This document shows positions 1-36,373 of a DNA stretch of 36,373 nucleotides, one piece after another (the first letter of the stretch is position 1; each line of letters opens with the position of its first letter). The notes under the pieces are model-generated. The model ran no database searches. It worked only from the letters and a program-made list of their open reading frames with translations, and had not been told where the DNA came from. Origin of the DNA: Neisseria sp. (GTDB lineage Bacteria; Pseudomonadota; Gammaproteobacteria; Burkholderiales; Neisseriaceae); NCBI GenBank assembly GCA_030538415.1, contig JAUNTY010000030.1, forward strand, positions 1 to 36,373, read 5' to 3'. A program made the translations under genes and the position numbers.

Positions 1-54
1 CGCGAAGGCGGCCGTACCGTTGGTGCCGGTGTGGTATCAAGTGTGATCGCTTAA
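1..54 (+). CDS. tuf: Elongation factor Tu, C-terminal end only (partial)
   Basis: The first 17 codons read in frame 1 give [17 protein letters not shown] followed by TAA. This is the conserved C-terminus of EF-Tu, the GTPase that delivers aminoacyl-tRNA to the ribosome. The gene begins outside the window. It lies 17 bases upstream of rpsJ, the usual tuf-rpsJ junction at the head of the S10 cluster in beta-proteobacteria, so rpsJ is probably co-transcribed with it. Confidence 0.93.
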
Positions 55-71
55 TCGGAAGGATAGAGACA

Positions 72-383
72 ATGGCAAACCAAAAAATCCGCATCCGTCT
101 GAAAGCATACGACTACAGCCTGATTGACCGCTCGGCTCAAGAAATCGTGGAAACCGCCAAGCGCACCGGAGCTGTGGTTAAAGGCCCGATTCCCTTGCCG
201 ACCAAAATCGAGCGTTTCAACATCCTGCGCTCTCCGCACGTCAACAAAACTTCGCGTGAACAATTGGAAATCCGTACCCATCTGCGCCTGATGGACATCG
301 TGGATTGGACCGATAAAACCACCGATGCTTTGATGAAACTCGACCTGCCCGCAGGTGTGGATGTTGAAATTAAAGTACAATAA
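72..383 (+). CDS. rpsJ: 30S ribosomal protein S10
   Basis: A 103-residue protein of standard S10 length. It starts [14 protein letters not shown] and contains the conserved GPIPLPTK and [12 protein letters not shown] segments. S10 belongs to the 3' head domain of the 30S subunit and also serves as NusE in transcription antitermination. GGAAGGA-like bases lie just upstream of the ATG, which starts 17 bases after tuf. A strong hairpin and a candidate promoter separate it from rplC, so S10 may be expressed partly with tuf and partly apart from the rest of the cluster. Confidence 0.98.
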
Positions 384-405
384 TCGGATTAAGTTAAAGA
401 TTTTC

Positions 406-435
406 TTGATTTAATCTCTGATTATGTTGTATAGT
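406..435 (+). promoter_or_regulatory. Candidate sigma-70 promoter before rplC
   Basis: TTGATT (406-411) and TATAGT (430-435) are separated by 18 bases, a good match to a housekeeping promoter. The predicted start, near 441-443, falls inside the left arm of the hairpin at 437-463. A new transcript would therefore carry only part of the stem. This is inferred from motif matching only. Confidence 0.5.
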
Positions 436-436
436 A

Positions 437-469
437 ATGGACTTGGCGATTTGCCAAGTCCATTTTTTT
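437..469 (+). terminator. Hairpin with T tract between rpsJ and rplC
   Basis: ATGGACTTGGC (437-447) pairs perfectly with GCCAAGTCCAT (453-463) around a GATTT loop, followed by a run of Ts to 469. It has the form of an intrinsic terminator lying inside the S10 cluster, 55 bases before the rplC start. It may end or attenuate tuf-rpsJ transcripts, or act as a leader structure for the downstream operon. Confidence 0.75.
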
Positions 470-524
470 GTGCAATATGGTCAATCAATCGTAATTGACC
501 CCTTTGTTTTATAAGGAAAAAATC

Positions 525-1169
525 ATGACTTTAGGTCTGGTTGGGCGCAAAGTGGGCATGACCCGCGTGTTTAACGAACAGGGTGCATCTGTTCCGGTAA
601 CCGTGTTGGATATGTCTGCCAACCGCGTCACACAAGTAAAATCCAAAGATACTGACGGTTATGTGGCCGTTCAAGTTACCTTTGGTCAGAAAAAAGCCAA
701 TCGTGTCAACAAAACCGAAGCCGGCCACTTTGCAAAAGCAGGTGTCGAAGCAGGTCGCGGTTTGGTTGAGTTTGCTTTGACTGAAGAAAAGTTGGGCGAG
801 CTGAAAGCCGGTGACGAAATTACTGTTGCCATGTTTGAAGCCGGTCAATTGGTTGATGTCACCGGTACCTCTAAAGGTAAAGGTTTCTCAGGCACCATCA
901 AACGTCATAACTTTGATTCCCAACGCACTTCTCACGGTAACTCCCGTTCGCACCGCGTACCGGGTTCTATCGGTATGGCTCAAGATCCGGGTCGTGTATT
1001 CCCGGGCAAGCGCATGGCCGGTCAATACGGCAACACCAAAGCGACTGTACAGTGCTTGGAAGTGGTTCGTGTCGATGCGGAGCGCCAATTGCTGTTGGTG
1101 AAAGGCGCTGTTCCGGGTTCCGTTAATAGCGACGTAGTTGTTCGTCCTAGCGTGAAAGTAGGTGCGTAA
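525..1169 (+). CDS. rplC: 50S ribosomal protein L3
   Basis: A 214-residue L3 that starts [16 protein letters not shown], the family N-terminus. I chose ATG 525 rather than the in-frame ATG at 495 because AAGGAA lies just before 525 and the extra ten residues are not part of L3. It contains the [15 protein letters not shown] and [20 protein letters not shown] regions, which reach towards the peptidyl transferase centre. Its stop overlaps the rplD start in TAATG, which suggests translational coupling. Confidence 0.98.
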
Positions 1170-1789
1170 TGGAATTGAAAGTAATTGACGCAAAAGGCCA
1201 AGTTTCAGGCAGCCTGTCTGTTTCTGATGCGTTGTTTGCCCGTGAATACAATGAAGCGCTGGTTCACCAGTTGGTCACTGCTTTCTTGGCAAATGCCCGC
1301 TCTGGCAACCGTGCTCAAAAAACCCGTGCAGAAGTAAAACACTCTACCAAAAAACCGTGGCGCCAAAAAGGTACCGGCCGTGCACGTTCTGGTATGACTT
1401 CTTCTCCGATCTGGCGTAGTGGTGGTCGTGCGTTTCCGAACAAGCCGTCTGAAAACTTCACCCAAAAAGTGAACCGTAAAATGTACCGTGCCGGTATGGC
1501 TGCAATCTTGTCGCAACTGGTTCGTGATGAGCGTCTGTTCGTGATTGATGAATTGACTGCCACAACTCCGAAAACCAAAGAATTTGCAGAGCAAGTGAAA
1601 AACTTGGGCCTGGAACAAGTATTGTTTATCACCAAGCAATTGGACGAGAACGTGTACTTGTCTTCACGCAACTTGCCGAATGTTATGGTTTTGGAAGCGC
1701 AACAAGCCGATCCTTACAGCCTCTTGCGCTACAAAAAAGTAGTGGTTACCAAAGAAGCGGTTGCACAACTTGAGGAGCAATGGGTATGA
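1169..1789 (+). CDS. rplD: 50S ribosomal protein L4
   Basis: A 206-residue L4 with the characteristic extended-loop segment [15 protein letters not shown] around residues 60-75 and the [13 protein letters not shown] motif. L4 lines the exit tunnel, and in enterobacteria it represses its own S10 operon. Whether it does so here is not known. A DUS core (1444-1453) lies within the codons for NKPSENF. The gene overlaps rplC by one base and rplW by four (ATGA). Confidence 0.98.
1444..1453 (+). repeat. DUS core inside rplD
   Basis: GCCGTCTGAA preceded by AA, in the codons for KPSEN. Confidence 0.85.
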
Positions 1790-2100
1790 ATCAACAACGC
1801 CTGATGCAAGTAATTTTGGCTCCTGTTGTTTCTGAAAAGAGCAACCTGTTGGCTGAAAAACGCAATCAAATGACATTCAAAGTGTTGCCGAATGCAACCA
1901 AGCAGGAAATCAAAGCTGCTGTCGAATTGTTGTTTGATGTTGAAGTGGCTTCTGTGACCACTGTTACCACCAAAGGCAAAACCAAGCGCTTTGGTCGTAC
2001 CATCGGTCGCCGCAGCGATGTGAAAAAAGCTTACGTGAGCCTGGCCGCCGGTCAACAGATCGACGTAGAAGCCACCGCAGCAGCTGCAGATAAGGAATAA
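1786..2100 (+). CDS. rplW: 50S ribosomal protein L23
   Basis: A 104-residue L23 that starts [19 protein letters not shown] and has the [16 protein letters not shown] segment. L23 sits at the tunnel exit and docks SRP and trigger factor. An ATG six bases upstream is in frame, but GAGGAG at 1772-1777 is correctly spaced (8 bases) only for ATG 1786, and that start also overlaps the rplD stop as ATGA. The C-terminus is Ala-rich. Confidence 0.96.
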
Positions 2101-2104
2101 GTAA

Positions 2105-2938
2105 ATGGCTATTGTTAAAATGAAGCCTACCTCTGCTGGTCGTCGCGGCATGGTTCGCGTTGTAGCAGAAGGTTTGCACAAAGGTGCGCCTTACGCACCG
2201 TTGGTTGAGAAGAAAAACTCAACTGCCGGCCGCAACAATAACGGTCATATTACCACCCGTCATAAAGGCGGCGGTCACAAGCAACATTACCGTGTTGTCG
2301 ATTTTAAACGTAACAAAGACGGCATTCCGGCTAAAGTTGAGCGCATCGAATACGATCCGAACCGTACTGCATTTATCGCATTGTTGTGCTACGCAGATGG
2401 CGAGCGTCGTTACATCATTGCTCCGCGTGGCATTCAGGCCGGCGCAGTGTTGGTGTCTGGTGCGGAAGCCGCTATTAAAGTGGGTAACACCTTGCCGATT
2501 CGTAATATCCCGGTGGGCACTACCATTCACTGTATCGAAATGAAACCGGGTAAAGGTGCGCAAATCGCACGTTCTGCCGGTGCTTCTGCCGTGTTGCTGG
2601 CCAAGGAGGGCATTTATGCTCAAGTTCGCCTGCGCTCTGGTGAGGTGCGTAAAATCCATGTGGATTGCCGTGCGACCATCGGCGAAGTGGGTAATGAAGA
2701 GCAAAGCCTGAAGAAAATCGGTAAAGCCGGTGCTAACCGTTGGCGCGGCATCCGCCCGACTGTCCGTGGTGTCGTCATGAACCCGGTTGACCACCCTCAT
2801 GGTGGCGGTGAAGGCCGTACTGGCGAGGCTCGTGAGCCGGTAAGCCCGTGGGGCACGCCTTCTAAAGGTTACCGTACTCGTAACAATAAACGCACGGACA
2901 ATATGATTGTTCGCCGCCGTTACTCAAATAAAGGTTAA
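2105..2938 (+). CDS. rplB: 50S ribosomal protein L2
   Basis: A 277-residue L2 with the diagnostic [14 protein letters not shown] motif near residues 223-236. It contains the conserved histidine region associated with peptidyl transferase activity and subunit joining. The [18 protein letters not shown] segment and the basic C-terminus ([14 protein letters not shown]) are intact. The start lies four bases after the rplW stop, and the stop five bases before rpsS. Confidence 0.98.
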
Positions 2939-2943
2939 TTGAT

Positions 2944-3222
2944 ATGGCTCGTTCATTGAAAAAAGGCCCATATGTAGACCTGCATTTGCTGAAAAAAGTA
3001 GATGCGGCTCGTGCTAGCAACGACAAACGTCCGATCAAAACTTGGTCGCGCCGTTCTACCATTTTGCCCGACTTTATCGGTTTGACCATCGCTGTGCATA
3101 ACGGCCGTACGCACGTGCCGGTGTTTATCAGTGATAACATGGTTGGCCACAAGTTAGGCGAATTCTCATTGACCCGTACCTTTAAAGGCCACTTGGCCGA
3201 TAAAAAGGCCAAAAAGAAATAA
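2944..3222 (+). CDS. rpsS: 30S ribosomal protein S19
   Basis: A 92-residue S19 with [12 protein letters not shown] at the N-terminus and the conserved [23 protein letters not shown] block. It is a head protein of the 30S subunit near the A-site tRNA and partners S13. The Lys-rich tail (DKKAKKK) is typical. It starts five bases after rplB and ends eight before rplV. Confidence 0.98.
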
Positions 3223-3230
3223 GGTGAATC

Positions 3231-3560
3231 ATGAGAGTAAGTGCACAACATAAAAACGCCCGTATTTCTGCACAAAAAGCACGCTTGGTTGCAGATCAGA
3301 TTCGTGGCAAAAACGTTGCCCAAGCCTTGAATATCTTGGCATTCAGCCCGAAAAAAGGCGCTGAGTTGATTAAAAAAGTACTGGAGTCTGCGATTGCGAA
3401 TGCAGAGCATAACGATGGTGCTGATATCGATGAGTTGAAAGTCGTAACCGTATTTGTGGACAAAGGTCCCAGTCTGAAACGCTTTCAAGCTCGCGCCAAA
3501 GGTCGGGGCAACCGCATTGAAAAACAAACTTGTCATATCAATGTGACAGTAGGCAACTAA
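3231..3560 (+). CDS. rplV: 50S ribosomal protein L22
   Basis: A 109-residue L22 of standard length. It contains the [18 protein letters not shown] helix, the [12 protein letters not shown] segment and the tunnel-loop region [19 protein letters not shown] near residues 85-103. The beta-hairpin of L22 lines the nascent-peptide tunnel, where macrolide-resistance changes occur. Nothing unusual is seen in it. It is followed nine bases later by rpsC. Confidence 0.98.
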
Positions 3561-3569
3561 GGAAAAGCT

Positions 3570-4268
3570 ATGGGACAAAAGATTAACCCTACAGGCTTTC
3601 GCCTGGCGGTAACTAAAGACTGGTCTTCTAAATGGTTTGCCAAAAGTACTGAATTTTCTACTGTCTTGAAACAAGACATTGATGTTCGTAATTATCTGCG
3701 CAAACGTTTGGCTAACGCTTCTGTTGGTCGCGTTGTGATTGAGCGCCCAGCCAAATCTGCACGCATTACCATTCATTCTGCCCGCCCGGGCGTGGTGATT
3801 GGTAAAAAAGGCGAAGACATCGAAGTGTTGAAACGCGATTTGCAAGCCCTGATGGGTGTGCCCGTTCACGTCAATATCGAAGAAATCCGTAAGCCTGAAT
3901 TGGATGCGCAAATTATTGCTGATGGCATTGCCCAGCAATTGGAAAAACGTGTTCAATTTCGCCGTGCGATGAAACGTGCGATGCAAAATGCGATGCGTGT
4001 TGGTGCCAAAGGCATCAAAATCATGACTTCAGGCCGTCTGAACGGTGCCGATATCGCCCGTAGCGAATGGTATCGCGAAGGTCGCGTGCCGCTGCATACC
4101 CTGCGTGCCAACGTAGATTATGCGACCAGCGAAGCGCACACTACTTATGGTGTATTGGGCTTGAAAGTTTGGGTTTACACCGGCGAGGGCAGTGAAAAAG
4201 CCCAGGCCAAACCCGAGCAAGAAAAGAAACAAAGAAAGGCAGGTGGTCGTCATGCTGCAGCCAACTAG
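3570..4268 (+). CDS. rpsC: 30S ribosomal protein S3
   Basis: A 232-residue S3 that starts [12 protein letters not shown]. The KH domain carries [15 protein letters not shown] near residues 71-85, and the C-terminal domain has the [23 protein letters not shown] block. S3 lines the mRNA entry channel. A perfect AG-DUS (4031-4042) is embedded at the codons for GRLNGA. The low-complexity Lys/Gln/Ala tail is normal. The 3' end overlaps the rplP start by 17 bases. Confidence 0.98.
4031..4042 (+). repeat. AG-DUS inside rpsC
   Basis: A perfect AGGCCGTCTGAA. Together with the rplD copy these are the only DUS cores in the first 16.2 kb. Confidence 0.95.
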
Positions 4269-4668
4269 AATGAAATACCGCAAGCAGCATAAAGGTCGTA
4301 ATACCGGTATTGCTACCCGCGGTAATAAAGTCAGCTTTGGTGAATTCGGTCTGAAGGCCGTTGGTCGTGGTCGTCTGACTGCCCGTCAAATCGAAGCAGC
4401 GCGTCGTACCATGACCCGTCACATCAAACGTGGCGGCCGTATTTGGATTCGTGTGTTCCCGGATAAACCGATTACCGAGAAGCCGATTCAAGTGCGTATG
4501 GGTGGCGGTAAAGGCTCTGTTGAGTACTACGTGGCTGAAATTCAACCGGGCAAAGTGTTGTATGAGATGGACGGTGTTCCGGAAACCTTGGCTCGTGAAG
4601 CTTTTGAGCTTGCTGCTGCCAAGTTGCCGATTCCGACTGTGTTTGTGGTAAGACAGGTAGGTCAATAA
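4252..4668 (+). CDS. rplP: 50S ribosomal protein L16
   Basis: A 138-residue L16 that starts [18 protein letters not shown] chose ATG 4252 (after AGGTGG) because it gives the family N-terminus; a longer in-frame reading from 4192 would lie inside rpsC. It contains [21 protein letters not shown] and [14 protein letters not shown]16 organises the A-site tRNA binding region of the 50S subunit. It overlaps rpsC by 17 bases and rpmC by one (TAATG). Confidence 0.97.
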
Positions 4669-4859
4669 TGAGAGCAAATGAATTGAAAGACAAATCTGTT
4701 GAGCAATTGAATGCTGATTTGCTTGATTTGCTGAAAGCACAATTTGGCCTGCGTATGCAGCATGCAACCGGCCAATTGGCGAAAAGCAGTGAATTGAAAA
4801 AAGTGCGTCGCGACATTGCTCGTATTAAAACCGTTTTAACTGAAAAAGGTGCCAAGTAA
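4668..4859 (+). CDS. rpmC: 50S ribosomal protein L29
   Basis: A 63-residue L29, predicted as a helical hairpin. It has the conserved [20 protein letters not shown] segment followed by the basic motif [14 protein letters not shown]29 sits next to L23 at the polypeptide exit. Both ends overlap neighbours by one base (TAATG with rplP and with rpsQ), which implies coupled translation of rplP, rpmC and rpsQ. Confidence 0.97.
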
Positions 4860-5122
4860 TGAGCGAAGTTAAAAATGTTCGTACTTTGCAAGGCAAAGTG
4901 GTTAGCGACAAGATGGATAAAACCGTAACCGTATTGGTTGAGCGTAAGGTGAAACACCCGCTCTACGGTAAGATTATCCGTCGTTCTACCAAGATTCATG
5001 CTCATGATGAGCAAAATCAATACGGTATCGGCGATGTAGTGGTGATTTCTGAAACCCGTCCATTGTCTAAAACCAAATCTTGGGTTGTATCCGAGCTGGT
5101 AGAAAAAGCGCGTACTGTTTAA
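4859..5122 (+). CDS. rpsQ: 30S ribosomal protein S17
   Basis: An 87-residue S17 (OB-fold, binds 16S rRNA helix 11). The family sequence [27 protein letters not shown] lies at residues 12-38, with [18 protein letters not shown] near the end. It is the last gene of the S10 segment. It is followed by an unusually long gap of 227 bases before rplN, which marks the classical S10/spc operon boundary. Confidence 0.97.
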
Positions 5123-5349
5123 ATTTTACAACAGCTAATGCGTTAATAAGAAACGAAGTCTTGCGGGGGAAGGAAATTACCTGTAAACTTCGTTTCTTAT
5201 CTTTCGGCTTTCTGCTGGAAGTTTCTTCCCTTTGGGGTCCAAGACTGGTTTACTGGAACCGTTAGCGGTTTCGGATGGCGTGCTTTTTTGAATGAATGCA
5301 ATGCTGTCTGAAAGTGGTAAATTAAGTTGGTTTATTTAAAGGTATTAAC
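5123..5349 (+). promoter_or_regulatory. Structured S10/spc junction, hairpins before rplN
   Basis: This 227-base gap holds no plausible gene. ATAAGAAACGAAG (5146-5158) pairs perfectly with CTTCGTTTCTTAT (5188-5200) around a 29-base loop that itself contains GGGGGAAGG. Two smaller hairpins follow: GGAAG-TTT-CTTCC (5217-5229) and AACCG-TTAG-CGGTT (5257-5270). A DUS with one mismatch (ATGCTGTCTGAA) lies at 5301-5312. The layout fits a 5' leader or attenuator for the spc genes, but I see no convincing promoter hexamers. Confidence 0.5.
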
Positions 5350-5718
5350 ATGATTCAAATGCAGACCATCTTGGATGTGGCTGACAATTCTGGTGCGCGT
5401 CGTGTGATGTGCATTAAGGTGTTGGGCGGATCTAAGCGTCGCTACGCTTCTGTGGGCGACATTATTAAAGTTGCAGTAAAAGATGCTGCGCCGCGTGGCC
5501 GCGTCAAAAAGGGTGATGTGTATAGCGCGGTTGTGGTTCGTACTGCCAAGGGTGTTCGCCGTGCTGATGGTGCCTTGATCAAGTTTGATAACAATGCAGC
5601 TGTTTTGCTGAACAACAAGCTTGAACCTTTGGGTACCCGCATTTTTGGCCCAGTAACTCGCGAATTGCGTACTGAACGATTTATGAAAATCGTTTCGTTG
5701 GCACCTGAAGTGTTGTAA
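5350..5718 (+). CDS. rplN: 50S ribosomal protein L14
   Basis: A 122-residue L14 that starts [21 protein letters not shown], with the [20 protein letters not shown] block and the C-terminal ARG/GLU-rich [10 protein letters not shown]. It forms an intersubunit bridge with S12 and 16S rRNA and is the binding site for RsfS. It is the first gene of the spc segment. The start follows AAAGG in the AT-rich leader. Confidence 0.98.
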
Positions 5719-5730
5719 GGAAGGGCGACA

Positions 5731-6054
5731 ATGAGCAAAATTATTAAAGGTGATCAAATCGTTGTGATTGCCGGCAAAGATAAAGGCAAACAAGGCCAAG
5801 TGGTTCGTGTTTTGGGTGACAAAATTGTGGTTGAAGGCGTTAACGTTGTAAAACGTCATCAAAAACCCAATCCTATGCGCGGTATTGAAGGTGGCATCAT
5901 TGCTAAAAATATGCCTTTGGCTATTTCTAATGTCGCTATTTTTAATCCGGAGACTAAAAAAGCGGATCGTGTTGGCATTAAATTGGTTGAAAGCGAAGGT
6001 AATGTCAAGCGCGTTCGTGTATTCAAATCCAACGGTGCAGTAATCGGTGCGTAA
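5731..6054 (+). CDS. rplX: 50S ribosomal protein L24
   Basis: A 107-residue L24 with an N-terminal KOW motif, [20 protein letters not shown] (residues 8-27), and the [20 protein letters not shown] segment. L24 is an assembly-initiator protein that binds the 5' end of 23S rRNA. The ATG follows AAGGAAGGG with good spacing, 12 bases after rplN. Confidence 0.97.
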
Positions 6055-6068
6055 GGAGTTGAAATAAC

Positions 6069-6608
6069 ATGGCACGTTTAAGAGAGTTTTATACAAATAC
6101 TGTGGTTCCTGAGCTGATTAAACAATTTGAGTATAAATCAGTAATGGAAGTCCCACGCATTGAAAAAATCACCCTGAATATGGGTGTTGGTGAAGCAGTT
6201 GCAGATAAAAAGGTAATGGAGCACGCTGTCGCTGATCTGGAAAAGATTGCTGGTCAGAAACCGGTTGTGACAGTGGCGCGTAAATCAATTGCAGGTTTTA
6301 AAATTCGTGACAACTATCCAGTGGGTTGCAAAGTAACTTTGCGCCGCGAGCAAATGTTTGAATTTTTGGATCGTTTGATTACTATCGCCTTGCCCCGTGT
6401 GCGTGACTTTCGTGGTGTGAATGGTAAGTCATTTGATGGTCGTGGCAACTATAATATGGGTGTCCGTGAGCAAATCATTTTTCCGGAAATCGAATACGAT
6501 AAAATTGATGCTTTGCGTGGCTTGAATATTACCATTACCACCACTGCTAAAACAGATGAAGAGGCGAAAGCCTTGCTGTCGTTGTTCAAATTCCCGTTTA
6601 AAGGATAA
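6069..6608 (+). CDS. rplE: 50S ribosomal protein L5
   Basis: A 179-residue L5 with the typical [20 protein letters not shown] segment near residues 29-48, [19 protein letters not shown], and [18 protein letters not shown]. It binds 5S rRNA and contacts S13 and P-site tRNA. It is standard in length and starts 14 bases after rplX, preceded by AAGGAG. Confidence 0.98.
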
Positions 6609-6610
6609 TC

Positions 6611-6916
6611 ATGGCTAAGAAAGCACTTATTAATCGCGAATTGAAGCGTGCTGCATTGGCGAAAAAGTATGCCGCTAAACGCGAAGCGATTTTTGCTGTT
6701 ATTAATGATTCGAATGCTACTGATGAAGAGCGTTTTGAGGCGCGTTTGAAATTTCAGTCGATTCCGCGTAATGCAGCTCCCGTTCGTCAGCGTCGCCGTT
6801 GTGCGTTGACCGGACGCCCTCGTGGCACATTCCGTAAATTCGGTTTGGGTCGTATCAAAATCCGTGAAATCGCTATGCGTGGTGAGATTCCGGGTGTCAT
6901 TAAAGCCAGCTGGTAA
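6611..6916 (+). CDS. rpsN: 30S ribosomal protein S14 (zinc-independent type)
   Basis: A 101-residue S14 of the long form without a CxxC zinc ribbon. The only cysteine lies in [21 protein letters not shown], and the protein ends in IPGVIKASW. This is the primary S14 of proteobacteria, found in the head of the 30S subunit. It begins two bases after the rplE stop and is followed by rpsH. Confidence 0.97.
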
Positions 6917-6930
6917 TAGGAGTATTAATA

Positions 6931-7323
6931 ATGAGTATGCATGATCCTATTTCCGATATGTTGACCCGTATCCGCAATGCGCAACGTGCAAACAAAGTTG
7001 CTGTTGCTATGCCGTCTTCCAAACTGAAATGCGCTATTGCAAAAGTATTGAAAGACGAAGGTTATATTGAGGACTTTGCAGTTTCTGCAGATGCAAAACC
7101 CGTTTTGGAAATTCAATTGAAGTACTATGCGGGTCGCCCTGTAATTGAGCAGATCAAACGTGTTTCACGTCCTGGTTTGCGCGTCTATAAGGGTTCTAAC
7201 GACATTCCTGCTGTGATGAACGGTTTGGGTGTTGCTATTGTTAGCACTTCTAAAGGTGTTATGACTGATCGCAAGGCACGCTCGGAAGGCGTGGGTGGCG
7301 AATTGTTGTGCATCGTGGCCTAA
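6931..7323 (+). CDS. rpsH: 30S ribosomal protein S8
   Basis: A 130-residue S8 that starts [18 protein letters not shown] and ends [13 protein letters not shown], both family signatures, with [11 protein letters not shown] in the middle. S8 binds helix 21 of 16S rRNA. In E. coli it is the autoregulator of the spc operon through an rplE-site mimic, but I did not identify such a site here. Confidence 0.98.
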
Positions 7324-7335
7324 AGGAGGAATTTC

Positions 7336-7869
7336 ATGTCACGTGTAGCTAAAAATCCAGTGACCGTTCCTGCTGGCGTAGAAGTAAAATTTGGAACAGA
7401 TAAATTGACCGTTAAAGGTAAAAATGGCGAATTGTCGTTTCCTTTGACTGATGACGTGGCTATTGAGCTGAATGATGGCCAGCTGACTTTTGCAGCAGCT
7501 AAAAATACCAAACAGTCCAATGCGATGTCTGGTACGGTTCGTGCCTTGGTCAGTAATATGGTTAAAGGTGTTACCGAAGGTTTTGAGAAAAAACTGCAGC
7601 TGATTGGTGTGGGTTATCGTGCTCAGGCCCAAGGTAAAACTTTGAATCTGTCATTAGGTTTTTCTCATCCGATTGCTTACGAAATGCCTGAAGGTGTTTC
7701 TGTACAGACTCCGTCACAAACTGAAATTGTTTTGACTGGTGCTGACAAACAGGCTGTTGGTCAAGTTGCTGCTGAGATTCGCTCATTCCGTTCTCCGGAG
7801 CCTTATAAAGGCAAAGGTGTTCGTTATGTTGACGAGGTGGTGGTAATGAAAGAAACCAAGAAAAAATAA
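7336..7869 (+). CDS. rplF: 50S ribosomal protein L6
   Basis: A 177-residue L6 with two repeated alpha/beta domains. The first starts [19 protein letters not shown]. The second ends with the signature [21 protein letters not shown]6 lies near the sarcin-ricin loop and the factor-binding site. GGAGGA sits 8 bases before the ATG, a strong ribosome binding site. Confidence 0.98.
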
Positions 7870-7882
7870 TTGAGGCCTACTA

Positions 7883-8236
7883 ATGAATAAAAATGTAACT
7901 CGACTCCGTCGTGCACGCAAAACTCGTGCACGTATTGCGGATCTGAAAATGGTGCGCTTGTGCGTTTTTCGTACAAACAGCCACATTTACGCCCAAGTAA
8001 TTAGTGCCGAGGGTGATAAAGTATTGGCTCAAGCCTCTACATTGGAGGCTGAAGTACGCGATAGCTTGAAATCAGGCAGTAATACCGAAGCGGCTGCTTT
8101 GATTGGTAAACGTATTGCAGAAAAAGCCAAACAGGCCGGCGTGAATAAAGTTGCTTTTGATCGCTCTGGTTTTCAATATCACGGTCGTGTGAAAGCTTTG
8201 GCTGAAGCTGCGCGTGAAAACGGTTTAAGCTTCTAA
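7883..8236 (+). CDS. rplR: 50S ribosomal protein L18
   Basis: A 117-residue L18 with the N-terminal basic segment [12 protein letters not shown], the [15 protein letters not shown] strand and the C-terminal [24 protein letters not shown] block. It binds 5S rRNA together with L5. It is standard in length and lies 13 bases after rplF. Confidence 0.98.
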
Positions 8237-8255
8237 TCAAGATTGGAGACCAGAT

Positions 8256-8774
8256 ATGGCAAAACATGAAATTGAAGAACGCGGTGATGGCCTGATTGAA
8301 AAAATGGTTGCAGTTAACCGCGTAACCAAAGTGGTAAAAGGCGGACGTATTATGGCTTTTTCTGCTTTAACTGTAGTTGGCGACGGTGATGGCCGCATTG
8401 GTATGGGCAAAGGCAAATCTAAAGAAGTACCGGTTGCCGTGCAAAAAGCAATGGATCAAGCTCGCCGCTCGATGATTAAAGTGCCTCTGAAAAATGGCAC
8501 CATCCATCATGAAGTAATTGGTCGTCATGGTGCTACTCGTGTATTTATGCAACCTGCCAAGGAAGGTAGTGGTGTAAAAGCTGGTGGCCCGATGCGTCTC
8601 GTATTTGATGCCATGGGTGTGCACAATATTTCAGCCAAAGTACACGGTTCCACTAATCCGTACAACATTGTTCGTGCAACCTTGGACGGCTTGTCTAAAC
8701 TTTATACTCCGGCCGACATCGCTGCAAAACGCGGTCTGACCGTGGAAGAAATTTTGGGAGCTGAACATGAGTGA
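8256..8774 (+). CDS. rpsE: 30S ribosomal protein S5
   Basis: A 172-residue S5. The double-stranded RNA binding-like N-domain has [19 protein letters not shown] and [18 protein letters not shown], and the C-domain has [14 protein letters not shown]5 helps form the mRNA entry helicase with S3 and S4 and influences fidelity. The last eight bases overlap rpmD, whose ATG lies within the last codons of rpsE. Confidence 0.98.
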
Positions 8775-8952
8775 ACAAAAAAAGATTAAAGTGACTTTGG
8801 CAAAAAGCCTGATTGGTACCATCGAGTCACACCGTGCTTGTGCTCGCGGTTTGGGTTTACGTCATCGTGAGCATACCGTTGAAGTATTGGATACCCCCGA
8901 GAATCGTGGCATGATTAATAAAATCAGCTACCTTTTGAAAGTGGAGTCGTAA
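8767..8952 (+). CDS. rpmD: 50S ribosomal protein L30
   Basis: A 61-residue L30 of the short bacterial type, with [23 protein letters not shown] and the [19 protein letters not shown] ending. It overlaps rpsE by eight bases and is separated from rplO by a single base, so all three are probably translated in a coupled way. Confidence 0.97.
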
Positions 8953-8953
8953 A

Positions 8954-9388
8954 ATGTTTTTGAATACTATTCAACCCGCAGAGGGTGCTACTCATGCCAA
9001 ACGCCGTGTAGGTCGGGGTATTGGCAGTGGCTTGGGAAAAACATCCGGTCGGGGCCATAAGGGTCAGAAAAGCCGTGCCGGTGGTTTCCATAAAGTCGGC
9101 TTTGAAGGTGGTCAAATGCCTTTGCAACGCCGTTTGCCAAAACGAGGCTTTAAATCCTTGACTGCTTCTGCTAATGCTGAGGTTCGTTTAAGTGAGTTGG
9201 CGTTGGTCGCTGTAGAAGAGATTGACGTATTGACTTTGAAGCAGGCGGGCTTGGTTGGTGCCAATGTGTCAAATGTTAAAGTGATTGCCTCTGGTGAAAT
9301 TTCCAAGGCTGTTACTTTAAAAGGCATTAAAGCCACCAAGGGTGCCAAGGCTGCTATTGAGGCAGTGGGCGGCAAAATCGAAGAATAA
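8954..9388 (+). CDS. rplO: 50S ribosomal protein L15
   Basis: A 144-residue L15 with the long basic N-terminal extension ([20 protein letters not shown], then [26 protein letters not shown]) that penetrates 23S rRNA. It ends in a globular domain with the [19 protein letters not shown] segment. The ribosome binding site falls within the end of rpmD. Confidence 0.98.
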
Positions 9389-9402
9389 GGTTTAGGACAG
9401 CA

Positions 9403-10716
9403 GTGGCTAATCAACAATCTTCATCAGGGCTGGCAAAATTTGGTGATTTGAAAAAAAGATTACTGTTTTTGTTAGGAGCATTGGTTGTTTTCCGTATCGG
9501 TGCTCATATCCCTGTTCCGGGTGTGGATGCGGCCGCTCTAGCTAAGCTATACGAAAGCGCAAGCAGTGGCATGCTGGGCATGTTGAACATGTTTTCTGGT
9601 GGGTCACTGGAGCGCTTTAGTATTTTTGCTATCGGTATCATGCCGTATATCTCTGCATCAATTATCATTCAGTTGGCTTCTGAAATATTGCCTTCCTTGA
9701 AGGCTTTGAAGAAGGAAGGTGAGGCAGGACGCAGGGTAATAACGAAATATACTCGCTACGGTACTGTATTGTTGGCAATTTTGCAAAGCTTTGGCGTTGC
9801 TACATTCGTGTTTCAACAAGGTGTCGTGGTTGCATCGCAGCTTGAGTTTTATATTTCTACGGTGGTTTGTTTGGTAACCGGAACCATGTTTTTGATGTGG
9901 CTCGGTGAGCAAATGACCGAACGAGGTGTTGGTAATGGCATTTCGTTGATCATTACGGCAGGTATTGCGGCAGGTATACCTTCAGGTATTGCCCGTCTCC
10001 TTACGCTAACCAGTCAAGGTTCAATGAGCATGTTGATGGCAGTGGCCATCGTCGTTGGTGTGTTGGCTTTGATTTATGCTGTGGTGTATTTCGAGAGTGC
10101 GCAGCGAAAGATTCCGATACATTATGCGAAACGCCAAGTGGGGAATCGCTTGATGCAAGGACAGAATACCCATATGCCGTTTAAGCTAAATATGGCCGGT
10201 GTTATTCCTCCTATTTTTGCATCCAGTATCATTTTGTTCCCTTCTACTTTATTGAGTTGGTTTGGTTCAAATAATACGGATAGTTGGCTGTATAAAGTTG
10301 CAGGTATGCTGCAGCATGGTCAACCTGTATATATTTTATTGTTTGCAGCAACCATTATTTTCTTTTGCTATTTCTATACGGCACTGGTGTTCAGCCCGCG
10401 TGAGATGGCAGAAAATTTGAAAAAAAGTGGTGCTTTTGTTCCTGGTATCCGTCCGGGCGAACAGACTTCCAGATATTTGGAAAAAGTGGTATTACGGTTA
10501 ACCTTTTTCGGGGCTCTGTATATTACAATTATCTGTTTGATTCCCGAGTTCTTGACAACAGCTTTAAATATTCCATTTTATTTAGGTGGAACATCTCTGT
10601 TGATTCTTGTAGTGGTAACCATGGATTTCAGCACACAAATTGCTTCATATCGTGTTACTCAGCAGTATGAACACTTGATGAAGCGTTCTGATATGAAATC
10701 GTTATCACGTAAATAA
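9403..10716 (+). CDS. secY: Protein translocase subunit SecY
   Basis: A 437-residue, ten-span inner membrane channel of the Sec translocon. It begins with a GTG codon (9403) preceded by AGGA; the N-terminus is [20 protein letters not shown]. Diagnostic segments are [53 protein letters not shown] and the cytosolic loop [16 protein letters not shown]. Its place between rplO and infA is conserved across bacteria. Confidence 0.98.
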
Positions 10717-10720
10717 GATT

Positions 10721-10939
10721 ATGGCTAAAGAAGATACCATACAGATGCAGGGTGAGATTCTGGAAACACTACCCAATGCAACATTTAAAGTAAAGCTTGA
10801 AAACGATCACGTCGTTTTGGGTCATATTTCAGGAAAAATGCGGATGCACTATATTCGTATTTCACCGGGAGACAAGGTTACTGTTGAATTGACTCCTTAT
10901 GATTTGACCCGTGCGCGTATTGTGTTCCGGGCAAGATAA
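10721..10939 (+). CDS. infA: Translation initiation factor IF-1
   Basis: A 72-residue S1-like OB-fold protein that starts [24 protein letters not shown] and ends [15 protein letters not shown]. It occupies the ribosomal A site during initiation. The ATG is four bases after the secY stop without a strong Shine-Dalgarno sequence, so coupling to secY is likely. Confidence 0.98.
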
Positions 10940-10957
10940 TTAACGAAAGGAAAAATA

Positions 10958-11071
10958 ATGCGTGTACAACCTTCTGTGAAGAAAATCTGCCGTAATTGCA
11001 AGATTATTCGTCGTAATCGTGTGGTTCGTGTGATTTGTACTGACCCCCGTCACAAACAACGTCAAGGCTAA
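10958..11071 (+). CDS. rpmJ: 50S ribosomal protein L36
   Basis: A 37-residue L36: it starts [15 protein letters not shown] and ends HKQRQG. The zinc-ribbon ligands C11, C14, C27 and H32 are all present, so this is the zinc-binding form. GAAAGG lies eight bases before the ATG. It is the last gene of the spc segment, and a candidate promoter for the alpha operon begins immediately after its stop. Confidence 0.96.
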
Positions 11072-11075
11072 TGTT

Positions 11076-11104
11076 TTACATTGGTGTTGGTTTTGTGGTA
11101 TAGT
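11076..11104 (+). promoter_or_regulatory. Candidate alpha-operon promoter before rpsM
   Basis: TTACAT (11076-11081) and TATAGT (11099-11104) are 17 bases apart. The -10 is preceded by TGG, giving an extended -10 (TGnTATAGT). It lies in the 63-base rpmJ-rpsM gap, where an internal promoter for the alpha genes would be expected. Prediction from motif only. Confidence 0.55.
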
Positions 11105-11134
11105 GACCAACTTTTGTCCTAAAGGAAAAAAAAT

Positions 11135-11497
11135 ATGGCTCGTATTGCAGGGGTGAATATCCCTAACAACGCCCATATCGTAATCGGCTTGCAGGCCATT
11201 TATGGTATTGGCGCTACTCGTGCTAAATCAATTTGTGAAGCTGCCGGTATTGTACCGAGCACTAAAGTCAAAGATTTGGACGAGACCCAGTTGGATGCTT
11301 TGCGCGAACAAGTTGCTAAATATGAAGTAGAAGGTGATTTGCGCCGTGAAGTGACCATGAGCATCAAACGCTTGATGGATATGGGTTGCTACCGTGGTTT
11401 CCGCCACCGTCGTGGTCTGCCGTGCCGCGGCCAGCGTACTCGTACCAATGCCCGTACCCGTAAAGGTCCGCGCAAAGCGATTGCCGGTAAAAAATAA
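11135..11497 (+). CDS. rpsM: 30S ribosomal protein S13
   Basis: A 120-residue S13 with [26 protein letters not shown] at the start. The C-terminal tail ([22 protein letters not shown]) reaches P-site tRNA. It forms bridges to L5 and L31. AAAGGA precedes the ATG. It is the first gene of the alpha segment and is followed 18 bases later by rpsK. Confidence 0.98.
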
Positions 11498-11515
11498 TTT
11501 TTAAGGATTTCATTA

Positions 11516-11911
11516 ATGGCTAAAGCAAACACAGCCTCGCGTGTACGCAAAAAAGTACGTAAAACCGTGAGTGAAGGTATTGTGCATGTACATGCATCTT
11601 TTAACAATACCATCATTACTATTACCGATCGTCAAGGCAATGCATTATCTTGGGCTACCTCTGGCGGTGCCGGTTTTAAAGGTTCTCGTAAAAGTACACC
11701 GTTTGCAGCTCAGGTAGCTGCAGAAGCCGCTGGTAAAGTTGCCCAAGAGTATGGCGTAAAAAATCTGGAAGTTCGCATTAAAGGCCCGGGTCCCGGTCGT
11801 GAATCTTCTGTACGTGCGCTCAACGCTCTTGGCTTCAAGATTACCAGCATTACCGACGTTACCCCGTTGCCGCATAACGGTTGCCGTCCGCCTAAAAAAC
11901 GTCGTATTTAA
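11516..11911 (+). CDS. rpsK: 30S ribosomal protein S11
   Basis: A 131-residue S11 with [21 protein letters not shown] near residues 23-43, [16 protein letters not shown] and the [18 protein letters not shown] motif. The C-terminus is [18 protein letters not shown]. It forms part of the mRNA exit path at the platform of the 30S subunit. Confidence 0.98.
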
Positions 11912-11929
11912 TATTGGAGTGATTGAGAT

Positions 11930-12550
11930 ATGGCACGTTATATCGGCCCGAAATGTAAGTTAGCCCGCCGTGAGGGTACTGATTTGTTTTTGAAGAGTGC
12001 TCGTCGCTCTTTGGAGTCTAAATGTAAACTGGATTCTGCACCTGGTCAACACGGTGCCCGCAAGCCGCGGTTGTCTGACTATGGTTTGCAATTGCGTGAA
12101 AAGCAAAAAATCCGCCGGATCTATGGTGTGTTAGAGCGCCAGTTCCGCCGTTATTTTGCTGAAGCTTCACGCCGTAAAGGCTCCACCGGCGAGTTGTTGT
12201 TGCAATTGCTGGAATCCCGATTGGATAACGTTGTATACCGTATGGGCTATGGTTCTACCCGTGCGGAAGCACGTCAGTTGGTGTCGCACAAAGCCATTAC
12301 CGTTAATGGCCAGCTTGTGAACATTCCGTCATATCAAGTCAAAGCCGGCGATATCGTTGCCGTACGTGAAAAAGCGAAAAAACAGGTACGCATTCAGGAA
12401 GCTTTGGGCTTGGCCACGCAAATAGGCTTGCCGAGCTGGGTATCAGTAGATGCAGGCAAAATGGAAGGTGTATTCAAGAATATGCCGGATCGTTCAGAAT
12501 TGACTGGCGATATTAATGAACAGCTGGTGGTAGAGTTCTACTCTAAATAA
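11930..12550 (+). CDS. rpsD: 30S ribosomal protein S4
   Basis: A 206-residue S4 that starts [19 protein letters not shown], with the [17 protein letters not shown] segment and an S4 RNA-binding domain at about 95-160 ([32 protein letters not shown]). The CxxC pair of zinc-binding S4 proteins is absent. S4 is a primary 16S rRNA binder, and in E. coli it autoregulates the alpha operon. Confidence 0.98.
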
Positions 12551-12575
12551 TGCTAGCTCAGTGAGGGACAGTTAA

Positions 12576-13562
12576 ATGCAAAATAGCACTTCCGAATTCT
12601 TGAAACCTCGTCAAATTGATGTGGATACTTTGTCTACGACTCGTGCCAAAGTGTCAATGCAGCCTTTTGAACGTGGTTTCGGCCATACTTTAGGTAATGC
12701 TTTGCGTCGTATCTTACTGTCATCCATGAATGGTTTTGCTCCGACTGAAGTGGCTATTGTCGGCGTGTTGCATGAATACTCTACTCTTGATGGGGTGCAA
12801 GAAGATATTGTTGATATTCTCTTGAATCTGAAGGGCGTTGTGTTCAAGCTGCATGGCCGTAGCCAAGTCCAGTTGGCCTTGAAAAAATCAGGTGCCGGTG
12901 CAGTAACGGCTGGCGATATTGATTTGCCGCATGATGTGGAAATCATTAATCCTGAACACATTATCTGTCATTTGTCTGACAATGGTAATGTTGAGATGGA
13001 AATCAAGGTTGAGCAAGGCCGTGGTTACCAGTCTGTTTCGGGTCGTCGGGCAGTGCGTGATGATAACAAACAGATTGGTGCTATCCAATTGGATGCGAGC
13101 TTTTCGCCCATCAGCCGTGTTAGCTTTGAAGTTGAACCTGCGCGTGTGGAACAGCGCACGGATTTGGATCGTTTGGTTTTGGATATTGAAACAGACGGTT
13201 CGATTGATCCGGAAGAAGCTGTACGCAGTGCAGCACGTATTTTAATTGACCAAATGTCTATTTTTGCTGATTTGCAAGGTACGCCGGTTGAAGAGATTGA
13301 GGAAAAAGCACCTCCGATTGACCCGATTCTCTTGCGCCCGGTGGATGATTTGGAATTAACAGTACGTTCAGCTAACTGCTTGAAAGCTGAAGATATTTAT
13401 TATATTGGCGATTTGATTCAACGTACTGAGACAGAGTTGCTGAAGACTCCGAACTTAGGCCGTAAGTCTTTGAACGAAATCAAAGAGGTGTTGGCCTCTA
13501 AAGGTTTGACGTTGGGATCAAAACTGGAAGCTTGGCCGCCCGTCGGCTTGGAAAAGCCGTAA
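12576..13562 (+). CDS. rpoA: DNA-directed RNA polymerase subunit alpha
   Basis: A 328-residue alpha subunit. The N-terminal dimerisation domain contains [21 protein letters not shown] near residues 29-49, and the C-terminal domain (about 255-328) has the UP-element/activator-contact helices around [18 protein letters not shown]. It is normal in length. GTGAGGGA precedes the ATG. Its position between rpsD and rplQ is the conserved alpha-operon order. Confidence 0.98.
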
Positions 13563-13586
13563 GTTTGAAGATTAAAGGATAATGAC

Positions 13587-13967
13587 ATGCGTCATCGTAA
13601 TGGCAATCGTAAATTAAACCGCACCAGCAGCCACCGTGCTGCGATGTTGCGTAACATGGCAAACTCTTTGTTGACCCATGAAACCATCGTGACCACTTTG
13701 CCTAAAGCAAAAGAATTGCGTCGCGTTGTAGAGCCCTTGATTACCTTGGGTAAAAAATCGTCTTTGGCTAACCGCCGTTTGGCATTTAACCGCACTCGTG
13801 ATCGAGATGTTGTTGTTAAACTGTTTGATGACTTGGGTCCGCGTTTTGCCGCCCGTAATGGCGGTTATGTTCGCGTGCTGAAATATGGTTTCCGTAAAGG
13901 CGACAACGCTCCCTTGGCTCTGGTTGAATTGGTTGACAAAGCTGCTGAAGCGAATGAGCAAGCGTAA
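13587..13967 (+). CDS. rplQ: 50S ribosomal protein L17
   Basis: A 126-residue L17 with [25 protein letters not shown] at the start and the [27 protein letters not shown] region. It is the last gene of the ribosomal super-operon. A strong terminator lies 12 bases after the stop. Confidence 0.98.
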
Positions 13968-13978
13968 GTGCTTAAGTG

Positions 13979-14006
13979 AAAACCAGCCGTAAGGCTGGTT
14001 TTTTTT
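13979..14006 (+). terminator. Intrinsic terminator of the ribosomal operon
   Basis: AACCAGCC (13981-13988), loop GTAA, GGCTGGTT (13993-14000), followed by a continuous run of T. Two upstream As extend the stem into the T tract. This ends transcription after rplQ. Confidence 0.93.
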
Positions 14007-14059
14007 AATACCTGAAATATCAGTAATTACTATAGAGGGAAAACTTACTCTAATTCTAA

Positions 14060-14140
14060 TATAGTGAAAAAACTTAATTTCTAAATCTGTACTGTCTGCG
14101 GCTTGCTGCCTTGTATTAAAAATTAAGTTTTTCCACTATA
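14060..14140. mobile_element. Short Correia-like element nested in the outer one
   Basis: An 81-base unit bounded by TATAGTGAAAAAACTTAAT and ATTAAGTTTTTCCACTATA (18 of 19 positions complementary). The interior carries only half of the usual core (CTGTACTGTCTGCGGCTTGC). Removing it together with one TA would join CTAA-TA-CAAGG, consistent with insertion at a TA dinucleotide. Confidence 0.75.
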
Positions 14141-14194
14141 CAAGGCAGCAAGCCGCAGACAGTACAGATTTAGAAATTAAGTTTAACCACTATA
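14060..14194. repeat. Long inverted repeat, 56-base arms
   Basis: Bases 14060-14115 and 14139-14194 are inverted copies matching at 53 of 56 positions. The 46 bases next to the 23-base loop match without error. Any read-through RNA would form a very long duplex, a likely RNase III substrate. It arises from oppositely oriented Correia core copies. Confidence 0.9.
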
Positions 14195-14259
14195 GTACGG
14201 CCAGGCGCAGCAACGCGGTAGTAGGAATTAAGTTTTCCCTCTATACAAAACTGCTACGC

Positions 14260-14345
14260 TATAGCTGTAAAACTTGCTGTTCATTGGCGTTGCTACTCCT
14301 GGCGATACTACCGTGCTGCCTGCGGCTTGTTGTCTTGTATGAATT
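14260..14345. mobile_element. Degenerate Correia-like element
   Basis: TATAGC (14260) is followed by GGCGTTGCTACTCC (about 14286) and CTGCCTGCGGCTTGTTGTC (about 14316). This is the same order as in intact copies in that orientation, but with many differences and no clean right terminus. It appears to be an older remnant next to the composite element. From rplQ to 14489 nothing else is recognisable. Confidence 0.5.
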
Positions 14346-14418
14346 TTAATTTTGAAAATTAAGTGTAAGGCTCCTGATTATAGCAGGTATTTCAAAGACT
14401 TCTGTAGTATAGGGCGGA

Positions 14419-14447
14419 TTATATGCGTTGTCGCATTGTGCTATAAT
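14419..14447 (+). promoter_or_regulatory. Candidate promoter for the secreted hypothetical gene
   Basis: TATAAT (14442-14447) is preceded by TGC, giving an extended -10. A weak -35-like TTATAT lies 17 bases upstream (14419-14424). It is 42 bases before the ATG at 14490. Confidence 0.55.
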
Positions 14448-14489
14448 TCGCAACGAATTGGTTTTCAAGATGGTTGCAAGGGGAGGCGC

Positions 14490-14873
14490 ATGAGAAAGGT
14501 ATTGGCTGTATGCATTTTGTTGTGTTCATCTTTAACATGGGCTCAACGTGGCATTCCTGAAGATATGGATGTGGCTATTTTAAAAGAGGTTAACTATCCG
14601 CTGGTGGTATTGAGCACTGGCAATTTTCCTTGGTTGAAAGTATTGACCTTGGGTTGGCTTGATAATACCTCTGCTGCTTTCAAAGTTTCGCCAAATATTA
14701 AAATTAAAGATGAACGTAACCGTTTTATTGTGCGGGGTAGATTGGTTGCACAAACCGGTAAGGCGGTGGCGGTGAAGCGGGACGGTGGAAATAATATCGA
14801 AGAAATATGGGTGCTTTCCAATCCGGAACGTCGGATGTTTGAGCAGCGTGGTAATCAGTTATTACAAAAATAA
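14490..14873 (+). CDS. Secreted hypothetical protein, 127 aa
   Basis: I do not recognise a named family. ATG 14490 is chosen because it follows AAGGGGAGG and opens a clear signal peptide (MRKVLAVCILLCSSLTWA, probable cut before QRG). The mature part is about 109 residues, soluble and basic (VRGRLVAQTGKAVAVKRDGG), with a predominantly beta-strand look. It contains no cysteine after the signal. A longer in-frame reading from 14352 would cross the promoter and is rejected. It has its own promoter and lies 24 bases before miaB, with which it may be co-transcribed. The product is probably periplasmic. Confidence 0.75.
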   Translation: MRKVLAVCILLCSSLTWAQRGIPEDMDVAILKEVNYPLVVLSTGNFPWLKVLTLGWLDNTSAAFKVSPNIKIKDERNRFIVRGRLVAQTGKAVAVKRDGGNNIEEIWVLSNPERRMFEQRGNQLLQK

Positions 14874-14897
14874 GTTGTATATTAAAGTTTGAATGTT

Positions 14898-16229
14898 ATG
14901 AAAAAAGTATTTATCCGTACCTTTGGTTGTCAAATGAATGAGTATGACAGTGAGAAAATGCTGTCTGTGTTGGCCGAAGGTGATGATTTGGTACAAGTCG
15001 GCGAGGCTGATGAGGCTGACATAATTCTTTTTAATACTTGTTCTGTGCGTGAAAAAGCGCAGGAAAAAGTTTTTTCTGATTTGGGGCGGGTTAAACCGCT
15101 CAAGGCAAAAAATCCGAATCTGATTATCGGCGTGGGTGGTTGCGTGGCTTCACAAGAGGGTGAGGCGATTGTGAAACGTGCGCCTTTCGTAGATGTGGTG
15201 TTTGGCCCGCAAACCCTGCACCGTCTGCCGCAAATGATTGATGAAAAAAAGGAAACCGGGAAATCTCAAGTGGATATTTCGTTTCCTGAAATTGAAAAAT
15301 TCGACCATCTGCCGCCCGCGCGCGTAGAAGGAGGCTCGGCGTTTGTGTCGATTATGGAAGGCTGCTCGAAATATTGCAGCTTCTGTGTGGTGCCTTACAC
15401 CCGCGGTGAAGAATTTTCCCGCCCGCTCAACGATGTATTGACCGAAATCGCCAACCTCGCCCAGCAAGGTGTGAAAGAAATCAATCTGCTAGGGCAGAAT
15501 GTGAATGCCTATCGCGGTTTGATGGACGACGGCGAAATCTGTGATTTCGCCATGCTGCTGCGGATTGTGCATGAAATCCCGGGCATCGAACGGATGCGTT
15601 TCACCACCAGCCACCCGCGTGAATTCAGCGACCGCATCATCGAATGCTACCGCGATTTGCCGAAACTGGTGTCGCATCTGCATCTGCCGATTCAGAGCGG
15701 CTCGGATCGGGTATTGTCGGCAATGAAGCGCGGCTATACCGCATTGGAATACAAGTCGATTATCCGCAAATTGCGTGCCATCCGTCCTGATTTGTGTTTG
15801 AGTTCCGACTTCATCGTCGGTTTTCCCGGCGAGACCGAGGCCGAATTCGAGCAAACCTTGAAGCTGGTGAAAGACATTGCCTTCGACTTGAGTTTTGTAT
15901 TTATTTATAGTTCGCGCCCGGGTACGCCCGCGGCCAATCTGCCCGACGATACGTCACATGAAGAAAAAGTGCGCCGTTTGGAGGCTTTGAACGAAGTTAT
16001 TGAAGCCGAAACCACCCGCATCAACCAAACCATGATTGGCACGGTGCAGCGCTGTCTGGTAGAGGGAGTGTCGAAAAAAGATCCCGACCAGTTGCAGGCT
16101 CGTACTGCCAATAACCGTGTGGTCAACTTTACCGGTAATCCGCGGCTGATTAATCAGATGGTGGAATTGGAAATCAAAGAGGCGTTTACCTTCTCGCTGC
16201 GCGGCGAAGTGTGCACCGCCGAAGTTTAA
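14898..16229 (+). CDS. miaB: tRNA-2-methylthio-N6-dimethylallyladenosine synthase
   Basis: A 443-residue radical-SAM methylthiotransferase that converts i6A37 to ms2i6A37 in tRNA. The N-terminal UPF0004 domain has C11, C48 and C82, which hold the auxiliary 4Fe-4S cluster. The radical SAM motif CSKYCSFC gives C156, C160 and C163, and GGCVASQEG and the C-terminal TRAM domain are present. I chose ATG 14898 because the protein then begins [22 protein letters not shown] three codons earlier is possible, and no strong Shine-Dalgarno sequence is seen. Confidence 0.95.
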
Positions 16230-16244
16230 CGCTTGTTCTTGCGG

Positions 16245-16273
16245 ATCTGCCGGTTATTGCCGGCAGATTTTTT
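16245..16273 (+). terminator. Terminator after miaB
   Basis: ATCTGCCGG (16245-16253), loop TTATTG, CCGGCAGAT (16260-16268), then TTTTT. It is followed directly by an AG-DUS in reverse orientation. Confidence 0.9.
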
Positions 16274-16283
16274 CAGACGGCCT
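16272..16283 (-). repeat. AG-DUS after miaB
   Basis: Minus-strand AGGCCGTCTGAA, adjoining the T tract of the miaB terminator. Confidence 0.95.
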
Positions 16284-16310
16284 CTGCCTTTAATGAAGGA
16301 TTCGCCAAGG

Positions 16311-16524
16311 TATAGTCGAAGAAGTTAGTTTCTTCTACGGCGTTGGCTCGCCTTGTCGTACTATAGTGGAAAAACTTAATATTTGATACAGGGCAGCAAA
16401 CCGCAGACAGTACAGATAGTACGGCAAGGTGCAGCAACGCCGTAGCAGATATTAAGTTTTTTCACTATATCTATGCTGTCTGCGGCTCGCCGCCTTGTGT
16501 CAGGATCTAATTTCTCCGACTATG
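16311..16524. mobile_element. Correia-like element interrupted by a second one
   Basis: The left end TATAGTCGAAGAAGTTAG and the complement of the right end (CTAATTTCTCCGACTATG) agree at 15 of 18 positions. The left part carries CGGCGTTGGCTCGCCTTGTCGTAC and the right part GCTGTCTGCGGCTCGCCGCCTTGT. With the inner element (16362-16469) removed except for one TA, the outer one reads continuously and is 108 bases, the length of a standard short Correia element. Confidence 0.85.
16362..16469. mobile_element. Intact Correia-like element (inner, 108 bases)
   Basis: Bounded by TATAGTGGAAAAACTTAATAT and ATATTAAGTTTTTTCACTATA, a near-perfect inverted repeat. The core includes CCGCAGACAGTACAGATAGT followed by ACGGCAAGGTGCAGCAACGC. 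It lies in the CGTAC-TA-TCTATG sequence of the outer element, with TA on both sides, as expected for TA-target insertion. Confidence 0.88.
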
Positions 16525-16560
16525 TGAGCTTCCTGTATGACTGCGAAACGTGCCATTCAT

Positions 16561-16665
16561 GCGGCGTTGCTGTACCTAAGCTCAAGAAAACGGCTTGACC
16601 AAGATCGAACCTAAAATCCGCAGCTCTGGGCTAACTGCCGCAGGTGTTGTCTTGTGTCAGTATGC
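16561..16665. mobile_element. Degenerate long-type Correia remnant
   Basis: GCGGCGTTGCTGTACCTAAG-CTCAAG resembles the internal segment of long (about 155 base) Correia elements. CTGCCGCAGGTGTTGTCTTG near 16635 resembles the core end. Termini are not recognisable. The rest of 16525-16780 shows no gene. Confidence 0.4.
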
Positions 16666-16780
16666 AAGTTGTGCTGCTATTAAGCTGGTGCCGTCTTTGT
16701 GCCGGATATGGATTGAAGATGGCAACCCTTGTTTGTTGTCGCGAACAGCATAAATTTGAATGGAATCTGCGCCCACCCCA

Positions 16781-16808
16781 AGGCCGTCTGAATGCTTTCA
16801 GACGGCCT
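16781..16808. repeat. Inverted AG-DUS pair (hairpin)
   Basis: AGGCCGTCTGAA, loop TGCT, TTCAGACGGCCT: a perfect 12-base stem. No T tract follows on the plus strand. It sits 100 bases upstream of the permease promoter and may insulate it, but its main role is presumably DNA uptake. Confidence 0.85.
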
Positions 16809-16906
16809 CTGTCTATCGGCGTGTACCGCCATACAGAAAAACCACATAATCCGCCGCCTTTTATCGATATTGTCAGCAAGTCATCAAGCAGTGGCGATAA
16901 AAGCGT

Positions 16907-16912
16907 TATAAT
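16907..16912 (+). promoter_or_regulatory. Candidate -10 element for the permease gene
   Basis: A perfect TATAAT, 35 bases before the ATG at 16948. No -35 hexamer of good quality lies at the right distance, so this is tentative. Confidence 0.4.
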
Positions 16913-16947
16913 ACCGCCTCTTTTACTTTGCTTTACTCTTTATCATC

Positions 16948-18261
16948 ATGAATAACACGCAAAACAGCCTGCTTGAAAAATGGTTCAAGCTGAAAGAAAA
17001 CGGCAGCAATGTGCGCACCGAGCTGCTGGCCGGCCTGACCACCTTTCTGACCATGTGCTACATCATCATCGTCAACCCCCTGATTCTGTCGGAAACCGGC
17101 ATGGACATCGGCGCGGTATTTGTGGCGACCTGTATTGCTTCGGCGATCGGCTGTTTTGTGATGGGCGGGTTGGCCAATTATCCGATTGCGCTGGCACCGG
17201 GCATGGGCCTGAATGCTTATTTCACTTATGCGGTGGTGAAAGGAATGGGTGTGCCGTGGCAGGTTGCTTTGGGCGCGGTGTTTGTGTCCGGCATCATCTT
17301 CATCCTGTTCAGCCTGTTTAAAGTACGCGAAGCCTTGGTGAATGCGTTGCCGATGTCGTTGAAAATGTCGATTGCGGCCGGTATCGGTTTGTTTCTGGCG
17401 CTGATTGCATTGAAAGGCGCGGGTGTGGTGGTGGGCAACCCTGCTACTTTATTGAGCATGGGCGATGTGCACAATCCTACCGCGTTGCTGGCCATGCTCG
17501 GCTTTTTGATGATTATCGTGCTGGATTACTATCGTGTGCGCGGTGCCATCATCATCAGCATTCTGGCGATTACTGCGGTTGCCATTGCTTTGGGCTTGAG
17601 CGAATTCAAAGGTATAGTGGGTTCGGTGCCGAGCATTGCGCCTACATTTATGCAGATGGATTTCAAAGATTTGTTTACCGCCAGCATGGTGAGCGTGATT
17701 TTTGTTTTCTTTCTGGTGGATTTGTTTGACAGCACCGGTACCTTGGTGGGCGTATCGCACCGTGCGGGTTTGTTGAAAAACGGCAAACTGCCGCGCCTGA
17801 AAAAAGCTTTGCTGGCCGATTCCAGTGCGATTGTGGCCGGTGCCGCTTTGGGCACTTCTTCAACCACGCCGTATATTGAAAGCGCTTCCGGCGTGGCGGC
17901 GGGCGGCCGTACCGGTTTGACGGCCATTACGGTGGGCGTTTTGATGCTGGCCTGCCTGCTGTTTTCACCGTTGGCACAATCGGTGCCGGCATTTGCCACT
18001 GCGCCTGCATTGCTGTATGTGGCTGTACACATGATGCGCAGCGCTACGGAAATCGACTGGAATGACATGACCGAAGCTGCTCCTGCATTCCTGACCATTG
18101 TGTTTATGCCTTTTGCTTATTCTATTGCCGACGGCATCGCCATGGGCTTTATCAGCTATGCCTTGGTGAAACTCTTGTGCGGCCGCGCCAAAGAAGTGCC
18201 GCCTATGGTGTGGATTGTGGCGGTATTGTGGGCGGCCAAGTTCTGGTTTATGGGCGCTTGA
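16948..18261 (+). CDS. NCS2-family purine permease (AzgA/PbuG-like)
   Basis: A 437-residue polytopic protein with about 12-13 membrane segments. The N-terminal block TTFLTMCYIIIVNPLILSET, then FVATCIASAIGCFVMG and NYPIALAPGMGLNAYF, matches the AzgA-like branch of nucleobase transporters (adenine, guanine, hypoxanthine with protons). FVFFLVDLFDSTGTLVGVS and GTSSTTPYIESASGVAAGGRTG cover the two substrate-site half-helices. The exact purine cannot be told. There is no Shine-Dalgarno sequence before the ATG (ACTCTTTATCATC), which is unusual here. It is monocistronic and ends at a DUS-derived terminator facing fba. Confidence 0.9.
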   Translation: MNNTQNSLLEKWFKLKENGSNVRTELLAGLTTFLTMCYIIIVNPLILSETGMDIGAVFVATCIASAIGCFVMGGLANYPIALAPGMGLNAYFTYAVVKGMGVPWQVALGAVFVSGIIFILFSLFKVREALVNALPMSLKMSIAAGIGLFLALIALKGAGVVVGNPATLLSMGDVHNPTALLAMLGFLMIIVLDYYRVRGAIIISILAITAVAIALGLSEFKGIVGSVPSIAPTFMQMDFKDLFTASMVSVIFVFFLVDLFDSTGTLVGVSHRAGLLKNGKLPRLKKALLADSSAIVAGAALGTSSTTPYIESASGVAAGGRTGLTAITVGVLMLACLLFSPLAQSVPAFATAPALLYVAVHMMRSATEIDWNDMTEAAPAFLTIVFMPFAYSIADGIAMGFISYALVKLLCGRAKEVPPMVWIVAVLWAAKFWFMGA

Positions 18262-18280
18262 TTGGATTGGTGTTAAAACA

Positions 18281-18310
18281 AAGGCCGCCTGAACGTTCAG
18301 ACGGCCTTTT
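18281..18310. terminator. DUS-based bidirectional terminator
   Basis: AAGGCCGCCTGAAC followed by GTTCAGACGGCCTT and Ts: an inverted DUS pair with one mismatched arm (GCCGCCTGAA). It lies between the convergent permease and fba genes and has As on one side and Ts on the other. Confidence 0.8.
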
Positions 18311-18322
18311 CATCATCAAAGG

Positions 18323-19387
18323 CTATTTGACGATTTGATTCAACTCGCCGCGGGCATAGCGTTGGTACATCACTTCCAGCGACATCGGCTTGATTTTACC
18401 GGCCTGGCCTTCGCAACCGAAAGCCAGATAGCGGTCGATGCACACTTGCTTCATTGCCTCGACGGTTTTGCTCAGGTATTTGCGCGGGTCGAATTCGGCC
18501 GGGTTTTCGGCCATGAATTTGCGGATGGCACCGGTGGATGCTAAGCGCAGGTCGGTGTCGATATTCACTTTGCGCACGCCGTGTTTGATGCCTTCCACGA
18601 TTTCTTCCACCGGCACGCCGTAGGTTTCGCCGATGCTGCCGCCGTGTTCATTGATGATTTTCAGCCATTCTTGCGGCACGGAGCTGGAGCCGTGCATCAC
18701 CAAATGGGTGTTGGGCAGATGCTCGTGGATTTCTTTGATGCGGTCGATGCGCAATACGTCGCCGGTGGGTTTGCGCGAGAATTTATACGCGCCGTGGCTG
18801 GTGCCGATGGCGATTGCCAACGCATCCACGCCGGTGTCTTTCACAAAACGGGCGGCGTCTTCCACACTGGTGAGCATTTGGTCGTGGCTGAGTTTGCCCA
18901 CGGCGCCTACGCCGTCTTCTTCGCCGGCTTCACCGGTTTCGAGATTGCCCAATACGCCGATTTCACCTTCTACCGATACGCCGCAGGCATGGGAGAATTC
19001 CACCACTTTACGGGTTACTTCGACGTTGTATTCGTAAGAGGCGGGGGTTTTGCCGTCTTCCAGCAGCGAGCCGTCCATCATCACCGAGCTGAAACCGAGC
19101 TGGATAGAGCGTTGGCAAACATCCGGCGAAGCGCCGTGGTCTTGGTGCATTACCACCGGAATATGGGGAAATTCTTCAATGGCTGCAATAATCAGGCTGC
19201 GTAAGAAAGGGGCTCCGGCATATTTGCGGGCGCCTGCGCTGGCCTGCACGATAACGGGGGCGTTAACCTGGTCGGCAGCTTCCATAATGGCGCGCATTTG
19301 CTCGAGGTTGTTGACGTTGAAAGCGGGCAGGCCGTAGCTGTTTTCCGCTGCGTGGTCCAGCAGTTGACGCATGGATACGAGAGCCAT
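18323..19387 (-). CDS. fba: Fructose-bisphosphate aldolase, class II
   Basis: A 354-residue zinc-dependent aldolase that cleaves fructose 1,6-bisphosphate to DHAP and glyceraldehyde 3-phosphate. The zinc-site motif HQDHG lies at residues 81-85. [19 protein letters not shown] and [11 protein letters not shown] are the other metal and phosphate-binding segments. The length and the insertion [13 protein letters not shown] match the longer (Calvin-type, CbbA-like) class II group. GGAGAAATTT precedes the ATG. With pgk, about 0.8 kb away on the same strand, it serves both glycolysis and gluconeogenesis. Confidence 0.96.
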
Positions 19388-19427
19388 AAATTTCTCCAGA
19401 TTGTGAAATTAAATAATTGGTTTGCGC

Positions 19428-19433
19428 ATTATA
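19428..19433 (-). promoter_or_regulatory. Candidate -10 for fba
   Basis: The minus strand reads TATAAT here, 40 bases before the fba ATG. Immediately upstream, TCGCCTG-AAAACTA-CAGGCGA (19442-19462) is a perfect 7-base inverted repeat that would overlap the -35 region and could be an operator. No good -35 hexamer is present. Confidence 0.45.
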
Positions 19434-19570
19434 GCAGCTTATCGCCTGAAAACTACAGGCGACAACATAAATTTCATCCGGGTTGCGTTGCGCACCATAT
19501 TGATATTAACAAGCTTGTAAGTGCTTGCAAAAATCTGGCGGCAGCCTTGTAAACGGGAGGAGGTGTCTTT

Positions 19571-19591
19571 ATGATTCGCTCCCCATATTGA
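19571..19591 (+). other. Possible 6-residue leader ORF
   Basis: ATG-ATT-CGC-TCC-CCA-TAT-TGA (MIRSPY) follows a very strong Shine-Dalgarno sequence, GGGAGGAGGT at 19555-19564, at ideal spacing. It ends 20 bases before the BOF gene. It may be a translated leader controlling the next gene, or a relic of another start. No homology can be judged at this length. Confidence 0.3.
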
Positions 19592-19611
19592 ATATCTAAG
19601 GATAGTGAATC

Positions 19612-19971
19612 ATGAAAGCAAAATTGGCGATGTTGATGGCGGCTGCGGCTTTGGGTATGAGTGGTGCGGCTGTTGCCGCCGAAACTTTCGGCGCAGGTGC
19701 CGCCAGTCGCGCAACGGTGCAATCTGTGGCTGAGGCCAAAAAATTGCCGGATGACACCAAGGTAACGTTGGAAGGCAATGTTGTAAAGCAGATTTCCAAA
19801 GAGCGTTATGAATTCCGCGACCGCACCGGCAGCATTACTGTAGAAATTGACGACGAAGACTGGAACGGCATTACCGTTAATGCACGAGATACTGTGCGCA
19901 TTGATGGCGAAGTGGAGCAAAAGCGTAACGGTACTGTGGAAATTGATGTTGATCGCGTATATAAGCGCTAA
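19612..19971 (+). CDS. BOF/YgiW-family periplasmic OB-fold protein
   Basis: A 119-residue protein with a signal peptide (MKAKLAMLMAAAALGMSGAAVAA) and one bacterial OB-fold (BOF, DUF388/YgiW) domain. The domain has VTLEGNVVKQISKERYEFRD, then GSITVEIDDEDWNGITVNARDTVRIDGEV. YgiW-type proteins are periplasmic and linked to stress tolerance in enterobacteria. The ligand is unknown. AAGGATAG precedes the ATG. The gene stands alone, convergent with pgk, with a possible tiny leader ORF upstream. Confidence 0.88.
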   Translation: MKAKLAMLMAAAALGMSGAAVAAETFGAGAASRATVQSVAEAKKLPDDTKVTLEGNVVKQISKERYEFRDRTGSITVEIDDEDWNGITVNARDTVRIDGEVEQKRNGTVEIDVDRVYKR

Positions 19972-20051
19972 AGATTGCAGTATCGGCGGCTGGTATAGCC
20001 CAAAGCGGGCAGGCCGCTGGCGCATGTGGATGATTTGTTTTGTGTCATCGG

Positions 20052-20083
20052 AAACCCCAAGCGGTAAAACGGATGGGGTTTTA
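20052..20083 (+). terminator. Possible terminator after the BOF gene
   Basis: AAACCCC (20052-20058) and GGGGTTTT (20075-20082) form a short stem ending in Ts. It precedes the stronger DUS hairpin at 20105. Confidence 0.5.
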
Positions 20084-20104
20084 CGGTTAAGCAAGGTAAA
20101 CAAA

Positions 20105-20136
20105 AAAGGCCGTCTGAAACGTTTCAGACGGCCTTT
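20105..20136. terminator. DUS-based bidirectional terminator
   Basis: AAAGGCCGTCTGAAAC and GTTTCAGACGGCCTTT form a perfect 32-base palindrome with A/T-rich flanks, between the convergent BOF gene and pgk. Inverted AG-DUS pairs of this kind commonly act as terminators in Neisseria. Confidence 0.9.
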
Positions 20137-20154
20137 CATTAATAAATATCCTGT

Positions 20155-21330
20155 TTAGGCGCGTTTTTCCAACACGGCTACTGCAGGCAGCTCTTTGCCT
20201 TCTAGGAATTCGAGGAAAGCACCGCCGCCGGTGGAGATGTAGCTGATTTGGTCGGTGACGCCGAATTTGGCAATCGCCGCCAGTGTGTCGCCGCCGCCCG
20301 CAATCGAGAAGGCATTGCTTTCGGCAATGGCTTTGGCCAAGGCTTCGGTGCCGCCTGCGAATTGGTCGAACTCGAATACGCCGACCGGGCCGTTCCACAC
20401 AACGGTACCGGCTTTTTTCAGCAATTCGGCCAAAGCGGCGGCAGATTGCGGGCCAACGTCCAAAATCATATCGTCGGCAGCAACGTCGTCAATCGCTTTA
20501 ACCGTGGCTTCGGCCGATTCGGCAAATTCTTTGGCGCAGACGACATCGGTCGGCAGGGGGACGCTACCGCCTTTAGCCGCCATTTTCTGCATGATTTTTT
20601 TCGACTCTTCTACCAAATCGTGCTCAGCCAGCGATTTGCCGATGGGTTTGCCTTCGGCCAGCAGGAAGGTATTGGCAATGCCGCCGCCGACAATCAGCTG
20701 GTCAACCTTGTCGGCCAGGCTTTCCAGAATGGTGAGTTTGGTGGAAACTTTGCTGCCGGCCACAATCGCTACCAGCGGACGGGCGGGCGCTTTCAGCGCT
20801 TTGCCCAAAGCATCAAGCTCGCCCGCCATCAATACGCCTGCGCAGGCTACCGGCGCGGCTTGTGCAACGGCTTCGGTAGAGGCTTGGGCGCGGTGGGCGG
20901 TGCCGAAGGCATCGTTGACGAATACATCGCACAAGGCGGCGTAGGCTTTGCCCAATTCCAGGTCGTTTTTCTTTTCGCCTTTATTGATGCGCACGTTTTG
21001 CAGCATGGCCACTTCACCGGCTTGCAGCGCGGGCTTGTGTTCGCGCCAGTCGTTCAATACGCTTACTTCTTTGCCCAACAGTTTGCCCAAGTGTGCGGCT
21101 ACCGGTGCCACGTCGTCTTCCGGCTGGAATTCGCCTTCGGTGGGTCGGCCGAGGTGGGACATGACGATGACGGCGGCGCCGTTGTCGAGGCAGTATCGGA
21201 TGGAAGCCAGAGAGGCGCGGATACGGGTGTCGTCGCTGATGGCGCCGTCTTTAAACGGCACGTTCATGTCGGCGCGGATTAAAACGGTTTTGCCCTGCAC
21301 GTTTTGCTCGGTTAATTTCAAAAAAGCCAT
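20155..21330 (-). CDS. pgk: Phosphoglycerate kinase
   Basis: A 391-residue enzyme that interconverts 1,3-bisphosphoglycerate/ADP and 3-phosphoglycerate/ATP. It starts [25 protein letters not shown], after AAGGAAACCGAC; an ATG ten codons upstream is in frame but has no family support. The RADMNVPF substrate loop, SHLGRPTEG, the hinge region and [13 protein letters not shown] of the nucleotide domain are intact. It is transcribed alone from a candidate promoter at 21369-21397. Confidence 0.97.
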
Positions 21331-21368
21331 GTCGGTTTCCTTGTGAAGTGAATGAATCAAACAGCACG

Positions 21369-21397
21369 ATTATGCGGGAAGCCCGCCGGATGGTAAA
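21369..21397 (-). promoter_or_regulatory. Candidate promoter for pgk
   Basis: On the minus strand TTTACC (complement of 21392-21397) and CATAAT (complement of 21369-21374) are 17 bases apart. The octamer GCGTATCA is directly repeated just upstream (21412-21419 and 21421-21428), a possible regulator site. Confidence 0.45.
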
Positions 21398-21450
21398 GCG
21401 GTGTTTTTGATGCGTATCAAGCGTATCATGACTACGTTTTGTTACAGATA

Positions 21451-21462
21451 TGGCCGTCTGAA
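21451..21462 (+). repeat. DUS, TG variant
   Basis: TGGCCGTCTGAA in the pgk upstream gap. Confidence 0.9.
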
Positions 21463-21488
21463 CGGGATAAAGCCGATATCAACAAACA

Positions 21489-21516
21489 AGGCCGTCTGAA
21501 ACGTTTCAGACGGCCT
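21489..21516. repeat. Inverted AG-DUS palindrome
   Basis: AGGCCGTCTGAAAC and GTTTCAGACGGCCT form a perfect 28-base palindrome in the pgk-thioredoxin gap. It is not followed by a T tract on either strand, so termination activity is doubtful. Confidence 0.85.
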
Positions 21517-21544
21517 GAGATCTTGGCAAAATTCCCCTGCCCGT

Positions 21545-21706
21545 CGCACCCGCGCAGGCAGATGCCTGATGCAAAGCGTGGCTTTGTTTGCCTGCTCACT
21601 TTATGATTAAAAAATCAATGTAAATCAAAAAGGTTGTGTATTTTCAAGGCTGAAAGGTTCAAGCTGAAGCTGTGCTTCAGACTGGGCACCCGCCTGCGCG
21701 GGTGCG
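21545..21706. repeat. Spaced 15-base inverted repeat
   Basis: CGCACCCGCGCAGGC (21545-21559) recurs inverted as GCCTGCGCGGGTGCG (21692-21706), 132 bases apart. The right copy is also part of a local hairpin, GCACCCGC-CTGC-GCGGGTGC (21686-21705). The segment between is non-coding, with AT-rich DNA in the middle. It may be an unclassified intergenic repeat. Besides DUS copies nothing else is seen in 21398-21756. Confidence 0.5.
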
Positions 21707-21756
21707 GCGGCTATTCTTTGCAAAGGCCTCGGCCTTGTTTGATATTCAGAGGCAGA

Positions 21757-22251
21757 TTACGCAGGGCATTTGGCGCGGGCGGCTTTTACGGCCTCGTCAA
21801 GTTTCCGGGCGGTCACTTCGCCGAGAATGGTCTGACGGTGGCGGCATTTCGGCGCTTCCACGGTGGTGAAAGGCAGTCCGCCGACGCTGTTGCCAAACGA
21901 TTTCATCCACTCGCGGCTGTCGTTGCCGTTATAGCGCCAAATGGGGTAGCCTACCGGGGTTTGCTGCAGGAATTTGCCGATGTTGTCGCTGCTGTCGAGC
22001 GCGATGCCGACCATATCGATGCTGCCTTTTTTCTGTTGTTTATACCAGGCCGACATTTCCGGCATTTCTTTGCGGCAGGGGCCGCACCAAGTGGCCCACA
22101 GATTGACGATGCGCACCGGTGCTTTGAGCGAGCTCAAGTCTTTTGACGCACCGGATTTCCAGTCTTGCAGGTCGGCGGCAGCACGGGCATCCTGACAGGC
22201 GGTCAGGGATAAAGAGACGGTGATGAGCAGGGCGGCGGGCAGGGCTTTCAT
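21757..22251 (-). CDS. TlpA-like thioredoxin-fold lipoprotein
   Basis: A 164-residue protein with a lipoprotein signal (lipobox LTAC, lipidated Cys19) and a thioredoxin fold. The active site WCGPC is at residues 55-59, the cis-proline region is GGLPFT, and there are additional cysteines in APKCRHRQ and at the C-terminus (AKCPA). It probably acts as a membrane-anchored periplasmic thiol-disulfide reductase of the TlpA/ResA type. GGAAGCACC precedes the ATG. It follows the small membrane protein gene by 66 bases on the same strand and is likely co-transcribed with it. Confidence 0.9.
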   Translation of the reverse strand: MKALPAALLITVSLSLTACQDARAAADLQDWKSGASKDLSSLKAPVRIVNLWATWCGPCRKEMPEMSAWYKQQKKGSIDMVGIALDSSDNIGKFLQQTPVGYPIWRYNGNDSREWMKSFGNSVGGLPFTTVEAPKCRHRQTILGEVTARKLDEAVKAARAKCPA

Positions 22252-22317
22252 GGTGCTTCCTTTATCAATTAAGGAAACATGATTGTAGGCTGTTTGCTCC
22301 CGGCGTCCAATACTCCT

Positions 22318-22530
22318 TTAGGCGAGTGGCGGCGAACCGGCATGGCGCAGCAGGGCGGGGCTGGGTTCGCCCACCAACTCGTCTTCCCATGCCGTCATGT
22401 GTGTTGCGGGTTTGCAGGCCCGGCGGCTGCGGTGTTGCCGACACCAGCCCAGCCAAACCAGTTGGAATGCATAAGGCAGCAGCAGGCCGATGTGCAACAT
22501 CAGCGCGGCCAGTAACCATTTTTCCGACAT
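22318..22530 (-). CDS. Small membrane protein, 70 aa, function unknown
   Basis: Starts MSEKWLLAALMLHIGLLLPY with one hydrophobic segment (about residues 5-29), followed by a basic, polar tail of about 40 residues (WCRQHRSRRACKPATH). GGAGGAGGT at ideal spacing before the ATG strongly supports translation. It lies directly upstream of the thioredoxin lipoprotein on the same strand, so it may be an accessory of that redox protein. This is inference from position only. I recognise no family. Confidence 0.65.
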   Translation of the reverse strand: MSEKWLLAALMLHIGLLLPYAFQLVWLGWCRQHRSRRACKPATHMTAWEDELVGEPSPALLRHAGSPPLA

Positions 22531-22603
22531 TCGACCTCCTCCACTTCGTTTTCCTGATTTTATTGATACAGCATGGCAGCCATCATTTAATATAAATAAA
22601 GTG

Positions 22604-22624
22604 ATAATAATATTTAATTATTAT
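22604..22624. promoter_or_regulatory. AT-rich palindrome, possible Fur-type operator
   Basis: ATAATAAT, spacer ATTTA, ATTATTAT: a perfect 8-base inverted repeat within GATAATAATATTTAATTATTAT, loosely like a Fur box. It lies 74 bases upstream of the small membrane protein start. It could be chance in AT-rich DNA. Confidence 0.3.
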
Positions 22625-22719
22625 AAGGCAGGGGTAGGGCATCGGCAACTGTTTATATCTGCAGGCAGTGGAAGTTTCCATCGGCATAATACCCATTCAT
22701 AAAAATAGCCCGGCTGCAT

Positions 22720-22755
22720 TGGCTCGCCTTGGCTCAAAATACGGCAAGACCCGAA
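22720..22755. repeat. Possible Correia fragment
   Basis: GCATTGGCTCGCCTTGGCTC followed by AAAATACGGCAAG resembles the internal part of Correia elements (compare 16339-16358), but no termini are visible. The rest of 22625-22930 shows no convincing gene; a 79-codon minus-strand reading there lacks family features and a ribosome binding site. Confidence 0.25.
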
Positions 22756-22930
22756 TGCGTGATTTTGTGGTGAAAATGTTGCGGCGGGGGCGACAATCGG
22801 CAGACGCTGGTTTACAATCAAACTGAGGCAACATTTCAACTGCATCATATACACGTACACGCAAGTGTGGGGTGGAGTTCGGGAAGCAGCGAAGATTTCA
22901 TGTGTTGGACATCCCGTCTGCCGTCACCGC

Positions 22931-22957
22931 CAACATGACGGATAATCGGTCATGTTG
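22931..22957. promoter_or_regulatory. Palindrome upstream of the ArsC-like gene
   Basis: CAACATGAC, spacer GGATAATCG, GTCATGTTG: a perfect 9-base inverted repeat 48 bases before the start codon. A second palindrome, GGTATACC, lies at 22980-22987. They may form an operator or leader hairpin. Confidence 0.4.
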
Positions 22958-23005
22958 CCGAATCCGGCATCGTTATCCGGGTATACCGAAAGCAAGGAGG
23001 CAAGC

Positions 23006-23362
23006 ATGGTTCAAACGGTTACGCTGTATCACAACAACCGCTGCAGCAAATCCCGCGCGGCATTGGCGCTGCTGCAGGTGCGCGGTGTCAAAGCCCGGGT
23101 GGTCAACTATCTGGATACGCCGCCGTCGTTGGAAGAGCTGCGGGCGTTGTTTGACAAACTCGGCGGCGGCTCGGTGCGCAGCATGATGCGGGTGAAAGAC
23201 GCGCTCTACCGTGAATTGCAGCTGGACAATCCGGATTTGGACAATGAAGATTTGTTGCAGGCCATCATGGCGCATCCCGCGCTGCTGGAGCGTCCGATTG
23301 TGGTGGCGGGAGACAAGGCCGCCATCGGCAGGCCGCTGGAGAATATTGAGGCATTGTTGTGA
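23006..23362 (+). CDS. ArsC/YfgD-type glutaredoxin-dependent reductase
   Basis: A 118-residue ArsC-family protein. The N-terminus VTLYHNNRCSKSRAALALLQ carries the catalytic Cys13 in the CxxS arrangement. The RSMMRVKDALYREL segment and LLERPIVVAGDKAAIGRP (with the anion-binding Arg) are family signatures. Such proteins reduce arsenate with glutathione/glutaredoxin, but without an ars operon nearby the physiological substrate is uncertain (YfgD-like). ATG 23006 is set by AAGGAGG at 22994-23000. The following gene starts 39 bases downstream after a DUS. Confidence 0.9.
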   Translation: MVQTVTLYHNNRCSKSRAALALLQVRGVKARVVNYLDTPPSLEELRALFDKLGGGSVRSMMRVKDALYRELQLDNPDLDNEDLLQAIMAHPALLERPIVVAGDKAAIGRPLENIEALL

Positions 23363-23386
23363 TGTTGAATTATTGTGTGATTGTTA

Positions 23387-23398
23387 AGGCCGTCTGAA
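23387..23398 (+). repeat. AG-DUS in the translation start region of the SanA-like gene
   Basis: AGGCCGTCTGAA ending three bases before the ATG at 23402. Confidence 0.95.
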
Positions 23399-23401
23399 AG
23401 C

Positions 23402-24061
23402 ATGAGGATGTCGCTTCTGCGCAGCCGCAACGGCTTGCGCTACTATTTGTTGCGCGGTATCGGCCTGAGTCTGTTGTTGGTGTCGGTATTGTTCGGCATG
23501 TGTGTGTCGGCCGTGTATCATACTGCCAACCGCCCGCTGCCTGCCGGTTTTCATGCCGATGCGGCGGTGGTGTTGGGGGCGGCTGCGTGGGACAAACGGC
23601 CTTCGCCGGTGTTTCAGGAGCGCATCAACCACGCGATTACGCTTTATCAGGGCGGCCGCGTCGACAAGCTGGTGTTTACCGGCGGCACGCCCAAAAAAGG
23701 CTTCATGACCGAGGCCGAAGTGGGGCGCCGCTATGCCATCAAGCAGGGCGTGCCCGCGCGCGACATCGTGTTTGAAAATACCTCGCGCGATACTTATCAA
23801 AACCTGCTCAATATCAAACCGCTGTTGCGCGAACACGATATCGCCAGCATCGTGATTGTCACCGACCCCTACCATACTGCCCGCGCCGCTGTGATGGCGC
23901 ACGACTTGGGCTTGAATGCGGAAACTTCGGGCACGCCAACCAGCCGCTACAGCGAATCGCGCAAGAAAACCAAATTTCTGCTGCAGGAAAGCTATGCGCT
24001 GTTTGGCTATCATGTCGGCAAATGGGGTAACCGCGTGTTGCAGTTTTTGAATTTCGGCTGA
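23402..24061 (+). CDS. SanA/YdcF-family (DUF218) membrane-anchored protein
   Basis: A 219-residue protein with one N-terminal membrane segment (LLRGIGLSLLLVSVLFGMCV) and a DUF218 domain. The domain carries DAAVVLGAAAWDKRPSPVFQERI, VDKLVFTGGTPKKG, ENTSRDTYQNL and VTDPYHTARA. Relatives include E. coli SanA, ElyC and YdcF, which affect envelope barrier function and lipid-carrier metabolism; the biochemistry is poorly known. The ATG at 23402 (or 23408) lies just after an AG-DUS, whose AAGG is the only Shine-Dalgarno-like sequence. Confidence 0.85.
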   Translation: MRMSLLRSRNGLRYYLLRGIGLSLLLVSVLFGMCVSAVYHTANRPLPAGFHADAAVVLGAAAWDKRPSPVFQERINHAITLYQGGRVDKLVFTGGTPKKGFMTEAEVGRRYAIKQGVPARDIVFENTSRDTYQNLLNIKPLLREHDIASIVIVTDPYHTARAAVMAHDLGLNAETSGTPTSRYSESRKKTKFLLQESYALFGYHVGKWGNRVLQFLNFG

Positions 24062-24067
24062 ATATTT

Positions 24068-24079
24068 TTCAGACGGCCT
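24068..24079 (-). repeat. AG-DUS after the SanA-like gene
   Basis: Minus-strand AGGCCGTCTGAA, six bases after the stop codon. Confidence 0.95.
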
Positions 24080-24191
24080 TTCCGTGCCTTGCCGCTGCTA
24101 CGGCAGCATCTGCTGCAAAAAAGCGCACACTTTCTCACATATATTAACGTTTTGCGGCTACAATTGAGCCTGCTTTCCAAAACCGAACAAA

Positions 24192-24203
24192 AGGCCGTCT
24201 GAA
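24192..24203 (+). repeat. AG-DUS abutting the hemJ start codon
   Basis: AGGCCGTCTGAA immediately followed by ATG. Its AGG, extended upstream to AAAAGG, is the only Shine-Dalgarno-like sequence for hemJ. Confidence 0.95.
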
Positions 24204-24626
24204 ATGTATTTGTGGTTTAAGCTGCTGCACATTTTCTTCATTATTTCCTGGTTTGCCGGATTGTTTTACCTGCCTCGTATTTATGTCAACCTGGCGCAGG
24301 TCGAGCCGGGCAACCGCGGCGAATACCAGCGCCTGCTCGGCATGGCAGAGCGGCTGTTCAAATTCATGACCCCGCTGGGCATCGGCGCCATCATTTTTGG
24401 TTTCGCCATTCCGTTTGTGACCGGCTGGTGGGGCATGGGCTGGGTGCACACCAAAGTAACGCTCGGCGTGATTCTGCTGGGCTACCATTTCTATTGCTAC
24501 CGCCTGCTGCTGGATTTTCAGGAGCAACGCAACCACTATTCGCACAAATGGTATCGCGTGTTTAACGAAATACCGGTGGTGATTATGGTGGTGGCGTTGT
24601 ATTTGGTTGTATTCAAACCCTTTTAA
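24204..24626 (+). CDS. hemJ: Protoporphyrinogen IX oxidase HemJ
   Basis: A 140-residue integral membrane protein of the HemJ family (UPF0093) with four predicted spans. It starts MYLWFKLLHIFFIISWFAGLFYLPR; His9 and the GWVHTKVTLGVIL segment are the conserved heme and substrate residues. HemJ oxidises protoporphyrinogen IX in the penultimate heme step. The ATG directly abuts an AG-DUS (24192-24203), whose AAGG lies nine bases before it. hemL, an early heme gene, lies 6.7 kb away, but not in the same operon. Confidence 0.93.
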   Translation: MYLWFKLLHIFFIISWFAGLFYLPRIYVNLAQVEPGNRGEYQRLLGMAERLFKFMTPLGIGAIIFGFAIPFVTGWWGMGWVHTKVTLGVILLGYHFYCYRLLLDFQEQRNHYSHKWYRVFNEIPVVIMVVALYLVVFKPF

Positions 24627-24630
24627 TCAG

Positions 24631-24642
24631 AGGCCGTCTGAA
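24631..24642 (+). repeat. AG-DUS in the CYTH gene start region
   Basis: AGGCCGTCTGAA two bases before the ATG at 24645. GAGG at its left edge is the only Shine-Dalgarno-like sequence. Confidence 0.95.
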
Positions 24643-24644
24643 AC

Positions 24645-25115
24645 ATGAGCATCGAAATCGAACGCCGCTTTTTATTGAAAAACGACAGCTGGCGCAAAGA
24701 AGCAGGGCAGCCGAAAACCTTGCGGCAAGGCTATTTGAGCGTGGAAAAAGAGCGCACCATCCGTGTGCGCATCATTGGCAATCAGGCTTGGCTCACGCTT
24801 AAAGGCTATATTTCCGATGTGTCGCGCAGCGAATTCGAATACGAAATCCCGCTGGTGCACGCCGAAACCATGATGGCGACCATGTGCCCCTTCAAATTGG
24901 AAAAACACCGCTACGAAATCAAGCACGGTGGTTTTGTGTTTGAAATCGACGAATACTTCGGCGACAACGCCCCGCTGATTGTGGCCGAACTGGAATTGCC
25001 GGGCGAAGACACCCCGTTTGAAAAGCCCGACTGGCTCGGCGAAGAAATCACTTCAGACGGCCAATACACCAATGCCTATTTGAGCAAACACCCGTATTCG
25101 GGCTGGCCGAAATAA
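24645..25115 (+). CDS. CYTH-domain protein, probable triphosphatase
   Basis: A 156-residue single CYTH (triphosphate tunnel metalloenzyme) domain. It starts MSIEIERRFLL. The hallmark ExExK is E4-x-E6-x-R8, so the lysine is replaced by arginine. Other tunnel residues are visible in TIRVRIIGNQAWLTLKGY, RSEFEYEIP, KLEKHRYEI, FEIDEYFG and VAELELP. Similar one-domain proteins (for example in Nitrosomonas) hydrolyse inorganic tripolyphosphate; adenylate cyclase is a less likely alternative. The start follows an AG-DUS, which supplies GAGG 11 bases upstream. Confidence 0.88.
   Translation: MSIEIERRFLLKNDSWRKEAGQPKTLRQGYLSVEKERTIRVRIIGNQAWLTLKGYISDVSRSEFEYEIPLVHAETMMATMCPFKLEKHRYEIKHGGFVFEIDEYFGDNAPLIVAELELPGEDTPFEKPDWLGEEITSDGQYTNAYLSKHPYSGWPK
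25052..25063 (-). repeat. DUS (TG variant) inside the CYTH gene
   Basis: Minus-strand TGGCCGTCTGAA, coding for SDGQ on the plus strand. Confidence 0.9.
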
Positions 25116-25125
25116 AGGAAAGAGT

Positions 25126-25509
25126 ATGTTTGAACATTTAAAACAGCAATGGCACCAATTCGAAGCCGAGCACCTCACGCCTGAAACACCGCAGCCTATC
25201 CGTTACCGTGCTGTGATTGCGGCGGATTATCTGGCCGGCGAGGCCAACGGCAAAGAGTTTGGCCGCATTGCCTGGCAAGATATCGAAATGGCGGCCATCA
25301 ACATCGAAGGCGATTTCGAACCTTTTCCCTATTGGTATATCGGCCGCGGCAACCAAGGCGTGCGCCTGCCGCAAGACACCGAAAACATGGCCGCCGTGAT
25401 TGAAGCGCTGGCCGAAAAATTACCGCATTTTGCTTCAGCGCAAACTCAAAAAGAAATCGACATCGCCATGCAGGCGGCCGAGGGGCGTTATGTTATTTGG
25501 CAGCGTTGA
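25126..25509 (+). CDS. Hypothetical cytosolic protein, 127 aa
   Basis: I do not recognise a family. The protein is acidic, soluble and rich in aromatic residues (DFEPFPYWYIGRGNQGVRLP), with no signal peptide or membrane span, and ends AAEGRYVIWQR. AAAGGAAAGAG precedes the ATG, 10 bases after the CYTH gene, so the two probably form an operon with hemJ. The stop codon shares a base with an AG-DUS. Confidence 0.8.
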   Translation: MFEHLKQQWHQFEAEHLTPETPQPIRYRAVIAADYLAGEANGKEFGRIAWQDIEMAAINIEGDFEPFPYWYIGRGNQGVRLPQDTENMAAVIEALAEKLPHFASAQTQKEIDIAMQAAEGRYVIWQR

Positions 25510-25520
25510 GGCCGTCTGAA
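25509..25520 (+). repeat. AG-DUS sharing a base with a stop codon
   Basis: AGGCCGTCTGAA whose first A is the last base of the TGA of the 127-residue hypothetical gene. Confidence 0.95.
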
Positions 25521-25636
25521 TATGAGATAGCGCCAAACTTGATATCTACGGCTTGCTTTCATGAATGGCTGTTGGTCGATGATAAAGGCAGAAACGTATT
25601 AATGTATAGCGAAATAAAATAAGAAATCTACTGCGT

Positions 25637-25743
25637 TATAGTGGCTAAACTTAATATCTGCTGCGGCGTTACTGCGCCTTGCCGTACTGTTTGTGCTGTC
25701 TGCGGCTTGCCGCCTTGTATCTTTTTGATTTTTTTCCACTATA
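25637..25743. mobile_element. Correia-like element, 107 bases
   Basis: Begins TATAGTGGCTAAACTTAATAT and ends TTTTTTTCCACTATA. The core is CGGCGTTACTGCGCCTTGCC then GTACTG and GCTGTCTGCGGCTTGCCGCC. It lies in the convergent space between the hypothetical gene and lysR. A preceding TATAGCGAAAT (25605) may be the stump of another copy. Confidence 0.82.
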
Positions 25744-25750
25744 TATTTTT

Positions 25751-25784
25751 AAAGATGCCGTCTGAACCTTCAGACGGCATCTTT
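25751..25784. terminator. AT-DUS hairpin; contains the lysR stop codon
   Basis: AAAGATGCCGTCTGAA, CC, TTCAGACGGCATCTTT: a perfect 16-base stem using the ATGCCGTCTGAA dialect. The lysR stop (TGA, complement of 25770-25772) lies inside it. The last residues DAV and the stop are thus encoded by the DUS itself. Confidence 0.85.
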
Positions 25785-26723
25785 AATTTCGGGTGTTGTT
25801 TGTCTGTGGTTTACTTTGGCGGCTTCAATCAAGTTTTCAACACCGGCGCAGGATTGTGCCAGCTCGGCATACAGCCATTCCCGAAAGGCGGTGATTTTGG
25901 GTGACTGTGCTTTAATCGCCGGGTAGAGCAGTCTGTGTGTGCTGATTTTCGCGCCCGAGTGAGGCAAGGGCAGCTTTAATTTGCCTTCCAGCAGCTCGCG
26001 TTCGGCCATCAGCGCGCTTTCCAACGCCACGCCTACGCCGTCGGTGGCGGCGTGAATGGCCATGAAAGTGCGGTCGAAACGCGGCCCCCGATCCAGTGCC
26101 AAGCCATTGATGCTGTGTTCGCGTGCCCAGTCGCGCCACTGGTATAGGTTGACTTCGGAATGAATCAAGACTTGTTGTACCAATGAAAAAGCTTCAGACG
26201 GCATCAGCTTGGGTGAGCACAAAATCTGAATATTCTCTTCGGGCAGATGCTCTACCACAATGCCTTTGTCGGGAAATACGTCGCCATAGCGGATGGCAAT
26301 ATCCGCCTCACCGGCATGAATGTTGGCGGTTTGCATGGAGGCGTTCAGGCGCACGTCGATGTCGTTGTATTGCGCCGAAAAGCGTGCCAGCCGCGGCATC
26401 AGCCATTGTGCGGCAAAACTCGGCGTGCTTTGGATGGTGAGGATGTCGCTTTTGCCGGTGCATTCGATGTCGCGCGTGGCCGTCTGAATCTGTTTGAAGG
26501 CATTGCTGATTTCCTGTGCGTAGCGCCGGCCGGCATCGGTTAGTTCGATGCGGCGGTTGCTGCGGTGAAACAGTTTCAAACCCAGCCGCTGTTCCAGTTG
26601 CCGGATTTGATGGCTGACGGCGGAGGGCGTGAGAAACAGCTCTTCGGCAGCCGCAATGAAAGAGCCGTTGCGCGCGGCGGCTTCAAACGCCTGCAAGGCT
26701 TTGAGCGGGGGGATTTTTCGCAT
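25770..26723 (-). CDS. LysR-type transcriptional regulator (GcvA-like)
   Basis: A 317-residue LTTR. The winged helix-turn-helix lies at residues 1-65 (PPLKALQAFEAAARNGSFIAAAEEL, then TPSAVSHQIRQLEQRLGLKLF), followed by a linker helix and a substrate-binding domain (SFAAQWLMPRLARF, EADIAIRYGD). It resembles the GcvA/AmpR branch. Divergent from the SDR-transketolase-MFS operon with overlapping promoters, it is the probable regulator of that operon. Two DUS cores lie inside the coding region (26193, 26479). The start has no clear Shine-Dalgarno sequence. Confidence 0.92.
   Translation of the reverse strand: MRKIPPLKALQAFEAAARNGSFIAAAEELFLTPSAVSHQIRQLEQRLGLKLFHRSNRRIELTDAGRRYAQEISNAFKQIQTATRDIECTGKSDILTIQSTPSFAAQWLMPRLARFSAQYNDIDVRLNASMQTANIHAGEADIAIRYGDVFPDKGIVVEHLPEENIQILCSPKLMPSEAFSLVQQVLIHSEVNLYQWRDWAREHSINGLALDRGPRFDRTFMAIHAATDGVGVALESALMAERELLEGKLKLPLPHSGAKISTHRLLYPAIKAQSPKITAFREWLYAELAQSCAGVENLIEAAKVNHRQTTPEIKDAV
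26193..26204 (-). repeat. AT-DUS inside lysR
   Basis: Minus-strand ATGCCGTCTGAA, in frame with the regulator and coding for MPSEA. Confidence 0.95.
26477..26488 (+). repeat. DUS (TG variant) inside lysR
   Basis: TGGCCGTCTGAA on the strand opposite to the gene. Confidence 0.9.
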
Positions 26724-26754
26724 ATTCGGGTGAATTTAATTCATCAATAAGCCA

Positions 26755-26783
26755 TTTTTATTCGTTTGTAGCCATGCGGTCAA
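26755..26783 (-). promoter_or_regulatory. Candidate lysR promoter
   Basis: On the minus strand TTGACC (complement of 26778-26783) and TAAAAA (complement of 26755-26760) are 17 bases apart. It overlaps the divergent SDR promoter, so both may respond to the same bound regulator. Confidence 0.5.
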
Positions 26784-26794
26784 GTTTTTATACT
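26766..26794 (+). promoter_or_regulatory. Candidate promoter of the SDR-transketolase operon
   Basis: TTGTAG (26766-26771), 17 bases, TATACT (26789-26794). It lies 43 bases before the SDR start and interleaves with the lysR promoter. Confidence 0.5.
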
Positions 26795-26836
26795 CGATTC
26801 ACTGTCCACAAACGAGAAATCAATCAGGAGAACATG

Positions 26837-27592
26837 ATGGCTTTATTGAATGGAAAATTTGCCGTGATTACCGGCGCGGCTTCTTTGCGCGGCATCGGCC
26901 GCAAAACCGCCGAGCGCTTTGCCGAAGAAGGCGCTCGGGTGGCAATTTTGGATTTGGACGAAGCCACCGCACAGGAAGCGGCGGCTTCGTTGCCGGGCGA
27001 AGGTCATATCGGGCTGGCTTGCAACGTGGCCGACCATGCTGCTTGCGCCGCAGCGGGGCAGGCGGTGCTGGCCGCATTCGGGCGGGTGGATATTCTGGTG
27101 AACAACGCCGGAATTACCCAGCCGCTGAAGCTGATGGACATCACGCCCGACAACTACACCGCCGTCACCGATGTTTCCCTGCGCGGCACGCTGAATATGA
27201 GCCAGGCGCTGGTGCCTGCCATGCGCGCCAATGGCGGCGGCAGCATTATCTGCCTCTCGTCGGTGTCGGCGCAGCGTGGCGGCGGCATTTTCGGCGGCCC
27301 GCATTATTCCGCCGCCAAAGCGGGGGTGTTGGGCTTGGCCAAGGCGATGGCGCGCGAGTTGGGCAACGACAATATCCGCGTCAACAGCATCACCCCGGGC
27401 TTGATTCAAACCGACATCACCCAAGGCAAGCTCAGCGATGAAATGCGCACCGATATTCTGAAAGGCATCCCGCTCAACCGCCTCGGCGATGCGGTTGACG
27501 TGGCCAATGCCTGCGTGTTTCTCGGCAGCGGTTTGTCGTCTTATCTGACCGGCATCACGCTGGATGTCAACGGCGGCATGCTGATTCACTAA
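26837..27592 (+). CDS. Short-chain dehydrogenase/reductase (SDR)
   Basis: A 251-residue classical SDR. The cofactor-binding TGAASLRGIGR lies near residues 14-24, DILVNNAGI near 85-93, and the catalytic Ser (CLSSVSA), Tyr and Lys (HYSAAKAG) are present, with the VNSITPGLIQTD segment after them. Acidic residues after the second strand (LDLDE) suggest NAD preference. The likely role is oxidation of a hydroxyl group of an imported polyol or sugar acid. Tandem ATGs occur at 26834 and 26837; the second has better spacing (6 bases) from AGGAG. It is the first gene of the split-transketolase operon. Confidence 0.92.
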   Translation: MALLNGKFAVITGAASLRGIGRKTAERFAEEGARVAILDLDEATAQEAAASLPGEGHIGLACNVADHAACAAAGQAVLAAFGRVDILVNNAGITQPLKLMDITPDNYTAVTDVSLRGTLNMSQALVPAMRANGGGSIICLSSVSAQRGGGIFGGPHYSAAKAGVLGLAKAMARELGNDNIRVNSITPGLIQTDITQGKLSDEMRTDILKGIPLNRLGDAVDVANACVFLGSGLSSYLTGITLDVNGGMLIH

Positions 27593-27605
27593 ACGGAGCG
27601 CAATC

Positions 27606-28433
27606 ATGACCACTTTACGCGAACACGCCCGCAACATCCGCCGTTATGCGGTGAAAATGGGCGAAGTACAGGGGCAGGGCTATGTCGGCCAGGCACTCGG
27701 TTATGCCGATGTGTTGGCGGTGGCTTACTGCCATGCGATGAAATTCAATTCCGCCGACCCGCAATGGCCGGAGCGCGACTGGTTTCTGCTGTCGCACGGC
27801 CATTACGCCATTGCCCATTACGCCGCGCTGATGGAAGCAGGCATTCTCAACCCCGCCGATATTGAAATATATGGCAGCGACGACAGCCATTTGCCGATGT
27901 CGGGCATGGCTACTTACACACCGGGCATGGAAATTTCCGGCGGCTCGTTGGGGCAGGGGTTGCCGATAGGTGTCGGCATTGCGCTGGGTTTGAAGCAGCA
28001 GGGCAAAAGCAGCTTTGTGTATAACTCCATGTCCGACGGCGAATTGGATGAAGGCTCAACTTGGGAAGCGGCGATGTCGGCCGCCCACCACCAGCTCGAC
28101 AACCTGATTTGCATCGTCGACATCAACCGTCAGCAGGCCGACGGCACGTCCACCGATATTCTCAATTTCGAGCCTTTGGCCGACAAGTGGGCGGCATTCG
28201 GCTGGCATGTACAACGGGTAAACGGTAACGACATCGATGCGGTTCAGACGGCCTTCGATAATGCCCGTGCGCTGCCAGAGCCGCGCCCGCGCGTGATTCT
28301 GTGCGATACCCTGATGGGCAAGGGCGTGCCGTTTTTAGAGCAGCGCGAGAAAAACCACTTTATCCGCGTGGATGCGCACGAATGGGCGCAAGCATTGGCC
28401 GTTCTTGAACAAAGCGAAGGAGCAGAAGCATGA
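27606..28433 (+). CDS. Transketolase, N-terminal (TPP-binding) subunit
   Basis: A 275-residue subunit equivalent to the N-terminal half of transketolase. SHGHYAIAHYAAL (63-75), ISGGSLGQGLPIGVGIALGL (110-129) and the TPP/Mg site SDGELDEGSTWEAA with N174 (DIN) are visible. The usual GDGE is SDGE here (Ser143). Split transketolases occur in specialised pathways, for example apulose-4-phosphate or sulfo-sugar catabolism. A DUS core (28243) is embedded. It overlaps the C-terminal subunit gene by four bases (ATGA), so the subunits are made in equal amounts. Confidence 0.93.
   Translation: MTTLREHARNIRRYAVKMGEVQGQGYVGQALGYADVLAVAYCHAMKFNSADPQWPERDWFLLSHGHYAIAHYAALMEAGILNPADIEIYGSDDSHLPMSGMATYTPGMEISGGSLGQGLPIGVGIALGLKQQGKSSFVYNSMSDGELDEGSTWEAAMSAAHHQLDNLICIVDINRQQADGTSTDILNFEPLADKWAAFGWHVQRVNGNDIDAVQTAFDNARALPEPRPRVILCDTLMGKGVPFLEQREKNHFIRVDAHEWAQALAVLEQSEGAEA
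28243..28254 (-). repeat. AG-DUS inside the transketolase N-subunit gene
   Basis: Minus-strand AGGCCGTCTGAA, coding for VQTAF on the plus strand. Confidence 0.95.
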
Positions 28434-29422
28434 ATACCGCTGCCAAACCCCGTCTCACCACTTCCGCCATGATTGCCTCGATTGCCGAGGCGGGGCAAAA
28501 AACCGTGGCCGCCCCCTTCGGGCGCGCCCTTAACCGCATTGCCGCCGAACGGCCGGATATCGTCGGTTTGAGCGCCGATCTGGCCAAATACACCGATATC
28601 CATATTTTCCGCGATGCCTATCCCGACCGCTTTTACCAAATGGGCATGGCCGAGCAACTGCTGTTGGCGGCAGCGGGCGGCATGGCCAAAACCGGCCTTA
28701 CCCCGTTTGTCACCAGCTATGCAGTATTCGCCACCCGCCGCGCCTTTGATTTTATCCATCAGGTGATTGCCGAAGAAAACCTGAACGTGAAAATCTGCGC
28801 CGCCCTGCCGGGGCTGACCACCGGCTATGGCCCCAGCCATCAGGCTTGCGAGGATTTGGCCTTAATGCGCAGCATTCCCAATATGACGGTCATCGACCCG
28901 TGTGACGCGCTGGAAATCGAGCAGGCCACTGAAGCCATTGCCCAATACCAAGGGCCGGTTTACATGCGGCTGCTGCGCGGCCAAGTGCCGTTGGTGCTGG
29001 ACGAATACGATTACCGCTTTGAATTGGGTAAGGCCAAGCTGCTGCGTGACGGCAAAGATGTGCTGTTTGTCAGCACCGGCCTGATGACCATGCGCACGCT
29101 GGAAGCGGCCAAACAATTGGCCGCAGACAATATCGATGCCGCCGTCTTGCATGTGCCCACCATCAAGCCGTTGGACGAAGAAACCATCGTGCGCGAAGCG
29201 GGTAAAGGCCGTTTGCTGGTGTGTGCCGAAAACCATACCTTGATCGGCGGTTTGGGTGAGGCTGTGGCGACTTTGTTGATGGACAAACAAGTCGCCACGC
29301 CGTTCAAGCGCATCGCGCTACCCGATGCCTTTCTGGATGCGGGTGCTCTGCCGACCCTGCATGACCGCTACGGCATTTCCACCCAAGCGGTGGTGTCGCA
29401 AGTAAAACAATGGCTGGCATAA
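28430..29422 (+). CDS. Transketolase, C-terminal subunit
   Basis: A 330-residue partner of the preceding gene, carrying the pyrimidine-binding and C-terminal domains. The catalytic glutamate lies in QMGMAEQLLLAAAGGMA (E75). TTGYGPSHQACEDLALMRSIPNM (130-152) is the family signature, and the transketolase C domain follows (about 190-320). Substrate specificity is not readable. It is followed by a DUS pair and then the MFS gene in the same direction. Confidence 0.93.
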   Translation: MNTAAKPRLTTSAMIASIAEAGQKTVAAPFGRALNRIAAERPDIVGLSADLAKYTDIHIFRDAYPDRFYQMGMAEQLLLAAAGGMAKTGLTPFVTSYAVFATRRAFDFIHQVIAEENLNVKICAALPGLTTGYGPSHQACEDLALMRSIPNMTVIDPCDALEIEQATEAIAQYQGPVYMRLLRGQVPLVLDEYDYRFELGKAKLLRDGKDVLFVSTGLMTMRTLEAAKQLAADNIDAAVLHVPTIKPLDEETIVREAGKGRLLVCAENHTLIGGLGEAVATLLMDKQVATPFKRIALPDAFLDAGALPTLHDRYGISTQAVVSQVKQWLA

Positions 29423-29434
29423 GCCGTGTTGCCA

Positions 29435-29471
29435 TTCAGACGGCCTTTTTTCCATAAACAGGCCGTCTGAA
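29435..29471 (+). repeat. Inverted AG-DUS pair between transketolase and transporter
   Basis: TTCAGACGGCCT (29435-29446) and AGGCCGTCTGAA (29460-29471) form a 12-base stem with a 13-base loop. The arms are oriented tail-to-tail, unlike the other pairs here. It may reduce read-through into the transporter gene. Confidence 0.7.
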
Positions 29472-29530
29472 ACCAGTCATCGCAAAGCAGGCTTCGTCTT
29501 GCAAAAAAAATCATAATGAGGAGAAATTCA

Positions 29531-30829
29531 ATGACTGCAACAACCTTGGCGCTGGAAAACAGCGTGGTGCGTAAAGTTACCTGGCGGCTGATACCGTTTT
29601 TGTTTATCTGTTTTTTTATCGCCATTCTCGACCGCGTCAACATCAGTTTCGCCGCGCTGCAAATGAATCAGGATTTGCAGTTTTCCGATACCGTATTCGG
29701 CCTCGGCGCGGGTATGTTTTTTCTTGGTTATTTTCTGTTGGAAGTGCTGGGCAGCGCCATGATGGCCAAAGTAGGCGCGCGCAAATGGATTTGCCGCATC
29801 ATGGTGAGCTGGGGCTTGCTGGCGATTTTGATGGCGTTTATCCAAACCCCGTGGCAATTTTATACCGTGCGCTTTTTGCTCGGTGTGGCCGAAGCCAGTT
29901 TTTATCCCTGCATGGTGCATTATCTGAGCGGTTTTTACCAAACCAAGCATCACGCCAAAGCGATTGCCGCCTTTATGCTGGCGATTCCCGGTGCCAATGC
30001 CTTGGGCGCGCCTTTGTCCACTTTTTTGCTCGGCATCGAAGGCTGGGGGCTGGCAGGCTGGCAATGGATGTTTATTCTGGAAGCTCTGCCGGCGGTGGTG
30101 CTCGGCATCATGGCGTTTTTCTATCTTGACGACCGCATTGCCGATGCCAAATGGTTGAATAGCGATGAAAAAAACTGGCTGCTGCAAACGCTGGATAAGG
30201 AGCAGCAAGCCAAGCAGGCAGTGAAACACTATACTTTCTTCCAGGCTTTAAAAGACAAATACGTGTTGCTGCTGTCGGCAGGCTACCTGTTTTGGATGAT
30301 GGGCTATTACGGCATCAATATGTTTTTGCCCACCATCTCGCGCAGCATGGTCAACGCCACATCATTGAGCCTGCAAAACCTCGGCTGGCTGGTGGGCGGC
30401 ATGTATTTTGTGGCCATGCTGGCGATGTTGTGGGTGGGCGGCCATTCCGACAAAAAGCGCGAACGCCGCTGGCACGTGGCCGCCTGCCTGACCTTGAGCG
30501 CCGTTGCGCTGGTTGCCGCAGCTTATGTGTCTGCCATGAATGTTTCACTGGCGTTTGCCTTGTTGATGGTGGCCTTGTGCGGCGCATTTGGTGCATTCTC
30601 GCCGTTTTGGGCGATTCCGCCCTCGTTCCTCACCGGTGCGGCAGCCGGCGGCGCCATTGCCATGATCAACAGCATCGGCAACCTCGGCGGCTTTCTCGGC
30701 CCTTATGTGGTGGGCTACCTGCGCGATTTGACCGGCTCGTTTAATGTGGCGATTACTTTTTTGGGCGGCAGCATGATTCTGAGTGCGGTGGTGATTTTGT
30801 TGAGTACCCGCAGGCTGAAGAGCTTCTAG
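29531..30829 (+). CDS. MFS transporter, anion:cation symporter (ACS) type
   Basis: A 432-residue protein with 12 predicted spans. The N-terminal AILDRVNISFAALQMNQDL matches the signature of the ACS family (phthalate, tartrate, hexuronate, glucarate and related carboxylates). GVAEASFYPCMVHYLSGFY and the central cytosolic loop (SDEKNWLLQTLDKEQQAKQ) fit. It probably imports the operon's substrate, which favours an organic anion. GAGGAG precedes ATG 29531; a start five codons earlier is possible but less well placed. It is the last gene of the operon. Confidence 0.9.
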   Translation: MTATTLALENSVVRKVTWRLIPFLFICFFIAILDRVNISFAALQMNQDLQFSDTVFGLGAGMFFLGYFLLEVLGSAMMAKVGARKWICRIMVSWGLLAILMAFIQTPWQFYTVRFLLGVAEASFYPCMVHYLSGFYQTKHHAKAIAAFMLAIPGANALGAPLSTFLLGIEGWGLAGWQWMFILEALPAVVLGIMAFFYLDDRIADAKWLNSDEKNWLLQTLDKEQQAKQAVKHYTFFQALKDKYVLLLSAGYLFWMMGYYGINMFLPTISRSMVNATSLSLQNLGWLVGGMYFVAMLAMLWVGGHSDKKRERRWHVAACLTLSAVALVAAAYVSAMNVSLAFALLMVALCGAFGAFSPFWAIPPSFLTGAAAGGAIAMINSIGNLGGFLGPYVVGYLRDLTGSFNVAITFLGGSMILSAVVILLSTRRLKSF

Positions 30830-30860
30830 GGCTTCCTGAAAAAGCACACCAAAACTGTTA

Positions 30861-30893
30861 AAATGCCGTCTGAACATTTTTCAGGCGGCATTT
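30861..30893. terminator. DUS-type hairpin after the transporter
   Basis: AAATGCCGTCTGAA, CATTT, TTCAGGCGGCATTT: a 14-base stem with one T-G mismatch, AT-DUS dialect in the left arm. It separates the MFS gene from hemL. Confidence 0.7.
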
Positions 30894-30914
30894 GCCGTTT
30901 AAAAGGACAACACC

Positions 30915-32198
30915 ATGAACCGCAACGAACAACTCTTCAACCGCGCCAAAGCCATCATTCCCGGCGGCGTCAATTCGCCCGTGCGCGCATTCGGCAGCGT
31001 CGGCGGCGTGCCGCGCTTTATTAAAAAAGCCGAAGGCGCGTATGTGTGGGATGCCGACGGCAAGCGCTATATCGATTACGTCGGCTCGTGGGGGCCTGCG
31101 ATTGTCGGCCACGCGCATCCGGAAGTGATTGAAGCCGTGCGCGAAACCGCGCTCGACGGTTTGTCGTTCGGTGCGCCCACCGAAGCCGAAATCGTGATTG
31201 CCGAAGAAATCGCCAAAATCGTGCCGAGCGTGGAGCAGCTGCGCCTGGTCAGCTCCGGTACCGAAGCCACCATGAGCGCCATCCGTTTGGCACGCGGTTT
31301 TACCGGCCGAGATAAAATCATCAAATTCGAAGGCTGCTACCACGGCCATTCCGACAGCCTGTTGGTGAAAGCAGGCAGCGGCTTGCTCACTTTCGGCAAC
31401 CCCAGTTCCGCAGGTGTGCCCGCCGATTTCACCAAACACACGCTGGTGTTGGAATACAACAACGTCGCGCAATTGGCAGAAACGTTCGCTCAAATCGGCG
31501 GCGAAATCGCTTGTGTGATTTTAGAACCGTTTGCGGGCAACATGAATTTGGTCAGGCCGTCTGAAGCCTTTGTGCAGGCATTGCGTGCGCTTACCGAGCA
31601 ACACGGCGCGGTGTTGATTTACGACGAAGTGATGACCGGATTCCGCGTGGCTTTGGGCGGCGCGCAATCGTTGCACGGCATCAAGCCCGACCTCACCACC
31701 ATGGGCAAGGTCATCGGCGGCGGCATGCCCTTGGCGGCATTCGGCGGCCGCAAAGACATCATGGCCTGCATTTCCCCGCTCGGCGGCGTGTATCAGGCCG
31801 GTACTTTATCGGGCAATCCCGTGGCCGTCGCCGCCGGTTTGAAAACGTTGGAAATCATCCAGCGCCCCGGTTTCTACGAAAACCTCGCCGCCCGCGCCGA
31901 GCAGCTGACCCAGGGTTTTGACGCCGCCGCCGAAGCAGCAGGCGTGACCTTCAGCAGCGACTTTATCGGCGGTATGTACGGCCTTTATTTCGCCGAAGCC
32001 CGTCCGCAAAGCTATGCCGACATGACCCGCTCCGACGTGGAAGCCTTCAAACGCTTTTTCCACGGCATGCTCGAACGCGGCATCGCTTTCGGCCCTTCCG
32101 CTTACGAAGCCTGCTTCGTTTCCGCCGCGCACACGCCCGAATTGATTGACGAAACCGTGGCCGTGGCGCGGGAAGTGTTTGCGGAAATGGCAAAATAA
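30915..32198 (+). CDS. hemL: Glutamate-1-semialdehyde 2,1-aminomutase
   Basis: A 427-residue PLP enzyme that converts glutamate-1-semialdehyde to 5-aminolevulinate in the C5 route of heme synthesis. It starts [42 protein letters not shown], the EGCYHGHSD segment and the PLP lysine in [18 protein letters not shown] (K265) are present. AAAGGA precedes the ATG. A complete AG-DUS is tolerated at the codons for RPSEA. It is monocistronic, ending at a DUS-based terminator. Confidence 0.97.
31554..31565 (+). repeat. AG-DUS inside hemL
   Basis: AGGCCGTCTGAA coding for RPSE. Confidence 0.95.
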
Positions 32199-32215
32199 AC
32201 TGCCAATTGATGCTC

Positions 32216-32250
32216 AGGCCGTCTGAAACGGGTTTCAGACGGCCTTTCTT
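32216..32250 (+). terminator. DUS-based terminator after hemL
   Basis: AGGCCGTCTGAAAC, GG, GTTTCAGACGGCCT: a perfect 14-base stem, followed by TTCTTATTGTT. Confidence 0.88.
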
Positions 32251-32317
32251 ATTGTTGTCATCAAAACTTTATACACTTGTTACGTTTATGTTTACAAGCA
32301 AATAAGGGAGTGGCAAC

Positions 32318-33364
32318 GTGAAACGTGTATTATTGACATTGATATTAGCGGCGGTAGGAGGAGCGGCCATGGCGGCAGACAAATTGGTGATTGCGCACCG
32401 GGGCGCCAGCGGCTATCTGCCCGAGCACACGCTGGAAAGCAAGGCGTTGGCATTCGGCCAGCAGGCGGATTATCTCGAGCAGGATTTGGTGATGACCAAA
32501 GACAACCAGCTCGTGGTGATACACGACCACTTCCTCGACGGCCTCACCGATGTAGCGCAAAAATTCCCCAACCGCGCCCGTGCCGACGGCAAATATTATG
32601 TGATGGATTTCACGCTCGATGAAATCCGTTCGCTGCAAATGACCGAAAATTTCAAAACCGAAAACGGCAAACAAGTGGCCGTGTATCCCAATCGTTTCCC
32701 GCTGTGGCAGGGCAATTTCAAAATCCATACTTTTGAAGACGAGTTGCAGTTTATCCGCGGCTTGGAAAAATCCAGCGGTAAAACCATCGGCATTTACCCC
32801 GAAATCAAAGCGCCGTGGCTGCATCATCAGGAAGGCAAAGACATCGCCAAAGCCACGTTGGCAATGCTGAAAAAATACGGCTACACGAAAAAGAGCGATG
32901 CCGTATATCTGCAAACCTTCGATTTCAACGAGCTCAAACGCCTGAAAACCAAGCTGATGCCGCAGATGGGCATGGATGTGAAACTGGTGCAATTGGTGGC
33001 CTACAGCGATTGGGGCGAAACGCAGGAGCAGAAAAACGGCAAATGGGTAAATTATGATTACGACTGGATGTTCAAACCCGGTGCGATGAAAGAAGTAGCG
33101 AAATACGCCGATGGCGTCGGCCCCGCTTGGTATATGCTGTTGGACGAGAAAAAATCGCAGCCCGGCAATATCAAGGTAACGCCGATGGTAGCGGATATTC
33201 AAACGACGAAATTGCAGCTGCATCCTTATACCGTACGCAAGGATGCGCTGCCGAAGTATGTGAGCAATGTGGATGAAATGTACGCAGCTTTGTTTGACCA
33301 GGCCAAGGCCGACGGCATTTTCACCGATTTCCCCGATACCTTGTCGACTTATTTGAAGAAATGA
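32318..33364 (+). CDS. glpQ: Periplasmic glycerophosphodiester phosphodiesterase
   Basis: A 348-residue GlpQ-type GDPD that hydrolyses glycerophosphodiesters to glycerol-3-phosphate plus alcohol. The start is GTG (32318), seven bases after AAGGGAG. The signal peptide MKRVLLTLILAAVGGAAMA is followed by the catalytic LVIAHRGASGYLPEHT (His27, Arg28) and VVIHDHFLDGLTDV. GIYPEIKAP and the C-terminal GIFTDFPD complete the TIM-barrel signatures. The length agrees with periplasmic GlpQ. A DUS-flanked terminator follows. Confidence 0.93.
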   Translation: MKRVLLTLILAAVGGAAMAADKLVIAHRGASGYLPEHTLESKALAFGQQADYLEQDLVMTKDNQLVVIHDHFLDGLTDVAQKFPNRARADGKYYVMDFTLDEIRSLQMTENFKTENGKQVAVYPNRFPLWQGNFKIHTFEDELQFIRGLEKSSGKTIGIYPEIKAPWLHHQEGKDIAKATLAMLKKYGYTKKSDAVYLQTFDFNELKRLKTKLMPQMGMDVKLVQLVAYSDWGETQEQKNGKWVNYDYDWMFKPGAMKEVAKYADGVGPAWYMLLDEKKSQPGNIKVTPMVADIQTTKLQLHPYTVRKDALPKYVSNVDEMYAALFDQAKADGIFTDFPDTLSTYLKK

Positions 33365-33366
33365 AC

Positions 33367-33410
33367 AATAGGCCGTCTGAAACCCGTATTTCGGTTTCAG
33401 ACGGCCTATT
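33367..33410 (+). terminator. DUS-based terminator after glpQ
   Basis: AATAGGCCGTCTGAAACC (33367-33384) and GGTTTCAGACGGCCTATT (33393-33410) form a perfect 18-base stem around eight bases. It stands between glpQ and the Correia element. Confidence 0.85.
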
Positions 33411-33458
33411 CCTATGCATGGCAATCTCTTACATCATTTGTTTTTCAGGAGATTTCAC

Positions 33459-33560
33459 TATAGTCGTTTCGTTAGATTGAGACAAGGCAGCAAGCCGCAG
33501 ACAGTACAGATAGTACGGCAAGGCGCAGTAACGCTGTATCAAACTAACGGAACGACTATA
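33459..33560. mobile_element. Correia-like element, 102 bases, variant termini
   Basis: The ends are TATAGTCGTTTCGTTAG and CTAACGGAACGACTATA (16 of 17 complementary). The core CCGCAGACAGTACAGATAGT and ACGGCAAGGCGCAGTAACGC is nearly identical to that of the other copies although the termini differ. It lies in the convergent glpQ-ffh space. Confidence 0.85.
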
Positions 33561-33606
33561 TATTTGGCAGCAATCGGTTTTTCAGACGGTCTTGAAAAAA
33601 GCATTC

Positions 33607-33618
33607 AGGCCGTCTGAA
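33607..33618 (+). repeat. AG-DUS downstream of ffh
   Basis: AGGCCGTCTGAA just past the ffh stop. A one-mismatch inverted partner, TTCAGACGGT, lies at 33581-33590, so the two may form a weak hairpin. Confidence 0.9.
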
Positions 33619-33622
33619 ATAT

Positions 33623-34984
33623 TTACATGCCCGGAAAGCGGCCTTTCATGCCTTTGGCCATGTTCATCAGCTTGCTCATGCCCTTGCCGCTGAACATTTT
33701 CATCATCTGCTGCGATTGCTCAAACTGCTTGAGCATTTTGTTCACTTCCTGAATGGTGGTGCCCGAGCCCGCAGCGATGCGGCGTTTGCGGCTGGCTTTC
33801 AATAAGGCGGGATTCGCACGCTCTTTGGCCGTCATCGAATTGATGATGGCTTCGACGTGCCCCATCGCTTTTTCCGCCGTGCCTTCGGGGATTTGCTTGG
33901 AAAGCTGGCCGATTTCGCCCGGCATTTTCGACATGATGCTTTCCAGGCCGCCCATATTGCGCATCTGCTGGATTTGTTCTTTGAAATCGTTCAGGTCGAA
34001 GCCTTTGCCTTTATGCAGCTTTTTCGCCATTTTGGCGGCGACTTCTTCATCAATGCCTTTTTGAACGTCTTCAATCAGAGTGAGCACATCGCCCATGCCG
34101 AGGATGCGGCTGGCGATACGGTCGGGATAGAAAGGCTCGAGGCCGGTCACTTTTTCGCCGATACCGATGAATTTAATCGGCTTGCCGGTGGTTTGGCGTA
34201 CAGACAAGGCCGCGCCACCGCGCGAGTCGCCGTCCATTTTGGTCAGAATCACACCGGTCAACGGCAGCGCTTCATTAAAAGCCTGTGCCGTATTCACCGC
34301 ATCCTGGCCGAGCATGGCATCGACCACAAACAAGGTTTCAACAGGCTTCACCGCTGCGTGCAGCGCCTTGATTTCGGCCATCATCTCTTCGTCAATCGCC
34401 AAACGGCCGGCGGTATCGACCATCAATACATCGTAAAAATGCTTTTTGGCATAATCAACGGCGGCGCGGGCAATCTCTACCGGTTGTTGGCTGGTGTCAG
34501 ACGGGAAAAAGTCCACGCCCACTTGTTCGGCCAATAAACGCAATTGCTCGATGGCGGCAGGGCGGTATACGTCGGCGGATACCACCAGGATTTTCTTTTT
34601 CTGCTCGGTTTTGAGCAGGCGCGAGAGTTTGCCGACGGTGGTGGTTTTACCCGCACCCTGCAAACCGGCCATCAATACCACCGCGGGCGGCGCGGCGGAA
34701 AGGTTGAGCGAGCTGTTTTCCTTGCCCATCAACTCGACGAGTGCTTCGTTGACCACGCCGATAAAGGCCTGATCGGGTGTGAGGCTGTCGCGGATTTCCT
34801 TGCCGAGCGCTTTTTCTTTGACGCTGTTGACGAAGTCTTTCACGATAGGCAGCGCCACGTCGGCTTCCAGCAGCGCCAAACGCACTTCGCGCAGTGCGGC
34901 TTTGATGTTTTCTTCAGTAAGTGTTGCTTGGCCGCGAATGTTTTTGAAGACATTGCTGAAGCGGCTGGTTAAATTGTCTAACAT
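33623..34984 (-). CDS. ffh: Signal recognition particle protein Ffh (SRP54)
   Basis: A 453-residue SRP GTPase that targets membrane proteins to FtsY and SecYEG. The N domain is followed by the P-loop GLQGAGKTTT at residues 108-117, DTAGRLAIDEEM, TKMDGDSRGG, and a Met-rich M domain (QQMMKMFSGKGMSKLMNMAKGM) that binds 4.5S RNA and signal sequences. AAGGAT precedes the ATG. It is divergent from the CcsA/YpjD gene, an arrangement kept in many proteobacteria. Confidence 0.97.
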   Translation of the reverse strand: MLDNLTSRFSNVFKNIRGQATLTEENIKAALREVRLALLEADVALPIVKDFVNSVKEKALGKEIRDSLTPDQAFIGVVNEALVELMGKENSSLNLSAAPPAVVLMAGLQGAGKTTTVGKLSRLLKTEQKKKILVVSADVYRPAAIEQLRLLAEQVGVDFFPSDTSQQPVEIARAAVDYAKKHFYDVLMVDTAGRLAIDEEMMAEIKALHAAVKPVETLFVVDAMLGQDAVNTAQAFNEALPLTGVILTKMDGDSRGGAALSVRQTTGKPIKFIGIGEKVTGLEPFYPDRIASRILGMGDVLTLIEDVQKGIDEEVAAKMAKKLHKGKGFDLNDFKEQIQQMRNMGGLESIMSKMPGEIGQLSKQIPEGTAEKAMGHVEAIINSMTAKERANPALLKASRKRRIAAGSGTTIQEVNKMLKQFEQSQQMMKMFSGKGMSKLMNMAKGMKGRFPGM

Positions 34985-35096
34985 GCTTATCCTTAATAAT
35001 GAGAATAGCTGCCACTACATGGGCGTTCTTTGATAAAATCGGCTTATTTTACACCACGTATGCATCTGTGAATATGCGTATCCGGGAAAGTTTGTC

Positions 35097-35903
35097 ATGC
35101 CGATTGTGTTGATTTGTCTGATGCTCGTATATGGCGGGCTGGCGGTTTTTGTATGGCGACACCATAAAACACGCGATCAGAAACCTTATCCTTTGAAAAT
35201 GGAATTGGGTGTGTTGGCTGTGGCGCTGATGATTCACGGCGCGGCCTTGTCATTGCCGGTGCTGCAGGATCAGGTGTTGATAATGGGCTTCGGCTATTCG
35301 GTCAGCCTGATTGTATGGCTGATGCTGATGATGTATTGGTGCGGCAGTTTCTTTTATCCGCTGCGCGGATTGCAACTGTTGCTTTATCCTTGTGCAGCCT
35401 TGTCCATCTTGCTGGGCGTGATTTTCCCGGGTAAGTTTATCGGTTATCAAATCAGCGATTGGCCGTTTATGCTGCACGTGGGTGCATCGCTGCTGGCATA
35501 TGGATTGTTTGGCATCGTAACTTTGCTGTCGGTGCTGATTTTGCTGTTGAACAGAGAATTACATAAGAAAAAACTTTCACCGCTGGTGTCGTTCCTGCCT
35601 CCATTGCTGAGCCTGGAAAAGCTGATGTTTCAAGGCATGTGGGCGGGCTTTTTGTTATTGACCTATTCTGTGGTCAGTGGCACTTTTTTTGCAGAGGAAG
35701 TGTTTGGCAAGCCGGCAGGGCTCACTCACAAGACTGTATTCGGGGTGTTGTCATGGCTGATTTACGGCGCGCTGTTGTTGAAACACAGTATGACGGCCTG
35801 GCGCGGCAAGAAAGTAGCGGTGTGGACCATTATCGGTTTTGTCAGTCTGATGCTGGCATACGTGGGTAGCAAATTTGTTCTGGAAGTGATTTTGCACCGG
35901 TAA
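35097..35903 (+). CDS. CcsA/YpjD-family inner membrane protein
   Basis: A 268-residue polytopic protein with about eight membrane segments, of the cytochrome c assembly (CcsA/CcmC-like) superfamily, YpjD/CorE branch. Visible landmarks are the WPFMLHVGASLLAYGLFGI segment with a conserved His, GFLLLTYSVVSGTFFAEEVFG and the LTHKTVFGVLSWLIYGALL segment with another His, possible heme ligands. The role of YpjD is not firmly established; divergence from ffh is conserved. GGGAAAG lies seven bases before the ATG. It ends at a strong terminator. Confidence 0.88.
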   Translation: MPIVLICLMLVYGGLAVFVWRHHKTRDQKPYPLKMELGVLAVALMIHGAALSLPVLQDQVLIMGFGYSVSLIVWLMLMMYWCGSFFYPLRGLQLLLYPCAALSILLGVIFPGKFIGYQISDWPFMLHVGASLLAYGLFGIVTLLSVLILLLNRELHKKKLSPLVSFLPPLLSLEKLMFQGMWAGFLLLTYSVVSGTFFAEEVFGKPAGLTHKTVFGVLSWLIYGALLLKHSMTAWRGKKVAVWTIIGFVSLMLAYVGSKFVLEVILHR

Positions 35904-35931
35904 TCATATTAATCGGGGTTTTAATATCAAT

Positions 35932-35963
35932 AAAACAGGCTGCCTTTAGGCAGCCTGTTTTGT
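35932..35963 (+). terminator. Intrinsic terminator after the CcsA-like gene
   Basis: AAAACAGGCTGCC (35932-35944), TTTA, GGCAGCCTGTTTT (35949-35961): a perfect 13-base stem ending in Ts. It can act in both directions. Confidence 0.93.
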
Positions 35964-36373
35964 AATGCTCATGGTTTGACTCAATAATTACAACACATTC
36001 TCTCTATTTGATTATGCCTTTGTTTACTTGGCTTGTGAGTGGACTCACTTTATGCAGGAAAATGTAAATCATTTAAAATAAAAGCACAAGGATATTAGTT
36101 TGAAAAAGCTGAATAAAGCTATTATATGTGAATATAAATAAATATTAAGCATTAAATATCATAAAAATGTAAATTTATGATTTTAATTTTTAAGTCAAGG
36201 AGGCTTTTCAATTAATGGTTATGATAAGTAAATAAAGAAGTTAAGAAATTAATTCAGGGGTATGTGAAATGATGGGCTTAGGCTTTATTTCAGATGTATG
36301 CGGAGTTTTGTGAGAATAAAAAATAAATTCCCAGTTAAAACAGACTGATGATTAGATTTTGCGAAATAATTCC
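35964..36373. other. AT-rich gene-free right edge
   Basis: About 410 bases without a convincing gene, DUS or Correia element. Only 7 of the 60 bases at 36121-36180 are G or C, unlike anything else in the window. Two tiny readings with ribosome-binding-like sequences exist: one of six codons after AAGGAGG (start 36215) and MMGLGFISDVCGVL (36269-36313) after CAGGGG. Either could be a leader peptide; both may be chance. Confidence 0.6.

Follow-up and report, generated by a model that had tools for sequence, protein, structure and literature searches.

What does a two-subunit transketolase (TK) do when it is encoded between a dehydrogenase and an organic-anion transporter? The question is raised by a locus in the window, the whole 36,373-nucleotide stretch of Neisseria sp. 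DNA analysed here, in which an earlier note had described a LysR(-)/SDR-tktN-tktC-MFS unit with four-base TK coupling. We found all five genes to be intact open reading frames (ORFs). A LysR-type regulator of the GcvA subfamily (25770..26723, minus strand; Pfam HTH_1 and LysR_substrate, NCBIfam NF008352) diverges from the operon, which opens with a 252-aa SDR dehydrogenase (26834..27592, plus strand; Pfam adh_short_C2), the predicted oxidiser of an imported hydroxy acid, whose start is more likely at 26834, with AGGAG upstream, than at 26774. The ThDP-binding N subunit, tktN (27606..28433, plus strand; Pfam Transketolase_N), overlaps by 4 nt (ATGA) with tktC (28430..29422, plus strand; Pfam Transket_pyr and Transketolase_C), which carries the pyrimidine and C-terminal domains; both assignments also draw on residue columns. 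A putative ACS-type MFS organic-anion transporter follows (29531..30829, plus strand; Pfam MFS_1), with a start more likely at 29531 than at 29516, where the ORF opens. An inverted pair of Neisseria-type uptake sequences (DUS; 29435..29471, from the sequence and the positions of both copies) sits between tktC and the transporter gene, and may form a terminator-like hairpin; because it separates the two genes, their co-transcription is not certain. The scanned neighbours of the TK pair in the window comprise the SDR, LysR and MFS genes, hemL, a CYTH gene and the gene for a 127-aa protein; the Pfam/NCBIfam scan of these revealed no kinase directly adjoining the pair, and no sulfoquinovose gene (SqvD, SqwI or SqwF).

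The earlier note had suggested looking for the same neighbourhood in other genomes. Of 398 Pseudomonadota genomes, 24, that of the window among them, carry the LysR-SDR-split-TK core with a TRAP or MFS transporter, and the core is spread phylum-wide; two of these carriers (G329 and G385) show 54-57% identity, with SDRs next to their TK that are only 33-37% identical. Carriers include legume symbionts and plant-associated bacteria. Within the genus the distribution is patchy, with tktN in 2 of 36 same-genus genomes including that of the window (E <= 1e-30). In another genome of the genus, G012, the complete module occupies the same position with 82-93% identity between proteins, which, like the conservation across the phylum, speaks against a chance arrangement; in G005, a 505-aa ORF takes its place in that interval. 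Gene context was tallied at 87 loci, made up of 7 plasmid loci and 80 genome loci. The latter are the 80 best matches among 500 confirmed ones and hence biased to close relatives; L015, nearly identical to L014, was excluded. Genes were called by our own codon-usage score and operon runs allowed gaps of <= 400 bases, and the resulting tallies are lower bounds because many contigs end inside the operon. The plasmid annotation labels the TK pair 'transketolase'. A further check covered 20 loci from 19 of the 24 carriers, with G352 and G379 outside it.

An SDR is present in 65/87 operon runs and 19/20 further loci, and the window SDR shows up to 75% identity to those of other modules. An SDR and/or an LtnD-like bHAD dehydrogenase occurs in 78/87 runs and in all 20 further loci, the bHAD standing without an SDR in 13/87. 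This linkage supports the earlier picture of a self-contained unit that imports an organic acid, oxidises it and carries out ketol transfer without a kinase. The SDR is tied to the TK in conserved neighbourhoods; the transporter is the exchangeable part of the module, with TRAP genes in 50/87 runs and MFS genes in 18/87 (a tally without the MFS genes of L014 and L039). The closest solved SDR entries are 7krk and 7krm; an A. baumannii FabG paper tried as a substrate clue for them was set aside, as its accessible text names 6NRP and neither entry (PMC8007833).

We then compared the active-site columns with those of E. coli TK in a residue table of 90 rows (79 loci, the window and 10 named plasmid loci; two loci lacking an N subunit are excluded, and the N part of one row contains a gap). 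Judged by its sequence, the split TK of the module forms a clade of its own, in which several active-site columns are rewired: H26->Y, H100->S, S385->Y, H461->L, deletion of the D469 site and a non-Arg residue at R358. The ThDP/metal residues D155, E160 and N185 in the N subunit and the catalytic E411 in the C subunit, as in a two-subunit member of the transketolase superfamily, are conserved in 90/90, and H473 is kept alongside E411. S385 and H461 are replaced, the D469 site is deleted and R520 is kept, again in 90/90. The R358 column was read from the motif xAPFG, as the automatic alignment is gapped there in all split TKs; it is non-Arg in 88/88 readable rows (A 43, P 22, S 17, N 2, L, V and T), with L091 read as P by eye and L069 and L086 unreadable. 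In the window, tktN carries Y26 where the E. coli enzyme has H26, and S99 where it has H100; tktC has the catalytic E75, A27/Y54/L126 with the loop deletion at the phosphate and acceptor sites, and a retained R183. R358, S385, H461 and R520 are the phosphate ligands of canonical pentose-phosphate TK, and only R520 of that set is retained. With three of the four ligands gone, an aldose-phosphate acceptor, as the earlier note had proposed, is doubtful; the true acceptor probably either carries no phosphate or binds in some novel manner. The changes S385Y and H461L and the loss of D469, with R520 kept, would suit a short donor with a terminal carboxylate. In E. coli TK, H26->Y reverses C3 stereoselectivity.

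Genomic context in relatives points to C4 sugar acids (tetronates) as the likely substrate. At one of the 87 loci (L055) an otn operon lies inside the module, in the order DenD-OtnK-OtnC-OtnI-tktN-tktC-LtnD-like, with scores above cut-off for DenD (499.7 > 325), OtnK (608.9 > 350), OtnC (327 > 250) and OtnI (408 > 325). In G435, the module is followed about 8 kb on by LtnD-OtnK-OtnC-OtnI-DenD, all over cut-off. OtnK passes its cut-off in 21/24 split-TK genomes versus 59/374 others (odds ratio 37, in statistics that ignore phylogeny), and in 20/22 carriers when G329 and G385 are removed. The control genes gave 13/24 versus 43/374 for gudD (odds ratio 9; counted at E <= 1e-120 rather than at the model cut-off) and 9/24 versus 43/374 for Gcl (odds ratio 4.6). 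The OtnK co-occurrence is thus partly a matter of lifestyle and phylogeny, since gudD associates too; OtnK was found in 9/11 carriers versus 31/331 others among gudD-negative genomes, and in 12/13 versus 28/43 among gudD-positive ones. Because OtnK has no match in the window genome, the tetronate link comes from relatives only. Context beyond the reach of the earlier note narrows the hydroxy acid or polyol envisaged there to tetronates as the best candidates. The module bHAD has the L-threonate dehydrogenase model NF043037 as its best model in 8/8 tested, all under the cut-off, and also matches TIGR01505 (tartronate semialdehyde reductase) at 140-224 bits, under the 340.75 cut-off, in 8/8.

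The transporters were compared in the same way. The window MFS shares at most 44.75% identity with 13 MFS genes from other modules, and its best NCBIfam model is the D-galactonate transporter TIGR00893 (2A0114), a model of the ACS family (2.A.1.14), at 284.9 bits, under the 395 cut-off. Two of the TRAP binding proteins, both of type A, match RPB_2686 (4oan) at about 1e-121; a predicted type-A model was too poor (pLDDT 52.5) and was left out of the structure comparison. Two type-B binders, the first compared through its sequence and the second through a predicted model, are nearest 4p47, DctPAm, Veis_3954, Bpro_1871 and Bpro_0088. We take the solved proteins resembling the module binders to be erythronate/pantoate and acetolactate binders. 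The density in RPB_2686 was presumably modelled as 2-acetolactate, with a branched skeleton like that of a 2-C-methyl tetronate, and the type-B relatives are presumably binders of straight-chain acids, DctPAm being a sugar-acid binder. A review includes 2-acetolactate and pantoate/D-erythronate among TRAP ligands (PMC5812351).

Taken with the altered pocket, we give roughly even credence to the reading that the module is a catabolic unit for a tetronate, for instance an erythronate or threonate, or for a closely related 2-hydroxy acid of four or five carbons, combining import, oxidation and split-TK cleavage. The MFS would bring in the acid, and the SDR would oxidise it at the 3-OH, giving a 3-oxo acid that ends in a ketol, HOCH2-CO-. 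Using this unphosphorylated 3-oxo acid as ketol donor, the split TK would cut C2-C3, leave glyoxylate (or pyruvate, given a methyl on C2) and hand the two-carbon unit to an acceptor. What is observed is gene content, conservation, altered active-site columns, a conserved operator motif, and linkage and co-occurrence with tetronate genes in relatives; from these we infer substrate, stereochemistry, oxidation position, products, acceptor and regulation. Malate synthase is present in the window genome and could use glyoxylate; it was dropped as a specific partner, being present in 15/36 same-genus genomes. Counting against the proposal, the window genome has neither an OtnK match nor Gcl over cut-off, the otn operon itself lies in only 1/87 loci, all 8 module bHADs score under the L-threonate dehydrogenase cut-off, and glycerate kinase, 2-hydroxyacid dehydrogenase and DAK/RpiB/TIM neighbours are unexplained by glyoxylate release alone. 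A more far-reaching version, which we regard as rather unlikely, is that the TK clade gave up sugar phosphates altogether. The donor would then be an unphosphorylated 2S-series 3-oxo-tetronate (derived from D-threonate or L-erythronate, acids that may lie outside the OtnK route), the acceptor a free aldehyde such as glycolaldehyde, and the product erythrulose plus glyoxylate; H26->Y would be a natural, fixed change, and in L021, L027 and G435 the DAK-RpiB-TIM genes would take erythrulose to erythrose 4-phosphate.

Other routes would account for parts of these data. A pentonate could be oxidised by the SDR at C4 and lose C4-C5 to the split TK, leaving tartronate semialdehyde for the bHAD, as a reductase, and lastly for glycerate kinase. 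The TIGR01505 matches, a glycerate 2-kinase in 4/87 and a 2-hydroxyacid dehydrogenase in 8/87 operon runs, and the place of DctPAm among the type-B relatives are consistent with this, but it remains unlikely: the L-threonate dehydrogenase model fits the bHAD better in 8/8, the runs with a bHAD and no SDR argue against a simple downstream step, with Y385/L461 a C5 donor would probably have less space, and the otn context speaks for tetronates. The RPB_2686 matches and the naming of 2-acetolactate as a TRAP ligand (PMC5812351) would suit an isoprenoid-derived 2-C-methyl tetronate from which the TK frees pyruvate rather than glyoxylate; since the RPB_2686 ligand assignment is presumptive and the type-B binders resemble presumed straight-chain-acid binders, we consider this very unlikely.

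Hydroxypyruvate is a classic TK donor, and an SDR or bHAD could make it from glycerate for decarboxylation by the TK as an irreversible C2 donor, with 2-hydroxyacid dehydrogenase and glycerate kinase as fitting neighbours. Such a path would be unnecessary in the window genome, which already has glycerate kinase, and would give no reason for a rewired pocket, so that it too has a very low probability. Lower still stands an orthodox sugar-phosphate TK (AptAB- or PPP-like), in which case the SDR would serve another step of the pathway: the conserved catalytic and ThDP residues and R520 would agree with it, but the TK pair has no adjoining kinase and its phosphate-site columns are changed throughout, whereas the split TKs of Enterococcus and Fusobacterium retain R358, H461 and D469. 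A hexonate route, in which a 5-keto acid would give tartaric semialdehyde, was also considered.

Under the tetronate reading, the LysR regulator would control the operon via TGAATTnAATTCA. It passes the NCBIfam 'GcvA' model NF008352 (306 bits > 288 cut-off), and a LysR gene lies in or beside 62/87 operon runs. The candidate operator TGAATTTAATTCA (26731..26743), a T-N11-A dyad, is a perfect 6+6 dyad identical in G012, and TGAA-N5-TTCA occurs upstream of the operon in 37/58 corresponding regions versus 0.3 expected; in L055 the motif is at 3234, upstream of DenD. Among the module loci listed, a loose match lies in or near the expected region in 6/18, and the loose pattern is absent altogether in L152, L163, L168, L170, L171, L103, L110, L021 and L027. 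The window holds 13 13-mer dyads as good as the 26731 site, the dyad alone not being special, and 7 loose matches versus 0.95 expected, some overlapping uptake sequences. The loose pattern was not discriminating and was dropped as in-window evidence; only the 26731 site, conserved in place, was used. If true, the proposal would give a function to the TK pair of the 24 carrier genomes, add a way of using C4 acids without a kinase, for example L-threonate, an ascorbate product of plants (PMC12540250), and illustrate the loss of the phosphate site in a transketolase.

Literature and database searches found, among the matches listed, no characterised pathway that combines the four genes, in keeping with the earlier view of the pathway as uncharacterised; the accessible text of PMC3234253, which concerns CbbT isoforms, contains nothing on split TK. 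The LtnD-OtnI-OtnK-OtnC/DenD pathway, whose genes lie inside or near the module in L055 and G435, likewise handles C4 sugar acids, with a dehydrogenase first and 3-oxo-L-threonate as intermediate, but there the 3-oxo acid is phosphorylated and decarboxylated to DHAP (PMC12540250); in the module, split TK and SDR would stand in without kinase or decarboxylase. The sulfo-transketolase SqwGH, compared by description rather than sequence, is similar in cutting an unphosphorylated ketose, including the C4 4-deoxy-4-sulfoerythrulose, and differs in its sulfo-sugar substrate and GAP acceptor (PMC9594981). The closest solved relatives are the Carboxydothermus split TK subunits (6yaj to tktC, 6yak to tktN), which, unlike the module, still have the D469 loop and residues equivalent to R358 and H461. 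AptAB, the apulose-4-phosphate TK, is also a two-subunit enzyme of a catabolic operon, but uses a kinase-dependent phosphorylated donor and has the kinase gene directly beside the TK pair, where the module in the window has none. FGGY-kinase-linked split TKs (L107 and L108; AptAB-like by context only) keep H26, H100 and S385, unlike the module. The split TKs of Ponticoccus (L106, a MtnA/RuBisCO-like locus) and Ensifer (L113) form the sister clade (FastTree support 0.999); they share L461 and the D469-site deletion with the module, and L106 also Y26, but have I100 and keep S385 and R358.

Sequence and domain searches bore out the five-gene layout proposed in the earlier note, with all ORFs intact and at the positions it gave: a LysR regulator of the GcvA subfamily lies on the minus strand, divergent from SDR, tktN, tktC, and MFS, which follow in that order on the plus strand. 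The two split transketolase (TK) genes overlap by ATGA, the preferred start codons of SDR and MFS lie at 26834 and 29531, and a terminator-like uptake-sequence pair separates tktC from MFS. GCCGTCTGAA, which we take to be the Neisseria DNA uptake sequence, is abundant in the 2.84-Mb draft genome of which the window is contig C67. The module occupies the identical site in one further same-genus genome (G012), and tktN was found in 2/36 genomes of the genus, window genome counted. A different ORF fills the module interval in genome G005, where the CYTH-hemL interval holds a 505-aa ORF (L124:1995-3512) in place of the window's module. We also detected at least 500 tktC relatives (genome contig scan, E <= 1e-3) and 386 matching plasmid records (E <= 1e-30), 189 of them at 60-80% identity. 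In 60 rows distributed across 440 plasmid records, identity dropped from 62% to 42%, and just one short fragment lay inside or above this gap; two whole-genome matches fell inside this gap, at 54 and 57%, so the clade edge is imperfectly sharp. We found the split TK in 24 of 398 Pseudomonadota genomes, a set sampled evenly with the window genome added. On Sinorhizobium fredii plasmid pNGR234a, the annotation of the module copy goes no further than SDR, transketolase, and TRAP genes. In two Klebsiella plasmid records (L014, L015) the module is flanked by CecR/HlyD and RhlE/DinG genes and looks like a chromosomal segment.

We further compared operon neighbourhoods across 87 loci (80 genome, 7 plasmid). 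SDR genes occurred in 65 operon runs and LtnD-like dehydrogenase (bHAD) genes in 30; 78 runs had at least one of the two, 13 had bHAD but lacked SDR, and LysR was in or adjoining 62. We examined another 20 loci, taken from 19 of the 24 carriers: 19 had SDR and the remaining one bHAD. Transporters were of the TRAP (50 runs) or MFS (18) families, and the six runs with an MFSb-type MFS all had bHAD and lacked SDR. The earlier note's reading would have been contradicted had SDR or transporter been unrelated to TK in conserved neighbourhoods; this was not so for SDR, and half so for MFS, since TRAP genes replace it in most relatives seen. Less common members were full-length transketolase (12 of 87 runs), 2-hydroxyacid dehydrogenase (8), glycerate 2-kinase (4), TIM-barrel protein (3), and DAK (2). 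TIM-barrel, DAK, and RpiB genes lie inside or adjoining the split-TK operon in L021, L027, and L170, a set recalling an erythrulose-to-erythrose-phosphate route; the two RpiB proteins tested (L080, L170) scored under the DerI cut-off.

The window TK clade is monophyletic (FastTree support 0.901). We aligned 90 members to E. coli TktA, whose numbering is used here; active-site residue roles have been assigned from TK structures. E411, H473, R520, and the ThDP residues were conserved in 90/90, whereas H26 was replaced by Y and H100 by S (each 89/90), S385 by Y and H461 by L (each 90/90), the D469 site was deleted in 90/90, and Arg was absent at R358 in all 88 readable rows. We read this as probable loss of the sugar-phosphate clamp and shortening of the pocket, in which one remaining arginine could hold a carboxylate. 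The sister group (FastTree 0.999) comprises an Ensifer TK and a Ponticoccus TK of an MtnA/RuBisCO-like-protein locus. The Ponticoccus TK resembles the window clade in having Y26, L461, and the deleted loop. This Ponticoccus plasmid cluster (L106:746-7132) encodes an MtnA-like isomerase, a molybdopterin oxidoreductase, the split TK, and a RuBisCO-like protein. The full-length TK near the module at L047:11974-14010 is also unusual, as are 16 relatives among the 87 loci, with I at R358, P at S385, and N at D469 (17/17). On an Apilactobacillus plasmid, the genes labelled aptA and aptB (L104:4127-5855) neighbour ligase, methyltransferase, and aminotransferase genes, a setting more like biosynthesis than apiose use.

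Linkage, co-occurrence, and transporters point to C4 acids as substrate. In an Alcaligenaceae locus (L055), DenD-OtnK-OtnC-OtnI runs on into tktN-tktC and bHAD; all four otn products exceeded NCBIfam cut-offs and bHAD fell below. This was the only one of 87 module loci containing an otn operon. Genome G435 carries a complete otn set alongside the module, LtnD-OtnK-OtnC-OtnI-DenD lying ~8 kb away with all five over cut-off. A dyad, TGAATTTAATTCA, lies between LysR and SDR (26731-26743) and is retained in G012. TGAA-N5-TTCA occurred in 37/58 LysR-operon intergenic regions (0.3 expected, same loci), upstream of the L055 otn-TK operon, and adjoining a separate full-length TK in three loci; it was not found in the G435 otn stretch (L172). 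Through this motif only, the otn genes and second TK are putatively tied to the module's regulator. By raw genome counts, kinship ignored, OtnK occurred in 21/24 carriers versus 59/374 other genomes, Gcl in 9/24 versus 43/374, and the control, glucarate dehydratase (gudD), in 13/24 versus 43/374. Because this control associates too, lifestyle accounts for part of the OtnK association; OtnK was present in 12/13 carriers versus 28/43 others among gudD-positive genomes, and in 9/11 versus 31/331 among gudD-negative ones.

The TRAP binding proteins were of two types, A (28 loci) and B (22). Two type-A proteins matched RPB_2686 (4oan), whose ligand we take to be acetolactate. One type-B protein was nearest in sequence to 4p47, followed by DctPAm, Bpro_0088, Bpro_1871, and Veis_3954, the last three presumably D-erythronate binders, and a type-B structure model (pLDDT 77.9) was nearest to that group of solved binders. 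Ligands of these kinds have been found for TRAP proteins, in a passage that makes no protein-by-protein assignment (PMC5812351).

Under the proposed mechanism, the acid would be imported and oxidized at C3 to a 3-oxo-tetronate, which TK would cleave, giving glyoxylate and a C2 unit bound to the enzyme. In the window genome we found malate synthase and glycerate kinase, but no Gcl over cut-off and no OtnK match; the glycerate kinase contig (C38) also holds a glucarate-dehydratase-like partial frame (283/441 positions). That carriers such as G435 hold the full otn set too suggests that the module takes another stereoisomer or derivative; the natural Y26 is, we assume, consistent with this. Literature searches, mostly outside subscription journals, returned no description of the module among the matches listed, including those for SqwGH/AptAB, TK-tetronate, and otn-TK, and nothing on split TK, apulose TK, or TK with TRAP and either erythronate or apulose. 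The known L-threonate path forms a 3-oxo acid of like kind that is there phosphorylated and decarboxylated (PMC12540250), in contrast to the TK cleavage proposed for the module; SqwGH is a TK able to cleave an unphosphorylated C4 ketose (PMC9594981).
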